A stretch of 64,000 nt of DNA from Flavobacterium sp. LMO8 (GTDB lineage Bacteria > Bacteroidota > Bacteroidia > Flavobacteriales > Flavobacteriaceae). The stretch covers positions 541,421-605,420 of the forward strand of contig NZ_WIBJ01000031.1 in NCBI RefSeq assembly GCF_009495755.1, in the 5' to 3' direction. The notes under the pieces were generated by a model. The model was not told where the DNA came from. It ran no database searches and saw only the letters and a program-made list of their open reading frames with translations. Shown one piece after another: positions 1 to 64,000 of this stretch (positions within the stretch are counted from its first letter, which is position 1; every line of letters starts with the position of its first letter). Made by a program: the position numbers and the translations under genes.

Positions 1-1
1 T

Positions 2-184
2 GATGATATATTGGTTAAAACCTTTCAATTAGATTTAGAACCAACTGTTTTTGCTGCTGATTGGAAACCAAATTTAGAGGTATTCAACCCTGTTGCTACA
101 ACATCAAACGAAGTGGCTTTTTATTGCGATTCTCATGCGCCGCCACTCTACAAGCTCTATTGTCAATTAGTTTTTTACGCATAA
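2..184 (+). CDS. C-terminal end of a small conserved protein (HYC_CC_PP-like), cut by the window edge
   Basis: An open frame enters from the left edge and gives 60 residues before TAA at 182-184; the start lies outside the window. It ends in CDSHAPPLYKLYCQLVFYA. The PP pair followed by a short aromatic tail with one Cys resembles the C-terminus of the small secreted flavobacterial proteins called HYC_CC_PP, which often stand just before a TonB-dependent receptor, as here. The assignment is by resemblance only, because the N-terminal Cys-rich half is not visible. The tail PLYxLYC recurs at the end of the protein at 2965-3333. The gap to the next gene is 55 bases with no obvious terminator, so co-transcription with the receptor is likely. 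Confidence 0.5.
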   Translation, partial: DDILVKTFQLDLEPTVFAADWKPNLEVFNPVATTSNEVAFYCDSHAPPLYKLYCQLVFYA

Positions 185-239
185 TTTATTGTTTTTTATT
201 CTGTAAATCAAAGAATTAATAACAATAAATAAACTTATT

Positions 240-2477
240 ATGTTTAAAAATATAGCGTTTTTGCTATTCTTTGTTTCTCAATTTATTTATTCGCAAGAAA
301 CCATAAAAGGAATAGTAACAGACGAAAACAATCAACCTTTATTAGGCGCAAATGTGTTTTGGTTCAATACCGCAATTGGTACCACAACAGATGGAAATGG
401 GAATTTTACCATAAAAAAATCTCCCGAAACTACTTTTTTAGTAGTGAGTTACATTGGTTTTGAAACTAAGAAAATTGAAATTACTTCAAGCACGATTTCT
501 GTAGTTTTAAAAGAAGTTAATACTTTGAAAGAAGTAACGATTACCAAAACCAAAAAAGGAACCGAACATTCTTTGTACAAAGTTCAAAACATTCAGGTAA
601 TGGGACAAAAAGAGTTGTTAAAAGCAGCTTGTTGTAATTTGTCTGAAAGTTTTAGTACAAATCCATCAATCGATGTTAATTTTTCAGATGCCGTAACAGG
701 TAACCGTCAAATTAAGATGTTGGGATTAACAAGTCCGTATATTTTAATTGCGGAAGAAAATATTCCTTCGGTTCGAGGTGCTTCTCAAGCTTACGGATTG
801 TCGTTTGTACCAGGAACTTGGGTAGAAAGTATCCAAATTACTAAAGGAGCAGGAAGTGTGATTAATGGTTACGAAAGTATTTCAGGCCAAATCAATTATG
901 AAGTTTTGAAACCTTCAAATGATATTCCATTTTTCTTAAATGCGTATGCTTCGCAAGATGAACGTTATGAAATCAACACTCATTTCAATAATAAATTTAC
1001 TGATAAATTGAGTTCGACTTTGTTTTTACACGGAAATACACGAGTAGGAAAAAATGATATGAACGACGATGGATTTTTAGATGGTCCAATCGGAAAACAA
1101 GTTAATATTTTAAATCGCTGGCAATATAATGATGCCGAAAATGGTATTGTAAGTTTTTTAAATGTTCGCTACATGAACGATGAAAAACAAGCAGGTGAAA
1201 TGAGTTTCAATCCAGATACAGACAGATTAACTACAAATGCTTGGGGAAGTGAAATCAATACTGAAAAAATTGAAATTTCAAACAAAACAGGTTATGTTTT
1301 TCCAGATATGCCATATCAAAGTTTCGGATTTCAAAATTCGTTTCAATCGCACAAACAAGATTCGTATTTTGGTTTGAGTCAGTATGATATTCATCAAAAA
1401 AGTTTTTATTCGAATTTATTGTTCAATTCAATCATCAACAATACCAAAAATAAATTCACAACAGGTCTAAATTTCACTTACGATGATTATAATGAATTAG
1501 TAAATGTGAATTTCAATCGCGATTTTTCAAGAATTGATAATTCGGTTGGTGCCTTTTTTGAATATACGTATGATAATACTGATAATTTCAGTTTAGTAGC
1601 CGGAGCACGTGTAGATAATCACAATCGTTTAGGAACTTTTATCACGCCAAGATTACATATTCGTTACAATCCTTGGGAAGAAGCTGTAATTAGAGCTTCA
1701 GCTGGAAGAGGAAAACGTGCTGCAAATATTTTTGCTGAAAACCAACAATTGTTTGCATCCAACAGAAGTTTTTCAATCTTGAATACTGATGGGAAATTAT
1801 ACGGATTAAACCCTGAAATTGCTTGGAACTATGGTTTGAGTTTCATCCAAAAATTCAAGTTAGCTGGAAAAGATGCTGAGGTGATTTTGGATTATTATAG
1901 AACTGATTTCCAAAATCAGACTGTTGTTGATGTGGATCATTCACCACAAGAAGTCTTGTTTTATAATTTAGAAGGAAACAGTTTTGCTAATTCATTTCAA
2001 GCAGAATTTTCAATTGACTTGATGACGCATTTAACTTTTAAAACGGCTTATAAATATTACGATGTGCAAACACAATTCACAAGAGGACAATTAGAAAGAC
2101 CTTTGCAAGCAAAACACAGAGTTTTTGGAAATTTAGCCTACGAAACACACATCAAAGACAAAGGACAACAATGGAAGTTTGATGTAACATATAATTGGTT
2201 AGGCGAACAACGTTTACCTTACACGCAATCAAACCCAGTTCAATATCGTTTGGATGAATATGCACCAGCTTTCGGAACGTTGAATGCTCAAATTACTAGA
2301 ACGTTTTCAAGTACTTTTGAAGTGTATATTGGAGGAGAGAATATGACGAATTACAAACAAATGAACGGAATTGTTCAAAATGAAAACCCTTTTGGTACTT
2401 ATTTTGATAGTAGTATGATATACGGGCCAACTTTCGGTGCCATGTACTATGCTGGATTGCGATTTAAAATTAAATAG
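240..2477 (+). CDS. TonB-dependent outer membrane receptor, probable metal uptake
   Basis: The 745-residue protein has a signal peptide (about residues 1-19, ending FIYSQ), a carboxypeptidase-regulatory-like beta-sandwich (about 22-95), a plug domain (about 120-230) and a long beta-barrel ending in the typical aromatic C-terminus (GLRFKIK). Such receptors move a scarce ligand across the outer membrane using TonB/ExbBD energy. The substrate cannot be read from the sequence. The next gene, 25 bases downstream, encodes a secreted heavy-metal-associated CxxC protein, and a small Cys-bearing protein precedes it, so a metal ion or metal complex (copper-like or iron-like) is the best inference. A Cys-Cys pair (KAACCN, about residues 130-135) at the start of the plug fits a metal role. 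ATG at 240 is the only start that keeps the full signal peptide. Confidence 0.85.
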   Translation: MFKNIAFLLFFVSQFIYSQETIKGIVTDENNQPLLGANVFWFNTAIGTTTDGNGNFTIKKSPETTFLVVSYIGFETKKIEITSSTISVVLKEVNTLKEVTITKTKKGTEHSLYKVQNIQVMGQKELLKAACCNLSESFSTNPSIDVNFSDAVTGNRQIKMLGLTSPYILIAEENIPSVRGASQAYGLSFVPGTWVESIQITKGAGSVINGYESISGQINYEVLKPSNDIPFFLNAYASQDERYEINTHFNNKFTDKLSSTLFLHGNTRVGKNDMNDDGFLDGPIGKQVNILNRWQYNDAENGIVSFLNVRYMNDEKQAGEMSFNPDTDRLTTNAWGSEINTEKIEISNKTGYVFPDMPYQSFGFQNSFQSHKQDSYFGLSQYDIHQKSFYSNLLFNSIINNTKNKFTTGLNFTYDDYNELVNVNFNRDFSRIDNSVGAFFEYTYDNTDNFSLVAGARVDNHNRLGTFITPRLHIRYNPWEEAVIRASAGRGKRAANIFAENQQLFASNRSFSILNTDGKLYGLNPEIAWNYGLSFIQKFKLAGKDAEVILDYYRTDFQNQTVVDVDHSPQEVLFYNLEGNSFANSFQAEFSIDLMTHLTFKTAYKYYDVQTQFTRGQLERPLQAKHRVFGNLAYETHIKDKGQQWKFDVTYNWLGEQRLPYTQSNPVQYRLDEYAPAFGTLNAQITRTFSSTFEVYIGGENMTNYKQMNGIVQNENPFGTYFDSSMIYGPTFGAMYYAGLRFKIK

Positions 2478-2502
2478 TATTAAGATTTAAAATATAAAAA
2501 TC

Positions 2503-2847
2503 ATGAAAAAAATAGTAGTAATAATTTTATCAAGTCTTTTTTCACTAACAATGGTAGCACAAGAGAAAAAAAGCAAAAACAAAAAAGTAGAATTTAAAGT
2601 AGCAGGAAATTGTGAAATGTGCGAAAAACGTGTTGAAAAAGCAGCTTTTTCAGTAAAAGGAGTGAAAAGTGCAGAATGGCATGCTGATCATGGCGATATT
2701 CATTTGATTATTGATGAAACAAAATGTTCAGTACAAGATGTAGCAAAAGCTATTGCTGCTGTTGGTCACGATACTGAATTTGTAAAAGCAAAAGCCGAAG
2801 TTTATAATAAACTTCATAGTTGTTGTAACTATGAAAGAATAGAATAA
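2503..2847 (+). CDS. Secreted heavy-metal-associated (HMA) domain protein
   Basis: The 114-residue protein has a signal peptide (about 1-19, cut near MVAQ) followed by a Lys-rich linker and an HMA fold of about 70 residues. The metal site is the CEMC motif (C37, C40) in the usual loop after the first strand. The second half carries an extra HSCCNYER motif (C107, C108), which could add a second thiol site. HMA domains bind soft metals such as Cu(I), Zn or Hg and pass them by ligand exchange. The signal peptide puts this one in the periplasm or on the outer membrane, unlike cytoplasmic CopZ. It lies 25 bases after the TonB receptor and is followed by a strong hairpin terminator, so the two very likely form one transcript and one uptake route. 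Confidence 0.85.
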   Translation: MKKIVVIILSSLFSLTMVAQEKKSKNKKVEFKVAGNCEMCEKRVEKAAFSVKGVKSAEWHADHGDIHLIIDETKCSVQDVAKAIAAVGHDTEFVKAKAEVYNKLHSCCNYERIE

Positions 2848-2851
2848 TACC

Positions 2852-2887
2852 AAATCCGATTAGAATTTCTAATCGGATTTTTTTTTT
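2852..2887 (+). terminator. Rho-independent terminator after the HMA gene
   Basis: A 12-bp perfect stem (left arm 2852-2863, right arm 2869-2880) with a 5-base loop is followed by a run of ten T residues. It closes the receptor/HMA transcript. An almost identical hairpin stands at 10166-10202, after the DUF2490 gene. Confidence 0.85.
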
Positions 2888-2927
2888 AAATTAAGGGTAA
2901 ATTAATTTTTTGAATCAAAATATAACA

Positions 2928-2935
2928 TACATTTG
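2928..2935 (+). promoter_or_regulatory. Bacteroidota -7 element (TACATTTG)
   Basis: TACATTTG matches the flavobacterial -7 consensus TAnnTTTG. A TTG lies 15 bases upstream, slightly closer than the usual 17-23. The predicted transcript start near 2942 falls downstream of the TTG codon at 2938, which argues against that codon and in favour of the TTG at 2965 as start of the next gene. Confidence 0.5.
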
Positions 2936-2964
2936 TATTGTTTTTAGTTAGAAGTGAAATCAAT

Positions 2965-3333
2965 TTGAAAAAAAATATAAAATTATTTCCAATTTTCATG
3001 CTTGCATTTTTTATGTGGGCTATTGGTGTTTCTTTGAATACTTCAAATGAGGTAGCATTAGAATCTCAAGTTGAATTTCAACAAAAATATAAAGCTTCTG
3101 ATTTTTCTCATTTTCATACTATTGAGGTTGAAGAAGGAGAGTTTGTAATAATTGAATCAGAACCTGAATTTGAAGTTGAGTTAGATTGTTTTTCAATCTC
3201 AACTAAATCTGTAAACATTAAAAACACAAAGTTTACAGAAAGTTCAAATTCCTATTCTGCCCAATTATCTTCTTCAAAAGAAACTATTCCACTTTACGAT
3301 TTATATTGTAATTGGAAATTCCATTTGTCTTAA
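2965..3333 (+). CDS. Small exported protein of unknown function upstream of dabA
   Basis: The frame is open from 2938, but I place the start at the TTG at 2965 (MKKNIKLFPIF...), because it gives a normal N-terminus (KK, then a hydrophobic stretch at about residues 5-24) and lies downstream of the predicted transcription start. The product is 122 residues: a signal peptide or signal anchor, then an acidic polar middle, and a C-terminus IPLYDLYCNWKFHLS. That tail matches the tail of the partial protein at 2-184 (PLYxLYC plus aromatic residues), suggesting a related small secreted family. No domain is recognised. The gene is 76 bases before dabA on the same strand, with no terminator between, so it may belong to the carbon transport locus. 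An alternative start is ATG 2998. Confidence 0.6.
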   Translation: MKKNIKLFPIFMLAFFMWAIGVSLNTSNEVALESQVEFQQKYKASDFSHFHTIEVEEGEFVIIESEPEFEVELDCFSISTKSVNIKNTKFTESSNSYSAQLSSSKETIPLYDLYCNWKFHLS

Positions 3334-3409
3334 TACGATAATTATTTTTTAAGATTTCAAACCTTTTGAAATCAATAATTTATTTGTATTAATTCAATTT
3401 CATTATAAA

Positions 3410-5905
3410 ATGAAAACACAAAATGTTAGTTTTGATGAGCACAAAGTTCTTCATAACTTAACCCATTATTTACCAGCACAAAATCCGTTGAAAGACTTTG
3501 TGCACCACAATACTTTGCACGCTTTTCAAAGTAAAAAATTTCACGATGCACTACTAGAAGCTTCTACTATTTTTGGTTATAAGACTTATTTGTCTATAGC
3601 TGATTTCAGACAACGATTTGCTAATAAAGAAATCAATGAAGCCGTTTTAGATAGTATTGTTACAAAAACAAAAGGAGCTGAAAATCTTCAAACTTGGAAA
3701 GAAAAATTACTGAAAACCAATTATGATGAATCCGTTTCTCCAAGAATAGGAAGTTTGCGTTCTAATTGGAAGAAATACTATGCTATCAATTTAGAGAAAT
3801 CGACACATAGTTTATTGTTTAGAGTTTTGTGTAGTTATTTAGATCAAGGGGTTGCTATTTGGAATTTTCCAGTTCATGACAAGGGGTTTTTAGCTTCAAT
3901 TAGAGAATTAGAAAAAAACACGTTCAAAGGAATTTTCAATTCAAACAGAGCTAAAAAATTATTAGATGAAAATGCTTCTATTACCCAATTACTTGAATTA
4001 ATTGTAGGGAAAGAAGAATTATTTGAGCAGTATTTGTTTGATCAACAATTTGGACATCCTGGTTGGAGTGGAATGGTAGCCACGATTGAAAATAATCCAA
4101 GCTCTTTATTAGATACTAAGCAAATCAGTTTAGAAGAATTAATAAAATTTGAATTGCTTTTAGAGATTGATACTTTAGACACTAAGTTTCATGATATTTG
4201 GGCACCACTTGGTTTTAAAATTGAAAACGAGGAATTTTTATTGTTTGAAAAAGTAGCGTACAACGAACTTTTCGATGTATTGTCGCTTTGGCAACAAGCA
4301 TTTGAATGGAATTTTTATGACGCAGTTTTATCAAATGTTCAAAATGTAAAAGAAGTTAAACAAGAGAATATGCCTAGTTTTCAAGGTATGTTTTGTATGG
4401 ACGATAGAGAATGCTCGTTCAGAAGACATATCGAACACATCGATAAAAATGTTTGTACTTATGGAACGGCCGCTTTCTTTAATTTTGAGTTCTTCTATCA
4501 ACCAGTAAATGGAAAATTTTATACCAAATTATGCCCAGCACCGGTTACTCCAAAATTTTTAATCAAAGAAGAACCTAGAAAGAAAAAACAGGCCAAAGAT
4601 TTGCATTATCACAAACAATCACACTCGTTGTTTTTTGGTTGGATCATTAGTCAAACCTTAGGTTTTTCATCGGCTTTAAAATTGTTCTTGAATATTTTTA
4701 AACCTTCGATGTCGCCAGCAACAACATCTTCTTTCAAACATTTACATAAAAAATCAAAATTGGTTATCGAAAACAAAGATGCCAATCAAAGAGAAAATGA
4801 TTTGCAGATTGGTTTTTCAGTAGAAGAAATGGCCAATAGAGTAGAAGGCTTGTTGAAAAGTATCGGATTAGTGTCAAATTTTTCTCCAATAGTTTACGTT
4901 GTTGGGCACGGAGCAACTAGTATCAACAATACACATTATGCAGGTTACGATTGTGGTGCTTGTTGTGGAAGACCAAGTTCGGTAAACGCAAAAGTAGCTT
5001 CGTTTGCAGCAAATCATTCAGAAGTTAGAGCTATTTTGAAAGAAAGAGGAATTGATATTTCAACTTCAACGCAATTTTTACCGGCTTTACATGATACGAC
5101 TCGTGATGAAATTGCTTTTTATGATGAAGATACTTTGTCGGAAAATAATAAAGCATTGCACCAACAAAATGTAATTACGTTTACCAAAGCTTTAGATAAC
5201 AATGCAAAAGAGCGTTCAAGACGTTTCGATACGATTGATTCTTCATATACTATAGAAAAAGTACACGAAAAAGTTAAACGTCGTTCGTTATCCTTATTTG
5301 AACCGCGTCCTGAGTTAAATCATGCTACAAATGCGATGTGTATTGTAGGAAGAAGAAGTTTGTCAAAACAATTGTTTTTAGACAGACGTTCTTTCTTGAA
5401 TTCGTATGACTACGAAGTAGATCCTTCTGGAGATTATTTAGCCATTATTTTAGGAGCTGTTGCTCCAGTGGGTGGCGGAATTAATCTGGAATACTATTTC
5501 TCAAGAGTTGATAATCAAAAACTTGGAGCAGGTTCTAAATTACCTCATAATGTGATGGGGTTAATTGGAGTTGCTAACGGAATTGATGGCGATTTACGTC
5601 CAGGTTTACCAAGTCAAATGATTGAAGTGCATGACCCAGTTCGTTTGTTAGTTATTGCCGAACATTTCCCAGAGAAAGTGATGTATGCGATTACCAAAAA
5701 TCCAGCTACTTACGAATGGTTTAAGAACGATTGGGTGAAATTAGTATCTGTCCAACCTGAAACTAAAGAACTTTTTGTTTTTGAAGAGGAGAAGTTTGTT
5801 CCCTATCAACCTATTCAAGCTGTTAATTTCATTAAAGATGAAATGCAGTTGATTGAAACCACAAAAGAGAATCTTCCGGTAGGAATAATTACAAATACGA
5901 TTTAA
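3410..5905 (+). CDS. dabA: Inorganic carbon transporter subunit DabA (DUF2309/UPF0753)
   Basis: The 831-residue protein belongs to the DUF2309/YbcC family, the DabA subunit of the DAB dissolved-inorganic-carbon pump. DabA is a soluble, beta-carbonic-anhydrase-like zinc protein. Together with a membrane partner it is thought to hydrate CO2 to bicarbonate vectorially, driven by cation movement. The expected zinc/active-site residues are all present: C329 and D331 in FCMDDRE, H500 in VGHGAT and C515 in YDCGACCGR. The H-to-C spacing of 15 is the same as in the characterised Halothiobacillus protein. The length is typical. The stop codon is 3 bases from the start of the dabB-like gene, indicating translational coupling. 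It should sit on the cytoplasmic face of the inner membrane. Confidence 0.93.
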   Translation: MKTQNVSFDEHKVLHNLTHYLPAQNPLKDFVHHNTLHAFQSKKFHDALLEASTIFGYKTYLSIADFRQRFANKEINEAVLDSIVTKTKGAENLQTWKEKLLKTNYDESVSPRIGSLRSNWKKYYAINLEKSTHSLLFRVLCSYLDQGVAIWNFPVHDKGFLASIRELEKNTFKGIFNSNRAKKLLDENASITQLLELIVGKEELFEQYLFDQQFGHPGWSGMVATIENNPSSLLDTKQISLEELIKFELLLEIDTLDTKFHDIWAPLGFKIENEEFLLFEKVAYNELFDVLSLWQQAFEWNFYDAVLSNVQNVKEVKQENMPSFQGMFCMDDRECSFRRHIEHIDKNVCTYGTAAFFNFEFFYQPVNGKFYTKLCPAPVTPKFLIKEEPRKKKQAKDLHYHKQSHSLFFGWIISQTLGFSSALKLFLNIFKPSMSPATTSSFKHLHKKSKLVIENKDANQRENDLQIGFSVEEMANRVEGLLKSIGLVSNFSPIVYVVGHGATSINNTHYAGYDCGACCGRPSSVNAKVASFAANHSEVRAILKERGIDISTSTQFLPALHDTTRDEIAFYDEDTLSENNKALHQQNVITFTKALDNNAKERSRRFDTIDSSYTIEKVHEKVKRRSLSLFEPRPELNHATNAMCIVGRRSLSKQLFLDRRSFLNSYDYEVDPSGDYLAIILGAVAPVGGGINLEYYFSRVDNQKLGAGSKLPHNVMGLIGVANGIDGDLRPGLPSQMIEVHDPVRLLVIAEHFPEKVMYAITKNPATYEWFKNDWVKLVSVQPETKELFVFEEEKFVPYQPIQAVNFIKDEMQLIETTKENLPVGIITNTI

Positions 5906-5908
5906 GTC

Positions 5909-7777
5909 ATGAACGAGTTATTGCAATATTTTATAGGGTTACCTTTTTTAGGCTTTATTATGAGTTTATTTTTGCCTGAATCAAGAGAAAAAGCCATCTC
6001 ATGGACGGCTTTTGGAACGGTTTTTTTACAATTTATAGGATTGGTAGTTTTTATCATTTTTTGGATAATTGACGGTGCTAAAGATCTGAATTTAGTAGAA
6101 TTATCAATATTAAAAACGGATCATTACGAGTTTTTTATCGATTTCTATTTTGATCAAATTTCTGCTGTTTATATGTTCATTGGAGCTTTATTAACTTCAA
6201 TGATAACTACGTATAGTCGCTATTATTTACATAGAGAAAAGGGATACAAACGTTTTTTTAATACGGTTTTGTTTTTCTTTTTCGGATATAACTTAGCTAT
6301 TTTATCAGGAAATTTCGAAACTTTATTCATTGGTTGGGAAATCATTGGAATTTCTTCTTTCCTTTTAATTGCTTTTTATAGAGAACGTTATTTGCCAGTC
6401 AAAAATGCTTTCAAAGTATTTTCAATTTATAGAATTGGCGATGTCGGATTGTTATTAGCCATGTGGGCAAGTCACCATTTATTTCATGAAAATATCACCT
6501 TCATGAAGTTAAATAATTACGAATTGGTTAACGAGCACTTGCAAAATCATTCCATAATCGGAATATTTATTGCGCTTTGTTTGGCTTGTGCTGCGGCTGC
6601 AAAATCGGCTCAGATTCCGTTTTCGTCCTGGTTGCCAAGGGCTATGGAAGGGCCAACACCGTCGAGTGCTATTTTCTATGGTTCATTATCGGTGCATTTA
6701 GGGGTTTTCTTAATGCTGCGAACGTATCCTTTTTGGGAACATCAAACATCAATGCGAATTGCAATAGGTTTAATGGGACTTACAACTAGTTTAGCAACTT
6801 CGGTTATGGCAAGGGTGCAATCTTCTGTAAAGAGTCAGGTAGCCTATAGTTCTATTTCTCAAATCGGAATTATTTTCATTGAAATTGCGCTTGGGTTTGA
6901 AACATTAGCATTGATCCACTTTGCCGGAAATGCATTCTTGAGAACGTATCAGTTATTAGTATCGCCATCTGTGGTTAGTTATTTGATAAGAGATCAATTT
7001 TACAATTTTCAACCCAAAAGTAAAAAGGAAAGTTTCTTTTTTTCAAGTCGAATTGAAAACACATTCTACATTCTGGCTTTAAAAGAGTTTAATTTGGAAG
7101 GTTTCTTGAATATTGTATTATGGAAACCATTGAAAATAATAGGGAAATCACTTAACTTTTTAAACATCAAGAGAATTTATTTCTTTTTTATTCCACTTTA
7201 TTTAATGGGATTCTTAGCCTATAAATTCAAAGTGGATTTGCCACAACAACTCATTTCAGTTTTGCCAGAAGTTTTCGCTTTTATTGGATTGGTATTTGTA
7301 TTCAAATCTTTTTCAGAACGAAGAAGTCCATTTTTAGCATGGATTTTAATTGTGATGAATCATTTTTGGATTGCATTAGCCATTGTGTTTAACGACAAAG
7401 TTAGCGTAAGTGAAATTGCTTTTTATTTGGCAGGAATTATTCTTGCAGGAGGCATAGGTTATATTGCTTTGCTTCAGCTGAAAAAAATAGAAATGCGAAT
7501 TTTAATTAGTCAATATTTAGGACATGTTTATGAACATCCAAAATTTGCTTTCTTTTTCCTATTGGCAACACTTGGAATTACAGGATTTCCAATCACTTCA
7601 ACCTTTATTGGCGAAGATTTGATTTTTAGTCACATCGGTAGTAATCAAATTGTACTTGCCTTTTTCGTAGCATCAAGTTTTGTAGTTTCGGGTATTGCCG
7701 GAATCCGAATTTATGCTCGTTTATTCTTAGGGCCTCATGTTAAAACATATCATGAGTTACCTTATAAATCATCATAA
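5909..7777 (+). CDS. dabB: Membrane subunit DabB (NuoL/MrpA-like cation-translocating protein)
   Basis: The 622-residue polytopic protein is related to NADH-quinone oxidoreductase chain 5/NuoL (Proton_antipo_M family). The central core is intact: GWEIIGISSFLLI (about residues 145-157) with the conserved Glu, and AAAKSAQIPFSSWLPRAMEGPTP-type sequence (about 228-250) with the conserved Lys. Being adjacent to dabA and not in a nuo cluster marks it as DabB, the ion-translocating partner that anchors DabA and couples proton (or sodium) flow to CO2 hydration. An amphipathic, less conserved region (about 360-420) separates the core from a C-terminal set of helices. Some database entries may name it NuoL, but no other Complex I gene is nearby. 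Confidence 0.88.
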   Translation: MNELLQYFIGLPFLGFIMSLFLPESREKAISWTAFGTVFLQFIGLVVFIIFWIIDGAKDLNLVELSILKTDHYEFFIDFYFDQISAVYMFIGALLTSMITTYSRYYLHREKGYKRFFNTVLFFFFGYNLAILSGNFETLFIGWEIIGISSFLLIAFYRERYLPVKNAFKVFSIYRIGDVGLLLAMWASHHLFHENITFMKLNNYELVNEHLQNHSIIGIFIALCLACAAAAKSAQIPFSSWLPRAMEGPTPSSAIFYGSLSVHLGVFLMLRTYPFWEHQTSMRIAIGLMGLTTSLATSVMARVQSSVKSQVAYSSISQIGIIFIEIALGFETLALIHFAGNAFLRTYQLLVSPSVVSYLIRDQFYNFQPKSKKESFFFSSRIENTFYILALKEFNLEGFLNIVLWKPLKIIGKSLNFLNIKRIYFFFIPLYLMGFLAYKFKVDLPQQLISVLPEVFAFIGLVFVFKSFSERRSPFLAWILIVMNHFWIALAIVFNDKVSVSEIAFYLAGIILAGGIGYIALLQLKKIEMRILISQYLGHVYEHPKFAFFFLLATLGITGFPITSTFIGEDLIFSHIGSNQIVLAFFVASSFVVSGIAGIRIYARLFLGPHVKTYHELPYKSS

Positions 7778-7790
7778 AAAATAATTAAAA

Positions 7791-9389
7791 ATGAATTCAA
7801 ATATAAAAAAATACATACCTGCTGATGGATTAGCGGGATTAAAGGAAAATTTTAAATCGGATGCAATATCTGGTTTTATCGTATTTTTATTAGCATTACC
7901 TTTAAGTTTAGGAATTGCAAAAGCTTCTGATTTTCCTCCAATTATGGGATTAATTACAGCTATAATTGGTGGTTTAGTCGTTTCTTTTTTTATGGGTTCT
8001 CGCTTAACGATTAAAGGACCAGCTGCGGGTTTAATTGTTATTGTTGCTGGCGCTGTTGCTGAGTTTGGTCAAGGAAACAACGATTTAGGTTGGAAATTAG
8101 CCCTTGGAGCAATGGTTGTAGCTGGAATTATCCAAATTCTTTTCGGTGTTTTGAAATTGGGTAAGTTAGCCGATTTCTTTCCACTCTCAACTATTCACGG
8201 AATGTTAGCTGCTATTGGAATTATTATTATTGCCAAGCAAATTCCTGTTTTATTGAATGATAATCCTGCTTTAGCAAAAGGGATGGGTCCAATTGAATTG
8301 TTATTAAATGTTCCGAAATTCATCGTCAATTTAGATACAAAAGCGTCGATTATTGGAGTTGTGAGTTTGGCAATTATGTTGGGTTGGCCATACATCAAAA
8401 ACAAGTCGATTAAAATGATTCCAGCGCCTTTGGTAGTGTTGTTATTTGCTATTCCATGCGAATTATTTATGGATTTTGCACACACCGAACCACCTTATGC
8501 TTTAGTGAAAATCGGAAATTTAGTAGATAATATCAATTGGAATGTCGATTTTTCGGGAATTAGTCAAACAGGATTATTTATTAAATATGTTATCATGTTT
8601 GCTTTGGTTGGTACTTTAGAATCGTTGTTAACTGTAAAAGCCATCGATTTGTTAGATCCGTTTAAAAGAAAATCAGACACTAACAAAGATCTAATTGCGG
8701 TTGGAATTGGAAACACATTAGCTGCTGTTTTAGGTGGTTTACCAATGATTTCTGAAGTAGCTCGTAGTTCTTCTAATGTTAGTAATGGTGCAAAAACACG
8801 TTGGGCAAATTTCTTTCATGGATTTTTTATTTTGCTTTTCGTTTTATTAGCTGCTCCGTTACTAGAAATGATTCCTAATGCAGCTTTAGCCGCTATGTTA
8901 ATTAGTGTGGGAATTAAATTAGCGCATCCAAAAGAATTTATTCACATGTTACACATTGGGAAAGAACAATTATTCATTTTCACGGTTACTGTTTTAGTAA
9001 CTTTATTTGAAGATTTATTACTTGGAATTGCTGCAGGAATGTTGGTTAAAATGATTATTCACGTTGTAAATGGTACGCCAATTTCCTCTTTCTTTAAAGC
9101 ACCTACGGTGGTTTCCTTTGTGGATAATGAATATAAAGTTGAAATTAATAAAGCCGCTATTTTTTCTAATTATTTAGGAATCAAAAGAAAATTAGAGGAA
9201 ATTCCGCCAGGTTATCAAGTTAGTATTTGTTTGAAAAAAACAAAATTAGTAGACCATTCTGTGATGGAAAATTTGGAGCATTTTAAACATGATTATGAAG
9301 CTCATGATGATGGTGGAACAGTAACTATCATTGGTTTAGAAAATCATAAACCCTTATCTTCACATCCAAAAGCTTCAAGAAAAATCTAA
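7791..9389 (+). CDS. SulP-family inorganic anion transporter
   Basis: The 532-residue protein has the SulP/SLC26 core: many hydrophobic helices over residues 20-430, with the N-terminal block AISGFIVFLLALPLSLGIAKA and a central GIGNTLAAVLGGLPM segment. A STAS-like C-terminal domain follows (about 450-515), ending in a polar tail. The family carries sulfate, bicarbonate or other anions. Directly after dabAB (13-base gap, same strand), bicarbonate is the most likely substrate, as in BicA of cyanobacteria. Many bacterial homologues near carbonic anhydrases have this arrangement. Substrate and coupling ion (often Na+) are inferred from context. Confidence 0.85.
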   Translation: MNSNIKKYIPADGLAGLKENFKSDAISGFIVFLLALPLSLGIAKASDFPPIMGLITAIIGGLVVSFFMGSRLTIKGPAAGLIVIVAGAVAEFGQGNNDLGWKLALGAMVVAGIIQILFGVLKLGKLADFFPLSTIHGMLAAIGIIIIAKQIPVLLNDNPALAKGMGPIELLLNVPKFIVNLDTKASIIGVVSLAIMLGWPYIKNKSIKMIPAPLVVLLFAIPCELFMDFAHTEPPYALVKIGNLVDNINWNVDFSGISQTGLFIKYVIMFALVGTLESLLTVKAIDLLDPFKRKSDTNKDLIAVGIGNTLAAVLGGLPMISEVARSSSNVSNGAKTRWANFFHGFFILLFVLLAAPLLEMIPNAALAAMLISVGIKLAHPKEFIHMLHIGKEQLFIFTVTVLVTLFEDLLLGIAAGMLVKMIIHVVNGTPISSFFKAPTVVSFVDNEYKVEINKAAIFSNYLGIKRKLEEIPPGYQVSICLKKTKLVDHSVMENLEHFKHDYEAHDDGGTVTIIGLENHKPLSSHPKASRKI

Positions 9390-9399
9390 TTACGGAATA

Positions 9400-10164
9400 A
9401 TGATGAAAAATATAAAAATAAGCTTGCTGTTCTGTATTGGAATAGTGAGCTTACTTACTGTGAATATTAGTCAAGCACAAGTAAAAGAAAGTAATAATAA
9501 TATTTGGTTGCATTATTTTGGAAAGAATATGATTACTGAAAAATTTTCTTTTTCATTTGAAACCACAATGCGCTACGCCAACGGATTTTCTGAAAAGCAG
9601 CAATATTTTATTCGTCCTTCAGTAGATTATCAATTTGCTAAAAAGTTTATGGGAAGTGTTGGATTTAGTCATTACAATACGTATTCCTATGGAAATCCAG
9701 CGATGAACAAAATCAGTATTCCAGAAAATCATTTTTGGATTCAAGGAACTTTTGTTCACAATAGCGGAAAATTAAAAATTACACACCGATTACGAGATGA
9801 ATTTCGATATGTTGGAGTTCCAGCAATGCAATCGAATTGTGATTTAGAAATAGATCATTACGATTATAGAAACCGAATGCGCTATATGTTTTTATTCAAT
9901 TATCCTTTGATAAAAAATGAAGAAGTAACGAAGTTATTTGCATTATTTGGCGATGAGATTTTCATGAATTTAGGTTCGAATGCAGGAAAAACATTTTTAA
10001 ATCAGAATCGAGTAATAGGTGGAGTTGGTTATAATTTTGACAAAAACCATCAAATTCAAATGAGTTACATTCATCAAAATATTTGGAATTATACCAATAC
10101 ATTTCAAGAAAGTAATCCTACATTTCGGCTAACTTATACAACTAACTTTGATTGGTCTAAGTAA
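9400..10164 (+). CDS. DUF2490 outer-membrane-type protein
   Basis: The 254-residue protein has a signal peptide (about residues 1-27, ending ISQAQ) and then alternating beta-strand sequence rich in aromatic residues, typical of a small outer membrane barrel of the DUF2490 family. The motif WLHYFGKNMITEKFSF near the mature N-terminus and the terminal TNFDWSK are consistent with that family. The function is unknown. It starts 10 bases after the SulP gene and is followed by a terminator, so it is the last gene of the inorganic-carbon operon. A porin-like channel for bicarbonate or a companion anion is a reasonable but untested idea. The start could be either of the two adjacent ATG codons (9400 or 9403). 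Confidence 0.8.
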   Translation: MMKNIKISLLFCIGIVSLLTVNISQAQVKESNNNIWLHYFGKNMITEKFSFSFETTMRYANGFSEKQQYFIRPSVDYQFAKKFMGSVGFSHYNTYSYGNPAMNKISIPENHFWIQGTFVHNSGKLKITHRLRDEFRYVGVPAMQSNCDLEIDHYDYRNRMRYMFLFNYPLIKNEEVTKLFALFGDEIFMNLGSNAGKTFLNQNRVIGGVGYNFDKNHQIQMSYIHQNIWNYTNTFQESNPTFRLTYTTNFDWSK

Positions 10165-10165
10165 T

Positions 10166-10202
10166 AAAAAAATCCGATGAGAATTTCTAATCGGATTTTT
10201 TT
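10166..10202. terminator. Hairpin terminator between converging genes
   Basis: The left arm aaaaatccgat (about 10167-10177) pairs with atcggattttt (about 10190-10200), with an inner stem extension after a G/A mismatch. It has an A-run on one side and a T-run on the other, so it can serve both the plus-strand DUF2490 gene and the minus-strand gene ending at 10205. It differs from the hairpin at 2852 by one base in about 26. Confidence 0.8.
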
Positions 10203-10204
10203 AT

Positions 10205-12559
10205 TTATTTTACTTCTATTACAAAATTTTCATTGTAAAGTTGTCCATTGTTATCGATTCCTTGAATATTGATTGTTACTTCTTTTTGTCCAAAATGTGG
10301 AGTTGAAAATTCAAATTCTCCTTTTTCGTTTGTGTAAATATTAGGAATCCAATCAATTGTGCCATAATTTTCAAAAGCTTCTCCACTATGGATAAGATAT
10401 TTTGGGTTTTCATAGTCAGTGTATGGCTGAAAACCATTTTTAACAACTATTGGTTTTGATTTAATTTGGTTAGGTTTTTCTTTAAATGCGGTTGTTTTTT
10501 TTGTATAAATTCTGATAGATCCATTAGCACCGTCGCTTCCCATTCCGTAACCTCTTTTGTTAATGTAAATTTCATCAATATCATTCAAATTCATATTCAA
10601 AAGAAAAGTAAAATCTTGTAGTTGTACATTGTCTAAGAAAACTATAGGGGTTCTACTACCCATTAATGATGTTGCATATCTCGCTCTAATTGTTACTTGT
10701 CCAGCTTGTTGCGATACATCATAGCCATGAGAAGCTATGAATGATAAAACATCTCTAAAGGTTCCGGCTTCTGTATCATCTATTTTGTATCCTTTAGCCA
10801 TTGAATTTCCATATTCTCCTCTTCTTTCTAGTTTAACTTTTTTTGCTTGAATTACATCTACATCTTTCAATTCATAAACACCTTCTAGTTTTGGAAATTC
10901 AAAATTAGAATCGTAAAGATTTTTTGTAAATGTAATTTCTTCACATATTGGTTTCTGATAGTTAAATGCTTTTAAAAATTTTCTATTTGTATTTTCTAAT
11001 TTCGAATAAATGCTTAGACTTTCTAATTTGTCATCTTTTTTAATTAACGAAAAATACAAAGTAGACGAGTCAACCGCCATAATGTTTTGAAATTCAAAGC
11101 TGTTGTCACCTTTTATTTCAGTACTTTCTTCTATACCGTTTATAGAAAACAATCTTAGTTTTGTATTTTGCTTGTTTGGAACATTTTGATTTATCTTACC
11201 AGTAACTGTGATTCCCATATCAAAAGGATGTGTTGGTTTTGGTGCATCATTTAATATGCGAGACCAATTGTATTTTGATTCTTTAACATGTAACAGCATT
11301 AAGTCTAACTCAAATGCTTTACGCTTGTTAAAATTTGTAAAATAGTAAGCGGCATCAAAATCTTCGCTATCAAAGTAGTTTTTAAAACCAAGATTAGTTT
11401 GAATATTATTATAATTATAGTTTGATTTTGTATTCTTAGGCAATACAGTAATGCTAAAATTTCCAATTTTATTAGGAATTGATGCCTTTATATTTAAACT
11501 TTCTTTTGTTTTTACTGTAGAAGTTAAGTTTAGTTTTGTTGAGTTTTCGTTTACATTATATATAACTCTTTCTGAAATAGAATTTAATTCACTATCTAAT
11601 AATCGTATAATGTTAATTCCTTCAAACAAACTATTTTTCTCAATAAAAAGTTCTTTAAATGGTTGGTCTAAAATAAAATCGACATAGTTAGCATAGTCGT
11701 TTTTTTGAATTAAAATAGAATAATTTTTATTTTTATTCTTATTAAAAGTTGTTTCATTAGTATTAATTTTTACCACAACTTTTCCTTCAATAGCATAATT
11801 ATTTATATGAAGATTTATTCCTTCAATCACGGGTCTTGGTAATTCTTTTGTTAAGGCTTCTTCATTATTTGGAATAATCAATCGATACGTTTCATTTTCG
11901 ATATTTTTTAATTCAAATTTTCCAAATCCTTCTTGATTTGTTGAAAAACTATTAACAACAACGTTTTTACTGTTTTTTACTTCAATGTTGCTTAATTTTT
12001 GACCTCTTCCGAAGCAATTTTTTATGGAAACACCAATGTTGTTGTTAGTTTGGTAAAGTAAACTGCCGCCTTCGAAAGCAAAATTTACAGAGAGTTGATT
12101 TTTGCTATTTGTGTTAACTATACTTTTATCTTGAACGTTAATAATTTTAATTTTTTGATTTGTAGCTTCATTTTCAAAAAAATTATTCATGTAATTCGTG
12201 TAGGTTTGAAGAAAATAATCTCCTGAGGGTAAATTTTCATTAATTTTAATTTTTCCTTCAACTATTCCATTTGCAGTATAGAATAACTGATTTGAAATTT
12301 CCGTATTTTGGTTGTCTACAAGACGCACAAAAACATTAGTGGTTTGAAAATTTAGTTTTGATTCTTTTTTTTCAATGATATATCCTTTAAACCAAATAGT
12401 TTCATTGGTAAGGTATGTAGTTTTATTGCAATGTAAATGGATGTTTTCTCTATCCATTTCGTAGTATTTTAATATCCCTTGTTCAGTTTTTTCTTTTATG
12501 GTTGACTGAGAAAAAACGCTTAAACATATAAAAGAAAATAATAAAGAGTAGATTTTCAT
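10205..12559 (-). CDS. Envelope protein with MG2-like and TonB plug-like domains
   Basis: The frame is open to 12607, but the start is set at 12559, which gives MKIYSLLFSFICLSVFSQ, a clean signal peptide; the longer frame would run through the groL terminator. The 784-residue protein has an MG2/macroglobulin-like beta-sandwich near the N-terminus (HLHCNKTTYLTNETIWFKGY, about residues 42-61) and more beta domains in the middle. A plug-like segment near 610-680 (PIVFLDNVQLQDF, IDEIYINKRGYGMGSDGANG) is followed by a C-terminal beta region. Such proteins are common in Bacteroidota and look like plug domains without a barrel. Their role is unknown; surface export or receptor partnership is possible. 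It has no close operon partner, since terminators lie on both sides. Confidence 0.75.
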   Translation of the reverse strand: MKIYSLLFSFICLSVFSQSTIKEKTEQGILKYYEMDRENIHLHCNKTTYLTNETIWFKGYIIEKKESKLNFQTTNVFVRLVDNQNTEISNQLFYTANGIVEGKIKINENLPSGDYFLQTYTNYMNNFFENEATNQKIKIINVQDKSIVNTNSKNQLSVNFAFEGGSLLYQTNNNIGVSIKNCFGRGQKLSNIEVKNSKNVVVNSFSTNQEGFGKFELKNIENETYRLIIPNNEEALTKELPRPVIEGINLHINNYAIEGKVVVKINTNETTFNKNKNKNYSILIQKNDYANYVDFILDQPFKELFIEKNSLFEGINIIRLLDSELNSISERVIYNVNENSTKLNLTSTVKTKESLNIKASIPNKIGNFSITVLPKNTKSNYNYNNIQTNLGFKNYFDSEDFDAAYYFTNFNKRKAFELDLMLLHVKESKYNWSRILNDAPKPTHPFDMGITVTGKINQNVPNKQNTKLRLFSINGIEESTEIKGDNSFEFQNIMAVDSSTLYFSLIKKDDKLESLSIYSKLENTNRKFLKAFNYQKPICEEITFTKNLYDSNFEFPKLEGVYELKDVDVIQAKKVKLERRGEYGNSMAKGYKIDDTEAGTFRDVLSFIASHGYDVSQQAGQVTIRARYATSLMGSRTPIVFLDNVQLQDFTFLLNMNLNDIDEIYINKRGYGMGSDGANGSIRIYTKKTTAFKEKPNQIKSKPIVVKNGFQPYTDYENPKYLIHSGEAFENYGTIDWIPNIYTNEKGEFEFSTPHFGQKEVTINIQGIDNNGQLYNENFVIEVK

Positions 12560-12580
12560 AAAAATAATATTTTGTGTAAA

Positions 12581-12614
12581 TAAAAAAAAACCGCTTGAAT
12601 TATACAAGCGGTTT
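12581..12614 (-). terminator. Terminator of the groS-groL operon
   Basis: The stem aaaccgcttg (12588-12597) pairs with caagcggttt (12605-12614) around a 7-base loop. On the minus strand it is followed by a long T-run (12581-12590). It lies 22 bases after the groL stop codon. Confidence 0.88.
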
Positions 12615-12635
12615 CACATCTTTTTAAGAAAAATA

Positions 12636-14279
<1,644 letters not shown>

Positions 14280-14297
14280 TTATTGATTAATCTGTGA

Positions 14298-14573
14298 TTA
14301 AAGAATTGCGTAAATTTCGTCTTCTCTCATAATCAGGTAATCTTTACCTTCAAATTTGAATTCTGTTCCCGAATATTTACCATATAAAACGGTATCTCCA
14401 ATTTTTACCGTCATGGTATAGTCTTTTTTGCCATTTCCCACGGCTACAACAGTACCTTTTTGTGGTTTTTCTTTTGCAGTGTCTGGAATTATAATTCCTG
14501 AAGCTGTTGTAGTTTCTGCTGCCAAAGGAGCAATTACTACACGATCTGAAATAGGTTTAATGTTTAATGACAT
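14298..14573 (-). CDS. groS: Co-chaperonin GroES (10 kDa)
   Basis: The 91-residue lid protein of the GroEL chamber has the family pattern: N-terminal [13 protein letters not shown], a mobile loop around residues 17-28 ([12 protein letters not shown]), and the C-terminal [16 protein letters not shown]. It is the first gene of the groS-groL operon. The upstream DNA (14574-14660) holds a sigma-54-like element and no CIRCE inverted repeat, so HrcA control is not indicated. Confidence 0.98.
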
Positions 14574-14620
14574 GATTATATGTTTTATTTATTAAAATTA
14601 ATTTGTTGTTTGTTGTTTTT

Positions 14621-14635
14621 CAGAAATTGTGCCAA
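14621..14635 (-). promoter_or_regulatory. Sigma-54-like promoter element upstream of groS
   Basis: The minus strand reads TTGGCACAATTTCTG. The first half is a perfect -24 box (TTGGCAC). The -12 half has TG at the right distance but lacks the final GC (GA instead). The implied start near 14608 would give a leader of about 35 bases. About ten bases further upstream lies TTGTCAG (14645-14651), which could be an activator or stress-factor site. This is a candidate only. Confidence 0.35.
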
Positions 14636-14660
14636 AGCGATTTTCTGACAATTTTTCTGT

Positions 14661-14695
14661 AAAAAAAATGCCAGCACTGACATGCTGGCATTTTT
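14661..14695 (-). terminator. Terminator after secG
   Basis: The strong stem aaaatgccagca (14665-14676) pairs with tgctggcattttt (14683-14695). On the minus strand it is followed by eight T residues. It ends the miaB-to-secG gene run, separates it from groS, and lies 18 bases past the secG stop. Confidence 0.9.
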
Positions 14696-14712
14696 ATCTA
14701 TTTTATCAATTC

Positions 14713-15075
14713 TTATTTTGCAGAATCAGTTGCAACTGGTGCTGGTGTTGTAGCAGGAGCAGCTTGTTTGGTAGATTCTGGAGTTGTAGGAATAGTAGTT
14801 GTGGGAACAGTTGTTTCGTCTTCTCCTAAAACTTTAGAACCAGATGCAGCTCCATTAAAACTTAAACTAGAAAGTAAGATTAATGCAATTAAAATTCCTC
14901 CTAATGTCCAAGTACTTTTATCTAAAAAATCTGTTGTTTTTTGAACTCCACCTAATTGTTGAGAACCACCAAATGAAGAAGATAAACCTCCACCTTTAGG
15001 GTTTTGAACCATAATAGCTAAGATTAATAAAAAACAAACAATTGTTATCGCAATTAAAAAACCTGTGAATCCCAT
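14713..15075 (-). CDS. secG: Preprotein translocase subunit SecG
   Basis: The 120-residue protein shows the SecG pattern of two membrane helices (about residues 5-21 and 55-72) joined by the conserved loop NPKGGGLSSSFGGSQQLGG. SecG helps SecYEG cycle during export. The C-terminal 45 residues are a Pro/Thr/Ala-rich tail (TTVPTTTIPTTPESTKQ), longer than in the E. coli protein but common in Bacteroidota. The upstream gene ends 2 bases before its start, so translation is probably coupled. Confidence 0.93.
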   Translation of the reverse strand: MGFTGFLIAITIVCFLLILAIMVQNPKGGGLSSSFGGSQQLGGVQKTTDFLDKSTWTLGGILIALILLSSLSFNGAASGSKVLGEDETTVPTTTIPTTPESTKQAAPATTPAPVATDSAK

Positions 15076-15077
15076 AA

Positions 15078-15884
15078 TTAATTATTATTTTGTTGTAAAT
15101 TTTTGATTTCATTTATTCGGTCTGCAAAGAAACTACTTTTTTCTGGATATTTCAAAATTAATATTTCATAAGCTTGTATCGCTTTTGTATATTTTTTTTG
15201 TTCCAAATACACTTTAGCTAATGTTTCTGTCATTAAGTGTGTTGGCTCTTCAGTGCTTTTGCTAATATTTGCAGGCGGTTTGGTCGTTTCTTTTACTGGA
15301 GCAATTTTTGGATTGGCTTCAATAAATTTATCGATTATATCTATTTTTTTTTGCTTCTCAGGGTCTTTTGAAGTGCTTTTTTCTTCAATTTCACGATTAA
15401 TTGGGTTAAATTTTGTCAATTGCAACCATTCTTGAAACGAATGTCTTTCAGTAGGAGTAAAAGGTAAAGGTTTACCAATTTCTAATTTTTCTTCTGAAGT
15501 TGGTTTAATTATTTCAAGCTCAATTTTTTCTTCTTTAGTTGCAATAGTTTCTATTTGAGGCAAAACAATTACTTCTTCCATATGATGCACTTCAATATCT
15601 AACAATGATCTTTGAATTTTATCAATTTTTTCTTGTTGGATTGCGGTGAAATTATCCGAAGTAATAAACTCAAATAAAATCGTTCTATCAGTTGTATAAG
15701 CTGCTGTTTTTTTTAATTCGTAATTGTATCTAAAACTTTCCTGATTGAATAATCCTTTTAAATGTAATGTTCGTGCTGCCTGAAAATACGGAAACTGCAA
15801 AACTACATTCTCTAAAGCAATAGTTTGCTTTTCGTTTATAGTTTCGGGCTTATTTAAAAGATATGTTAAATCGGATATGTTCAA
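15078..15884 (-). CDS. Conserved flavobacterial protein with C-terminal TPR-like repeat
   Basis: The 268-residue protein opens with MNISDLTYLLNKPETI and the block VVLQFPYFQAARTLHLKGL (about residues 27-46), shared by a family found only in Bacteroidota. The centre is charged and low in complexity (E/K/P/T-rich). The C-terminus (about 215-262) forms one or two TPR-like helices (TLAKVYLEQKKYTKAIQAYEILILKYPEKSSFFADRI). There is no signal peptide, so it is probably cytoplasmic. It lies between lptE and secG with very short gaps, a conserved order that suggests an envelope-biogenesis link. No function is known to me. Confidence 0.75.
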   Translation of the reverse strand: MNISDLTYLLNKPETINEKQTIALENVVLQFPYFQAARTLHLKGLFNQESFRYNYELKKTAAYTTDRTILFEFITSDNFTAIQQEKIDKIQRSLLDIEVHHMEEVIVLPQIETIATKEEKIELEIIKPTSEEKLEIGKPLPFTPTERHSFQEWLQLTKFNPINREIEEKSTSKDPEKQKKIDIIDKFIEANPKIAPVKETTKPPANISKSTEEPTHLMTETLAKVYLEQKKYTKAIQAYEILILKYPEKSSFFADRINEIKNLQQNNN

Positions 15885-15898
15885 AATTCACAAATTAA

Positions 15899-16402
15899 TT
15901 ACCATTTAGCTAATGATTCGTTGAAAACATCTTGCGTAATTCGCTCAAAAATCACATCTAATGCCGTTGTTAATTGTGAACCAACTAATTGCTGATTGGC
16001 ATCGAAATCATAAAAGAATGTGAAGCGTTTTTCAAAATTATCGTCTTCTTTATTGCGATTTGTAAAACGAACCATTACTGTTACTGTTAATCTATTTTGT
16101 GCTGCTCTTTGATCTGCAGTAGCTGTCATTGGTGTAATACGATAATCTACGATTTCTCCTTCGTAAATTAATTCACCACCTTGAGAAACTAAATTTAGAT
16201 TCGTTTGGTTTTGGATGATATCTTGTAATTCTAAAGTGAAAGTTCTTTCTATTCCAGGCTCAATTAAAGGAGCATTATTTTGAAAGTAATTTACTTGAAA
16301 TGTTTTAGCATCAACAGGTTTTGCACCAGTAAAATTATAAACTCCACAACTGTTTAGAAGTAGTGAAATAGTGATGCTAAAAACAATTATTAAATATCTC
16401 AT
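15899..16402 (-). CDS. lptE: LptE-family lipoprotein (LPS assembly)
   Basis: The 167-residue protein begins with a lipoprotein signal (lipobox LLNSC, Cys about residue 19) followed by GVYNFTGA, typical of the LptE-like proteins of Bacteroidota. In LPS export, LptE sits as a plug inside the LptD barrel in the outer membrane and helps insert LPS. The body is beta-rich with a C-terminal helix (FERITQDVFNESLAKW). The start codon overlaps the stop of the activator gene by one base (TAATG), showing translational coupling. lptD is not in this window. Confidence 0.85.
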   Translation of the reverse strand: MRYLIIVFSITISLLLNSCGVYNFTGAKPVDAKTFQVNYFQNNAPLIEPGIERTFTLELQDIIQNQTNLNLVSQGGELIYEGEIVDYRITPMTATADQRAAQNRLTVTVMVRFTNRNKEDDNFEKRFTFFYDFDANQQLVGSQLTTALDVIFERITQDVFNESLAKW

Positions 16403-17661
16403 TATAAATCGTATTGTTTGATTTTTCTATAAAGTGTTCGTTCCGAAATCCCTAATTCATCTGCTGCTGCTTTTCGTTTTCCTTTGTTTCGGTCTAACGA
16501 TTTTTTGATTAATTCAATTTCTTTTGCTTCTAAACTCAAAGTTTCTTCTTCGTCAACAGTTTCAGCAAATAGATAATTCTCATCATCATCGTCTTCAAAC
16601 TCTTCTTGCATCAGATTATTTTGATTCGGAAGCATTTCCACTCTTGGTTTTTCTTCAAAAATAGCATTTTCTTCGGGTTTACCGTAAATTTTCTGAATTA
16701 ATCCTTTATTTGCTTCTTGCACTTTTGAACTTCCGTTTTGCATCAATTCCATCGTAAGCTTTTTCAAATCGTTCAAATCGCTTTTCATATCAAAAAGAAC
16801 TTTATACAAAATTTCTCTTTCGTTACTAAAATCACTTTCCGATTTTTTAGTTCCAATTACCGAAGGTAAATTTGCATTTTCCTGAGGTAAATAGGAGTGA
16901 AGCGTTTGCAACGAAATCTCACGCTTCGTTTCTAAAACTGAAATTTGTTCGGCTACATTTCGTAATTGACGAATGTTTCCGCTCCATCTGTATTTAATCA
17001 ACAATTGAATGGCGTCGTCATCTAATTTAATAGGAGGCATTTTATATTTGTGCGCAAAATCGGCAGCAAATTTTCTAAACAACAAATGAATGTCATCTTT
17101 ACGTTCGCGAAGCGGTGGCAACATAATGTCAACCGTACTCAAACGATAAAATAAATCCTCACGGAATTTGCCTTTTTCAATCGCATCAAACATATTCACA
17201 TTAGTAGCAGCTACAATACGAACATTTGTTTTTTGTACTTGCGAAGAACCGACTTTAATAAATTCCCCATTTTCTAAAACACGTAATAAACGTACTTGAG
17301 TGGTTAAAGGTAATTCACCAACTTCATCTAAAAATATAGTTCCGCCATCGGCAACTTCAAAATATCCTTCACGTGTGTTAGTTGCTCCAGTAAAAGAACC
17401 TTTTTCGTGACCAAAAAGTTCACTATCAATTGTTCCTTCAGGAATTGCACCACAGTTTACTGCAATGTATTTCCCATGTTTTCTGTGCGAAAGCGCGTGA
17501 ATGATTTTTGGAATACTTTCTTTTCCAACACCACTTTCACCTGTTACCAATACCGAAATGTCCGTTGGAGCAACCTGAATGGCTTTCTCCACGGCACGAT
17601 TGAGTTTTGGGTCGTTCCCAATAATTTCAAATCGTTGTTTTATAGCTTGTACTGATTCCAT
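16402..17661 (-). CDS. Sigma-54-interacting transcriptional activator without a receiver domain
   Basis: The 419-residue protein begins almost directly with the AAA+ domain: Walker A GESGVGKE (residues 41-48), GSFTGA (88-93), Walker B GGTIFLDE (107-113) and arginine fingers further on. A charged linker (about 270-370) follows, then a C-terminal Fis-type helix-turn-helix (KRKAAADELGISERTLYRKIKQ). It should remodel RpoN holoenzyme using ATP. Two points are unusual. No N-terminal sensory or receiver domain is present, so its activity may be set by abundance or a partner. The sigma-54 contact loop reads GSFTGA rather than the usual GAFTGA, a tolerated variant. It is coupled to lptE by a one-base overlap, and in this group it commonly follows miaB. 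Confidence 0.9.
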   Translation of the reverse strand: MESVQAIKQRFEIIGNDPKLNRAVEKAIQVAPTDISVLVTGESGVGKESIPKIIHALSHRKHGKYIAVNCGAIPEGTIDSELFGHEKGSFTGATNTREGYFEVADGGTIFLDEVGELPLTTQVRLLRVLENGEFIKVGSSQVQKTNVRIVAATNVNMFDAIEKGKFREDLFYRLSTVDIMLPPLRERKDDIHLLFRKFAADFAHKYKMPPIKLDDDAIQLLIKYRWSGNIRQLRNVAEQISVLETKREISLQTLHSYLPQENANLPSVIGTKKSESDFSNEREILYKVLFDMKSDLNDLKKLTMELMQNGSSKVQEANKGLIQKIYGKPEENAIFEEKPRVEMLPNQNNLMQEEFEDDDDENYLFAETVDEEETLSLEAKEIELIKKSLDRNKGKRKAAADELGISERTLYRKIKQYDL

Positions 17662-17664
17662 TTT

Positions 17665-17728
17665 TTTAGTTTAAAAGTTTAAGGTTTAAAGTTTAAAAGT
17701 TTCTTCACAATCTTGTCATTCTGACGAA
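17665..17728. repeat. Intergenic low-complexity plus dispersed repeat
   Basis: A tandem of TTTAAA/TTTAAG/TTTAAAAG units (about 17668-17700) is followed by TTGTCATTCTGACGAAG and AGAATCTC (17713-17738). The latter motif recurs at 40356-40382 in slightly changed form (TTGTCATTCTGCCGAAG...GGAATCTC). It looks like a dispersed intergenic repeat of this genome. Confidence 0.5.
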
Positions 17729-17745
17729 GGAAGAATCTCATAAAA

Positions 17746-18249
17746 TTATTTTAAACTCTTTTTAATGTTTAATGAACTTAAAAGTTCTTTTAATTCGTTA
17801 TATTGATTGTCTACAAGGTCTGATTTTATAATAACTTTAGCTTGCTTTTTTTGTATGAAAATTAAAAACCATTTATTAGTTTCTTTGATATTATAAATTT
17901 CTTTCCAATCGTATTTTATATTATAGGTTTCTCAAATTTCTTCAAAAAAAGAATTATTGAACTTCATTGTTACATCCTCTTTTAATTTAGGATTTTGTAA
18001 TGATTTTTTTGTTCTTAAATAAATTAAATAGATTGCTATTAATGGATATAGAATAAATATCAAATGCACTGGCTCAAACAAAAGTTCATTCATAGTTCCC
18101 AAAAGAATGTTGGCTAACATTAATAGAAACATGATAATGATAAAGAATGAAAATATTTTATATGGTAAAGTAGAAAAAGCAAGATATAAATTTACTTTAA
18201 AATATTCTTTTAATTCATATTTTGGTTTTATTATAATTTCTTTTTCCAT
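17746..18249 (-). pseudogene. YcxB-like membrane protein split by an in-frame stop codon
   Basis: The first part is 105 codons (start 18249) with two membrane helices (about residues 30-50 and 64-82), ending ...FNNSFFEEI at TGA 17932-17934. The same frame then continues for 61 sense codons (ETYNIKYDWKEIYNIKETN...) to TAA at 17746-17748. The continuation looks like the normal C-terminal domain of YcxB-like proteins (W-K-E-I-Y, then K-E-T and a hydrophobic strand FLIF). The two parts together make 167 residues, about the family's usual length. The simplest reading is one nonsense mutation in a formerly intact gene, or a sequencing error. Without the C-terminal domain, the 105-residue product is probably non-functional. 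Confidence 0.75.
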
Positions 18250-18269
18250 TTAATCCGTGGCTTATATTC

Positions 18270-19718
18270 TTAGTTCATTACAGTTGAGTAACCAACCGCT
18301 TCTCCAATTAATGTTGCAGCGGTGCAATCTGTGATTTTTACTAGTACGAATTCGCCTACTTTGTAATTTTCTTTTGGAAAAACCACTACGGTGTTTTGGG
18401 AGTTTCTTCCACTCCAATGTGCGTCAGAACGTTTTGATTCTTTTTCAATCAATACTTCTACTTCTTGTCCAATGAAACGTTGCGTTCTTTCTAATCCGTG
18501 TTTTTGTTGTAAATCTACAATTTCGGTTAACCTACGTTTTTTGACTTCTTCTGGAACGTCGTCTTCCATTTTTCTGGCAGCTAATGTTCCTGGACGTTCT
18601 GAATATGCAAACATAAATCCGAAATCATATTTTACATATTCCATCAAACTCAAAGTGTCTTGATGATCTTCCTCTGTTTCTGTAGGGAAACCAGCAATCA
18701 TATCTTGAGACAATGAAATATCTGGAATAATCGAGTATATTTTATCAATCAACGCCATGTATTCTTCACGGGTGTGTTGACGATTCATTTCTTTTAGAAT
18801 TCTTGTGCTTCCACTTTGAACCGGTAAATGAATGTAATTACAAATATTATGGTGTTTTGCCATGGTTTCAATCACTTCAACGTGCATGTCTTGCGGATTC
18901 GAAGTAGAAAATCTAAAACGCATTTTTGGGAACAATGTCGCACATTTGTCTAACAATTGAGCAAAATCAACTGCTGTAGCTTTTTGGATTTCTGTAGCTT
19001 TGTCGTAGTCTTTTTTCAAACCACCACCATACCAAAGGTAACTGTCTACGTTTTGTCCTAATAAAGTAACTTCTTTGAAAGCTCTATCGTATAAATCTTG
19101 AATTTCGTCAATAATACTTTGTGGTTCACGGCTACGTTCACGGCCACGTGTAAAAGGAACAACGCAAAACGTACACATATTATCGCAACCTCTTGTAATC
19201 GAAACGAAAGCATTAACACCATTACTATTCAAACGAACAGGTGAAATATCGCCATACGTTTCTTCCTTTGAAAGAATTACATTGATGGCATCTCTTCCTT
19301 CTTCTACTTCAGCTAATAAATTTGGTAAATCTTTGTAAGCATCTGGTCCAACCACCATGTCTACAATTTTTTCTTCCTCTAAAAACTGACTTTTCAAACG
19401 TTCCGCCATACAACCTAAAACCCCAACTTTCATGGTTGGATTGATTTTTTTAACCGCATTGTATTTTTCTAAACGTTTACGAATCGTTTGTTCTGCTTTA
19501 TCGCGAATAGAACAAGTGTTTACCAAAACTAAATCGGCATCTTCTAAGTTTTGAGTTGTATTATATCCGTTTTCATAAAGAATAGACGCCACAATTTCGC
19601 TGTCCGAAAAGTTCATTTGGCAACCATAACTCTCTATAAAAAGTTTTTTTGTATTTCCTTCTTTTTGGTCAAGCACTAAACTCTGACCTTGTTTTTTCTC
19701 GTCAATTTCCTTTTCCAT
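18270..19718 (-). CDS. miaB: tRNA-2-methylthio-N6-dimethylallyladenosine synthase MiaB
   Basis: The 482-residue radical-SAM methylthiotransferase adds the ms2 group to i6A37 of tRNAs reading UNN codons. It has the N-terminal UPF0004 domain with its Cys set (YGCQMN, NTCSIRD, LGCMAE), the radical-SAM 4Fe-4S motif GCDNMCTFC (about residues 176-184) and a C-terminal TRAM domain (about 410-475). The N-terminal extension of about 25 charged residues is common in this group. Its start is the 5' end of the minus-strand run leading to the activator, lptE and secG. Confidence 0.97.
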
Positions 19719-19957
19719 ATAAAGATTTCCTTTAAATCATTCCGAAGTTTCGGATTGCAAAGATAATACTAAATTATAAAATCTGACAAGATGGCAGAAA
19801 AGGTTTAACATGAAATTTTTAAATTATTTTTTGTTCTAATTCTAAGTAGCTGTTTTTTGTGGTTTTTACACCTATATATATAGGAGTAAATTATGTTATA
19901 AATGAATTAATTATTGGTAAAAATGCGTTCAAGAAGGTGAAATTTAAAAAAAACCTA

Positions 19958-19965
19958 TACTTTTG
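19958..19965 (+). promoter_or_regulatory. -7 element of the topA promoter (TACTTTTG)
   Basis: TACTTTTG fits TAnnTTTG exactly and lies 20 bases before the chosen topA start. No clear TTG is seen at the expected -33 distance. The position argues against the upstream in-frame start at 19859. Confidence 0.55.
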
Positions 19966-19984
19966 CGATTCAAAAAAATGTGAA

Positions 19985-22486
19985 ATGGCAAAGAATTTAG
20001 TAATCGTTGAGTCACCAGCTAAGGCAAAAACCATCGAGAAATTTCTGGGAAGTGAGTATCAAGTAGAGTCGAGTTACGGGCACATTGCCGACTTACCTTC
20101 AAGAGAAATTGGAGTAGATGTAGAAAATGATTTTAAACCTAAATATGAAGTTTCGGCTGATAAAAAAGCATTGGTGACCAAATTAAAAGGATTAGCTAAA
20201 AATGCCGAAATGGTTTGGTTAGCTTCCGATGAGGACCGAGAGGGAGAAGCAATTTCTTGGCACTTATCTGAAGAGTTAAATTTAAAACCAGAAAAAACAA
20301 AACGTATCGTTTTTCACGAAATTACGAAAACGGCGATTCAAAAAGCAATCGAAAACCCAAGAGGAATTGATTACAACTTAGTAAATGCACAACAAGCGCG
20401 TAGAGTTTTAGATAGATTGGTAGGTTACGAATTATCGCCTGTGCTTTGGAAAAAAGTAAAAGGTGGATTATCAGCTGGTCGTGTGCAATCAGTTTCTGTT
20501 CGTTTGATTGTGGAACGTGAGCGTGAAATTCAAAATTTCAATCCAGAAGCTTCTTACAGTATTACAGCTGAATTCACTAACGAAGCTAAAAAAACATTCA
20601 AAGCGAAATTACCTAAGAACTTCGCAACTAAAAAAGAAGCGGAAGATTTCTTAACTAAAAATATAGGTTCATCATACAAAGTAGGAGATTTAGAAACCAA
20701 ACCCACAAAAAAATCACCAGCAGCACCTTTTACCACTTCAACGTTACAACAAGAAGCTGCAAGAAAGTTGTATTTACCAGTAGGAATTACGATGCAAATT
20801 GCACAACGTTTATACGAAGCCGGACTTATAACTTATATGAGAACGGATAGTGTAAACTTATCGCAAGAGGCAATGGCGGCAGCTCAAGCCGAAATTACAA
20901 GTTACTACGGAAAGGAATTTTCTAAACCAAGAAATTTCAATACTAAGTCAAAAGGAGCACAGGAAGCGCATGAGGCAATTCGTCCAACGGATATGTCGCG
21001 TCACACAGTTGATATTGATAGAGACCAAGCACGTTTGTATGATTTAATTTGGAAAAGAACATTAGCATCTCAAATGAGCGATGCCGAATTAGAGAGAACT
21101 AATGTAAAAATCGAAGCGAGCAATCATTCGGAAACTTTTTCAGCAACTGGAGAAGTTATTAAATTTGAAGGTTTCTTAAAAGTTTATTTAGAAGGAAACG
21201 ATGACGACGATGAAGAACAAGAAGGAATGTTGCCTGCTTTAAAAGTAAACGAAAAACTTACGAATAATTACATCATGGCTACGGAACGTTTTTCGCGTCC
21301 ACCAAGTCGTTACACAGAAGCTTCTTTGGTGAAGAAATTAGAAGAATTAGGAATTGGTCGTCCATCAACTTATGCGCCAACTATTTCTACGATTATTGCC
21401 AGAACCTATGTTGAAAAAGGAAGTTTCGAAGGGCAAGAAAGAAAATACACGCAAATAGTTTTAAAAAATAGCGAAGTAAAAGCGCAAGTTTTAACGGAAA
21501 ATGTAGGTTCAGACAAAGGAAAGTTAGTTCCAACAGATATCGGAATTATCGTAAATGATTTCTTGGTAAAAAACTTCGGAACTATTTTAGATTATAATTT
21601 CACAGCAAAAGTAGAGCAAGATTTTGACGAAATTGCAGAAGGAAAAGTGGATTGGGCTAAAATGATGAATGATTTTTACAAACACTTTCATCCAAATGTA
21701 GTTGATGTTGAAAAAAATGCAGATAGAGAAAGTGGTGAACGTATTTTAGGAGTGCATCCTGTTTCAGGAAAACAAGTTTCAGTTCGTTTAGGAAAATATG
21801 GAGCGATGGCTCAAATTGGTGATATAGATGAAGAAATCAAGCAATTCGCAAGTTTACGTCAAGATCAAAATATTGGAAATATCACGTTAGAAGAAGTATT
21901 GAATTTATTCTTACTTCCAAAACAATTAGGTACATATAAAGGAGAAGAGATTGAAGTGAACAATGGTCGTTTTGGACCTTATGTAAAATTTGGAACTCAA
22001 TTTATTTCGTTACCAAAAGGCGTTGATCCAATGGATGTAACCATGGAAACGGCTCAAGTTTTAATCGATGAGAAAGTTCAGGCTGATGCTCCAATTGGAA
22101 CTTATGATGGTTTGCCAATTCAAAAAGGAGTTGGGCGTTTTGGTCCTTTCATCAAATGGAACGGAATGTTTATCAATGTGAATAAAAAATACAATTTCGA
22201 TAATTTATCGCAATCAGATTTAAACGAGTTAATCGAAGAAAAACAACAAAAAGATATTGATAAAGTACTTCATGATTGGAAAGAAGAAGGTATTAAAGTA
22301 GAAAAAGCACGTTGGGGTCGTTCGGTAATTACAAAAGGGAAAATCAAAATTGAATTAAGTAAAGATGTTGATGCTTCAAAATTAACTTTGGCGCAAGTTC
22401 AGGAAATGATTGAAAAGAAAGCTCCAGCTAAAAAAACGGCAGCTAAAAAAGCACCTCCGAAAAAAACAACCGCAAAAAAGAAATAA
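19985..22486 (+). CDS. topA: DNA topoisomerase I
   Basis: The 833-residue type IA topoisomerase relaxes negative supercoils through a 5'-phosphotyrosine intermediate. The start is set at ATG 19985 (MAKNLVIVESPAKAKTIEKFLG), the universal TOPRIM beginning; the frame extends upstream to 19859 without homology and across a promoter element. TOPRIM metal residues (SDEDREGEA, about residues 78-86), the active-site region LITYMRTDSVNLS (about 281-293) and C-terminal topo-C repeats (GRFGPYVKFG, GRFGPFIKWN) are present. The tail is Lys/Ala/Pro-rich (KKTAAKKAPPKKTTAKKK), a probable DNA-binding extension. The arginase-like gene starts 3 bases after its stop. Confidence 0.97.
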   Translation: MAKNLVIVESPAKAKTIEKFLGSEYQVESSYGHIADLPSREIGVDVENDFKPKYEVSADKKALVTKLKGLAKNAEMVWLASDEDREGEAISWHLSEELNLKPEKTKRIVFHEITKTAIQKAIENPRGIDYNLVNAQQARRVLDRLVGYELSPVLWKKVKGGLSAGRVQSVSVRLIVEREREIQNFNPEASYSITAEFTNEAKKTFKAKLPKNFATKKEAEDFLTKNIGSSYKVGDLETKPTKKSPAAPFTTSTLQQEAARKLYLPVGITMQIAQRLYEAGLITYMRTDSVNLSQEAMAAAQAEITSYYGKEFSKPRNFNTKSKGAQEAHEAIRPTDMSRHTVDIDRDQARLYDLIWKRTLASQMSDAELERTNVKIEASNHSETFSATGEVIKFEGFLKVYLEGNDDDDEEQEGMLPALKVNEKLTNNYIMATERFSRPPSRYTEASLVKKLEELGIGRPSTYAPTISTIIARTYVEKGSFEGQERKYTQIVLKNSEVKAQVLTENVGSDKGKLVPTDIGIIVNDFLVKNFGTILDYNFTAKVEQDFDEIAEGKVDWAKMMNDFYKHFHPNVVDVEKNADRESGERILGVHPVSGKQVSVRLGKYGAMAQIGDIDEEIKQFASLRQDQNIGNITLEEVLNLFLLPKQLGTYKGEEIEVNNGRFGPYVKFGTQFISLPKGVDPMDVTMETAQVLIDEKVQADAPIGTYDGLPIQKGVGRFGPFIKWNGMFINVNKKYNFDNLSQSDLNELIEEKQQKDIDKVLHDWKEEGIKVEKARWGRSVITKGKIKIELSKDVDASKLTLAQVQEMIEKKAPAKKTAAKKAPPKKTTAKKK

Positions 22487-22489
22487 TCA

Positions 22490-23638
22490 ATGGTTTTTGA
22501 TTTTTTACAACCCGTTTCAGCTTCAGTTGAAGAATTTATTTCAAAATTATCTAATCAAACATTAGGAAAAAAAGTTGCGTTGCATACTCAAACTGATTTT
22601 CCTGTTTTAGAAGGCGTTTCTATTGCTGTTTTTACCGTTAATGAACATAGAGGCAATAATAAAGAGAATGAGGATTATTCTTTTGAAGCCTTCAGAAAAA
22701 AGTTCTACGGAATGTTTCCAGGGAATTGGAATACTTCAATTGTAGATTTAGGAACTATTGAGTCAGGAGCTAGTATTGAAGATGCTTATTTTGTGGTAAA
22801 AAGTTTGATGGCGGAGTTAATCAAGAAACAAATTATTCCAGTTGTCATTGGAGGAACTCAAGATTTGACTTATCCAATGTATCGAGCTTATGATAATTTA
22901 GATCAAATGGTAAATTTGGTTTCGGTTGATAACCAATTTGATTTTTCTAAAGAGAATAAGTTAGATAAAGATGCTTATTTATCAAAAATTATTGTTGAAG
23001 AGCCTAATAATTTATTTAATTTCAGTAACATAGGCTTTCAAACGTATTTTAATTCGCAAGAAGAAATAGATTTAATTGAGAAATTATACTTTGAAGCGTA
23101 TCGTTTAGGAGAAGTTTCAAATAATATAGTGGTTGCAGAGCCTGTTTTTAGAGATGCAGATTTAGTGAGTATCGATATGAATTCAGTGCAATCTTCTTAT
23201 TCTGGTAATTTTGAAGAGTTTAATCCGAATGGATTTACAGGAAAGGAAATATGTGCTTTGGCGCGATATGCTGGAATAAGTGATAAAGTGACATCATTTG
23301 GAATTTTTAATTTTAATCCGAATAGTCAAGAAGTTGTTTTAACGGCTCAGATGTTATGGTATTTTATTGAAGGTTTTTGTTTTCGTTCTAACGAATATCC
23401 GTTTGGGACAAAAGAAAACTATATCAAGTATATTGTACCAATAGAAGACGAAGAATTAATCTTTTTTAAGAGCAATAAAACTGAAAGATGGTGGATAGAA
23501 ATACCGTTTTTAACAAATGTTAATAATAAATTAAAAAGAAATACGTTATTACCTTGCACACATGAAGATTATTTAGCAGCTTGCGAGCAGGAAATTCCAG
23601 AAAGATGGTGGAAAGCCCAAAGAAGGAATATTTTGTAA
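22490..23638 (+). CDS. Arginase/formimidoylglutamase-fold protein with degraded metal site
   Basis: The 382-residue protein follows the ureohydrolase fold (beta strands carrying VIGGTQDLTYP, SVDNQFDF and SIDMNSVQ). In active enzymes these blocks read GGDHS, DAHxD and SxDxD, where the His and Asp residues bind the two Mn ions. Here the first block has TQD for DHS, the second has Asn-Gln in place of Ala-His, and the third ends in Asn-Ser. Most metal ligands are therefore lost, and hydrolase activity is unlikely even though automated annotation would call it formimidoylglutamase or arginase. It lies between topA (3-base gap) and gldK. I regard it as a pseudo-enzyme, possibly with a T9SS-related role. 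That role is inference. Confidence 0.75.
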   Translation: MVFDFLQPVSASVEEFISKLSNQTLGKKVALHTQTDFPVLEGVSIAVFTVNEHRGNNKENEDYSFEAFRKKFYGMFPGNWNTSIVDLGTIESGASIEDAYFVVKSLMAELIKKQIIPVVIGGTQDLTYPMYRAYDNLDQMVNLVSVDNQFDFSKENKLDKDAYLSKIIVEEPNNLFNFSNIGFQTYFNSQEEIDLIEKLYFEAYRLGEVSNNIVVAEPVFRDADLVSIDMNSVQSSYSGNFEEFNPNGFTGKEICALARYAGISDKVTSFGIFNFNPNSQEVVLTAQMLWYFIEGFCFRSNEYPFGTKENYIKYIVPIEDEELIFFKSNKTERWWIEIPFLTNVNNKLKRNTLLPCTHEDYLAACEQEIPERWWKAQRRNIL

Positions 23639-23726
23639 AAGTCGTTATTTTTCAAAGTGTTAAAGCAATGTTAATGCAGGTGTAATGCTAAAATTTAATA
23701 TTTTTTGCACGTTTTTTAAAAAAATG

Positions 23727-23757
23727 TTGTTTTTTTCAAAATTATTGAATAGGTTTA
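23727..23757 (+). promoter_or_regulatory. Probable gldK promoter (TTG - 20 bases - TAGGTTTA)
   Basis: TTG at 23727-23729 and TAGGTTTA at 23750-23757 match the flavobacterial consensus with one mismatch in the last base of the -7 box. The spacer is 20. The leader to gldK would be about 30 bases. Confidence 0.45.
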
Positions 23758-23794
23758 CGCCCTTAAATAGAAATTACATTTAACCCAAGTTTAT

Positions 23795-25177
23795 ATGAAG
23801 AAGTTTGTTGCATTTTCAGCAATTTTGTCATTATTTATCAGTTGTGGTAAAGGCGATAAAGGAGAATTAGTAGGAGTGAAAGGAAGGAAATGGCATCCCG
23901 AGAAACCTTATGGTATGACGTTAATTCCAGGTGGAGCTTTTACTATGGGTAAAGCCGATGATGATTTGGCTAATATTCAAGACGCACCTACTAAGACAAC
24001 TACAGTACGTTCATTTTATATGGATGAGACTGAAATTACTAATAGTGAGTATCGTCAGTTTGTTGAATGGGTAAAGGATTCAACTATCAGAACAAGACTA
24101 GCTATTCTTGCAGATGAGCAAGGTCAAAAGCCTGGTTCTGGTGGAGGAAAGGGTGGAAGTATTGGTGATTTTGCCTTTGCTGATGTAGACCCAGAAAAAA
24201 TGACTCCTTACGATAAGTATATGTATGAGAATTATTACAGTGTTGGTACTGATGATGATATTTATGCAGGTAGAAAGTTGAATAAAAAAATCAAACTTAT
24301 TAAAGAACCTGGAAAATATCCTGATGAACATTATGTAGAGGTAATGGATTCCATGTATTTGCCTGAGTCTGAGTCGTATAATGGTTTAAAAACTATTGAT
24401 GCTACTAAACTTAAGTTTAAATACAATCAAGTAGATTTGAATAAAGCGGTAAAGAAAAAAGGGCGTAAAAACTTTTATGAAGATGCACCGCCAATCGAAA
24501 TTTATCCTGATACAACTGCTTGGATTAAAGATTTTGCATATTCTTATAATGAACCAATGCATAATGATTATTTTTGGCATCAAGCCTATGGGGATTATCC
24601 TGTAGTGGGTGTTTCATGGAATCAAGCTAAAGCTTTTTGTGCATGGAGAACTATGTATAAAAATTCACACATTAAAAAGAAAAAAGGTAGAGATCAAGTA
24701 AATTCATTCCGTTTGCCTACAGAAGCTGAATGGGAATATGCTGCAAGAGGTGGAATTGAAGGAGGTACTTATCCTTGGGGAGGTCCTTATGCTAAGAATG
24801 ACAGGGGTTGTTTTATGGCTAACTTCAAGCCAAATCGTGGGGATTATGCTGCTGATGGTGCCTTATATACTGTGGAAGCAAAATCATATGAACCTAATGA
24901 TTTTAATTTGTATAACATGGCTGGAAATGTTTCTGAATGGACTGAGTCTTCTTATTATGCAGAAGCTTATGAGTTTGTTTCTACAATGAATCCACATGTA
25001 GCTGATAAGAAAAATCAAAGAAAAGTAGTTCGTGGAGGTTCTTGGAAAGATGTTGCTTATTTCTTGCAAGTTTCAACTCGTGATTATGAGTATGCTGATT
25101 CGGCAAGAAGTTATATAGGTTTCAGAACCGTTCAAGATTACATGGGAACTGATGCAACGGGTACCCGTCCAAAATAA
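23795..25177 (+). CDS. gldK: Gliding/T9SS lipoprotein GldK
   Basis: The 460-residue lipoprotein (lipobox LFISC, acylated Cys at residue 17) has a formylglycine-generating-enzyme/sulfatase-modifying-factor fold spread over residues 40-445. Signs are GMTLIPGGAFTMG near 40, DETEITNSEYRQF near 77, RLPTEAEWEYAARGG near 308, NMAGNVSEWTE near 371 and VVRGGSWKD near 411. GldK forms, with GldN, the large periplasmic ring under the outer membrane translocon of the type IX secretion system. The family has the fold but no known oxidase activity. It opens the gldKLMN operon, and the four genes are all intact and in the standard order. Confidence 0.96.
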   Translation: MKKFVAFSAILSLFISCGKGDKGELVGVKGRKWHPEKPYGMTLIPGGAFTMGKADDDLANIQDAPTKTTTVRSFYMDETEITNSEYRQFVEWVKDSTIRTRLAILADEQGQKPGSGGGKGGSIGDFAFADVDPEKMTPYDKYMYENYYSVGTDDDIYAGRKLNKKIKLIKEPGKYPDEHYVEVMDSMYLPESESYNGLKTIDATKLKFKYNQVDLNKAVKKKGRKNFYEDAPPIEIYPDTTAWIKDFAYSYNEPMHNDYFWHQAYGDYPVVGVSWNQAKAFCAWRTMYKNSHIKKKKGRDQVNSFRLPTEAEWEYAARGGIEGGTYPWGGPYAKNDRGCFMANFKPNRGDYAADGALYTVEAKSYEPNDFNLYNMAGNVSEWTESSYYAEAYEFVSTMNPHVADKKNQRKVVRGGSWKDVAYFLQVSTRDYEYADSARSYIGFRTVQDYMGTDATGTRPK

Positions 25178-25229
25178 TTTAACCAATTTTATTAATATAA
25201 TTAACTTAACTAACTAAATTTTATTTATT

Positions 25230-25859
25230 ATGGCAATTTTAAGCAAAAAAATGATGGGATTCCTTTACGGAATGGGAGCGGCAGTAGTAATCGTTGGAGC
25301 ATTATTTAAATTAATGCACTGGCCAGGTGCTGGACCAATGCTTGTGATTGGTTTATTAACTGAGGCGTTAATCTTCGCGTTATCAGCATTTGAACCAGTA
25401 GAACATGAATTAGATTGGTCTTTAGTTTACCCTGAATTAGCAGGTGGTGAAGCTAAAGCAAAAGATAAAAAAGAAAACCCAGCTGATGCTCAAGGTTTAT
25501 TATCTCAAAAATTAGATAATATGTTGAAAGAGGCTAAAATTGATGGTGAATTAATGGCAAGCTTAGGAAACAGTATTAAAAACTTCGAGGGTGCTGCTAA
25601 ATCAATTTCTCCTACTGTAGATGCTATGGCAGGTCAAAAGAAATATGCTGAAGAAATGTCTACAGCTGCAGCTCAAATGGAAGCTTTAAATAACTTATAC
25701 AAATTACAATTAGATAGCGCTTCAAGAAATGCTACTGCAAATCAAGAAATTGCTGACAATGCAGCTAAATTGAAAGAGCAAATGCAATCAATGACTTCAA
25801 ACATTGCATCTTTAAATGCTGTTTACGGAGGTATGCTTACTGCTATGAGTAACAGATAA
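25230..25859 (+). CDS. gldL: T9SS motor stator protein GldL
   Basis: The 209-residue inner membrane protein has two N-terminal helices (about residues 11-30 and 36-54), then a cytoplasmic coiled-coil-rich domain. GldL5-GldM2 forms the proton-driven rotary motor for T9SS and gliding. Residues important in F. johnsoniae GldL are recognisable here: Y13, K27, H30, and the membrane Glu in the TEAL motif (E45 here; local alignment suggests it matches E49 there, with a short loop deletion). It lies 52 bases after gldK and 51 before gldM. Confidence 0.96.
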   Translation: MAILSKKMMGFLYGMGAAVVIVGALFKLMHWPGAGPMLVIGLLTEALIFALSAFEPVEHELDWSLVYPELAGGEAKAKDKKENPADAQGLLSQKLDNMLKEAKIDGELMASLGNSIKNFEGAAKSISPTVDAMAGQKKYAEEMSTAAAQMEALNNLYKLQLDSASRNATANQEIADNAAKLKEQMQSMTSNIASLNAVYGGMLTAMSNR

Positions 25860-25910
25860 TTAGTTTTATCAAATTAAATAATTATTAATTAAAACTAATT
25901 TAAAGAAAAA

Positions 25911-27440
25911 ATGGCAGGAGGAAAATTAACCCCTAGACAGAAGATGATTAACCTAATGTACTTGGTTTTCATCGCAATGTTGGCATTAAATATGTCAAAA
26001 GAAGTATTAACGGCTTTTGGTAATTTTAATGACAAATTCTCAGAATCTAATAAATTAACAGAGCAGTCTAATGCAACTTTATTATCTGCTTTAGATACAA
26101 AAGCATCGGATGAGCCTGCAAAATATGCTGAGCCAGCAAGAAAAGCTAAAGATGTTGCAAAAATCTCTAAAGATTTTGTTGCTTTCTTAGAAACGGTTAA
26201 AGCTGAAGTTACAGAAGGTATTGAACCAGATGAAACAGGTAAATTACCATTCGAATCTATGGACAAATCTACTATCGACGAAAAATGGTTTGCTGGTGAT
26301 GGATATAGCCCAAGAGGTACAGAAATTGTTACTAAAATTGACAAGTATGTTGCTGATGTTAAGAAAGTATTAGGTAATGACGTAAAGTATATTCCTTTTA
26401 TTAAAGAAATAGAGAAAAAATTCTCAACAGCTGATATCGCAAATAGAGAAGGTGTAAAACAAAAGTTTTTAGATTATAAAACAAAAGGTTTCCCTGCAGT
26501 ATCTACTTTAACATTCTTAACTGCTATGCAAAATGATGTTAAAAATACTGAAGCTGGAGCATTCAACTTATTCTTAGGTAATGCATTACAGTCAGCTGCA
26601 TCTATGAAAAACTTTCAAGCTATTGTAGTTTTAGACAAAAATGCATATTTCGCTGGTGAGCAAGTTACTGGTAAAGTGGTTTTAGGTCGTTATGATGCAA
26701 ATACAGTTCCTACATCATTCAAAGGGCCTGGTAAAATTGAAAACGGTCAAGCTGTTATTTCGATGACTGCTGGTGGAATTGGTGAACAAAATATCTCTGG
26801 TGAATTTGGTTTCTTAGAAGATGGTAAAGAAGTTCCATTAAAATTCGAAGGTAAGTATGTTGTTGTTCCTCGTCCTAACCAAGCTATTATTTCAGCTGAC
26901 AAAATGAACGTTGTTTACCGTGGTGTTCCTAACCCTATTTCTATTTCAGTTCCTGGTATTGCTTCTAACAAAGTTAATGCTAGTGCTCCTGGAATGTCGA
27001 AAGTAGGTGATGGTAAATTCATGTTAAAACCACAATCTGGTGCTGAAGTTAAAATTAACGTTAATGCTACAATGCCTGATGGTAAATCAATGTCTAGTGC
27101 TCAAGTATTTAGAATTAAAGGTTTACCTGCTCCAACTGGAAAAGTTGGTGGTTCTGAAAAGAATAAAGGTCCAAAATCTAACTTAGGAGTTTGCTCAATA
27201 ACTGCTGTTATGGAAGATTTTGATTTCCCTGTTACTGTTAATGTAACTCAATTTAACATTAAAGTACCTGGTCAACCAACAATTGTAGTAAATGGAAATA
27301 GAATGGATGCTAGAGCTAAATCTGCCATTGCAAAAGCGCAAAGAGGTGATGTTGTAGTTATTTCTGAAATCAAAGCTAGTTTTAGTGGTATTGATCAGAT
27401 GGCTAAGAAAGTATCAATTTGTACTTACGAAATACAATAA
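25911..27440 (+). CDS. gldM: T9SS motor rotor protein GldM
   Basis: The 509-residue protein has one N-terminal membrane helix (about residues 12-32, MINLMYLVFIAMLALNM) and a long periplasmic part of four beta-rich domains that transmits motor rotation to the GldKN ring. R9 just before the helix, which pairs with GldL acidic residues in the known structures, is present (TPRQK). Domain 1 is helical (about 35-220), followed by Ig-like domains rich in Gly, Val and Pro. The start at 25911 (MAGGKLTPRQK) is the standard beginning of the family. Confidence 0.97.
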   Translation: MAGGKLTPRQKMINLMYLVFIAMLALNMSKEVLTAFGNFNDKFSESNKLTEQSNATLLSALDTKASDEPAKYAEPARKAKDVAKISKDFVAFLETVKAEVTEGIEPDETGKLPFESMDKSTIDEKWFAGDGYSPRGTEIVTKIDKYVADVKKVLGNDVKYIPFIKEIEKKFSTADIANREGVKQKFLDYKTKGFPAVSTLTFLTAMQNDVKNTEAGAFNLFLGNALQSAASMKNFQAIVVLDKNAYFAGEQVTGKVVLGRYDANTVPTSFKGPGKIENGQAVISMTAGGIGEQNISGEFGFLEDGKEVPLKFEGKYVVVPRPNQAIISADKMNVVYRGVPNPISISVPGIASNKVNASAPGMSKVGDGKFMLKPQSGAEVKINVNATMPDGKSMSSAQVFRIKGLPAPTGKVGGSEKNKGPKSNLGVCSITAVMEDFDFPVTVNVTQFNIKVPGQPTIVVNGNRMDARAKSAIAKAQRGDVVVISEIKASFSGIDQMAKKVSICTYEIQ

Positions 27441-27481
27441 TATAAAATAATTTGAGTTTATCTTTGTAGACCAAATAAAAA

Positions 27482-28417
27482 ATGAATAAAATGAATTGGA
27501 GAAATAGTATTGCAATTTTAGTATTAGGTTTAAGTGTTACTACTTTTGCTCAGTCAAACTTATTAAATGCTAAGACACCCGATCAAATCGGAAAGAAAAC
27601 AGAAGCTGAATTAAGTGCTGATAATGACAAACCTTTACCATACGGATATGTTCATGATAGAGATATCTTGATGGGTAAACGTATTTGGGAATTTATTGAT
27701 CTTGATGAAAGAGTTAATTTTCCATTATATTTTCCAGTTGAGGGAGATGTGATGTCTTCTCCAGATAGAAGACCTCTATACAATGTCTTAGTAAATGGTA
27801 TTAAAGAAGGAAAAATAACTGAAGTTTATGATTCAAGTTATTTTACTACTAAAAAAACTTTAAAAGATATTGAGTCATCATTATTCACTGTTGATACTAC
27901 AGATGTTGGTCTAGAGCAAATGAATGAAGATTTAGAAGCTTACAGAAAAGGCGATAAAAAAATTGATGAAGAGTTTATCAGAAAAACTGAGATTGAAGCC
28001 ATTGATGTAATTGCTTATAAAGTGGTAGGTTATTGGTATTTTGACAAAAGACAAGGTGAGTTAAAATATAGACTTTTAGGAATTTGCCCAGTTATGCCAG
28101 ATGTTTTTGATAAGAAAAATGGTACTGCGCCAGAAGCTGCTGAACCTGTTGAGTTATTTTGGGTTTATTTCCCTTCAACAAGAGATATTCTTCATGAAGC
28201 TAAGGCCTTTAATAACAGAAACTCTGCAATGCCATTTTCTTTTGATCATATGTTAAACGCTCGTCGTTTTGGTGGTATGATTTATTTAGAAGAGAATGTA
28301 TATGGTGATCGTAAGATTGCTGACTACATGAAAGAAAATGCTCAAATGCAATTGTTAGAATCGGATCGTGTAAAAGAAAAGATTCGTGATTTCGAACAAG
28401 ATATGTGGAATTACTAA
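27482..28417 (+). CDS. gldN: T9SS ring protein GldN
   Basis: The 311-residue periplasmic protein has a signal peptide (about residues 1-23, VTTFAQ) and the GldN core with GYVHDRDILMGKRIWEFIDLDERVN (about 56-80) and RLLGICPVMP. GldN associates with GldK in the periplasmic ring. Only one copy is present and no gldO paralogue follows; a terminator comes directly after. The start can be the ATG at 27482 or the in-frame ATG three codons later. Confidence 0.96.
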   Translation: MNKMNWRNSIAILVLGLSVTTFAQSNLLNAKTPDQIGKKTEAELSADNDKPLPYGYVHDRDILMGKRIWEFIDLDERVNFPLYFPVEGDVMSSPDRRPLYNVLVNGIKEGKITEVYDSSYFTTKKTLKDIESSLFTVDTTDVGLEQMNEDLEAYRKGDKKIDEEFIRKTEIEAIDVIAYKVVGYWYFDKRQGELKYRLLGICPVMPDVFDKKNGTAPEAAEPVELFWVYFPSTRDILHEAKAFNNRNSAMPFSFDHMLNARRFGGMIYLEENVYGDRKIADYMKENAQMQLLESDRVKEKIRDFEQDMWNY

Positions 28418-28440
28418 TAGTATTTCTCCAATTTCATTTA

Positions 28441-28472
28441 AAAAACTCTTACCATTTGGTAAGAGTTTTTTA
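28441..28472 (+). terminator. Terminator of the gldKLMN operon
   Basis: The perfect 13-bp stem aaaaactcttacc (28441-28453) and ggtaagagttttt (28458-28470) has a 4-base loop and a T-run. It lies 24 bases after gldN and 11 before the start of the next gene. Confidence 0.92.
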
Positions 28473-28482
28473 ATTTTACACC

Positions 28483-29529
28483 ATGATAGATTTTATAATC
28501 GTAGGAAATGGTTTAGCCGGAATTTCATTTGCAGAAATTGCTTTGCAAAACAATAAATCAATTTTTGTTTTTGATAACAATTCCCAACCTTCATCTCGAG
28601 TTGCAGGGGGATTGTATAATCCAGTAGTTTTAAAGCGTTTCAGTGAAGTTTGGAAAGCAAAGGAGCAAATCGATTTTGCTTTTCCTTTGTACCATAAAAT
28701 TCAAGCTAAATTAGATGTGGTTTTTGACTTTGAATTGCCAATACTTCGTAAATTATATTCTGTTGAAGAACAAAATAATTGGTTTCAAGCTGCTGATAAA
28801 CCAAATTTAGCGCCTTTTTTAGATTCCAAATTAGTTACAAATTCTTATGAAAGTATTGCATCTCCATTTCACTATGGAAAAGTAAATCACACTGGTTATT
28901 TAGAAATTTCAACTTTGATTGAAGCCTATTCTACTTATTTGAAATCACTTAATATTTTTTCTAATGAAGGTTTCAATTATGAAGAAATTGAATTTTTAGA
29001 TAATGGTCTCCAATATAAAAGCATACAAGCTAAACACATTATCTTTGCAGAGGGTTTTGGATTACACGCTAATCCTTATTTTGATAATTTACCATTAGAT
29101 GGTACAAAAGGGGAATTATTAATCATCAAAGCTCCTAATTTAGATTTGGATGTCGTAATAAAGTCAAGTGTTTTTATACTTCCTATTGGTAATGATTTGT
29201 ATAAAGTAGGAGCTACTTACGATTGGAAAGACAAAACAAATACTCCAACTGAAGAAGGAAAACAAGAGCTAATTGATAAACTTTCCGAATTAATTTCATG
29301 CGATTTTGAAATTGTACAACATTTTGCAGGTGTTCGTCCTACAGTTAAAGACAGAAGACCATTAGTAGGAACTCATCCAGTTCATTCTCAATTACATGTT
29401 TTAAATGGTTTAGGAACGCGTGGAGTAATGCTTGGACCTTATTTAGCCAATCAATTGTTTCAGCATATTGAGAACAATATTCCTTTGGAAAAAGAGATTG
29501 ATATAATAAGATGTTATAAAAAAAAGTAG
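28483..29529 (+). CDS. FAD-dependent oxidoreductase (DAO family)
   Basis: The 348-residue protein has an N-terminal dinucleotide-binding motif (IIVGNGLAG, glycines 8, 10 and 13), an Asp/Asn at the end of the second strand (FVFDNNSQPSSRVAGGLYNPV) and the C-terminal FAD-contact segment LNGLGTRGVMLGPYLA. This places it in the D-amino-acid/glycine oxidase superfamily. No signal peptide is present. The substrate is unknown, since this flavobacterial subgroup has no characterised member that I know of. It stands alone between the gldN terminator and a palindromic repeat. Confidence 0.85.
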   Translation: MIDFIIVGNGLAGISFAEIALQNNKSIFVFDNNSQPSSRVAGGLYNPVVLKRFSEVWKAKEQIDFAFPLYHKIQAKLDVVFDFELPILRKLYSVEEQNNWFQAADKPNLAPFLDSKLVTNSYESIASPFHYGKVNHTGYLEISTLIEAYSTYLKSLNIFSNEGFNYEEIEFLDNGLQYKSIQAKHIIFAEGFGLHANPYFDNLPLDGTKGELLIIKAPNLDLDVVIKSSVFILPIGNDLYKVGATYDWKDKTNTPTEEGKQELIDKLSELISCDFEIVQHFAGVRPTVKDRRPLVGTHPVHSQLHVLNGLGTRGVMLGPYLANQLFQHIENNIPLEKEIDIIRCYKKK

Positions 29530-29531
29530 TT

Positions 29532-29600
29532 TTGTCATGCTGAACTCGTTTCAGCATCTAACACAATAAAAAAGAAGCTGAAAATAATTCAGCTTGACAA
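29532..29600. repeat. Palindromic intergenic repeat between converging genes
   Basis: The outer arms TTGTCATGCTGAA (29532-29544) and TTCAGCTTGACAA (29588-29600) are complementary in 12 of 13 positions. Two small hairpins lie inside or at the edges: gctgaactcgtttcagc (about 29539-29555) and aagctgaaaataattcagctt (29575-29595). The GTCATGCTGAACT...TTCAGCATCT unit resembles a repeat found many times in Bacteroidota chromosomes. It may act as a two-way terminator for the genes on each side. Confidence 0.7.
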
Positions 29601-29609
29601 ATCAATATT

Positions 29610-30029
29610 CTATCTCAAAGTAGCTTTCTTTTCGCCTTTGTGTTGTTTCCAATCTTTGTCGTAACTCATAAACATATTGATCCATATGTTTCTTGATAAG
29701 CGCATGATTACGGGCATAAAAACTATTAACGTAATAATTATAGCTATAAAATTGTTTACCAAATTCTTTTCTCCAACAAAGAAATAGGTGATGATAAAAG
29801 CCGCTACGCCAAATGCAATTCCAAGAGCATAACTCACATACATAGCACCATAAAAAAAGGATGGTTCAATTTTATATTTGGTTCCACAATGGCTACAATT
29901 TTCGTGCATTTTGTATACATTGACAACATTATACGGATTTTTGTCTAAATACATGCTTTCTTCATTGCAAGTTGGACAACTTCCTGTTAAAATACTATTT
30001 AATTTGGATCCTTTTTTTAACATTTGCAA
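29610..30029 (-). CDS. DUF983 zinc-ribbon membrane protein
   Basis: The 139-residue protein has an N-terminal four-Cys zinc ribbon (CPTC near residue 18 and CSHCGT near 45) and two membrane helices (about 60-84 and 92-112). This is the DUF983 layout. The function is unknown; homologues often sit near cytochrome oxidase genes, but not here. The start is either ATG 30029 or ATG 30023 (MLKKGSKL). The promoter -7 box at 30041-30048 allows both but leaves a very short leader. Confidence 0.85.
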   Translation of the reverse strand: MQMLKKGSKLNSILTGSCPTCNEESMYLDKNPYNVVNVYKMHENCSHCGTKYKIEPSFFYGAMYVSYALGIAFGVAAFIITYFFVGEKNLVNNFIAIIITLIVFMPVIMRLSRNIWINMFMSYDKDWKQHKGEKKATLR

Positions 30030-30040
30030 AATAATTTACA

Positions 30041-30048
30041 CAAAGGTA
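30041..30048 (-). promoter_or_regulatory. -7 element (TACCTTTG) for the DUF983 gene
   Basis: The minus strand reads TACCTTTG, an exact TAnnTTTG match, directly upstream of the DUF983 start. The nearest TTG is about 25 bases further upstream, a little long. Confidence 0.5.
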
Positions 30049-30167
30049 CAATAACATATAATTTCTTGTGTAACAATTATTACAAATATCAATTTGTTTA
30101 CTGAATTTTGAGTTTAATTGAAAGTAACTCTTAAACTCATAAACAGTTAAACTTATAAACTTTTCAA

Positions 30168-32084
30168 ATGTTAAACATACATAATTTATCGGTTTCATTT
30201 GGTGGAACCTATCTTTTTGAAGAAGTAACTTTTAGATTGGGTTCTGGAGATAGAGTAGGACTTGTCGGAAAAAATGGTGCTGGAAAATCAACCATGTTGA
30301 AAATTTTAGCGAAAGATTTTGCTCCAGATTCTGGTCAAATTGCTACAGAGAAGGAAGTGAAAATGGGATTTCTTCGTCAGGATATCGATTTTGTAAAAGG
30401 AAGAACCGTTTTGGAAGAAGCATACCAAGCTTTTGAAGAAATTAAACGTGCCGAATTCCGAATCGATGAAATCAATCACCAATTAGTTACTCGTACCGAT
30501 TATGAAAGTCAAGAATATTCTGATTTGATTGAAGAATTGAGCGATGTAACACATCATTATGAAGTTCTTGGAGGTTACAATTATGTAGGTGATACGGAGA
30601 AAATTCTGTTAGGTCTTGGATTTAAAAGAGAAGATTTTGACAATCAAACCGATACTTTTTCGGGTGGTTGGAGAATGCGTATTGAATTAGCGAAGTTATT
30701 ATTGCAATCAAATGATATTTTACTTTTAGATGAGCCTACGAATCACTTGGATATTGAAAGTATCATTTGGTTAGAAGGTTTTTTACGAAATTTCCCAGGC
30801 GTAGTTGTAATTGTTTCGCACGATAAAATGTTTTTGGATAATGTAACGAATCGTACCATTGAAATTTCATTAGGTAAAGCATATGATTTCAACAAACCGT
30901 ATTCTGAATATTTAGTGTTACGTCAGGAAATTCGCGAAAAGCAATTGGCAACGCAAAAAAATCAAGCCAAGAAAATTGAAGAAACCGAAAAGTTAATTGA
31001 AAAGTTCCGTGCGAAAGCATCAAAAGCTTCGATGGCGCAATCGTTGATTAAAAAATTAGATAAAGTAGAACGAATTGAAGTCGATGAAGACGACAATTCT
31101 GTAATGAATATCTCGTTTCCAGTTTCACAAACACCTGGAAGAGTTGTTGTTGAAGCCGAACATGTTACCAAAGCCTATGGTGATAAAACCATTTTAAAAG
31201 ATATTTCACTTTTAGTAGAACGTGGAAGTAAAGTGGCTTTCGTGGGTCAAAATGGTCAAGGAAAATCAACGTTTATGAAAGCTATTGTAAACGAATTTGA
31301 GTACGAAGGTTCTATTAAATTAGGTCATAACGTGCAATTGGGCTATTTTGCTCAAAATCAAGCGGAATATTTAGATGGCGAAATCACGCTGTTACAAACC
31401 ATGGAAGACGCTGCAACAGATACGAATCGTTCTAAAGTTCGCGATATGTTGGGTTCTTTTTTATTCCGTGGCGATGATGTAGAGAAAAAAGTAAAAGTAC
31501 TTTCAGGTGGTGAACGAAATCGCTTGGCACTTTGTAAATTGCTTTTGCAACCTATTAACGTCTTGGTTATGGACGAACCAACGAATCACTTGGATATTAA
31601 GTCTAAAAACGTTTTGAAAGCCGCTTTAAAGCAGTTTGAAGGAACTTTGTTGTTGGTATCTCACGACCGTGATTTCTTGCAAGGCATGTCAAATATTGTG
31701 TACGAATTTAAAGATCAGAAAATCAGAGAATATTTAGGCGATATCAATTTCTTCTTAGAGCAAAAAAATGCCATGAATATGCGCGAAATTGAAAAGAAAG
31801 AGGTGGTTTCAAATACAAATACGAATAAAGTAGTCAAAAATATTTCTTACGAAGACCAAAAGAAAGCCAAGTCTTTACAAAACCGATTAAGCAAAATTGA
31901 AAGTCAAATTCAGCAATTAGAAAAAGACATTCAGCACGACGATAAAGCATTGGCTTCAAATTATGACAAACATATTGAAGATGCTACTTTTTTTGCAGCT
32001 TACGAAAAAAAGAAAAAAGAGTTGGAACAATTATTAGAAGATTGGGAAAACGTGCAGTTAGAAATTGAAGAGTTGAATAGTTAG
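30168..32084 (+). CDS. ABC-F family ATPase (ribosome-associated type)
   Basis: The 638-residue soluble protein has two ABC domains: Walker A GKNGAGKS (residues 34-41) and GQNGQGKS (about 363), signatures SGGWRMRI and SGGERNRL, and Walker B LLLDEPTNHLD and LVMDEPTNHLD. The domains are joined by the ABC-F linker (about 240-310, Lys/Glu-rich helices). A C-terminal coiled coil (about 560-635) follows, as in Uup. There are no membrane helices. ABC-F proteins act on the ribosome during elongation or rescue, and some give antibiotic resistance. The Uup-like C-terminus favours a housekeeping role. It converges with the GSCFA gene, with only 4 bases between the stop codons. Confidence 0.92.
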   Translation: MLNIHNLSVSFGGTYLFEEVTFRLGSGDRVGLVGKNGAGKSTMLKILAKDFAPDSGQIATEKEVKMGFLRQDIDFVKGRTVLEEAYQAFEEIKRAEFRIDEINHQLVTRTDYESQEYSDLIEELSDVTHHYEVLGGYNYVGDTEKILLGLGFKREDFDNQTDTFSGGWRMRIELAKLLLQSNDILLLDEPTNHLDIESIIWLEGFLRNFPGVVVIVSHDKMFLDNVTNRTIEISLGKAYDFNKPYSEYLVLRQEIREKQLATQKNQAKKIEETEKLIEKFRAKASKASMAQSLIKKLDKVERIEVDEDDNSVMNISFPVSQTPGRVVVEAEHVTKAYGDKTILKDISLLVERGSKVAFVGQNGQGKSTFMKAIVNEFEYEGSIKLGHNVQLGYFAQNQAEYLDGEITLLQTMEDAATDTNRSKVRDMLGSFLFRGDDVEKKVKVLSGGERNRLALCKLLLQPINVLVMDEPTNHLDIKSKNVLKAALKQFEGTLLLVSHDRDFLQGMSNIVYEFKDQKIREYLGDINFFLEQKNAMNMREIEKKEVVSNTNTNKVVKNISYEDQKKAKSLQNRLSKIESQIQQLEKDIQHDDKALASNYDKHIEDATFFAAYEKKKKELEQLLEDWENVQLEIEELNS

Positions 32085-32088
32085 TTTT

Positions 32089-33081
32089 TTAACTTTCAAA
32101 AGATATAAATGGCAACTTTTTTTGAATAGTTGTCATTTTTGTTTTTAAATCTGCTATAAACTTTTGATGACTTTCAGTATTCTTATTAAACGGACGATGT
32201 TTTAACCCTTTTTGAATCGTACAAATTTCATTCATCAAACCAAATTCTGTTTCCGAAATATTATTTTCAAAAAATTTAATCCATATATAATCTATAGCTG
32301 TTTGATTAGGATGTAACATGTCTTCAGCATAAAAACGATAATCGCGCAATTCGTCCATCATGATTTCATAAGCAGGGAAATAGATATTATTCTGAGTTGT
32401 CAGTTCGAGCGAAGTCGAGAATTTTTGATTTAATACCGAATGAATTGCAGCAATTAAATGTGATTTGCTCAGTGTATTTTCAATAAAACCATCTTTAATA
32501 TGACGAACAGGGGAAACCGTAAAAATAAATTTGCAATTTGGGTTAACCGATTGTACAAAAGAAATAATGCTTTCTATACTTTCTTCAATCTGTTGAATAG
32601 AAAGTAATTCTTTTGTAAACTGCTTTTGAGGCACTTTATGACAATTAGCAACAATACCATTTTTGTCAGCCTGAGCTTGTCGAAGTCGATACACCCACGA
32701 AGTCCCTAATGTGATAACGATGTGTGTTGAATCGTTTAATTGTTGATGTGTTGAGTTGATTAATTCGTTTAAAGAATTTAGAAAAGTGTTTTTATCCGAA
32801 TTTGATAATGCAGAATGTACATCAAAACAATGCCATAACTCGTTATGAAAAAAAATATCGTTTTCGGTAAATTGTCTATTTTCAACACAACAACGAATTA
32901 ATTTTTCTAACGAAACCGGATTGAAAATAATACCAAACGGATTTACAGCTGTCTGAAATTTAAAATACTCAAATTTTTCACCCATATTCTCCGCAAAACA
33001 GGAACCCAATAATATGATTTTCGAATCATAATCGATTGGAAAGCTGCTTTTTTGAATGGGTATTTTGATAGTGAATTGCAA
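32089..33081 (-). CDS. GSCFA-domain protein (SGNH-hydrolase-like), gene invaded by repeats
   Basis: The 330-residue protein shows the eponymous GSCFA motif (residues 26-30, LLGSCFAENMG), then TLGTSWVYR (about 124-132), SPVRH (about 188) and DMLHPNQTA (about 263). These are the blocks of an SGNH-type esterase/acyltransferase fold, with Ser27 as likely nucleophile and the late D..H pair. The substrate is unknown. Two short peptides, RLRQAQADKN (about 132-141) and FSTSLELTT (about 217-226), are encoded by sequences that look like dispersed genome repeats read in frame, probably sitting in surface loops. No signal peptide is visible. Confidence 0.85.
   Translation of the reverse strand: MQFTIKIPIQKSSFPIDYDSKIILLGSCFAENMGEKFEYFKFQTAVNPFGIIFNPVSLEKLIRCCVENRQFTENDIFFHNELWHCFDVHSALSNSDKNTFLNSLNELINSTHQQLNDSTHIVITLGTSWVYRLRQAQADKNGIVANCHKVPQKQFTKELLSIQQIEESIESIISFVQSVNPNCKFIFTVSPVRHIKDGFIENTLSKSHLIAAIHSVLNQKFSTSLELTTQNNIYFPAYEIMMDELRDYRFYAEDMLHPNQTAIDYIWIKFFENNISETEFGLMNEICTIQKGLKHRPFNKNTESHQKFIADLKTKMTTIQKKLPFISFES
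32399..32428. repeat. Dispersed repeat inside the GSCFA coding sequence (copy 1)
   Basis: The plus strand reads TGTCAGTTCGAGCGAAGTCG followed by AGAATTTT. This resembles the TTCGAG...GTCGAGAA repeats scattered in flavobacterial intergenic DNA. Read on the gene strand it stays open and adds about nine residues. Confidence 0.6.
32662..32694. repeat. Dispersed repeat inside the GSCFA coding sequence (copy 2)
   Basis: The plus strand reads GTCAGCCTGAGCTTGTCGAA then GTCGATAC, the familiar CAGCCTGAGCTTGTCGAAG repeat of Bacteroidota. On the gene strand it encodes RLRQAQAD without breaking the frame. Confidence 0.65.
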
Positions 33082-33100
33082 ATCATTTAGGTTTAGACCT

Positions 33101-33108
33101 CAAATTTA
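33101..33108 (-). promoter_or_regulatory. -7 element (TAAATTTG) for the GSCFA gene
   Basis: The minus strand reads TAAATTTG, an exact TAnnTTTG match, about 20 bases before the GSCFA start. A well-placed TTG is not seen. Confidence 0.45.
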
Positions 33109-33163
33109 AACTACTTTTTACAAAAAAACGAGTATTTTTACTTAGGATTTAATTCGCTAAAAA

Positions 33164-33541
33164 ATGATTGAAAAAGAATACATAGAACCTAATGAAGGTT
33201 TCTCTCAAACCGTTGTTGTAAAAACCGGAAATTTCAAAACACTTTACATTTCTGGACAAATAGGTGATGGTGCAAATTTAGAAGCACAAACCATTGCCAC
33301 ATTTCAAAATTTAGAAAAGCAACTGACTAATTGCAATGCTACTTTTAAAGATGTAGTAAAAATGAATACCTACATCGTAAATTTTAATCCTGAGATGGAT
33401 TTACCTATTTTCAGAAAAATCAGAAAAGAATTTTTAGGAAATGAAAATTATCCAGCAAGTACTTTAGTAGGTGTAGAAAGTTTAGGAAGAAAAGAATGGT
33501 TAATAGAAATTGAAGCGATTGCGGTGAGTAATAAAAAGTGA
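33164..33541 (+). CDS. RidA-like (YjgF/YER057c) protein lacking the deaminase arginine
   Basis: The 125-residue protein has the chorismate-mutase-like trimeric Rid fold: LYISGQIG (about residues 27-34), FQNLEKQLTNCNATFKDVVKMNTYI and the C-terminal EIEAIAV. In true RidA, an Arg (R105 of the enteric enzyme, in PARS) fixes the imine acid substrate. Here the matching position reads PASTLVG with no Arg, so 2-iminobutanoate deaminase activity is doubtful. It belongs to one of the Rid subgroups of unknown substrate. It is a single gene, followed by a bidirectional terminator. Confidence 0.88.
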   Translation: MIEKEYIEPNEGFSQTVVVKTGNFKTLYISGQIGDGANLEAQTIATFQNLEKQLTNCNATFKDVVKMNTYIVNFNPEMDLPIFRKIRKEFLGNENYPASTLVGVESLGRKEWLIEIEAIAVSNKK

Positions 33542-33550
33542 TTTAAAGTA

Positions 33551-33586
33551 AAAAACCTCCTAGAAGTTGAACTCTCAGAGGTTTTT
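33551..33586. terminator. Bidirectional terminator between converging genes
   Basis: The stem aaaaacctc (33551-33559) pairs with gaggttttt (33578-33586). The 18-base loop includes a weaker inner hairpin. There is an A-run on the left and T-run on the right. Confidence 0.75.
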
Positions 33587-33590
33587 CATT

Positions 33591-34178
33591 TTATTTATAA
33601 ATTCTTTTTAATTGAATGGCTAAATTTTTGGCCAATCTTTCAAATGCTCCAACAACTCTATCAGATTCATTCGGTACAACGACTACATTTTTTTCGAAAC
33701 CAATTACTTTGTCAAAATGAACAACTAATAGTTTTTTTGAATTAATGGTATCAACAAAGTCAATTGTTGCAGATAATTTAGCTGGTTCAATGGCATAACC
33801 TGGATAAATCCAAGTTAAGTTGACTTTCATTAAATAGGGTGAATCATCGACAATTTTGCATTCCCCTTTTTTGAAATACGTATTAAAAAAAGAGATAAAT
33901 GCTGGATTATAATATTTCTCTCTGTATGAAAACCAATTTTTTCTGAAATTTTCTGCTTTTTCAGGATTAGCTTTTCTTTTTTCCATTTTCTCTTTTAGAA
34001 AATCTTCTTCTGAATCAAAACCGTGAACTTGAATTTTTGCGTAGTTAAATTCAACTTTAAATGAATTATTTGTACTTAAATTCTCAAATTTTCCTTCAAG
34101 TATTTTATACCTCTGAGAATAACACATCGTAGTAAAAAAGACAGTTACAAAAAGAAATAAATTTAGTTTTTTAAACAT
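33591..34178 (-). CDS. Secreted protein of unknown function
   Basis: The 195-residue protein has a signal peptide (about residues 1-21, FFTTMCYSQ). The mature part alternates strands and charged helices (EKMEKRKANPEKAENFRKNWFSY around 63-87) and ends VERLAKNLAIQLKRIYK-like (FERLAKNLAIQLKRIYK). The pattern KCEIVDDSPYLMKVNLTWIYPG-type strand followed by a C-terminal helix resembles small periplasmic or outer-membrane-associated proteins of Bacteroidota, but I recognise no domain. It lies 40 bases downstream of alaS on the same strand with no evident terminator between, so some read-through is possible. Confidence 0.65.
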   Translation of the reverse strand: MFKKLNLFLFVTVFFTTMCYSQRYKILEGKFENLSTNNSFKVEFNYAKIQVHGFDSEEDFLKEKMEKRKANPEKAENFRKNWFSYREKYYNPAFISFFNTYFKKGECKIVDDSPYLMKVNLTWIYPGYAIEPAKLSATIDFVDTINSKKLLVVHFDKVIGFEKNVVVVPNESDRVVGAFERLAKNLAIQLKRIYK

Positions 34179-34218
34179 TTTTTTGTTTTTAATATCCTTA
34201 AAAAAAAATAATTTATTT

Positions 34219-36855
34219 TTACTTCATAAAATCAACAACTTTCTCAATCGCTTCTTTAATTCCAACAACATTTTTCCCTTTTCCTGAAGCAAAGAAAGGT
34301 TGTCCACCACCATTTCCGTCGATTAGTTTTCCTAATTCTCTGATGATATTTCCAGCGTTTAATCCTTTTTCGGCAACTAGTTCTTTTGAAATGTAGCAAT
34401 GAATATTTGGCGCATTATCTTCAATAGAAGCTAAGAATACAAACGTATTTGGTTTTGAAGTTCCAATAGCTTGCGCTAAATCTTTAGTCGAACTCATAGA
34501 TAAATCTACTTGTTTTGCTAAAAATTGGATTCCGTTGATTTCTTGGAAATCGGCAACTAACGTATTTTTTAATCCTTCGATTTTTTCTTTTACTAATTGC
34601 TCTAATTGTTTTTTCAATTTCGCATTATCATCTTGTAATGAAGCAACTGATTTTAAAACATCTTGCGGGTTTTTCAATACTTCTTTGATTTCTGCTAACG
34701 TATTCTCTTGCGAAGTATAAAAATCTTTCACAGCATCACCAGTAATTGCTTCAATACGACGAATTCCAGCCGCAACAGCACCTTCAGAAATAATTTTGAA
34801 ATGCCAAATGTCAGCCGTGTTTTTCACGTGAATTCCACCACATAACTCTTTACTGTCTCCAAATTCAATCATACGAACTGAATCACCATATTTTTCACCA
34901 AACAAAGCCATTGCACCTTTATTTAATGCTTCTGTGATTGGAATATTTCTATGTTCTACTAATTGTAATTGTGCTTCGATTTGTTGATTCACACTTGCTT
35001 CAACTTGACGTAATTCTTCGTCTGAAACTTTAGAAAAATGCGAGAAGTCGAAACGTAAATAATTTGGATTTACTAACGAACCTTTTTGTTCCACATGCGT
35101 TCCTAAAATGCTTCTCAAAGCCAAATGCATCAAATGCGTAGCCGAGTGATTTTTAGAAGTAGAAGTTCTTAAATCAGTGTTTACTTTGGCAACAAAGCCA
35201 GCTTCAATATTTTCTGGAAGTTGTTTTGCGAAATGTAATATTAAATTATTTTCTTTTTTCGTGTCAATAATTTCAATGGTTTCATTTGCCGAAACTATTG
35301 TTCCTTTATCCCCAACTTGTCCACCACCTTCAGGGTAAAAAGGTGTATTATCTAAAACAATTTGGTATAAAACACCATCTTTTTTAGAATCTACTTTTCG
35401 AATACGTGTAATTTTTACTTCGTTTTCGGTTTTATCATAACCCACAAACGTTTCCACATTTCCTGGAATTAAAACATTCCAATCTTCAGTAGAAACTTCA
35501 GAAGCTGCACGAGAACGCGCTTTTTGTTCTTGCATCGCCACATTGAAACCAGCTTCATCTAAATCGTATCCTTTTTCACGAAGAATTAAAGCTGTTAAGT
35601 CAATTGGAAAACCAAAAGTATCATACAATTCAAATGCTTTTGCGCCAGAAACTTCTTTTCCAGTGGTTTCTGCCATTACGTTTTCTAATAATTGTAATCC
35701 TTGTTCTAAAGTTCTTAAGAAAGACGCTTCTTCTTCACGAATTACATTGGTAACTAATTGTTGTTGCGATTTAATTTCTGGGAAAAATTCACCCATTTGA
35801 TTCGCTAAAACCTCCACCAATTTATTAATGAATGGTTCTTTTGTTCCTAAAAACGTAAATCCGTAACGAATCGCACGACGTAAAATTCTACGAATTACAT
35901 AACCAGCACCAGTGTTCGATGGTAATTGCCCATCAGCAATTGCAAATGCTACTGCACGAACGTGATCAACAATTACACGAATCGCAATGTTGGTTTTGTT
36001 TTGTTCTTCCGAAATGTTTTTAACTTCGTTTGAAGTGTATTTTAATCCTGTAATTTGTTCTATTTTTTCAATAAGCGGTGTAAAAACATCGGTATCATAG
36101 TTTGATGTTTTTCCTTGTAATGCCATACACAAACGCTCAAATCCCATTCCGGTATCAACGTGTTGTGCTGGTAATTTTTCTAACGAACCATCAGCTTTAC
36201 GGTTGAATTCCATGAATACGTTGTTCCAAATTTCCACTACTTGTGGATGGTCGTTATTCACTAAACTTTTTCCAGAAACTAAGGCTTTTTCTGCTTCCGT
36301 ACGTAAATCAACGTGGATTTCAGAACAAGGTCCACATGGTCCTTGGTCGCCCATTTCCCAGAAATTATCTTTTTTGTTTCCTAAAATTATGCGGTCTTCA
36401 CTAATTAATTCCTTCCAAATATCCCATGCTTCTTGATCAAATGGAACATTTTCATCTGGATTTCCTTCAAAAACAGAAACGTATAAATTTTCTTTTGGAA
36501 TTTTATAAACTTCCGTTAATAATTGCCAAGCCCAATTAATTGCTTCTCTTTTGAAATAATCACCAAAAGACCAGTTACCTAACATTTCGAACATGGTGTG
36601 ATGATAAGTATCAAAACCTACATCTTCTAAATCATTATGCTTTCCTGAAACACGAAGACATTTTTGCGTATCGGCTATTCTTGGGCTTTTTGGAGTTCCA
36701 TTGCCTAAGAAATATTCTTTGAATTGGGCCATTCCCGAGTTGTTAAACATCAAGGTTGGGTCGTCTTTTAAAACGATTGGCGCAGAAGGAACAATTAAGT
36801 GTCCATTAGATTCGAAGAATTGTAAAAACTGTTTACGAATGTCTTGTGATTTCAT
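34219..36855 (-). CDS. alaS: Alanine-tRNA ligase
   Basis: The 878-residue full-length class II synthetase has the aminoacylation domain at residues 1-460 (start [19 protein letters not shown], motif-2 region [14 protein letters not shown]). The editing domain carries its zinc site HSATHLMH (about 569-576) with CGGIH (about 670-674), and the C-Ala domain is rich in Gly near the end ([17 protein letters not shown]). It charges tRNA-Ala and hydrolyses mischarged Ser/Gly-tRNA. It is divergent from the M23 peptidase gene across a 263-base spacer. Confidence 0.97.
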
Positions 36856-37118
36856 ATATATAATATATTTTTTATCGGTATTATATGGTATCGCTTTTTT
36901 TAGCTGTTTTGTTGCACAAACTATTTATTGTTGCGATTTCATTATCAATTATTTAGTTCTGATTTTAATTATTGATTTTGGTAGGAATTTGGGATTAGAT
37001 TTTTGAAAAATATCCCAACTAAAAAATAAAATAGCTTTAGAATGAAACATTTCTTAAATTTGTTCGTATAACCTATGTCAATCAATAAATTTGGCACAAA
37101 AATAGTATATTTTCATAT
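36856..37118. other. Divergent promoter region between alaS and the M23 peptidase gene
   Basis: The 263 bases are AT-rich and have no gene that I can support. The plus strand has TAAATTTG at 37055-37062, a good -7 element for the M23 gene. A TTGGCACA is seen at 37091, too close to the start codon for a normal sigma-54 promoter. I find no convincing box for alaS and no tRNA-like or T-box-like structure. Confidence 0.5.
37055..37062 (+). promoter_or_regulatory. -7 element (TAAATTTG) for the M23 peptidase gene
   Basis: An exact TAnnTTTG match with a predicted leader of about 50 bases. The -33 TTG is not clear. Confidence 0.45.
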
Positions 37119-38096
37119 ATGTCGAAGGTAAAATATTATTACGATTCAGAAAATTTAGCGTATAAACGAATTCGAACTAAAAAAAGGAAGAAATTTGGTT
37201 ATGTAGTACTGTTTTTGTTGTCTTCAGCACTTTTTGGATTCTTAATTTTTTTGCTATTGATTAACACCAGTTATTTTGAAACGCCAAAAGATAAAATTCA
37301 GGCACGAGAAATTGAAGCTTTGGCTTTAAATTATAAAGTTTTGAATAAGAAGCTGGATTTGATGAATGAAGTTTTAGAAGCGATTGAAAATAGAGATAAC
37401 AATATTTACAGAATATATTTTAATACTACTCCAATTTCAGAGGAAGAACGTAAAGCGGGTTTTGGAGGTGTAAACAGATACAAAGATTTGCAAGGATTTA
37501 ATAATTCGGAGTTAATGGAAAACACTACAAAACGTGTGGATATTTTAACGAAAGAATTGGTAATTCAATCCAAATCGCTAGATGAAATTGTGGCTTTGGC
37601 GAAGCAAAAAGAGAAGTTGTTAGCGGCAATTCCGGCAATTCAACCAGTTAAAAATGAAGATTTAAAACAGATGGCTTCGGGTTATGGTTATCGAAGTGAT
37701 CCATTTACGAAAATTAGAAAGTTTCATTACGGAATGGATTTCACTGCGCGAACAGGAACGCCTATTTATGTAACAGGAGATGGAGTTGTTTACAAGGCAG
37801 ATGCTTCGTTATCAGGATACGGAAATCATATAGAAGTGAATCATGGTTATGGTTATAAAACGTTGTATGCGCATTTAAGTAAATACAATTGCCGACCAGG
37901 ACAACGTGTAAAACGTGGCGATATTATTGGATATGTGGGAAGCACAGGAAGAAGTCAGGCACCACATTTACACTATGAAGTGTTTAAAAATGGAGAACGC
38001 GTAAATCCGCTGAATTTCTATTACGGAAGTATTTCAGCAAAAGAATATATAGAGATTTCAAAATTAGCGAACCAAGAAAATCAATCGTTGGATTAA
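37119..38096 (+). CDS. M23-family (LytM) zinc metallopeptidase, membrane anchored
   Basis: The 325-residue protein has a basic N-terminal tail, one membrane helix (about residues 27-48), a coiled-coil periplasmic stalk (about 60-180) and a C-terminal LytM domain. The zinc ligands are intact: H203 and D207 (HYGMD) and H283/H285 (HLHYE). It should cut peptidoglycan cross-links in the periplasm during growth or division. The fold and the intact site indicate a true endopeptidase rather than an EnvC-like activator. A MerR-type gene follows at 72 bases. Confidence 0.92.
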   Translation: MSKVKYYYDSENLAYKRIRTKKRKKFGYVVLFLLSSALFGFLIFLLLINTSYFETPKDKIQAREIEALALNYKVLNKKLDLMNEVLEAIENRDNNIYRIYFNTTPISEEERKAGFGGVNRYKDLQGFNNSELMENTTKRVDILTKELVIQSKSLDEIVALAKQKEKLLAAIPAIQPVKNEDLKQMASGYGYRSDPFTKIRKFHYGMDFTARTGTPIYVTGDGVVYKADASLSGYGNHIEVNHGYGYKTLYAHLSKYNCRPGQRVKRGDIIGYVGSTGRSQAPHLHYEVFKNGERVNPLNFYYGSISAKEYIEISKLANQENQSLD

Positions 38097-38166
38097 CGAT
38101 TTAAGATTGATGATTAATGATTTCAGGAGTTTTGAGCTTGTAATTGAATTTGAACTTGAACTTGAA
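38091..38166. repeat. Short imperfect direct repeats in the M23-MerR spacer
   Basis: Units of GATTAACGATTTAAGATTGA type (38091 onward) are followed by tandem TTGAACTTGAACTTGAA (about 38148-38165). A similar ACTTGAACTTGA stretch is at 40423-40434. They look like low-complexity spacer repeats, with no evident coding role. Confidence 0.4.
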
Positions 38167-38168
38167 AA

Positions 38169-38501
38169 ATGCATTTAGAATTAGCACCAAATAAAAGATA
38201 TTACAGCATTGGAGAAATAGCCAAAGCTTTTAACGTAAATGCCTCCTTAATTCGTTTTTGGGATAAAGAATTTGATATTCTAAAACCAAAGAAAAACGCC
38301 AAAGGAAATCGCATGTTTACGCCAGAAGATGTTAAGAATTTGCAATTGATTTATCATTTGGTAAAAGAGCGCGGATTTACTCTAGAAGGTGCCAAAACAC
38401 ATTTGAAAGAAGGTCAGAAAAAAACCTTAGATAAATTTGAAATTATCAGCAAATTAGAAACGATTAAAGCACAATTGAACACAATTAAAAATCAACTATA
38501 A
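38169..38501 (+). CDS. MerR-family transcriptional regulator
   Basis: The 110-residue protein begins with KRYYSIGEIAKAFNVNASLIRFWDKEFDIL (about residues 9-38), a MerR winged helix-turn-helix, followed by the typical second helix pair (RMFTPEDVKNLQLIYHLVKERGFTLEGAKTHL). The short C-terminal helix (ISKLETIKAQLNTIKNQL) would form the dimer coiled coil. There is no effector-binding domain and there are no Cys residues, so it does not sense metals in the MerR way. It resembles small MerR proteins of Bacteroidota of unknown target. It lies 29 bases before lemA-like and may be co-transcribed. Confidence 0.88.
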   Translation: MHLELAPNKRYYSIGEIAKAFNVNASLIRFWDKEFDILKPKKNAKGNRMFTPEDVKNLQLIYHLVKERGFTLEGAKTHLKEGQKKTLDKFEIISKLETIKAQLNTIKNQL

Positions 38502-38530
38502 ACAATTTATAAACTTTAAAAATTAAAATT

Positions 38531-39124
38531 ATGAGAAAGTGGATAATTCCAGGAGCAATTATTGCGGTATTAGTTTTATTTGCAATTAGCTCTTACAATG
38601 GGTTAGTCGGTGTACAAGCAGATGCTAAAACAGCTTGGTCAAAAGTAGAAAGTTCATACCAAAGAAGAAATGATTTGATCGATAATTTAGTTAGAACTGT
38701 AAAAGGTTCTGCTGATTTTGAAAAATCTACATTAGAAGCGGTTATTAATGCTCGTGCAAAAGCGACATCAATTACTATTGACCCAACAAATGTTACTCCA
38801 GAACAAATGGCTCAATTTCAACAAGCAAAAAGTGCTGAGATGAGTTCTTTGTCTAGACTTCTTGTTTCTGTAGAACAATATCCAAATTTAAAGACAACTG
38901 AAGCATTTAAAGAGTTACAGTCACAAATTGAGGGAACAGAAAATAGAATCAATGTAGAAAGAGATAGATTTAATGACTCAGTAAATGTTTATGACAAAAA
39001 AATTAAATCTTTTCCATCAGTGATTTTTGCAAAATTATTTGGATTCAATGAAATTGCAAGATTTAAATCTGATGCAGGTGCTGAAAAAGCTCCAAAAGTA
39101 GAATTTGATTTTGATAAAAAATAA
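38531..39124 (+). CDS. LemA-family membrane protein
   Basis: The 197-residue protein has one N-terminal helix (about residues 4-22) and a four-helix LemA domain (WSKVESSYQRRNDLIDNLVRTVKG and YPNLKTTEAFKELQSQIEGTENRI are the hallmark blocks). LemA proteins are anchored with the domain probably outside the cytoplasm, and their role is poorly known. The stop codon overlaps the start of the first TPM gene by one base (TAATG), and a second TPM gene follows, the usual LemA-TPM-TPM cluster. Confidence 0.92.
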   Translation: MRKWIIPGAIIAVLVLFAISSYNGLVGVQADAKTAWSKVESSYQRRNDLIDNLVRTVKGSADFEKSTLEAVINARAKATSITIDPTNVTPEQMAQFQQAKSAEMSSLSRLLVSVEQYPNLKTTEAFKELQSQIEGTENRINVERDRFNDSVNVYDKKIKSFPSVIFAKLFGFNEIARFKSDAGAEKAPKVEFDFDKK

Positions 39125-39567
39125 TGAAAATGTCTAAAACCGAAGAATTTTTAAGCAAAGAGGAAGAACAAGAAATTGTAAATGCTATTGTTATTGCCGA
39201 AAAAAATACTTCGGGAGAGATTCGTGTACATATTGAAGAAAATAACACTAAGCCTCCTTTTGAAAGAGCACAGGAGGTTTTTCATCTTCTTAAAATGGAT
39301 GAAACAGAATTAAAAAACGGCGTGCTTTTCTATATTTGTATGCAATCTAAAAGTTTTGCGATTATTGGCGATAAAGGTATCAATGATTTAGTGGAACCTA
39401 ATTTTTGGAATTCTACTAAAGATTTGGTGATTGAAAAGTTCAAAGAAGGTCAATACAAAAATGGATTAATTAAAGGAATTATTGAAGCTGGAGAACAATT
39501 AAAAAAATACTTTCCTTACAATCATGATGATATTAATGAATTGTCTAATGAAATATCTAGAAATTAA
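39124..39567 (+). CDS. TPM-domain protein, no signal peptide
   Basis: The 147-residue TPM (TLP18.3/Psb32/MOLO-1) fold protein has the conserved strand-helix pattern ITEAEEQEIVNAIV-like, TSGEIRVHIE (about residues 30-39), KNGVLFYICMQSKSFAIIGDKGIND (about 61-85). There is no signal peptide or helix. Its start overlaps the lemA stop (TAATG); ATG 39130 is an alternative. Plant Psb32-type TPM proteins are linked to phosphatase or chaperone roles, but the bacterial role is unknown. Confidence 0.88.
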   Translation: MKMSKTEEFLSKEEEQEIVNAIVIAEKNTSGEIRVHIEENNTKPPFERAQEVFHLLKMDETELKNGVLFYICMQSKSFAIIGDKGINDLVEPNFWNSTKDLVIEKFKEGQYKNGLIKGIIEAGEQLKKYFPYNHDDINELSNEISRN

Positions 39568-39568
39568 G

Positions 39569-40333
39569 ATGAGAAAATTAGTTCTATTCATTGCGTTGCT
39601 TTTTAGTTTTACACTTCAAGCTCAATTAAAAATTCCCCAAAAGCCTTCTTTCATTCCTCCTGTAATTGATAGTACAAATACTTTATCAAGTCAAGAAAAA
39701 GAGAGTTTGTATAAGAAACTTGTTATTTATTCTGATAGCACTTCTACAGAAATGTTTGTGATGATTGTTTCAACAACACAAGGCGAAGACATCGCAAGGT
39801 ATGCTACAGATTTAGGTCAGAAGTGGCAAATTGGTCAAAAAGGAAAAGACAATGGGATTATCTTGTTAATTGCTAAAGATGATCGAAAAATGACTATTCA
39901 AAATGGTTATGGTGTTGAGCATTTGCTAACCGATGCATTGTCGAGAAGGATAATTGAAACCGTAATAAAACCAAACTTCAAAGAAAATAAATATTATCAA
40001 GGAATTGACGAAGGGACAAATGCAATTTTCAAAGTTTTAAAAGGTGAATTTAAAAATGACAAATCAAACAAAGAAGGTAGTATTTTACCAATATTATTAA
40101 TTATAGTGTTTGTTATTGTGTTTTTAATAATTGCATCTAAAAACAAAGGTAACAATAGTGGGAATTCAGGAGGATTTGGTGGTCCAGATTTAATTGATGT
40201 TATCATTTTAAGTAGAATGGGACGTGGAGGTGGATTTGGAAATGGCGGTTTCGGCGATGGTTCATCTGGTGGATTTGGTGGATTTGGCGGTGGAGGAAGT
40301 TTTGGAGGAGGAGGAGCTAGCGGAAGTTGGTAA
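39569..40333 (+). CDS. TPM-domain membrane protein with Gly-rich tail (YgcG-like)
   Basis: The frame is open from 39524, but the start is ATG 39569 (MRKLVLFIALLFSFTLQAQ), giving a proper signal peptide and a 1-base gap from the previous stop. The 254-residue protein has an exported TPM domain (about 30-150), one membrane helix (about 175-195, ILPILLIIVFVIVFLIIA) and a C-terminal Gly/Phe/Ser-rich tail (GGFGGFGGGGSFGGGGASGSW). This is the same layout as YgcG proteins. The low-complexity tail explains the Pro-rich open frame seen on the opposite strand. It is the last gene of the LemA cluster. Confidence 0.9.
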   Translation: MRKLVLFIALLFSFTLQAQLKIPQKPSFIPPVIDSTNTLSSQEKESLYKKLVIYSDSTSTEMFVMIVSTTQGEDIARYATDLGQKWQIGQKGKDNGIILLIAKDDRKMTIQNGYGVEHLLTDALSRRIIETVIKPNFKENKYYQGIDEGTNAIFKVLKGEFKNDKSNKEGSILPILLIIVFVIVFLIIASKNKGNNSGNSGGFGGPDLIDVIILSRMGRGGGFGNGGFGDGSSGGFGGFGGGGSFGGGGASGSW

Positions 40334-40354
40334 TTTGAAATATAATTCTCTAAC

Positions 40355-40408
40355 ATTGTCATTCTGCCGAAGTAGGAATCTCCTACGAAGTAGGCATACT
40401 TTACGCGA
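40355..40408. repeat. Dispersed intergenic repeat
   Basis: TTGTCATTCTGCCGAAG followed by TAGGAATCTCCTACGAAGTA includes an inner palindrome (GTAGGAATCTCCTAC). It matches the unit at 17713-17738 at most positions, so it belongs to a dispersed family in this genome. Confidence 0.5.
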
Positions 40409-40463
40409 AGCGAAAAACAAACTTGAACTTGATTTTTGAATTTGTACTTGAAATAGAAAATAA

Positions 40464-40492
40464 AAAACTCGTTAGTATTGCTAACGAGTTTT
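40464..40492. terminator. Bidirectional terminator between converging genes
   Basis: The stem aaaactcgttag (40464-40475) pairs with ctaacgagtttt (40481-40492) around a 5-base loop. It serves the TPM cluster and the minus-strand Omp28-like gene. Confidence 0.88.
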
Positions 40493-40515
40493 CTGTTTTT
40501 TATTATAATTTTTGA

Positions 40516-41802
40516 TTATTCTACTTCAAAAGTTTGTGTTTCATTAGCTCCAGCTTCTCTTGAATTTAAAGCTTTTTTAGAAGAATCTAATACAACAGCT
40601 ACAAAACGAACATTAGCGGCATTAACATTACCAGGAATGTTATAGTTAAATGTTTTAGAAAATTCGTCATTTAAATTGGTTGAACCTGTTATTGTTTCGC
40701 CTAAAATACTAGTAGATAGAACAGCTCTTAAAACATGATCATGCTCAAAATCACTGATTACGCTAGACCCACCATAGTATGAAGTGTAATTAGTTTGATC
40801 ATATATCAAATTATTTTCAAGTGCATAAACAACTAATTTAAGATTGCTAAAGTTAGATCCAAATTTTACATTAACTTGAACACTTGCACTACTACCAGAT
40901 GTTGTAGTTGTCATGGCAACCCCAACTTTAGGATTAACTCCAGATGTTAAATTAACGGCTTGGTTAATTGATGTTGTAGCAGTTTCAGGATAATTCCATT
41001 CTGTGGTTCTATTTAGCATAGCTGTTGGATAACCAGTTAAGCCAATTTGAGATTCTAAAGCACCAGCGGCTGAGAAGTTATATGGGTCATTTCCTCTGTG
41101 TATTGCAACTACTACTGCATCATTAGTTTCTTGATTTACTAAGTCAATAGCATAAGCAACACGAGGGCAATACCCACACCAAGTCCCTGTAAAGTCTTCA
41201 ATTAATACTCTTTTGTTAAATTTAATTACATCGTTAATGGTAATTTGAATAGTTGGAGAAGTAATCATGCTTCCGCCAGAAGGAGTATGAGTTGAATAAA
41301 CATTTATTGTTCCAGCTGTAGTTGTAGTAATTGAGCTACCAATAATTGCAACATCATTCATATAAAAAGTAGAGGAAGAAGTTAAATCAGCACCATTATT
41401 ACCAACAGCTCTTAAGTTAACAACATCACCTTTATCAACACTTAAAGTAGTTGTGGTAGTAGTAATACTTGTTAAAGGAATTGGAGCTGCATTAAATAAT
41501 ACATTTACAGTTGGACTAGTAATTCCATTTCTAACAGCTTTTATCGCATATGAACCTACTACGCTGCTTGTGTAAACATTTCCAGTAATTGCTATATTAT
41601 TAACATAAAAAGTTGTTTCAGAAGTAACATTTTCTCCGTCTTCATCTACAGCAGTAAAAGTAATGTTTTCATTAACATAGCGAGCATAAGAATCAGGAGT
41701 TAATGTTAATGTGTCAGAATTTCCATTGTTTTCTTCATCACTACTACATGACGTATATAAAATACTGCCAAGAAGTGCGAAAACTAATAAAAGTTTTTTC
41801 AT
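40516..41802 (-). CDS. Omp28-related lipoprotein with thioredoxin-like domain
   Basis: The 428-residue lipoprotein (lipobox YTSC, Cys19) has an acidic Ser/Asn linker, two Ig-like repeats (about residues 40-103 and 112-190, each with a TFYxNxxxI strand) and a C-terminal Omp28 domain. The latter starts RVLIEDFTGTWCGYCPR: the CGYC pair (C209, C212) is a thioredoxin-type redox site. Omp28 proteins occur on the outer membrane surface of Bacteroidota, and their substrates are not known. The divergent TlpA gene on the other side of the promoter region suggests a shared redox theme. Confidence 0.85.
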   Translation of the reverse strand: MKKLLLVFALLGSILYTSCSSDEENNGNSDTLTLTPDSYARYVNENITFTAVDEDGENVTSETTFYVNNIAITGNVYTSSVVGSYAIKAVRNGITSPTVNVLFNAAPIPLTSITTTTTTLSVDKGDVVNLRAVGNNGADLTSSSTFYMNDVAIIGSSITTTTAGTINVYSTHTPSGGSMITSPTIQITINDVIKFNKRVLIEDFTGTWCGYCPRVAYAIDLVNQETNDAVVVAIHRGNDPYNFSAAGALESQIGLTGYPTAMLNRTTEWNYPETATTSINQAVNLTSGVNPKVGVAMTTTTSGSSASVQVNVKFGSNFSNLKLVVYALENNLIYDQTNYTSYYGGSSVISDFEHDHVLRAVLSTSILGETITGSTNLNDEFSKTFNYNIPGNVNAANVRFVAVVLDSSKKALNSREAGANETQTFEVE

Positions 41803-41903
41803 AATAAATTGATTTGGTTTGATATTAAATAGTTTAATGCTTGCAAATAAATAAAAAAAATCAATATAATGTTAAAATAAACTTAATAATTTTTTATTTT
41901 TAG

Positions 41904-41934
41904 TTGCTAATATTCCAATAAATCAGTTTATTTG
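41904..41934 (+). promoter_or_regulatory. Probable promoter of the tlpA-like gene (TTG - 20 - TTTATTTG)
   Basis: TTG at 41904-41906 and TTTATTTG at 41927-41934, with spacer 20. The -7 box has one mismatch to TAnnTTTG. The leader to the ATG at 41957 is short, about 16 bases. Confidence 0.45.
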
Positions 41935-41956
41935 CTCAAATTTAAAACAAATTAAG

Positions 41957-42430
41957 ATGAATAAAATATCCCTAATCTTCCTTTTTTTTGTGAGTTTGTC
42001 ATATTCTCAACAAAATTTGCCAAATGTAAATCTTAAAAATATAGAAGGTCAAACTATAACTTCTACCTCTTTTAATGAAGTAGATAAACTTTATGTTTTT
42101 TCTTTTTGGGCAACATGGTGTGCTCCATGTATCCAAGAATTAGAAGCAATTAGCGATGTGTATTCAGACTGGAAATCTAATTTAAATATGGAACTTATTG
42201 CAGTTTCTGTAGATGATTCTAGAACTATAAAAAGAGTTAATCCATTAGTAAATGGAAAAGGTTGGGATTATAAAATATTATTAGATACAAATCAAGATTT
42301 TAAAAGAGCTTTGTCTATTGCAAATGTACCTTATTTAATTGTTGTTAAAAATGGGAAGATTGTTTTTACTCAAAGTGGACATTCTCCTGGAGGTGAAGAG
42401 GAACTTTTTGAAAAATTAAAAACGTTATAA
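41957..42430 (+). CDS. TlpA/ResA-like thiol-disulfide oxidoreductase
   Basis: The 157-residue protein has a signal peptide (about residues 1-18, LSYSQ) and a thioredoxin domain with FWATWCAPC (active cysteines C55, C58) and the later cis-Pro segment NVPYLIVV. It should reduce disulfides in the periplasm. The second gene, DUF6029, begins 60 bases downstream on the same strand, and the Omp28-like CxxC lipoprotein is divergent. The Flavobacterium order of the three genes appears to be a functional group. Confidence 0.92.
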   Translation: MNKISLIFLFFVSLSYSQQNLPNVNLKNIEGQTITSTSFNEVDKLYVFSFWATWCAPCIQELEAISDVYSDWKSNLNMELIAVSVDDSRTIKRVNPLVNGKGWDYKILLDTNQDFKRALSIANVPYLIVVKNGKIVFTQSGHSPGGEEELFEKLKTL

Positions 42431-42490
42431 AAAAGATATAATTTCATAATTATAAATTAAATTTGTTGATTATGATCAAACTTGAATTTT

Positions 42491-44254
42491 ATGAAAAAAA
42501 TCATTGCAATTATTGTAGTTTTATCTACTTTGACAGGGTATTCACAAGAAGATAAAAATGATAGTATAAAAAAAAATAAAATTAAAATTTTTGGTGGTTT
42601 AGAGTCAAATGCTCAATGGTATCTTAATGATAAAAATAGAGAATTGAGTCATCCAGATTACCCAATTCGCTCAAATAATTATTTATCAGTAAATGCAAAT
42701 TACGGAAGATTTTCTGCTGGAATTCAATTTGAATCTTATCAATCTTTAGCGTTGTTGAATTATAACCCTGGATTTGAAGGAAATAATGTAGGTACATTTT
42801 ATGCAAATTATAAATCGAATAAGCTGGATGTAACTGCCGGTCATTTTTATGAACAATTTGGGAGTGGGCTTATTTTTAGAACTTGGGAAGATAGAGCTCT
42901 TGGAATAAATAATGCTTTAAGAGGATTACGAGTAAAATATAATCCAACTGATAATTTGATGTTTACCGCTTTGTATGGAAAACAAAGAACCGGTTTTCAT
43001 GTTGTTGATTCTGATATTTTTGGTTTTAATTCTGATTTTAATTTAAGTGGATTAATAGGAATAAACAACTTTGATTTGTCAACTGGATTTAGTGTTATTT
43101 CAAAAAAGGAAGATATAGATCCGGCTGTTATAGATCCAAAATTTAATAAAATAACAAACGCATATTCAAGTCGAATTAATTTTTCAAAAGGGTCATTTTA
43201 TTTTACAACCGAATATAATTTTAAAGACAAAGAGCCTGTATTAGTTAGAACAGATCTAGATAACGATTTTATTAAGTCTGGAAATGCTTTATTAATAAAT
43301 TTTGGCTATTCTAAAAAAGGATTTGGATTAGATGCAAATTTTAGAAGGATAGAAAATATGGCGTTTTTATCGCAAAGACAACCTGAAGTTTATGCTCCAG
43401 AAATTAGCAGTTTGTATTTTAATGATAGAATATTAAATTTTGTGCCAGCTTTAACTAAACAGCACCACTCAAATTTAGCTAATATATATGTTTATCAAGC
43501 TCAAAATAGAGTTGCAATGCAATTTGATGAACAAATACAAAAATTTGGTGAGATTGGTGGTCAAATAGATATGTTTTATGAGTTTAAGAAAGGAACTAAA
43601 TTTGGTGGAAAATATGGTACTAAAGTCTCAATGAATGTTTCTAATTGGTTTAATTTAGATGCTGATTATTCTTACTTTGATAATTTTGGAAATATTCAAC
43701 CAGATTATAAAACAAAGTTTTTTGGTGCTAAAGAAAAATATTTCTCTGATTATAATATTGAATTTTCAAAAAAATTATCTTCAAAATTTAAAGGCTCTTT
43801 GATGTATTCTAATCAATACTATAACGACCAATATATTAGAGGTATTTTTCAAGAAAATGTAATTAAATCTAATATTTTATTTGTTGAAGGTGTATATAAT
43901 ATTAAAGGTTCAAGATCGATTACTTTAGGTCTAGAACATATGTGGGCAGATAATGATAGAGGTAATTGGGCTTCATTTTTATTAGAATATAATCATAATC
44001 AAAATTGGTCCATTTTTATGATGGATATGTATAATTATGGTTTTGATAAAGAATCAGGGAATGTTTTAATTTCAGGTCATTTAGATGAGTTTGATATCCA
44101 TTTTTATAATTTTGGTGGTTCATACAGGAGAGGAAGTACTAGAATAGCGCTAAATTATGGAAGACAAAGGGGTGGATTAGTTTGTGCTGGTGGAGTTTGT
44201 AGAGTTGTTCCTCAAAGTACAGGTGTTGGTTTATCTTTGACTAGTACTTTTTAA
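42491..44254 (+). CDS. DUF6029 outer membrane protein
   Basis: The start is set at ATG 42491, giving MKKIIAIIVVLSTLTGYSQ; an upstream TTG in frame adds only three residues. The 587-residue protein has a signal peptide and then a long series of amphipathic strands with aromatic ends (FGGLESNAQWYLNDKN, SGLIFRTWEDRALGINNALRG, GTKFGGKYGTKVSMNVSNWFNL). It ends LTSTF, a typical barrel C-terminus. This is the DUF6029 family; its role is unknown. The conserved link to TlpA and Omp28 proteins suggests export or display of a redox-maturated product. Two Cys residues near the end (VCAGGVCR, about 569-574) might be a target of those thioredoxins. Confidence 0.8.
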   Translation: MKKIIAIIVVLSTLTGYSQEDKNDSIKKNKIKIFGGLESNAQWYLNDKNRELSHPDYPIRSNNYLSVNANYGRFSAGIQFESYQSLALLNYNPGFEGNNVGTFYANYKSNKLDVTAGHFYEQFGSGLIFRTWEDRALGINNALRGLRVKYNPTDNLMFTALYGKQRTGFHVVDSDIFGFNSDFNLSGLIGINNFDLSTGFSVISKKEDIDPAVIDPKFNKITNAYSSRINFSKGSFYFTTEYNFKDKEPVLVRTDLDNDFIKSGNALLINFGYSKKGFGLDANFRRIENMAFLSQRQPEVYAPEISSLYFNDRILNFVPALTKQHHSNLANIYVYQAQNRVAMQFDEQIQKFGEIGGQIDMFYEFKKGTKFGGKYGTKVSMNVSNWFNLDADYSYFDNFGNIQPDYKTKFFGAKEKYFSDYNIEFSKKLSSKFKGSLMYSNQYYNDQYIRGIFQENVIKSNILFVEGVYNIKGSRSITLGLEHMWADNDRGNWASFLLEYNHNQNWSIFMMDMYNYGFDKESGNVLISGHLDEFDIHFYNFGGSYRRGSTRIALNYGRQRGGLVCAGGVCRVVPQSTGVGLSLTSTF

Positions 44255-44287
44255 GTTGTTTAATTAAATTCATTTTGCATTAGGATT

Positions 44288-44325
44288 AAAAAAAAGAGCT
44301 CGATACATTTTGAGCCCTTTTTTTT
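44288..44325. terminator. Terminator between converging genes
   Basis: The stem aaaagagctc (44292-44301) pairs with gagccctttt (44312-44321) with one A/C mismatch, flanked by an A-run and a T-run, so it can act in both directions. Confidence 0.75.
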
Positions 44326-47107
44326 AATCTATAATCATTATACCTCCCTCTTTTTTCTTGCCTCCAAATTTTTCTAATTTATAAGTTAGAGAAAACATCG
44401 CATATTGTTGTAAAACTGTATTTTCCATATCAGTAATGGCGGTTGGCGTAATCGTTCTTGTAGTGCTGATGTTTTGATTTAAGACATCATACACTTTTAC
44501 TTTGGCTAATAATTTGTCTTGGAAGAAATTATATCCCAAACTCAAATTCCATAAATAGAAATCTTTTTGAAAACCATCTGCTATATTAGAGTTGTAGTTG
44601 TAACCAAAATCACTTCCCAAAACTACTTTTTTAGGCCAATAACTTGTGATTTCTATCTTAGCACTATGCTTAAAATTCTTAGTATTGTCAATTATGTAAT
44701 TCGTAAAATCGTTAGTAATATACGTGTATCGGTACGACGGACTAATGGTAATCATTTCATCAATTGACCAAGACATATTGGCTCTTGGATTTAAGGTCAA
44801 TCCTTTTGATTCAAATAATTCAGCATTGGTTAATCCTTGATCATAATTGTAACCTAACTGCAAACCTACGCCATATTTAAACGTTCTTTTTTCTTTTTTT
44901 ACTGATTTGTTTAAACTAAAGCCAACATATGTATTGTAAGCTCTATCAATGTTTTGATAGGTAGTTGTTGCTTTAAAATCGCTGTCATAAGTGGTAGAAG
45001 ATGCAATTTGATTTACATTGTAATTTCCTCCGGCATACGCATAAAAACCGCTTTTAGTAGCATAATCATAATTATTGAAATTCGTATAAAGAGAATATCT
45101 TTCGTTAGGTTTTAAATCGGCATTTCCAATAACCGTGTTTAGCGGATTTGCTAAATTTTCGAATGGTAAAATTTGGTTGGCACTTGGTAAATTTACTTCG
45201 TAAGAGTAGTACGTGTAAAACGATTTTGATTTACCTAATGTAATGCTCAAATAACCATTCATTTTAGGATACATATAGTTTTTGTTAACCGCTGTTTTGT
45301 TTGATAAATAGGTCGATTGATTATTGAAATTGATAATTTCCGTTCCCATCGAAATACTTCCTCTAATTTTCTTTTTTCGTAAACTAATTCCAACCATTGG
45401 AGTTACTGATGAAGTTGAAGAAATAATATCGTTTGATAGTAAATCGTTATAATTGGAATACGAATTTAATCCATTATCAAAATCATACGTTTCTCTTACA
45501 TCTCTAGATTTTTTATAGCTATATGAAGTTTCAAAATTAAGTGTAATTGAATCTTTCAAAGGTTCGTTATACCCTATTTCGGCTCTAAAACTATCATCTT
45601 TTGAATTATCAATTCTAAATTGATTTCTATCATCATCGGTATTTCCCGACTGAAAAAAGGTTGTAGTGGTTTTTGTAATTAAATCGGAATCATTTTTACT
45701 GTTTTCGTTGTTTAATGATGCGCTAATTCCTCTTCCTTTTTTCTTTAATCCTTTGTAAAAATAAATGTTGTTTTTAAAACTGTTGTTTTGGCTTGACCAA
45801 TTATTATCACTTGTGTTTTCATTCAAAGCAGCTCCTGTTCCGTCAAATGTAGCATCAAAACCAGTGTTTTTATTTTTTATTTCGCTTTTTGAAAAGCTTG
45901 GGCTTATGTACAACGTTGCTGTTGAATCTAATTTAATCTCAAAATCCATTGCAATGTTATGTCCGTCTGTTATGGATTTAGTTTTAGATTCGGCTAAAGT
46001 ATTGGTGTTTCCTGTTGGAAGTAAATTAATTCTATTGGTTCTATTGTTGTTGTTTGTTTCTGCGTTTGAATAATAGTAACTTCCGTTTGGATTAATTTTC
46101 TTTTTTGCCCATTCGTCTGCAAAGTTTACGCCAATCATGTTTGAAGTGGTTATTCCGTTATTGCCTCCAAATTGCATTCCGTTAATGCCAAAACTACCGT
46201 TATCGTTTACCCAAATAGATCTATTTCTCCCGCCACCCATATTATCAAAAATCTCATCCATAGAAAAACCGATAGAGTTTACGTTGTTTGAAGATCCTAA
46301 AACACTAATCTTTTGAGTGTCTTTAAAGTAGTTGAAGAGCATACTCGATTCGTAACGTTCTTCTGTACCATATCCCACATTCGCTTTTCCGAAAACACCT
46401 TTGTTTTTATCTTCCTGAATGGTTAAATTGATGGTTTTTTCATCTGAAGTAGCATCTTGTCCTGATAATTCTTCTTCTTTTGTTTTGGTGTCGGTAACTT
46501 GAACTTTACTAATAATTTCTGCCGGTAAATTTTGAGTGGCAATTTTGCCGTCTTTGCCAAAGAAAGGTTTTCCGTTTACTAAAATATTATTGACTTCTTT
46601 TCCGTTGACCGTGATTTTACCTTCTTCGTCAATTTCAACGCCCGGAAGTTGTTTCAATAAAGCTTCCACATTGGCATCTGGACGAACTTTAAATGACGAA
46701 GCATTAAATTCTAAAGTGTCATTTTTAATCGTAACAGGTGGTGCTTCAGATTGAATAACCACTTCTTTTAAAGAACTTACGTTTTCTTCAAGTCTTATGG
46801 AACCAAAATCTTTATCGGCTTTTAAATTTTCAATTTTTTCTGAATAATCATTATATCCAATGTAAGAAATTTTAAAAAGAATAGCGTTTTCATTTTTTTT
46901 TGTCTTGATGGTGAAATTTCCATTCTTATCCGAAATTGTATAATCAATCAAAGTAGAATCTTTTACTGATTTCAAATAAATAGTTGCCGATTCAAGTGGG
47001 ATAGAAGTGTTTTTGTCGATAATTTTTCCTTTTAAAGAAATGGTGTTTTGACTAAAACTTATGGCTGAGCATAAAAATAAAATAAGGAAGGCGATTTTCT
47101 GGAACAT
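44324..47107 (-). CDS. Outer membrane beta-barrel protein, TonB-receptor-like
   Basis: The 927-residue protein has a signal peptide (about residues 1-19, SAISFSQ), a carboxypeptidase-regulatory-like domain (about 22-110) and a plug-like region with VEALLKQLPGVEIDEEGKITVNGKEVNNILVNGKPFF (about 148-184). A long barrel of the outer-membrane beta-barrel-3 type follows. Its C-terminal end is KKKEGGIMIID, not a usual aromatic terminus. Such proteins form a TonB-like family without a known ligand in many Bacteroidota. A short low-complexity Asn/Asn-Arg region (NAETNNNNRTNRIN) lies around 345-360. Confidence 0.88.
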   Translation of the reverse strand: MFQKIAFLILFLCSAISFSQNTISLKGKIIDKNTSIPLESATIYLKSVKDSTLIDYTISDKNGNFTIKTKKNENAILFKISYIGYNDYSEKIENLKADKDFGSIRLEENVSSLKEVVIQSEAPPVTIKNDTLEFNASSFKVRPDANVEALLKQLPGVEIDEEGKITVNGKEVNNILVNGKPFFGKDGKIATQNLPAEIISKVQVTDTKTKEEELSGQDATSDEKTINLTIQEDKNKGVFGKANVGYGTEERYESSMLFNYFKDTQKISVLGSSNNVNSIGFSMDEIFDNMGGGRNRSIWVNDNGSFGINGMQFGGNNGITTSNMIGVNFADEWAKKKINPNGSYYYSNAETNNNNRTNRINLLPTGNTNTLAESKTKSITDGHNIAMDFEIKLDSTATLYISPSFSKSEIKNKNTGFDATFDGTGAALNENTSDNNWSSQNNSFKNNIYFYKGLKKKGRGISASLNNENSKNDSDLITKTTTTFFQSGNTDDDRNQFRIDNSKDDSFRAEIGYNEPLKDSITLNFETSYSYKKSRDVRETYDFDNGLNSYSNYNDLLSNDIISSTSSVTPMVGISLRKKKIRGSISMGTEIINFNNQSTYLSNKTAVNKNYMYPKMNGYLSITLGKSKSFYTYYSYEVNLPSANQILPFENLANPLNTVIGNADLKPNERYSLYTNFNNYDYATKSGFYAYAGGNYNVNQIASSTTYDSDFKATTTYQNIDRAYNTYVGFSLNKSVKKEKRTFKYGVGLQLGYNYDQGLTNAELFESKGLTLNPRANMSWSIDEMITISPSYRYTYITNDFTNYIIDNTKNFKHSAKIEITSYWPKKVVLGSDFGYNYNSNIADGFQKDFYLWNLSLGYNFFQDKLLAKVKVYDVLNQNISTTRTITPTAITDMENTVLQQYAMFSLTYKLEKFGGKKKEGGIMIID

Positions 47108-47203
47108 GAAAAAGCGATTAATTAGTTTAAGTTGTAATTAACAGCGAAATAAAATATTTATTGTGTGAATAAAAATTTTCTTACGAAAAATTTAACAAAA
47201 GCC

Positions 47204-47234
47204 ACAAAAAAAACCGAAGCGTTAACTTCGGTTT
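47204..47234 (-). terminator. Terminator after der
   Basis: The stem aaaccgaag (47211-47219) pairs with cttcggttt (47226-47234), loop 6 bases. On the minus strand the T-run follows at about 47204-47213. It lies just past the der stop codon. Confidence 0.88.
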
Positions 47235-47238
47235 TCTA

Positions 47239-48549
47239 CTATTTCTGTCTGAAATAAATATCAATTGGAACGCCACTAAAATTGTATTGTTCTCTCAATT
47301 TATTTTCAATAAAACGTTTGTATGGATCTTTTACATATTGTGGTAAGTTAGCAAAAAACACAAACTGAGGTGTTGGTGTTGGCAACTGCATACAATATTT
47401 AATTTTCACATATTTTCCTTTTAAAGCTGGTGGTGGCGTTGCTTCAATAATTGGCAACATCAACTCGTTGAATTTTGAAGTCGAAATACGTTGTTTTCTG
47501 TTTTCAAACACTTCAACTGCTGTTTCTAATGCTTTTAGTAAACGTTGTTTCGTTAAAGCCGAGATAAAAAGAATAGGCACATCGGTAAATGGTTGTAATT
47601 CTTCTCTAATCTTACGTTCGTAATCACGAGTACTCATGGTATCTTTTTCCACCAAATCCCATTTGTTTACTAAGATAACAACACCTTTTCGGTTTTTTTC
47701 GGCCAACCAAAAAATACTTTGATCTTGTCCTTCAAATCCACGAGTAGCATCAATAACTAATAAACAAACATCACTGTGTTCAATTGCTCTTACCGAACGC
47801 ATTACCGAGTAAAATTCTAAATCTTCTTTTACTTTTGCTTTACGTCTAATTCCGGCCGTGTCAACCAAGTTGAATTCAAATCCAAAACGGTTGTATTTCG
47901 TATCAATTGCGTCACGAGTAGTTCCAGCAATATCGGTTACCACAAATCTATCTTCGCCAATTAAAGCATTGATGAAAGATGATTTACCAGCATTCGGTCT
48001 TCCAACCACACAAAAACGTGGTAATGGTTCTACTTCTTCAGTAACTTCTGGCATTTCAGGTAACACTTCGACTAATTTGTCTAAAAGTTCTCCCGTTCCG
48101 CTTCCGCTCATTCCCGAAATCGTGAAATATTCTCCTAATCCTAAGTTGTAAAATTCAACAGCGTCTTTTTCACGCATAGCGTTATCCACTTTATTTACAA
48201 CTAAAATAACTGGTTTTTTAACTTTACGAAGTAATTTAGCCACTTCGTCATCCATTGGTGTTATGCCTTCCTCAACATCAACCACAAAAACAATAGCATC
48301 CGCTTCGTCAATAGCTAATTCCACTTGTTTACGAATCTCTGCTTCAAAAATATCGTCCGATCCTTTGATATAACCTCCAGTATCAATTACAGAAAACTCC
48401 TTTCCGTTCCACTCACTTTTTCCATAATTTCTATCACGCGTAACACCGCTTACTGAGTCAACAATAGCTTCTCTTCGCTGAATTAAACGGTTAAAAAATG
48501 TGGATTTTCCAACATTTGGTCTTCCTACAATGGCAACAATATTATTCAT
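47239..48549 (-). CDS. der: Ribosome biogenesis GTPase Der (EngA)
   Basis: The start is set at ATG 48549 ([19 protein letters not shown]), the standard beginning; the open frame extends seven codons further. The 436-residue protein has two tandem G domains, GRPNVGKS (residues 8-15) with NKVD, and GRPNAGKS (about 182-189) with NKWD. A KH-like C-terminal domain (about 350-436) ends in [35 protein letters not shown]. It helps assemble the 50S subunit. Confidence 0.96.
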
Positions 48550-48593
48550 AATCTTATTTTGAATCGGCAAAAGTACGATTTTTTTTGGAGCTT

Positions 48594-48736
48594 TTTCCAG
48601 CTATCCACTACAACTCCACAATTTTAGCTCTTTTTTTCTAATTTTATTCGGTCAGCTTCTAAGGTCGCTGTCCAAATAAAAAGAAAAAATAGGTCAAAAA
48701 TTTGCGGGGTTTCCGTTGCTATCTGGGCTAGGGCGT
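48594..48736. repeat. Repeat-like intergenic element upstream of a small membrane protein gene
   Basis: The stretch holds GCTATCCACTACAACTCC (about 48600-48617) and, 90 bases later, GGGTTTCCGTTGCTATCTGG (about 48705-48724) with GGGCTAGGGCG after it. The two halves look like ends of a larger dispersed repeat that I associate with flavobacterial intergenic spacers. They are relatively GC-rich for this genome. No open frame of note is present. Confidence 0.45.
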
Positions 48737-48791
48737 GAAATTTGTTCAACATTTGTTAAAATTGTATATATTAGCTTTAAAATCAGAAGAA

Positions 48792-49283
48792 ATGGAGCCT
48801 GAAAAAAGTATTGCACTACGACCAAAATTTGAAGTCGAATCAAAAAATAGTGTCGATAAAATTTTAGAAAAAGCAAAACAGCTAAAAGCCGAACTCAAAG
48901 CTGATTACCAAATTAAAATAATCGATGAGCATTTGTATTTCTATTTCAGCAAAGAAAAAAGAAAATACTATTCGCCATTTTTACATTTGGAATTAGAAGC
49001 AAACGAAGGTAAAACTATAGTAAAAGGTCTTTTTGGTCCAGAGCAATTGTTGTGGACGCTCTTTATGTTTCTACACTTCATTATCGCAGGATTGTTTTTA
49101 GTTTTCGCTATGATGGCTTACACGCATTGGTCACTAAAACAATCCACGGTTTTAGATTTCAGCATCATGGGAATCATGGTAGTTTTTTGGTTTTCGCTCT
49201 ATTTTATGGCACGATTAAACAGAGAACGCGGTGTGCCACAAATGCACGAATTAGAAGATTTGATGTATAAGGTTTTGGAGTAG
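48792..49283 (+). CDS. Small membrane protein of unknown function
   Basis: The frame is open from a GTG at 48735, but the ATG at 48792 (MEPEKSIALRPKFEVES) is preferred, because the added residues resemble no signal peptide and come from repeat-like DNA. The 163-residue protein has an N-terminal cytoplasmic part of about 85 residues with acidic and basic clusters and two membrane helices (about 91-113 and 121-140). A short charged tail ends LEDLMYKVLE. I recognise no family. It stands alone between der and the era group, on the plus strand. Confidence 0.6.
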   Translation: MEPEKSIALRPKFEVESKNSVDKILEKAKQLKAELKADYQIKIIDEHLYFYFSKEKRKYYSPFLHLELEANEGKTIVKGLFGPEQLLWTLFMFLHFIIAGLFLVFAMMAYTHWSLKQSTVLDFSIMGIMVVFWFSLYFMARLNRERGVPQMHELEDLMYKVLE

Positions 49284-49299
49284 GAATTGCTTCGAGTGA

Positions 49300-49692
49300 T
49301 TATTTTTTCCATGAAAATTTTTTCGAACCATCTTGATTTTTAAATTCGGATGACTCAATCCAATCATATTTTCCGTCTTTATCTTTGTATAGAATTAAGT
49401 AATCCGCTTTAATGTTTTCAATATATTTTGACAGTTCAGTTGTACAAGATTTTAAATCTTCAATTTCATAGCATGAAATATGAGTATGAATGTTGTTCTG
49501 ACCCGTTGGATCTTCAATTCCAATTGTAATTTCAGAATTATAAGTTGCTATCCAAATTGAAAAAATTCCTGAGTCACTTTTCAAATCACAATCAAATGAT
49601 CCGTCATCTTGATATTTTATTGTTTCAATAAATTCTGGATAGTTTCTCTCAATAAATTCAATTATTAATTTTGAGAATAATTTTTGTTCCAT
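49300..49692 (-). CDS. Small acidic protein of unknown function
   Basis: The 130-residue protein has no signal peptide or membrane helix. It reads like a compact alpha/beta domain: an N-terminal helix (KLFSKLIIEFIERNYPEF), four strands (DGSFDCDLKS, IFSIWIATYN, EITIGIED) and a C-terminal strand pair (ADYLILYKDKDGKYDWIESS). Acidic residues and Trp/Tyr are common. This general look is seen in immunity-type proteins (SUKH/Imm classes), but no motif supports that name. It lies 37 bases before era on the same strand. Confidence 0.55.
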   Translation of the reverse strand: MEQKLFSKLIIEFIERNYPEFIETIKYQDDGSFDCDLKSDSGIFSIWIATYNSEITIGIEDPTGQNNIHTHISCYEIEDLKSCTTELSKYIENIKADYLILYKDKDGKYDWIESSEFKNQDGSKKFSWKK

Positions 49693-49729
49693 TCCATATT
49701 TATTTTAATAATATCATATTGCTTGCAAC

Positions 49730-50614
49730 TTACTTCTGGTTATACCCAAAACGTTTTAATTGGTAAGCGCTACTTCTCCAATCTTTATTTACTTTAACGT
49801 AAGTGGCTAAGTGAATTTGTTTACCAAAGAATTTTTCTAAATCTTCTCTTGCTTGAATACCTACACGCTTTAAAGCGGCACCTTTGTGACCAATGATGAT
49901 TCCTTTTTGCGTATCGCGTTCCACCATAATTACGGCACGAATTCTAATAATATTATCGTCTTCGATAAATTCTTCCGTTTCAATTTCTACGGCATACGGA
50001 ATTTCTTTGTCGTAATTCAATAAGATTTTCTCACGAATGGTTTCGTTTACAAAGAAACGTTCTGGTTTATCAGTTAAAGCATCTTTAGGATAAAATGCTG
50101 GAGAAACCGGAAGTAATTCGATGATTCTATCAAAAACCGTTTGCACATTAAAATTCTCTAAAGCCGAAATAGGAAAAAGTTCTGCATTAGGTACTTTTTC
50201 TTTCCAAGCTTGCACTTGTTCTTCTAATTGTTCTTGGTTCGATTTGTCAATTTTGTTCAACAACAACAAAACTGGAATTTTAGAATGGATAATTTTGTTG
50301 AAAAAAGCTTCGTCTTTTAATTCTTTTTCTCCAATCTCAACCATATAAACTAAAATGTCAGCATCTTCAAAGGCCGATTTTACAAAATCCATCATCGAAT
50401 TCTGTAATTCATACGCCGGTTTTATAATTCCTGGCGTATCTGAAAATAAAACTTGAAAATCATCTCCATTTACAATTCCTAAAATACGATGTCTTGTAGT
50501 TTGTGCTTTCGAGGTGATAATAGAAAGACGTTCGCCTACAAACGCATTCATAAGAGTTGATTTTCCTACATTCGGATTTCCAATAATATTTACATAACCT
50601 GCTCTGTGCTCCAT
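49730..50614 (-). CDS. era: GTPase Era
   Basis: The start is set at ATG 50614 (MEHRAGYVNIIGNPNVGKSTLMNAF), rejecting 20 upstream codons that cross the promoter. The 294-residue protein has an N-terminal G domain (GNPNVGKS near residue 13, DTPG, NKID near 122) and a C-terminal KH domain (VERDTQKGIIIGHKGAALKRVG). Era binds the 3' end of 16S rRNA during 30S assembly. A -7 box at 50634-50641 is placed 20 bases upstream. Confidence 0.97.
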   Translation of the reverse strand: MEHRAGYVNIIGNPNVGKSTLMNAFVGERLSIITSKAQTTRHRILGIVNGDDFQVLFSDTPGIIKPAYELQNSMMDFVKSAFEDADILVYMVEIGEKELKDEAFFNKIIHSKIPVLLLLNKIDKSNQEQLEEQVQAWKEKVPNAELFPISALENFNVQTVFDRIIELLPVSPAFYPKDALTDKPERFFVNETIREKILLNYDKEIPYAVEIETEEFIEDDNIIRIRAVIMVERDTQKGIIIGHKGAALKRVGIQAREDLEKFFGKQIHLATYVKVNKDWRSSAYQLKRFGYNQK

Positions 50615-50633
50615 TTCGATATATTTATGGGTA

Positions 50634-50641
50634 CAAAGGTA
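50634..50641 (-). promoter_or_regulatory. -7 element (TACCTTTG) for era
   Basis: The minus strand reads TACCTTTG, an exact TAnnTTTG match, 20 bases before the Era ATG. It supports the downstream start. Confidence 0.55.
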
Positions 50642-50690
50642 GTGATAACGCCTGAAATAGTAGAAAGAAAACATTATTTTTAAAAAAGTC

Positions 50691-50720
50691 TTGTAATTTT
50701 AAATAAAGAGTGTACCTTTG
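50691..50720 (+). promoter_or_regulatory. Initiator tRNA promoter (TTG - 19 - TACCTTTG)
   Basis: TTG at 50691-50693 and TACCTTTG at 50713-50720, spacer 19, is a full match to the flavobacterial consensus and stands 11 bases before the first tRNA gene. Confidence 0.85.
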
Positions 50721-50731
50721 CACTCACAAAC

Positions 50732-50804
50732 CGCGGGATAGAGCAGTAGGCAGCTCGTCGGGCTCATAACCCGAAGGTCACAGGTTCGAGTCCTGTTCCC
50801 GCTA
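50732..50804 (+). tRNA. Initiator tRNA-Met (CAT), copy 1
   Basis: This 73-base cloverleaf has anticodon loop CTCATAA, so CAT is the anticodon. The anticodon stem has three G-C pairs next to the loop (GGG/CCC). The first acceptor position is unpaired (C1 facing T72), both hallmarks of the initiator. The T arm reads CAGGTTCGAGTCCTG. The CCA end is not encoded (CTA follows). Confidence 0.93.
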
Positions 50805-50834
50805 CTAAGAATTTATTGAATCACAACCGTACAT

Positions 50835-50907
50835 CGCGGGATAGAGCAGTAGGCAGCTCGTCGGGCTCATAACCCGAAGGTCACAGGTTCGAGTCCTGTT
50901 CCCGCTA
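50835..50907 (+). tRNA. Initiator tRNA-Met (CAT), copy 2
   Basis: Identical to copy 1 over all 73 bases, including the C1/T72 mismatch and the three G-C pairs below the anticodon loop. The spacer between the copies is 30 bases, so they are probably processed from one transcript. A terminator follows at 50913. Confidence 0.93.
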
Positions 50908-50912
50908 CTAAG

Positions 50913-50941
50913 AAGCTTCACAGAAATGTGGAGCTTTTTTT
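50913..50941 (+). terminator. Terminator after the tRNA pair
   Basis: The stem aagcttcac (50913-50921) pairs with gtggagctt (50928-50936), with one G-U wobble, followed by a T-run. Confidence 0.85.
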
Positions 50942-50998
50942 ATGTAATTAATTCATTAATATATGGTTATGTTTTATTTATTGTTTTAGTTTTTTAGC

Positions 50999-51026
50999 TT
51001 GATTAAATAATAAAACACTACTTTTG
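50999..51026 (+). promoter_or_regulatory. Promoter (TTG - 17 - TACTTTTG) of the J/KTSC gene
   Basis: TTG at 50999-51001 and TACTTTTG at 51019-51026, spacer 17. The leader to the ATG at 51047 is about 15 bases. Confidence 0.7.
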
Positions 51027-51046
51027 CACTTTTATTTTTAAAAATT

Positions 51047-51496
51047 ATGAATCCAAAGAAAATTGCCGAGTACAGAAAGTTACTTGATGTTACTAAAACA
51101 GCTACGCTGAAAGAATTAAAAACCATTTACAGAAATAGCATGAAGGAAGATCATCCTGATACTATTGCTGATCCAGTGGAGCGTTTAGCTGCAGAAGAAA
51201 GAAGTAAAAATATTATTGAGGCATACCATTTTTTGGTTAGTATTGCTCCTGAAACACAAGAAAAAAACAAAGAAGTATATCAAAAAACTACTTCAACTGT
51301 AAATATCCAAGATTTTTATATGGATAATGGTGTGTTGTATATTTCATTTTTAGATGGTAGCAATTACGAGTATTTTAGTGTGCCAAAAGTAACGTACATT
51401 AAAATGGTGAATGCAGAATCGCCAAGTCGTTTTGCAAGAAGACATATTTATAATGAGTTTTTATATCGCAGTGCGAGTAAAATAGTTGCAGAGTAA
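51047..51496 (+). CDS. J-domain plus KTSC-domain protein
   Basis: The 149-residue protein has an N-terminal J-domain-like half with the HPD tripeptide (H36-P37-D38) between two helices. The C-terminal KTSC domain (about residues 83-146) has YISFLDGSNYEYFSVPKVTYIKMVNAESPSRFARRHIYNEF, the usual SxAxGxFxxxxI layout. The J half would recruit DnaK. KTSC domains are small folds of unknown partner, found with lysyl-tRNA-synthetase or phage proteins. This J-KTSC fusion recurs in Bacteroidota, but its function is unknown. Confidence 0.85.
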   Translation: MNPKKIAEYRKLLDVTKTATLKELKTIYRNSMKEDHPDTIADPVERLAAEERSKNIIEAYHFLVSIAPETQEKNKEVYQKTTSTVNIQDFYMDNGVLYISFLDGSNYEYFSVPKVTYIKMVNAESPSRFARRHIYNEFLYRSASKIVAE

Positions 51497-51515
51497 ACAA
51501 TTGTTAATTTTTTTC

Positions 51516-51523
51516 TATCTTTG
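51516..51523 (+). promoter_or_regulatory. -7 element (TATCTTTG) of the DUF1761 gene
   Basis: An exact TAnnTTTG match, 28 bases before the ATG. No well-spaced TTG. Confidence 0.5.
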
Positions 51524-51551
51524 ATATACTAACCAATAAACTATATCAATT

Positions 51552-52040
51552 ATGGAAATGAATTTTTTAGCTATTTTAGTGGCTGCTTTATCAAGTTTTG
51601 TTGTCGGATTTGTATGGTACAATCCTAAAGTTTTTGGAACGATTTGGATGAACGAAATCGGGATGACTGAGGAAAAAGCCAAACAAGGAAATATGGCGAA
51701 AATCTTCGGATTAACTTTTGTTTTTGCGTTCTTGTTGGCATTCATTATGCCGACGTTTGTAATTCATCAATTTGGAGCTTTAGGAATGGTTGGTGGACCT
51801 GTTGAAGCAGAAAAAGCCTTACCTTCATATGCTGCTTTTATGGCAGATTATGGTGATGTATTTAGAAGCTTTAAACATGGAGCTTTACACGGTTCAATTA
51901 TTGGTCTTTTTGTGGCATTGCCTGTAATTGCAACAAATTGCTTGTTTGAGCAAAAATCATTCAAATATGCAGCAATAACTTCTGGTTATTGGATTGTAGT
52001 TATGACTATAATGGGTGCTATTATTTGCGGCTGGAAATAA
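51552..52040 (+). CDS. DUF1761 membrane protein
   Basis: The 162-residue protein has four predicted membrane helices (about residues 4-24, 52-74, 108-128, 137-158). The family block FVVGFVWYNPKVFGTIWMNEIGMTEE (about 17-42) is typical of DUF1761. It is probably an inner membrane protein of unknown function. The gene is followed by a terminator that runs into the next gene's upstream region. Confidence 0.88.
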   Translation: MEMNFLAILVAALSSFVVGFVWYNPKVFGTIWMNEIGMTEEKAKQGNMAKIFGLTFVFAFLLAFIMPTFVIHQFGALGMVGGPVEAEKALPSYAAFMADYGDVFRSFKHGALHGSIIGLFVALPVIATNCLFEQKSFKYAAITSGYWIVVMTIMGAIICGWK

Positions 52041-52068
52041 AATAAATTTTAACATTTAATTATATAGG

Positions 52069-52095
52069 AATCGCTCTACATTTGTGGAGCGATTT
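52069..52095 (+). terminator. Terminator after the DUF1761 gene, overlapping an upstream reading frame
   Basis: The stem aatcgctctac (52069-52079) pairs with gtggagcgatt (52084-52094), one G-U wobble, 4-base loop, followed by a T-rich run. The first in-frame codon of the next open frame (TTG 52082) lies inside the hairpin loop. Confidence 0.8.
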
Positions 52096-52105
52096 TATTT
52101 TTACA

Positions 52106-53251
52106 TTGGACGGAATTTTATTTAAAATATACAATTCAGTTAAAGATTTACCTGCGCTTTGGGACTCAGTGGCTCAAAGTAATGTTTTTCTGCAAACACC
52201 TTATCTATCTGTGCTTGAGCGTTCGGCTCCTGTAAATATGGAGTGTTTTTACATTGGTATTTTTGAAAAATCGGAACTAATAGGTGTTTCATTAGCGCAA
52301 TATTTAGATTTGAATAAATTAGAATCTTTTGGAGAAAGAGACAAATCACTAAAAATCGCGATTCGTAATTTTATTTTCAAAAATTTTGCTTCTCACACGC
52401 TTTTCCTTGGGAATAACATGATTACAGGTCAAAACGGATACGCCTTTACAAAAGAAATCGATTTTGATTGTATTAGTGATATTTTAATACAAAGCGCAGA
52501 AGAAATAACATTGTATTTCAAGAAAAAAGGAATAAAAATTCATTTGGTTTCTTTCAAGGATTTTTACGAAGATTGTGCAATTGAAATGAAAAAGTATAGT
52601 TTTAAAGAAATATACGAATTCAATACACAACCTAACATGATTTTTTATTTGAATGAAAAATGGAAATCAGAAGAAGATTACATAGCGGCACTTTCAAAAA
52701 AATATCGAGACCAATTTAAAAGAGCGCGAAAAAAGAATGATGGAATAATTGTTAAAAATCTTTCTTTCGAAGAAGTTATTCAGCATGAAAATACGATTTA
52801 CGATTTGTATCATTATGTAGCTAAAAATGCCCCATTTAATACTTTTTTCTTAGTAAAAAATCATTTTTCAACTTTAAAAGGACAATGTGGCAATCGATTT
52901 CAGATTTTTGGTTATTTTTTGAATGAAAAGTTGGTTGGTTTTCATACACTTTTACTGAATGATGAAACCTTAGAAACCTATTTTTTAGGCTATGACGAAA
53001 CGATTCAAAAAGAAAACATGCTGTATTTGAATATGTTGTACAACATGACGAAATACGGAATTGAAAAGGGGTTTAAAAAAATTATTTTTGGCAGAACAGC
53101 GTTAGAAATCAAAAGTTCAGTAGGAGCATCACCAGTTCAAATGTCTGGGTTTATTTATCACAATAATAAATTGGTAAACAAATTTATTGGTAAAATCTTC
53201 AAACAATTAGAGCCAGAACTTCATTGGCAACAAAGGCATCCATTTAAATAA
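52106..53251 (+). CDS. FemAB/GNAT-like acyltransferase
   Basis: There is no ATG in the first 50 codons. The frame is open from TTG 52082, but that codon is inside a terminator, so TTG 52106 is preferred (MDGILFKIYNSV). This gives 381 residues. The protein has the GNAT/FemAB-like fold common to peptidoglycan-bridge and peptidogalycan-biosynthesis enzymes: YLSVLERSAP, SKKYRDQFKRARKKN (about 196-210), ETYFLGYD and the late GFKKIIFGRTALEIKSSVGASP (about 331-352). Its donor and acceptor are unknown. A non-ATG start and no clear promoter make the exact N-terminus uncertain. Confidence 0.75.
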   Translation: MDGILFKIYNSVKDLPALWDSVAQSNVFLQTPYLSVLERSAPVNMECFYIGIFEKSELIGVSLAQYLDLNKLESFGERDKSLKIAIRNFIFKNFASHTLFLGNNMITGQNGYAFTKEIDFDCISDILIQSAEEITLYFKKKGIKIHLVSFKDFYEDCAIEMKKYSFKEIYEFNTQPNMIFYLNEKWKSEEDYIAALSKKYRDQFKRARKKNDGIIVKNLSFEEVIQHENTIYDLYHYVAKNAPFNTFFLVKNHFSTLKGQCGNRFQIFGYFLNEKLVGFHTLLLNDETLETYFLGYDETIQKENMLYLNMLYNMTKYGIEKGFKKIIFGRTALEIKSSVGASPVQMSGFIYHNNKLVNKFIGKIFKQLEPELHWQQRHPFK

Positions 53252-53293
53252 AAAATAGGGCATATTACGTATGTAATCTTAAAATTATTAAAT

Positions 53294-53301
53294 TATATTT
53301 G
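53294..53301 (+). promoter_or_regulatory. -7 element (TATATTTG) of the OmpA/PD40 gene
   Basis: An exact TAnnTTTG match, 30 bases before the ATG at 53332. No TTG at a good distance. Confidence 0.45.
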
Positions 53302-53331
53302 TAAAGTTTATACAATCAAATCTTTACAATT

Positions 53332-55410
53332 ATGCGATTTACTTTAACTCTTTTAACTTTTTTACTTTTTACAACTTTTGGATTTGCTCAAAATGTTCTT
53401 TTTAATGATACATTTCAAGATGATTCTAATAAATGGACATACAACGGTGATGGTTTTGATTCAAAGATTGATGATGGTAAGTTAATTTTAGAGAATAAAC
53501 ATGCTACAAAATCTAAGTGGCGCTATATATCTATCGCACAAAATACAGAAAAAGTAGATTTTGATGTACAGGCGACCATAACTCTTGATAAAACCCCAAC
53601 AGATTATGCTACTTATGGTTTGGTTTGGGGAATGTATAGTGATAATTCGGATTACAGAGTTGTACAATTGTCTGCTAATAAGCAAATTCAAATTTATCAT
53701 TATTACAGTAAAGAGTTTCACTACGGCAAGAAGTGGAGTGCTTCTAAAAATGTTGGAGGTAAAGGAAAAAAGAACAAAATTAAAGTTGAAAAAAGATCTA
53801 ATATCTTCAAAGTTTACGTTAATGATGCTTTAGAATATCAAACGGGTGAAAATGCATTTTATGGTACTTTATTCGGATTTATTTTAGATGCTGGTGTTAC
53901 CATCGAAGTTGAAGATTTGAAAATAATTGAGCGTCCTTCGACTATCAAAGTCGTTCAAGAATTCAATCCTAACTTGAAAATGGTAAAATTACCAGAAACC
54001 ATATCTAGTTCTACTATAGAAGAAACAAATCCAGTAATTTCTGCTGATGGTACTATCTTATATTTTGATAGAAAAGATAATCCATTAAATATTGAATCTC
54101 GAAAAGATGATATTTGGTTCTCCATAAAAGATAAAAATGGAACGTGGTCTGAGGCTAAAAATATTGGTCGACCATTAAATAATCGCGAAAATAATTTTGT
54201 TATTTCTACTTCACCTGATAACAATACCTTGTTATTGGGAAATAAATATGCATCAGATGGTGTTTCTTCAAATGGAGGCGGTGTGTCAATAGCTAGAAAA
54301 GGATCATCAGGATGGGAAATTCCAACAGCAGTAGCTATAGAAGACTTTGTAAATACAAATTCTTATGTTGGCTATTTTCTTTCCAATGATAACAAAAACC
54401 TGTTAATGACAGTAGAACGACCAGAAGGACTTGGTTTTAAAGATATTTATGTGAGTTTTGTAAAAGAAGATGGGACATTTTCTAAGCCTAAAAGTCTAGG
54501 TAATGTAGTAAATACTTTTGAAGATGAAGCAAATCCTTTTTTAGCATCAGATGGTAAAACATTATATTTTGCTAGTAAAGGTCACCCTGGCTATGGTTAT
54601 ATGGATTTATTCGTAACAAAACGATTAGATGACACATGGACAAATTGGACAACACCAGAAAATTTAGGAAATATAATCAATTCTTCAGGGTATGAGTTAA
54701 GTATTTTTCTTTCTGCAAAAGGTGATAAGGCTTATATTGGAAAACAAAGAGATATCTGGGAAGTCGATAACACTGTCAAGCAAGACCCAGTGGTTTTAGT
54801 AAAAGGAAAAGTTTATGATGCTAAAACCAAACAAATTTTAAGTGCAAAAATCGAGTACAATAACTTAAAAACCAATAAAATGATTGGAACTGCAATTTCA
54901 GATCCAAAAACAGGAAGCTACTCAATTGTATTGCCATACGGATTTAATTATAGTTTCATGGCAGATAAGGAAAATTATTACGCCATCACTCAAAACGTTG
55001 ATTTATCTAATTTAAAAGAATACAAAGAAATGGAAGTGGATTTGTATTTAACTCCAATTGAAAAAGGCGCAATCATTCGTTTAAATAATATCTTTTTTGA
55101 TTCTGGAAAATACGATTTATTATCAGAATCATTTGCAGAGTTAGATATTTTATTCGGATTATTAAATGATAATAAAAATATTAAAATTGAAATTGCAGGT
55201 CATACAGACGCAGTTGGATCTGATGTAGCTAATATGGAATTATCAAAAAACAGAGCAAACTCAGTTCAAAAATACTTGGTTGGAAAAGGTATTTCTTCAG
55301 ATAGAATTGTAGCAAAAGGATATGGCGAAACCAAGTTTATTGCTCCAAATACAACAGAAGATGAAAAACAATTAAACAGAAGAGTAGAGTTTGTAATTCT
55401 TGAAAAATAA
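53332..55410 (+). CDS. OmpA-family protein with ConA-like and PD40 domains
   Basis: The 692-residue protein has a signal peptide (about 1-19, TFGFAQ) and an N-terminal concanavalin-A/DUF1080-like domain (about 22-205). A WD40-like PD40 beta-propeller follows (about 215-480) with repeats such as NPVISADGTILYFDR and NPFLASDGKTLYFASKGHPGYG. Next come a carboxypeptidase-regulatory-like domain (about 490-570) and a C-terminal OmpA peptidoglycan-binding domain. The last contains IKIEIAGHTDAVGSD, NRANSVQKYL and LNRRVEFVI (about 580-690). It should be tethered to peptidoglycan, with the propeller available for a partner. The ConA head is an uncommon addition for this family. Confidence 0.9.
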   Translation: MRFTLTLLTFLLFTTFGFAQNVLFNDTFQDDSNKWTYNGDGFDSKIDDGKLILENKHATKSKWRYISIAQNTEKVDFDVQATITLDKTPTDYATYGLVWGMYSDNSDYRVVQLSANKQIQIYHYYSKEFHYGKKWSASKNVGGKGKKNKIKVEKRSNIFKVYVNDALEYQTGENAFYGTLFGFILDAGVTIEVEDLKIIERPSTIKVVQEFNPNLKMVKLPETISSSTIEETNPVISADGTILYFDRKDNPLNIESRKDDIWFSIKDKNGTWSEAKNIGRPLNNRENNFVISTSPDNNTLLLGNKYASDGVSSNGGGVSIARKGSSGWEIPTAVAIEDFVNTNSYVGYFLSNDNKNLLMTVERPEGLGFKDIYVSFVKEDGTFSKPKSLGNVVNTFEDEANPFLASDGKTLYFASKGHPGYGYMDLFVTKRLDDTWTNWTTPENLGNIINSSGYELSIFLSAKGDKAYIGKQRDIWEVDNTVKQDPVVLVKGKVYDAKTKQILSAKIEYNNLKTNKMIGTAISDPKTGSYSIVLPYGFNYSFMADKENYYAITQNVDLSNLKEYKEMEVDLYLTPIEKGAIIRLNNIFFDSGKYDLLSESFAELDILFGLLNDNKNIKIEIAGHTDAVGSDVANMELSKNRANSVQKYLVGKGISSDRIVAKGYGETKFIAPNTTEDEKQLNRRVEFVILEK

Positions 55411-55448
55411 TTCGACTAACTTTTCTATCTTCGTGTAAAAATTATATC

Positions 55449-56135
55449 ATGGCACGAACGAGTTCAACAGAAGTCCAAATTAAAAACATGCTCATTCCAA
55501 TTGTACAAGCTATTGGTCGCTCGGGAAAGTTAATTTATTTATTGATTTTGTTGATTGTTGGGTTTTTGGTGTATCAGTTTTTTACAAAAAGCAGCGAATC
55601 TTCAACCATTGAATACAATTCTGCATTAATAGAAAAACAAATTAAAAATGTTGGAAAATTAGTCGTTACAGAAGGTCATTATGCAGAAGTAATTACTTAT
55701 AAAGATCAACAAAAGTATTTCATGGATTTTATTACTTTTGAGAAAAAAGCTTTAATTGTAGCTAATGCCGATGTTTTAGTGATGTATGATTTACGTCAAT
55801 TAAAATATGATATTGATGAAAAAAATAAAACAGTTACTTTAAAGAATATTCCAGAGCCGGAATTAAAAATTAATCAAGATTTGCATTTTTATGATGTAAA
55901 TCAGAGCAGATTTAATCCGTTTAATGCGCAAGATTACAACAAAATAAACAAAAAGGTTAAAGCAGAACTGACTAAGAAAATTGAAAAATCATCGCTAAAG
56001 TCAAATGCTAAAAATCGTCTGTTAAGTGAGTTGTCAAAAATATTAATTCTTACCAACACTATGGGTTGGACATTAAAATATGATGGTAGCGAAGTAAAAA
56101 CAGACAAAGACATAGAATTAAAAATAATTAATTAA
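55449..56135 (+). CDS. DUF4230 membrane-anchored protein
   Basis: The 228-residue protein has one membrane helix (about residues 27-45, LIYLLILLIVGFLVYQFF). The DUF4230 domain follows with VGKLVVTEGHYAEVITYKD (about 68-86), ANADVLVMYDLRQLKYDID and KTVTLKNIPEPEL. The family is widespread with no known role. It starts 38 bases after the OmpA gene and ends in a strong bidirectional terminator, so the two may be co-transcribed. Confidence 0.85.
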   Translation: MARTSSTEVQIKNMLIPIVQAIGRSGKLIYLLILLIVGFLVYQFFTKSSESSTIEYNSALIEKQIKNVGKLVVTEGHYAEVITYKDQQKYFMDFITFEKKALIVANADVLVMYDLRQLKYDIDEKNKTVTLKNIPEPELKINQDLHFYDVNQSRFNPFNAQDYNKINKKVKAELTKKIEKSSLKSNAKNRLLSELSKILILTNTMGWTLKYDGSEVKTDKDIELKIIN

Positions 56136-56168
56136 AAAGAAAGTCCCGATTCAATCGGGACTTTCTTT
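56136..56168. terminator. Bidirectional terminator between converging genes
   Basis: The 15-bp perfect stem aaagaaagtcccgat (56136-56150) and atcgggactttcttt (56154-56168) has a 3-base loop. Its T-rich right arm overlaps the last base of the rhodanese gene. Confidence 0.92.
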
Positions 56169-56476
56169 TATAATTTACTTTCTAAACTATTCCAACCACC
56201 ACCATTAATACAATCAATTCCGTTTTGTTTTAAAATTGAAGTAGCTTGTGCACTTCGCATTCCTGAACGGCAACAAGCGATAATCGGTTTGTTCCATTTT
56301 TTGATGGTTTCAATGTTTCCGTTTAAAACTTGTAAGGCAATATTCTTTGAACCTTTAATGTGACCGTCTTTAAATTCATCTGGAGTTCTTACATCTAAAA
56401 TAATAGCGCCTTTTTGAACGTATTCTTGCACATCATTGGTTTTATTTCCTAATCCTAAAAAATCTAAAATTCCCAT
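56168..56476 (-). CDS. Rhodanese-like sulfurtransferase
   Basis: The 102-residue single rhodanese domain protein has no signal peptide. The active-site loop is CRSGMR with Cys69 as sulfur carrier; the family block ILDVRTPDEFKDGHIKGSKNIAL (about residues 26-48) is intact. It should transfer sulfane sulfur or act in thiol chemistry in the cytoplasm. A -7 box (TATCTTTG) lies 20 bases upstream on the minus strand. Confidence 0.92.
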   Translation of the reverse strand: MGILDFLGLGNKTNDVQEYVQKGAIILDVRTPDEFKDGHIKGSKNIALQVLNGNIETIKKWNKPIIACCRSGMRSAQATSILKQNGIDCINGGGWNSLESKL

Positions 56477-56495
56477 AATTGTTTATTTTTTTTGA

Positions 56496-56503
56496 CAAAG
56501 ATA
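56496..56503 (-). promoter_or_regulatory. -7 element (TATCTTTG) of the rhodanese gene
   Basis: An exact TAnnTTTG match on the minus strand, 20 bases before the ATG at 56476. Confidence 0.55.
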
Positions 56504-56544
56504 AAGGTGATTGTATAGCTTTTCAGTAACAAAAGTTACTAAAC

Positions 56545-58317
56545 TTAAACGTTAGCTTTTTCAAAAATCAATTCTAATCCACCATCAATTAAGTGAGCAA
56601 CTTCTGGGCGATTGGTTTTAACTTTTTCTAAATGATTTAAAACTTTATCTACTAAATCTGAATTTCCTTCTTTTTTAGCCAATTCAGCAATTTCAACTGA
56701 TAATAACCAATCGTTAGAATGTCCAGCAGAAACCGAAGCAAATGCTTCTTTTAAAGTCGTAGTTGCGGGTTTTCCTTCTCTAATATTACGAACACTTGCA
56801 TAAAGTTTTTCTAATTCTTCTCTTTCAACAGATTTTTTCTGTTTGATGGTTTGCGATGATGGAACGTGATTAATCATATCAAAACTATTCACATCAGCTG
56901 GGCCAGAAAAAGCAGAAATTACTTTTTTACCAACAGCCATATCGTAAATTCCCCATTCTGGTTGAAAAAGGACGGTATCGTTGTGCGTAACAGTACAATT
57001 TTTGAATTTAATCAATAAAATTTCACCTTGCAGATTTCTTGAACCTGTGACAATTTCTCCTGTGACTTTGATATTTCCTTCAAATTCTAAAGTTACTTGC
57101 TCTCCTTCGTAAATATCATACGCACGTAAATCTCTCGGACTCATTTCTTCAATAGCCAAGTTGATGCCTTTTAGTTTTCCAATTGGCGAACCAAAACCTT
57201 CAGCATGATATTCTGTTCCATGACCTACTAATTCTTTTTCTCGGTACGAAAGCGCCGTTTTTCCTGTTGTTTGTACATAAACCGATTTTCCTTCGTGTTC
57301 AATTACATTGGTAAAAATTCCAGAAATCTGAATTCCGGTGCTTAACTCGATGGTTCCTAATGATTTAGAGTCAATTAATTTTTGAACACTTTTTGGTCCG
57401 CCTTTTCGAAGCGCCATTGTATTTGCAAATTCTTCTAAAACAGAACTTAATTTAGCAAAATCAGGCGTAACATATAATTGCGGTTGAGGTTTTGTAATAT
57501 CAAAACTTTGGTCTGCCGCCGAAATATCATACGGAATTTTCTTTACGTTATCGGTCATACACCAAGCACTTTCTCCAATTGAAGAAAGTAATCCTGCACC
57601 ATAAATTTTTGGATTTTCAACTGTTCCAATTAAGCCGTATTCCACTGTCCACCAATGTAGGTTTCTAATGCGCGACATTTCTGATAATTCGCCCATATTA
57701 TTCTGTAAGAAATCAACTTGCTCTTCTGCTTTTTTAATTTCCTCTTCTGGAGTATCTTCTGCTTCTTTCAAAATCGAAAGCAAGCGAATAGCTTCATACA
57801 ATTCATAATCGCGAGAAGAGGAGATAGCTTTACAACCAATTTCACCAAAACGTCTTAAATATTCAGCATATTCCGGATTGGCAATAATAGGAGCGTGGCC
57901 AGCACCTTCGTGAATAATATCGGGAGCTGGAGTATATTCAATATGTTCTAACTGACGAATATCGCAAGCAATAACCAACACATTATAGGCTTGAAATTCC
58001 ATAAAAGCATTGGGTGGAATAAATCCGTCAACGGCAACTGCAGCCCAACCGATTTCTTTTAAAATTCGATTCATCCCATACATATTTGGAATGTTATCGA
58101 TTTCTAAACCTGTTTTTTCTAAACCTTCTAAATAAGAATTATGCGCTACTTTTGAAAGATAAGATACATTTTTACGCATTACATAACGCCAAACCGCTTG
58201 ATTTATCGGTGTGTAATCATCATAAACTTGAGGTTTAATGAATTGTTTTAAATGCTTTGGTAATCTGTCAATCAGCGGATTGCTTTCAAAATGCGTTTCC
58301 ATAATTTTACTTGTCAT
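56545..58317 (-). CDS. Aromatic amino acid hydroxylase (phenylalanine 4-monooxygenase type) with long C-terminal extension
   Basis: The 590-residue protein has the iron- and pterin-dependent hydroxylase core in residues 30-330. The iron ligands are H136 and H141 (HEGAGHAP) and E226 (WTVEYGL). In this family they bind Fe(II), and a pterin and O2 convert phenylalanine to tyrosine (or a close aromatic substrate). The remaining 260 residues form an added domain with beta-rich (about 335-480) and helical (about 500-585) parts that I cannot assign; bacterial PhhA is only about 260-300 residues long. Such long forms are found in Bacteroidota. No pterin-recycling gene lies nearby. The start is ATG 58317 or ATG 58302. 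Confidence 0.9.
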   Translation of the reverse strand: MTSKIMETHFESNPLIDRLPKHLKQFIKPQVYDDYTPINQAVWRYVMRKNVSYLSKVAHNSYLEGLEKTGLEIDNIPNMYGMNRILKEIGWAAVAVDGFIPPNAFMEFQAYNVLVIACDIRQLEHIEYTPAPDIIHEGAGHAPIIANPEYAEYLRRFGEIGCKAISSSRDYELYEAIRLLSILKEAEDTPEEEIKKAEEQVDFLQNNMGELSEMSRIRNLHWWTVEYGLIGTVENPKIYGAGLLSSIGESAWCMTDNVKKIPYDISAADQSFDITKPQPQLYVTPDFAKLSSVLEEFANTMALRKGGPKSVQKLIDSKSLGTIELSTGIQISGIFTNVIEHEGKSVYVQTTGKTALSYREKELVGHGTEYHAEGFGSPIGKLKGINLAIEEMSPRDLRAYDIYEGEQVTLEFEGNIKVTGEIVTGSRNLQGEILLIKFKNCTVTHNDTVLFQPEWGIYDMAVGKKVISAFSGPADVNSFDMINHVPSSQTIKQKKSVEREELEKLYASVRNIREGKPATTTLKEAFASVSAGHSNDWLLSVEIAELAKKEGNSDLVDKVLNHLEKVKTNRPEVAHLIDGGLELIFEKANV

Positions 58318-58392
58318 GTTTGAGGTAAAATTACGAATTTTTCAGAAAGCAAGAAAGCTTTTTAACGATTTGACACAACTAATTGTAAATTA

Positions 58393-61221
58393 TCAATCTA
58401 CTTTTTCAACTGGAACGGCTGGTTCAATTTTAGGAACGCTATCATTCTGAATTGTTGGAGAAGGTGTTGTAGTAGTAGGAACTGTAGTGTTTATAGGAGT
58501 TACTCCATTAACATATTCAGTTTCTTCTAATTCTTCCGTTTTTCTTCCAAGTTTGATATGTGGATTGTCTTTATTACCGGTTACATTAATTGGAATTCCA
58601 ATTATTCCAAGAGGAGGTAGGCCAACCCTCATTTTTAAATTTAATTTTCCATCTAAACTTGTTTGTCCTTCAAATCGTAGGCGAAATCCTGCGGTTTTAA
58701 TTTTGAATCTTTCTATATTAATAATGTTGTTTTTAATATTTGATTTTATGGTAACTTCTGAAACATCTGGATCTAATATTTCTGGTTTTTCAGTTTTTTT
58801 TGAAACCGCATTTAATAATTTAAACCCTTTTATTTTTACCTTTTTCACATAAATTTCTCCATTACCTTCAATTGATGGCAAAATAGGTTCCATTGTGTTG
58901 TTAAGTACTCCTTTTAAATTATAATTAATACCTATAATTCCCTCCGCATTTTCTGCAGAAGATGCCATTTCTCTAAAAATTGGGATTTCGGTATAAGCTC
59001 TTTTAATATCAAATTCGGATGCTTTTATATTGTATTTAAAATGGGCTTTCTCATTCCCTTCATTTTTATAATAAGCATTCATTGTAGCTTTAGCATTAAT
59101 TATGTTTAATGTGCTATTATTAAGAGTAACAGCGCCATTTTGAATGACAAGATTTCCATTTAGATTTTCAATCTGAATTTCGTTATATTTTATTTTTTTG
59201 ATGTTTGAATTTAATTCTAAATTGTAGTTATGAGGTATTTCAATAACTCCAGCTACAATTGTTTCTTTTTCATTGCTATCATGAATTTCGTAGGTTTCAT
59301 GTGGAAATAAATCGTTAATATCGATGTAGTTTGAGTTCAGTTGAAATTTACCATATAAAATTTCTTTTGAACTAAAAACAAAATGTATAACATTCAATAA
59401 ATATCCATTAACAGATAGGTCAGAATTTCCAAATTTACCAATGAAATTTTCAAAATTCATTTTATCTTGATTAAAAGTAAATATACCTTTTTCGATTAAA
59501 AGTGGTTTATTTAAAAGACTGCTATTAGTGTTTATGTTATTCACAATTAAAGTACCCTTATTTTTTAGCTTATGAATATTACCAGAAACAGCATCACTTT
59601 GTTTACCTGTTAATTCAACATTTGCATTAATACTACCATCTAAATCAAGACCTTTTTTTGAGAAAACTTTATAAATCTTAGAAATATTTAGTATACCATT
59701 TGCTTTGATATCATAATTTAAATCTTCAAAATTTTTAATTTTCGCACTCAAATTAAAAGTATTATCTTCAAATTTAAATAAAGATGGCATAATGGTAAAG
59801 TTTCCATCTTTAAAATATCCATTAGAACAATCTAGAGTTGCATTTAAATTTATATTACTAATAGGATGTGGATAATATGAAGTTTTAATAATTCCATTTT
59901 TCAACTCAAAATTTCCTTTAGATATTGGAAATTTATTTTGATCTCTAATATAATCTCCTTTTGAAACAATATTTGCTTTTAATTTTCCACTAACGTTAAT
60001 ATCAGGAATTTGCAATGCTTTGTTCACGATTTCTAAGTCTAAATCAGATGCTATTTTTGTGTCAATAGTAATTTTATTTCCAAAACCAACTGATTTAAAG
60101 TAGGCATTTAGTTTACTATTATTAATGTCAAAATTTAAATTATCGATATTAATTTTTAGTTGATTTATGTCTAAGTTGGGAAGTTCTGAGTTTAATTTTA
60201 TTTCAAGATTTTTTATAGGAAAAGGTGCGTCATCATGTTTTACAAATCCATTTCTAACATTGAAATTAAATTTTAATTCAGGATTTGTTTTGGTGGAAGC
60301 AATATATTTACCTTTTAAACTTATTGATGCATCGGTTTTACCATCCATTTTTGTTTTTTGCATCCAACTAATATATTCGGGTGGTAAAGCTGTAAATAAA
60401 TCTTCTAAATTACTGTTTGCTGTTTTTAAGTTAAAGTCCATTTCATAACCATCTGTTATAAAGTTGAAAAAACCATCAAAAGTTACAGGTAATTTATTTA
60501 CAATTAAATCATTTTTTTCAAAAATAAAAGATAATGAATTAGTATTTATAACAGTAATTAAATCGGCTTTAAGTTTTTTGTTTTTTAAGTATTCTTTAGA
60601 ATCATATGTAAAACTAATACTATCAATTTTAGCAGAAGATTTTAAACTAAAATTTGATTTGAGTAAATTTCCTTTTCCTTTGTATTCAAATCCTTTAGCT
60701 ATAATGTTAATTTTTGTGGAAATATCTTTATAAGTTAAATGAGAGTTTTTAATTTGAATGTTTTCTAAATTTAGAGTGGCACTTTCATTAGAATCTACAT
60801 CAGTAGTTTTTTCTGATTTATAAATATTGTAATTAGCATTCCCGTTCTTATCAACTAGAATATTAATTTTTGCATCGTTTATATAAATTTCATCTATTTG
60901 AGTTTCACTACTAAAAACTAAACTCCATACGTTTATTCCAAAGCCTACTTCTTGTGATTCAAGTAATGATTTTGATTTAAATGGTGCTGAACCTTTTAAA
61001 TCTAAGTCGTTTAAAGTTAAAGTTAAAGATGGGAAGTTTTTAAAAAATGATAAATTAGAATTTTTAAAATTTAATTCGCCTTCTAAATTATTATTAGCTA
61101 ACTCTTTTACTTGTTGTGTTATTGTATCTGCAAAAATTATTGGAAGTACTAGGAAAGAAAGTAAAGTAATTATTAATGTAATTCCACTAATTTTTAGTAT
61201 TTTTTTTTTGCTAGATGACAT
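58393..61221 (-). CDS. AsmA-like/YhdP-family envelope protein
   Basis: The 942-residue protein has one N-terminal membrane helix (about residues 10-31) followed by a long repetitive beta-groove of the AsmA-like family. Examples are ANNNLEGELNFKNSNLSFFKNFPSLTLTLNDLDLKG (about 41-77) and the C-terminal AsmA block MRVGLPPLGIIGIPINVTGNKDNPHIKLGRKTEE. The tail is a Pro/Thr-rich linker (NTTVPTTTTPSPTIQ). AsmA-like proteins are thought to carry lipids between membranes. The bias to Asn, Ile and Lys reflects the low GC. Confidence 0.9.
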   Translation of the reverse strand: MSSSKKKILKISGITLIITLLSFLVLPIIFADTITQQVKELANNNLEGELNFKNSNLSFFKNFPSLTLTLNDLDLKGSAPFKSKSLLESQEVGFGINVWSLVFSSETQIDEIYINDAKINILVDKNGNANYNIYKSEKTTDVDSNESATLNLENIQIKNSHLTYKDISTKINIIAKGFEYKGKGNLLKSNFSLKSSAKIDSISFTYDSKEYLKNKKLKADLITVINTNSLSFIFEKNDLIVNKLPVTFDGFFNFITDGYEMDFNLKTANSNLEDLFTALPPEYISWMQKTKMDGKTDASISLKGKYIASTKTNPELKFNFNVRNGFVKHDDAPFPIKNLEIKLNSELPNLDINQLKINIDNLNFDINNSKLNAYFKSVGFGNKITIDTKIASDLDLEIVNKALQIPDINVSGKLKANIVSKGDYIRDQNKFPISKGNFELKNGIIKTSYYPHPISNINLNATLDCSNGYFKDGNFTIMPSLFKFEDNTFNLSAKIKNFEDLNYDIKANGILNISKIYKVFSKKGLDLDGSINANVELTGKQSDAVSGNIHKLKNKGTLIVNNINTNSSLLNKPLLIEKGIFTFNQDKMNFENFIGKFGNSDLSVNGYLLNVIHFVFSSKEILYGKFQLNSNYIDINDLFPHETYEIHDSNEKETIVAGVIEIPHNYNLELNSNIKKIKYNEIQIENLNGNLVIQNGAVTLNNSTLNIINAKATMNAYYKNEGNEKAHFKYNIKASEFDIKRAYTEIPIFREMASSAENAEGIIGINYNLKGVLNNTMEPILPSIEGNGEIYVKKVKIKGFKLLNAVSKKTEKPEILDPDVSEVTIKSNIKNNIINIERFKIKTAGFRLRFEGQTSLDGKLNLKMRVGLPPLGIIGIPINVTGNKDNPHIKLGRKTEELEETEYVNGVTPINTTVPTTTTPSPTIQNDSVPKIEPAVPVEKVD

Positions 61222-61290
61222 GATTTGTAATATTTTATATGCAAATGTAATATTTTTGAAGCATTTACTAATTATTTAAAAAAAGTGTTT

Positions 61291-61329
61291 AAAAAAAACC
61301 GTAACAATTGATCTGTTACGGTTTTTTTT
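61291..61329 (-). terminator. Terminator after ilvA
   Basis: The stem aaaaaccgtaaca (61294-61306) pairs with tgttacggttttt (61314-61326). On the minus strand the T-run follows at 61291-61298. It overlaps the ilvA stop codon region. Confidence 0.9.
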
Positions 61330-62590
61330 AGCCGATTATTTGGTTAAATAAATCTTCGTTTTCATTTAGATAATGAAATTCATATCCTTTTTCTTTCATT
61401 TTGTTTTGAATTGGTAATGAATCGCATTTGTTTTTCAATTCAAGACCTACAATAACAGCGCCTGATTCTCTATTGTTTTTTTGTTTGAATTGGAAATACG
61501 TAATGTCGTCATCTTCACCCAAAATTTCATTAACAAATTCTTTTAATGCTCCTGGACGTTGAGGGAATTGTATCATAAAATAATGTTTGAGTCCTTCATA
61601 CAAAAGAGAGCGTTCTTTAATTTCTGCGGTTCGTTCAATATCGTTATTACTTCCACTTACGATGCAAACTACATTTTTTCCTTTAATTTTGTCTTGATAA
61701 AAATCAAGAGCTGCTATTGTTAGTGCTCCAGCGGGTTCAACTACCATTGCTTCTTCATTATAAAGTTGTAATATTGTTGAGCAAACTTTACCTTCGGGAA
61801 CTAAAATAATATCGTCTAAATTGTTTTTACAAATTTCAAAGTTTAGATTTCCTACTTGTTTTACTGCTGCACCATCTACAAATTTATCAATATGGTCTAG
61901 TCTTGTATTTGTTTTGTTTTCAATTGAAATCTTCATTGAAGGCGCACCTTGTGGTTCAACTCCAATTATTTTAGTAGTTGGACTTAATTTTTTTAGAACA
62001 GATGAAAGTCCAGCTGCTAATCCACCACCTCCAATTGGAATAAAAATATAATCAATTGGGGCACTAAAGCTCTCTAAAATTTCTAGTCCTACCGTTCCTT
62101 GCCCAGCAATAACCTTTAGGTCATCAAATGGATGTATAAAAGTTTTATTTGTAGCTAATGATTCGGCTTGAGCAGTTGCATTTGAGTCGTCAAAAGTATC
62201 GCCAGTTAAAACAATTTCAATGTACTCTTTTCCAAAAAGTTGTACTTGCTTTATTTTTTGTTTAGGCGTTGTTTTAGGCATATAAATTTTACCCTTTACT
62301 TGTAAAAGGTTACAAGAATAAGCTACGCCTTGTGCATGATTTCCTGCACTTGCGCAAACTATTCCGCTTTGTTTTTCATCTGTGCTTAAAGAGCTCATTT
62401 TGTTGTAAGCACCACGTATTTTATACGAGCGTACAACTTGTAAGTCTTCTCTTTTTAATAAAATATTGGCTTTAAATGTATTTGATAAATTAATATTAGT
62501 TGTTAAAGGTGTTGGAAAAACAATTCCTTTAAATTTTTCTTTTGCAACTATTGTTTCATCAAATAAATTTTCAATTGTCGTTTGTAGCAT
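61328..62590 (-). CDS. ilvA: Threonine ammonia-lyase (threonine dehydratase)
   Basis: The start is set at ATG 62590 ([12 protein letters not shown]); the longer frame to 62644 would overlap ilvC coding DNA. The 420-residue PLP enzyme turns threonine into 2-oxobutanoate for isoleucine synthesis. The PLP lysine is K57 (VRSYKIRGAYNK), and the phosphate loop is GGGGLAAG (about 181-188). The C-terminal ACT-like domain (about 335-420) starts HYFMIQFPQRPGALKEF, which suggests feedback control. The ilvC stop and the ilvA start overlap by one base (TAATG), so the two are translated together. Confidence 0.95.
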   Translation of the reverse strand: MLQTTIENLFDETIVAKEKFKGIVFPTPLTTNINLSNTFKANILLKREDLQVVRSYKIRGAYNKMSSLSTDEKQSGIVCASAGNHAQGVAYSCNLLQVKGKIYMPKTTPKQKIKQVQLFGKEYIEIVLTGDTFDDSNATAQAESLATNKTFIHPFDDLKVIAGQGTVGLEILESFSAPIDYIFIPIGGGGLAAGLSSVLKKLSPTTKIIGVEPQGAPSMKISIENKTNTRLDHIDKFVDGAAVKQVGNLNFEICKNNLDDIILVPEGKVCSTILQLYNEEAMVVEPAGALTIAALDFYQDKIKGKNVVCIVSGSNNDIERTAEIKERSLLYEGLKHYFMIQFPQRPGALKEFVNEILGEDDDITYFQFKQKNNRESGAVIVGLELKNKCDSLPIQNKMKEKGYEFHYLNENEDLFNQIIG

Positions 62591-64000
62591 TATTCTACTA
62601 TTTTTTTCATTGCAGTCATTGCGGCTCTCAGTTCTGCGCCACAAATTTCAATTGAATGATTTCTGATAGCGGCATTTACTTTTACTAATTCGAAATTATC
62701 TACATTTGAATTTGCTGAGTTATTGAAGTTTTCTCCAATTAGATTGGTGTCTATTTTCTTCATGAAATCGGCTAAAAGAGGTTTGCAAGCGTGATCAAAT
62801 AAATAACAACCATATTCTGCTGTATCAGAAATTACACGATTCATTTCAAATAATTTTTTACGTGCAATTGTATTTGCAATAAGCGGTGCTTCATGAAGTG
62901 ATTCATAATAAGCAGATTCATTTTTTATTCCAGCAACAGTCATTGTTTCATAAGCTAATTCCACACCAGCTTTTACAAAAGCAACCATAAGAGTAGCATT
63001 GTCAAAATACTCTTGTTCGTTAATTTTTTGTTCACATGCTGGCGTTTTTTCAAAATTGGTTTGTCCTGTTGCTTCTCTCCAGGTCAAAAGGTTTTTATCA
63101 CCAGCAGCCCAATCTTCCATCATGGTTTGTGAAAAATGACCAGATAAAATATCATCCATGTGTTTGTTGAATAGTGGCGTCATGATTTGCTTTAATTCTT
63201 CAGCTAATTTAAAAGCTTCTACTTTGGCAGGATTAGAAAGTCTGTCCATCATGTTAGTAATTCCACCAATTTTTAAGGCTTCGGTAATCACTTCCCAACC
63301 ATATTGCACTAATTTTGAAGCATATCCTGGATTAATACCTTTTTCAATCATTTTGTCGAAACTCAAGATAGATCCAGTTTGCAATAAACCACAAAGAATG
63401 GTTTGTTCGCCCATTAAATCAGACTTTACTTCTGCTACGAATGACGATAATAAAACACCAGCTCTATCGCCACCAGTTCCTACACAATAAGCTTTTGCAA
63501 TTTCTAAACCATCTCCATTTGGATCATTATCACTATGAACAGCAATTAAAGTTGGAACTCCAAAACCTCTTAAAAATTCTGCTCTAACTTCTGAAGCTGG
63601 AGATTTTGGAGCAATCATGATTACTGTAATGTCTTCACGTATTTTTGTACCTTCTTCTACAATGTTGAATCCATGGGAATAAGACAAACAAGTCCCTTTT
63701 TTCATTAATGGGACTACTTTTTTAATTACATCAGTATGTTGTTTGTCTGGAGCTAAATTAGAAACTAAATCGGCTTTAGGAATAATTTCTTCAAAAGTAC
63801 CCACTTCAAATCCATTTTCTGTTGCGTTAACAAATGATGCTCTTTTTGATTCAATTGCTTCTTTGCGAAGAGCGTATGCAACTTGTAAGCCACTATCTCT
63901 TAAGTTTTGACCTTGAGCTAATCCTTGTGCTCCACATCCTATGATTACTATCTTCTTTCCTTTTAATTTATCGACACCATTAGAGAATTCTGAGGCTTCC
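62590..64000 (-). CDS. ilvC: Ketol-acid reductoisomerase (class II), 5' end outside the window
   Basis: The frame runs from the stop at 62590-62592 to the right edge: 404 codons are read after the internal Met at 63804, and 65 more codons continue upstream to the edge. The edge part reads [32 protein letters not shown], with the NADP-binding GCGAQG, so the Met at 63804 is not the start. The duplicated C-terminal domain makes it the long class II form. It converts acetolactate/acetohydroxybutyrate to the dihydroxy acids of valine and isoleucine synthesis. About 20 N-terminal residues are missing. It lies directly upstream of ilvA, and other ilv genes are likely off the edge. Confidence 0.97.

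Follow-up and report, generated by a model that had tools for sequence, protein, structure and literature searches.

The window analysed here, a 64,000-nucleotide stretch of the Flavobacterium sp. LMO8 genome, contains an operon of five genes on the forward strand in the order small exported open reading frame (ORF), dabA, dabB, sulP and DUF2490, with a terminator on either side (Table 1). An earlier note on this DNA had described dabA to the DUF2490 gene as packed on one strand; the ORF coordinates and Pfam matches agree, with intergenic gaps of 3, 13 and 10 bases, respectively. The gap between the small ORF and dabA is 76 bases, i.e. not tight. The closing terminator claimed in that note is a real hairpin, nearly the same as that of the preceding TonB receptor operon; a simple terminator scan lists only the upstream one of the two, the closing one being identified from its folding energy. 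The small ORF starts with TTG, and its relatives start at the same position. The consensus of the Bacteroidetes -7 element is TAnnTTTG, and a sequence of this form lies 11–40 bases before the called small-ORF start in 16 of the 16 Flavobacterium-group loci printed (raw count), 12 of which carry exactly TACATTTG. The small protein itself has no Pfam family over the cut-off and no NCBIfam family match.

Table 1. Features of the LMO8 DAB operon and its flanks (positions within the window)
Feature	Position	Strand	Details
Terminator hairpin of the preceding TonB receptor operon	2852..2880	+	13-pair stem, T run; -15.4 kcal/mol, z -5.7
TACATTTG, fits -7 element TAnnTTTG	2928..2935	+	Upstream of small ORF
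Small exported/membrane protein, operon's first gene	2965..3333	+	122 aa; C-terminal motif IPLYDLYCNWKFHLS
Predicted RNA hairpin I, stem starts at small-ORF stop codon	3331..3391	+	Fold z -4.1
Predicted RNA hairpin II, pairs dabA start codon	3398..3415	+	AUG unpaired probability 0.01 (LMO8)
dabA, vectorial carbonic-anhydrase-like subunit	3410..5905	+	831 aa; Pfam DabA 709 bits (cut-off 25)
dabB, NuoL-like membrane subunit	5909..7777	+	622 aa; Pfam Proton_antipo_M 135 bits, above cut-off
SulP anion transporter	7791..9389	+	532 aa; Pfam Sulfate_transp 230 bits, above cut-off
DUF2490 outer-membrane beta-barrel	9400..10164	+	254 aa; Pfam DUF2490 147 bits, above cut-off
Terminator hairpin closing the operon	10165..10204	+	-17 kcal/mol, z -5.1

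A separate clade of the DAB family

LMO8 DabA scores above the curated cut-off, bears the zinc ligands C/H/C and an Asp-Arg dyad, and is encoded adjacent to a NuoL-like DabB, features that mark membership of the known DAB family. Within this family, judged by sequence, LMO8 DabA and DabB are members of a distinct clade comprising 90 distinct DabA and 83 distinct DabB (the 99 clade rows contain loci fetched twice). The clade DabA share about 30% identity with their ordinary flavobacterial counterparts, and the clade gene order dabA-dabB is the reverse of that in ordinary loci. In the DabA tree, built from 53 of the 99 clade rows together with 9 far-group and 10 named ones, all 53 clade rows fall to the same side of a branch supported at 100, accompanied by long-branch warnings. 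Against chain 9rd0_A of the DAB2 structure (Halothiobacillus neapolitanus DabA2/DabB2, PDB 9rd0; PMC13144422), LMO8 DabA gives a match over the C-terminal half with 182 bits, and an ordinary flavobacterial DabA matches end to end with 329 bits.

The LMO8 system shares with DAB2 the DabA family, the zinc ligands, the Asp-Arg dyad and the adjacent NuoL-type partner. The zinc site of LMO8 DabA consists of C329, H500 and C515, and the dyad of D331 and R333; the four zinc/active residues named in the earlier note (C329, D331, H500 and C515) are indeed at the claimed positions. These five residues and H638 are invariant in 90 of 90 distinct clade DabA. Position 415, corresponding to Glu444 of DAB2, is Gln in 82 clade sequences, His in 6, Leu in 1 and Thr in 1, and Glu in none of the 90; LMO8 has Q415, and H638 occupies the position of DAB2 L658. 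Far-group DabA have Glu at 415 in 38 of 44 sequences and Leu at 638 in 43 of 44 (43 Bacteroidota proteins plus the second DabA of one Planctomycetota MAG, locus L209; the broken far-group dabA of locus L120 was excluded), and ten of ten named DabA from Alpha- and Gammaproteobacteria, Actinomycetota, Bacillota and Haloarchaea have both residues. In the mechanism proposed from the 2026 DAB2 structure, this DabA glutamate links proton flow to CO2 hydration, and E444Q was reported to abolish DAB2 activity (PMC13144422). Five ordinary DabA have Ser or Gly instead of Glu at the coupling position, thus the residue is not indispensable everywhere.

LMO8 further differs from DAB2 in having dabA before dabB, E334 for S356 in DabA, and a DabB of 622 residues with a NuoL/NuoM-like TM12b stretch, E144 for the open-state residue I151, N341 for H343 and R345 for K347. 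None of the DAB2-type coupling features Glu444, Leu658 and DabB Ile151 is present in LMO8 DabA or DabB. By its residues, the LMO8 DAB falls outside the DAB2 type, a point that the earlier note missed. What is unusual here is this type of DAB and not the presence of a DAB in a heterotroph, which that note had stressed; DABs already known from heterotrophs are described in PMC13144422 and in parts of PMC10880623.

In the clade DabB, E144, R175, D178, K232 and D570 are found in 83 of 83 distinct sequences and E569 in 80 of 83, and the NuoL-type ion pairs are retained. The acidic TM12b site (E569-D570) has no aligned counterpart in ordinary DabB, and TM12b matches E. coli NuoL itself only weakly. 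At the positions of LMO8 N341 and R345, far-group DabB have His (40/40) and Lys (39/40), and Ala at the corresponding DabB residues H343 and K347 impairs DAB2 activity (PMC13144422). Given that two residues important in DabB2 are replaced, the proton path of the clade would not simply be that of NuoL either. By family-level analogy, DabA on DabB would hydrate cytoplasmic CO2 to bicarbonate in one direction, powered by ion flow via DabB. With the DabA-finger acid (DAB2 E444) gone, E569-D570 of DabB TM12b together with the NuoL-type ion pairs may serve the coupling instead. The clade is thereby a natural experiment on the DAB2 coupling model, with Gln at the E444 position and acidic residues placed on DabB instead.

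Alternatively, the clade DabAB may have lost DAB2 coupling and act as a Na+- or H+-coupled bicarbonate/cation transporter, as argued for MpsAB, rather than as a proton-driven CO2 hydrase. The clade has Q, N and R where E444Q abolishes, and Ala at H343 or K347 impairs, DAB2 activity (PMC13144422), and the active-site L658 is replaced by His. However, the zinc ligands and the Asp-Arg dyad, needless for a pure transporter, are invariant (90/90), and DabB K308 and H337 are kept in 83 of 83 sequences; a transporter thus appears rather unlikely to us. As described in parts of PMC8552792 and PMC6689103, MpsAB of Staphylococcus resembles the LMO8 system in that DabA/DabB homologues supply bicarbonate in non-autotrophs. 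Unlike LMO8, the one plasmid-borne staphylococcal DabA examined has the finger Glu and the active-site Leu, with dabB first, and Staphylococcus is without an outer membrane.

The SulP transporter and the outer-membrane barrel

The linked SulP and outer-membrane barrel also set the LMO8 locus apart from DAB2. A SulP gene lies within five genes in 61 of 81 clade loci, compared with 1 of 44 ordinary DAB loci, and a barrel gene adjoins SulP in 48 of 81 compared with 0 of 44. These counts led us to reject a chance neighbourhood and bear out the earlier suggestion that SulP and an outer-membrane barrel go with dabAB of this type. As a check of whether the genes form one system, the comparison of loci gave a divided answer: the linkage holds in most loci, but a linked SulP is absent in 20 of 81 and a barrel next to SulP in 33 of 81. 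Among the 54 clade loci with full flanks, 11 are without linked SulP and 21 without a barrel beside SulP, so contig ends account for only part of the absences.

The barrel beside SulP is of either the DUF2490 or the ExtI-like porin kind. Along the DabA tree, the kind of barrel switches at least 8 times and the gene arrangement at least 7 times (raw counts); switches occur even inside the group of LMO8 itself, for in F. proteolyticum, the DabA of which is 94% identical, an ExtI-like gene occupies the DUF2490 slot of LMO8. Repeated replacement between two barrel kinds supports a real outer-membrane step, and is evidence for a specific entry step in bicarbonate supply; neither "porin" nor "outer membrane" appears in the main text of the carbon-toolkit review PMC10880623. 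We also considered an ordinary DAB2-like pump beside which SulP and the barrel have simply been inherited, without working together with it. Its zinc site and dyad would be the same as those of DAB2, 20 clade loci manage without SulP, and two of the three DUF2490 genes in the LMO8 genome are located outside the DAB operon. Nevertheless, the coupling and active-site residues differ throughout the clade, the linkage persists in several arrangements with repeated replacement of the barrel, and the ordinary loci are nearly devoid of both partners, which makes such a pump quite improbable.

Searching the PDB with LMO8 SulP returned plant SULTR4;1 first (E 4e-27) and BicA 6ki1 second (E 1e-24). Its score against the NCBIfam BicA equivalog, 155 bits, is below the cut-off of 880, and unlike BicA it has Glu (Glu277) where the BicA alignment has Asp. 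The protein has the SulP family in common with BicA and with the SulP/beta-carbonic anhydrase bicarbonate loci, a second locus of this sort being present in the LMO8 genome; its own partners are a DAB and a barrel, not a carbonic anhydrase. The SulP family carries several anions, and from its family and neighbours LMO8 SulP is a probable bicarbonate importer.

The model of the DUF2490 protein (pLDDT 86.3) is all-beta after an N-terminal signal-like helix (residues 7–23). It gave VIA Z scores of about 15 to PcoB, NanC and KdgM, tied with other barrels and at 7%–12% identity, and Foldseek alone gave five matches at E ≤0.001 (VDAC, NanC) with TM-scores of 0.14–0.51; the likeness to KdgM/NanC is one of fold alone. 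The Pfam family and barrel fold are those of the TCDB 1.B.81 putative porins, whose functions are given as not established in the relevant part of PMC4827864; unlike this family generally, the LMO8 protein has a specific operon partner. For DUF2490 and ExtI-like proteins alike, the structure models are of the outer-membrane beta-barrel type. For the ExtI-like barrel, the nearest NCBIfam match, below cut-off, is the porin ExtI of selenite/tellurite operons, and its model matches many porins, including the phosphate porins OprP/OprO. The DUF2490 barrel is a probable anion pore, with a putative selectivity.

SulP and the barrel might instead import an anion other than bicarbonate, be it sulfate, phosphate or an oxyanion of selenium or tellurium, the operon being shared since its uptake is balanced against bicarbonate. 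Such cargo would suit the breadth of the SulP family, a sulfate transporter as the nearest solved relative, and the ExtI and OprP/OprO likenesses of the alternative barrel. It fits less well with a distant clade member in which SulP and beta-carbonic anhydrase genes lie directly before dabA, and with the beta-carbonic anhydrases beside related SulPs in the LMO8 genome and some other loci; we hold it possible but doubtful. On balance, we lean towards a single transcription unit that supplies inorganic carbon and has a divergent DAB at its core, along with SulP and an outer-membrane pore. The DUF2490 barrel would let small anions, bicarbonate among them, cross the outer membrane, and SulP would then carry bicarbonate across the inner membrane.

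Carbon metabolism of the host genome

A search of the LMO8 genome for the large chain of RuBisCO, the only carbon-fixation route covered, gave no match, and PEP carboxylase is present. The five-gene operon probably supplies the cell with bicarbonate, which may feed carboxylases such as PEP carboxylase. Two beta-carbonic anhydrases lie beside a second SulP, so the DAB is not the sole route of this genome to bicarbonate. A beta-carbonic anhydrase match is absent in 4 of 19 clade genomes, whereas all 21 same-genus controls have one; since three of these four genomes belong to other families, the figure within the genus is 1 of 10. As 15 of the 19 clade genomes, including LMO8, have an enzyme of the beta class (the class counted), we discarded replacement of a missing carbonic anhydrase as the general reason for the DAB.

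The small first gene and the structured spacer

In relatives, the first genes of units with dabA or sulP share the motif IPLYDLYCNWKFHLS, and the C-terminal motif of the small protein also ends the first gene of a neighbouring metal-type operon. A small ORF of this kind lies directly upstream of 80 of the 167 dabA or sulP genes examined (57 dabA and 23 sulP); the other 87 are an unsorted mixture of genes inside operons, contig ends and genuine absences. In left-out scoring, 47 of 72 distinct small proteins exceeded the 99th percentile of 303 other small ORFs and 25 did not, the motif model being an imperfect one trained on ORFs picked by position and a hydrophobic N-terminus. Because the conserved end is shared with the metal-type operon, we set aside the idea that the small exported protein is a subunit of the DAB or takes part in entry, and its proposed role as a bicarbonate entry step is not supported. 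Given this recurrence and a spacer that folds over the dabA start, the small protein looks like a leader and is probably not part of the transport machinery.

In an alignment of 12 sequences, hairpin I shows double changes in 5 of 18 predicted pairs; the unblocked minimum-energy fold of locus L136 shows no hairpin I. The pairs of hairpin II are kept in 12 of 12 sequences and are invariant, hence without covariation. Folding predictions gave no support for a simple SecM-type switch, since with hairpin I blocked the dabA AUG stayed mostly paired in the 12 sequences (unpaired probability ≤0.24); for this, the first 12, 15 or 21 bases of a segment were barred from pairing, the segment starting with the stop codon (in L142, two bases further on). 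The anatomy of arrest or leader peptides fits in part. The small protein and the structured spacer would regulate dabA translation and carry no substrate.

A bolder reading, which we put forward only tentatively and consider unlikely as a whole, combines a coupling carboxylate shifted from the DabA finger to DabB TM12b, a two-membrane route with SulP and an exchangeable pore, and switching by an exported leader that acts on the ribosome through its C-terminal motif. If true, metal operons of Bacteroidota would rely on this leader logic as well, with a first gene that has a sensor middle and a common end. Although the DAB small protein is without the HYC and CC motifs of HYC_CC_PP (NCBIfam NF047658), to which no match was found at E 0.1 for LMO8 or at E 1 for two relatives, it resembles that family in being a first-gene protein with a hydrophobic N-terminus and the C-terminal motif P-P-L-Y-x-L-Y-C.

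Operon layout and a separate DAB clade

The earlier note placed a small exported protein, dabA, dabB, sulP and a DUF2490 gene together in the window, and this layout was confirmed. The small ORF starts with TTG at 2965, homologous to the start position in its relatives. Upstream of it lies TAnnTTTG, the Bacteroidetes –7 consensus; this element is present 5' of the small ORF in 16 of the 16 Flavobacterium-group loci printed, a count made with no chance control. In the window it comes directly after the terminator that ends the TonB receptor operon upstream, and the dab operon closes with a hairpin nearly the same as that terminator. The TonB receptor operon has an HMA-like second gene (19.7 bits, below the cut-off of 24.8). 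Given the –7-like element behind the upstream terminator and the closing hairpin, we read the unit as small ORF-dabA-dabB-sulP-DUF2490. The genome measures 2.74 Mb (99.97% complete) and contains one PF10070 match, three DUF2490 genes, PEP carboxylase and a second inorganic-carbon locus; a genome search found no RuBisCO large chain. Among the matches listed for DabA/DabB inorganic carbon, DUF2309, SulP, DUF2490, MpsAB and Bacteroidetes bicarbonate/porin, the titles, abstract openings and selected passages of open-access papers give no account of such an operon.

Features of the window and of the compared DNA stretches (L-numbers; L224 and L227 are from the same genome)
Feature	Location	Strand	Remarks
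TonB receptor/HMA-like operon	L227:7198-10268		
Later part of the same operon	240-2847		
Small ORF	2965-3333	+	
Hairpin I	3331-3391		predicted RNA fold
Hairpin II	3398-3415		predicted RNA fold
dabA	3410-5905	+	
dabB	5909-7777	+	
sulP	7791-9389	+	
DUF2490 gene	9400-10164	+	
Large protein	10205-12607	opposite to operon	sub-threshold MG2 match; flanked by the dab operon and a groEL-like gene (identified by eye)
Flavo-1 RNA	48590-48733	minus	47.7 bits
tRNA-Met gene pair	50732-50908		in tandem, equal Rfam scores
Second inorganic-carbon locus	L224:8031-12497		small ORF, SulP (537 aa), two tandem beta-carbonic anhydrases, divergent LysR gene
Long SulP	L107:11916-14120		

PF10070 was detected in 25 of the 299 genomes of the family. 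With the window DabA as query, 16 of 150 genomes of the genus gave a match, as did 31 of 395 genomes of the phylum. A near group, 53–94% identical to the window DabA (own copy apart), accounts for 10 of the 16 and 11 of the 31 matching genomes, the own genome being in both; a far group shares 25–39% identity over the aligned parts, and no match in either search falls between 39% and 53%. Near-group loci run dabA to dabB, with a DabB of 621–626 aa in 88 of 94 rows. Far-group loci mostly run dabB to dabA, as do nine of ten named plasmid loci (in the tenth, the stretch carries no annotated dabB), and their DabB measures 438–560 aa in 39 of 40 rows. The remaining row, of 676 aa, belongs to L209, a stretch of a Planctomycetota MAG in which a clade dabAB pair adjoins a second, diverged pair. 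The best 80 loci taken from a named-genome scan are chiefly from Bacteroidota (Flavobacterium, Runella, Arcicella, Emticicia, Aquirufa, Spirosoma and others), with Azotobacter chroococcum and a Planctomycetota MAG outside that phylum. In a tree of 72 DabA, built by a quick method that gave long-branch warnings, a branch with support of 100 has the 53 clade rows together on one side.

Coupling residues of DabA and DabB

Passages of the report on DAB2 of Halothiobacillus neapolitanus (PMC13144422) describe DabA zinc ligands C351, H524 and C539, a D353-R355 dyad, and a finger residue, E444, that stands in for NuoL K399/D400. By the same account activity is lost when E444 is mutated to Ala or Gln, L658 replaces the carbonic-anhydrase Gln, and I151 of DabB replaces NuoL E144. 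Zinc ligands and dyad show no variation in 90 distinct clade DabA. The residue aligned with E444 (415) is Q in 82, H in 6, L in 1 and T in 1, that aligned with L658 (638) is H in 90 of 90, and that aligned with S356 (334) is E in 86. Among 44 far-group DabA, 38 have E at 415 and 43 have L at 638, and ten named DabA from four phyla match DAB2 at both. A Gly three positions beyond the finger residue, shared by 33 of 33 clade rows and 44 of 44 from the far group, anchors this alignment. Only one far-group row, the second DabA of L209, resembles the clade at 334 and 638.

In 83 distinct clade DabB, E144, R175, D178 and K232 are constant and align with NuoL E144, R175, D178 and K229. At the position of NuoL K399-D400 the clade has E569-D570 (E in 80 and D in 83 of 83), where far-group DabB has a gap at 569 in 39 of 40 rows in one alignment and 38 of 40 in another; the second alignment shows the gap in nine of nine named DabB as well. 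The C-terminal part of clade DabB is also the best-matching stretch with Nad4/NuoM chains. In our reading of these alignments, the acidic coupling residue of the clade would reside on DabB. Against such a relocation, clade DabB has N341 and R345 where DabB2 (H343 and K347, numbers derived by alignment offset) and NuoL have His and Lys, the NuoL match across TM12b is weak, and five ordinary DabA carry S or G at the finger. These five (from L026, L115, L121, L124 and L125) represent one or more further lineages that lack this glutamate.

SulP, outer-membrane barrels and carbon supply

The earlier note had also treated the SulP and DUF2490 genes as partners of dabAB. Across 81 clade loci (the window and the best 80), SulP lies within five genes in 61 (38 downstream, 12 upstream and 11 upstream inverted), the rest having no linked SulP. 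A barrel gene adjoins SulP in 48, an ExtI-like gene in 28 of them and a DUF2490 gene in 20. Removing one duplicate locus gives 60 and 47 of 80; loci with full flanks give 43 and 33 of 54. Among 44 ordinary loci, SulP occurs in one and a barrel in none. On the DabA tree, barrel kind changed at least eight times and arrangement at least seven; in F. proteolyticum, whose DabA is 94% identical, the DUF2490 slot of the window holds an ExtI-like gene.

ExtI-like proteins score 43–56 bits against porin_ExtI (three tested; cut-off of 150 not reached) and have no Pfam match at E 0.01 (two tested). Their model (pLDDT 81.7) gave Foldseek matches to MOMP, OmpM1, OmpC/OmpF, OprP and OprO. The DUF2490 model (pLDDT 86.3) has an N-terminal helix followed by eleven listed strands; VIA placed PcoB, NanC and KdgM at Z of about 15 with other barrels close behind, and Foldseek by itself listed five hits at E ≤0.001, to VDAC and NanC, with low TM-scores. 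An entry in TCDB lists DUF2490 as a putative porin, as a passage of PMC4827864 notes. R58, R72, R130, R132, R159 and R161, and E54, E109, E134 and E186, are constant in 23 sequences; a single strand carries the alternating pattern R130-x-R132-x-E134, which suggests that these residues line the barrel lumen.

SulP residue 277 is Glu in 65 of 65 SulP examined, including the own carbonic-anhydrase-linked SulP, whereas the aligned BicA residue is Asp (its sodium site being Asp258). Proton coupling may thus be as likely as sodium coupling. SulP of 712–766 aa with a long C-terminal extension occur in L107, L170, L178, L202 and L204; searches with L107 (Pfam) and L202 (NCBIfam) returned transporter families only. 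As in the DAB family, DabAB would convert CO2 to bicarbonate, and SulP with the barrel might bring in bicarbonate itself, which would fit waters poor in CO2. In L114, a distant member, a SulP ORF (367 aa) and a beta-carbonic anhydrase lie immediately 5' of dabA. A beta-carbonic anhydrase match is absent from 4 of 19 clade genomes and present in 21 of 21 same-genus controls; with three of these four genomes coming from other families, the within-genus comparison is 1 of 10 versus 0 of 21. MpsAB and carbonic anhydrase seldom share a species, according to passages of PMC8552792, whereas clade DAB and beta-carbonic anhydrase coexist in 15 of 19 genomes.

The small first protein and its spacer

An ORF of about 108–181 aa often precedes dabA, or sulP where sulP leads. 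Its product has a hydrophobic N-terminus, an often acidic middle and a C-terminal motif, P[LI][YF]xLxxx[WLF][KRL][IL], whose best window ends at the stop in 39 of 72 distinct proteins and three residues earlier in 23. The gap to the next gene has a median of 95 bases (n=73), against 5 between dabA and dabB (n=89). We favour a leader, in the bold form of this reading an arrest peptide; possibly the protein is instead a periplasmic binding protein whose end is conserved. Among the papers listed on arrest peptides and Bacteroidetes, no title or abstract opening deals with such leaders.

The predicted consensus fold of 12 Flavobacterium-group spacers has hairpin I starting from the small ORF stop and hairpin II pairing the dabA AUG. 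Hairpin II is wholly invariant and the outer pairs mostly so; double changes occur at 5 of 18 pairs, mostly in the inner stem, where up to 3 of 12 cells per pair are broken. Fold z-scores are –2.0 to –4.6 in the six of the 12 that were scored and –1.2 in the more distant locus L150. In fold prediction, barring the 5' arm of hairpin I from pairing did not free the dabA AUG.

The TonB receptor operon immediately upstream begins with a gene whose product ends in a similar motif, APPLYKLYCQLVFYA; in the own genome that gene lies just beyond the window edge. Such first genes make up 20 of the 104 ORFs that score, with repeat entries of the same locus counted, and the one tested, from locus L137, belongs to the HYC_CC_PP family (144.5 bits). 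At SulP/beta-carbonic anhydrase loci the small first ORFs end in PPP or QPP motifs, the own copy in SPPPNLI.
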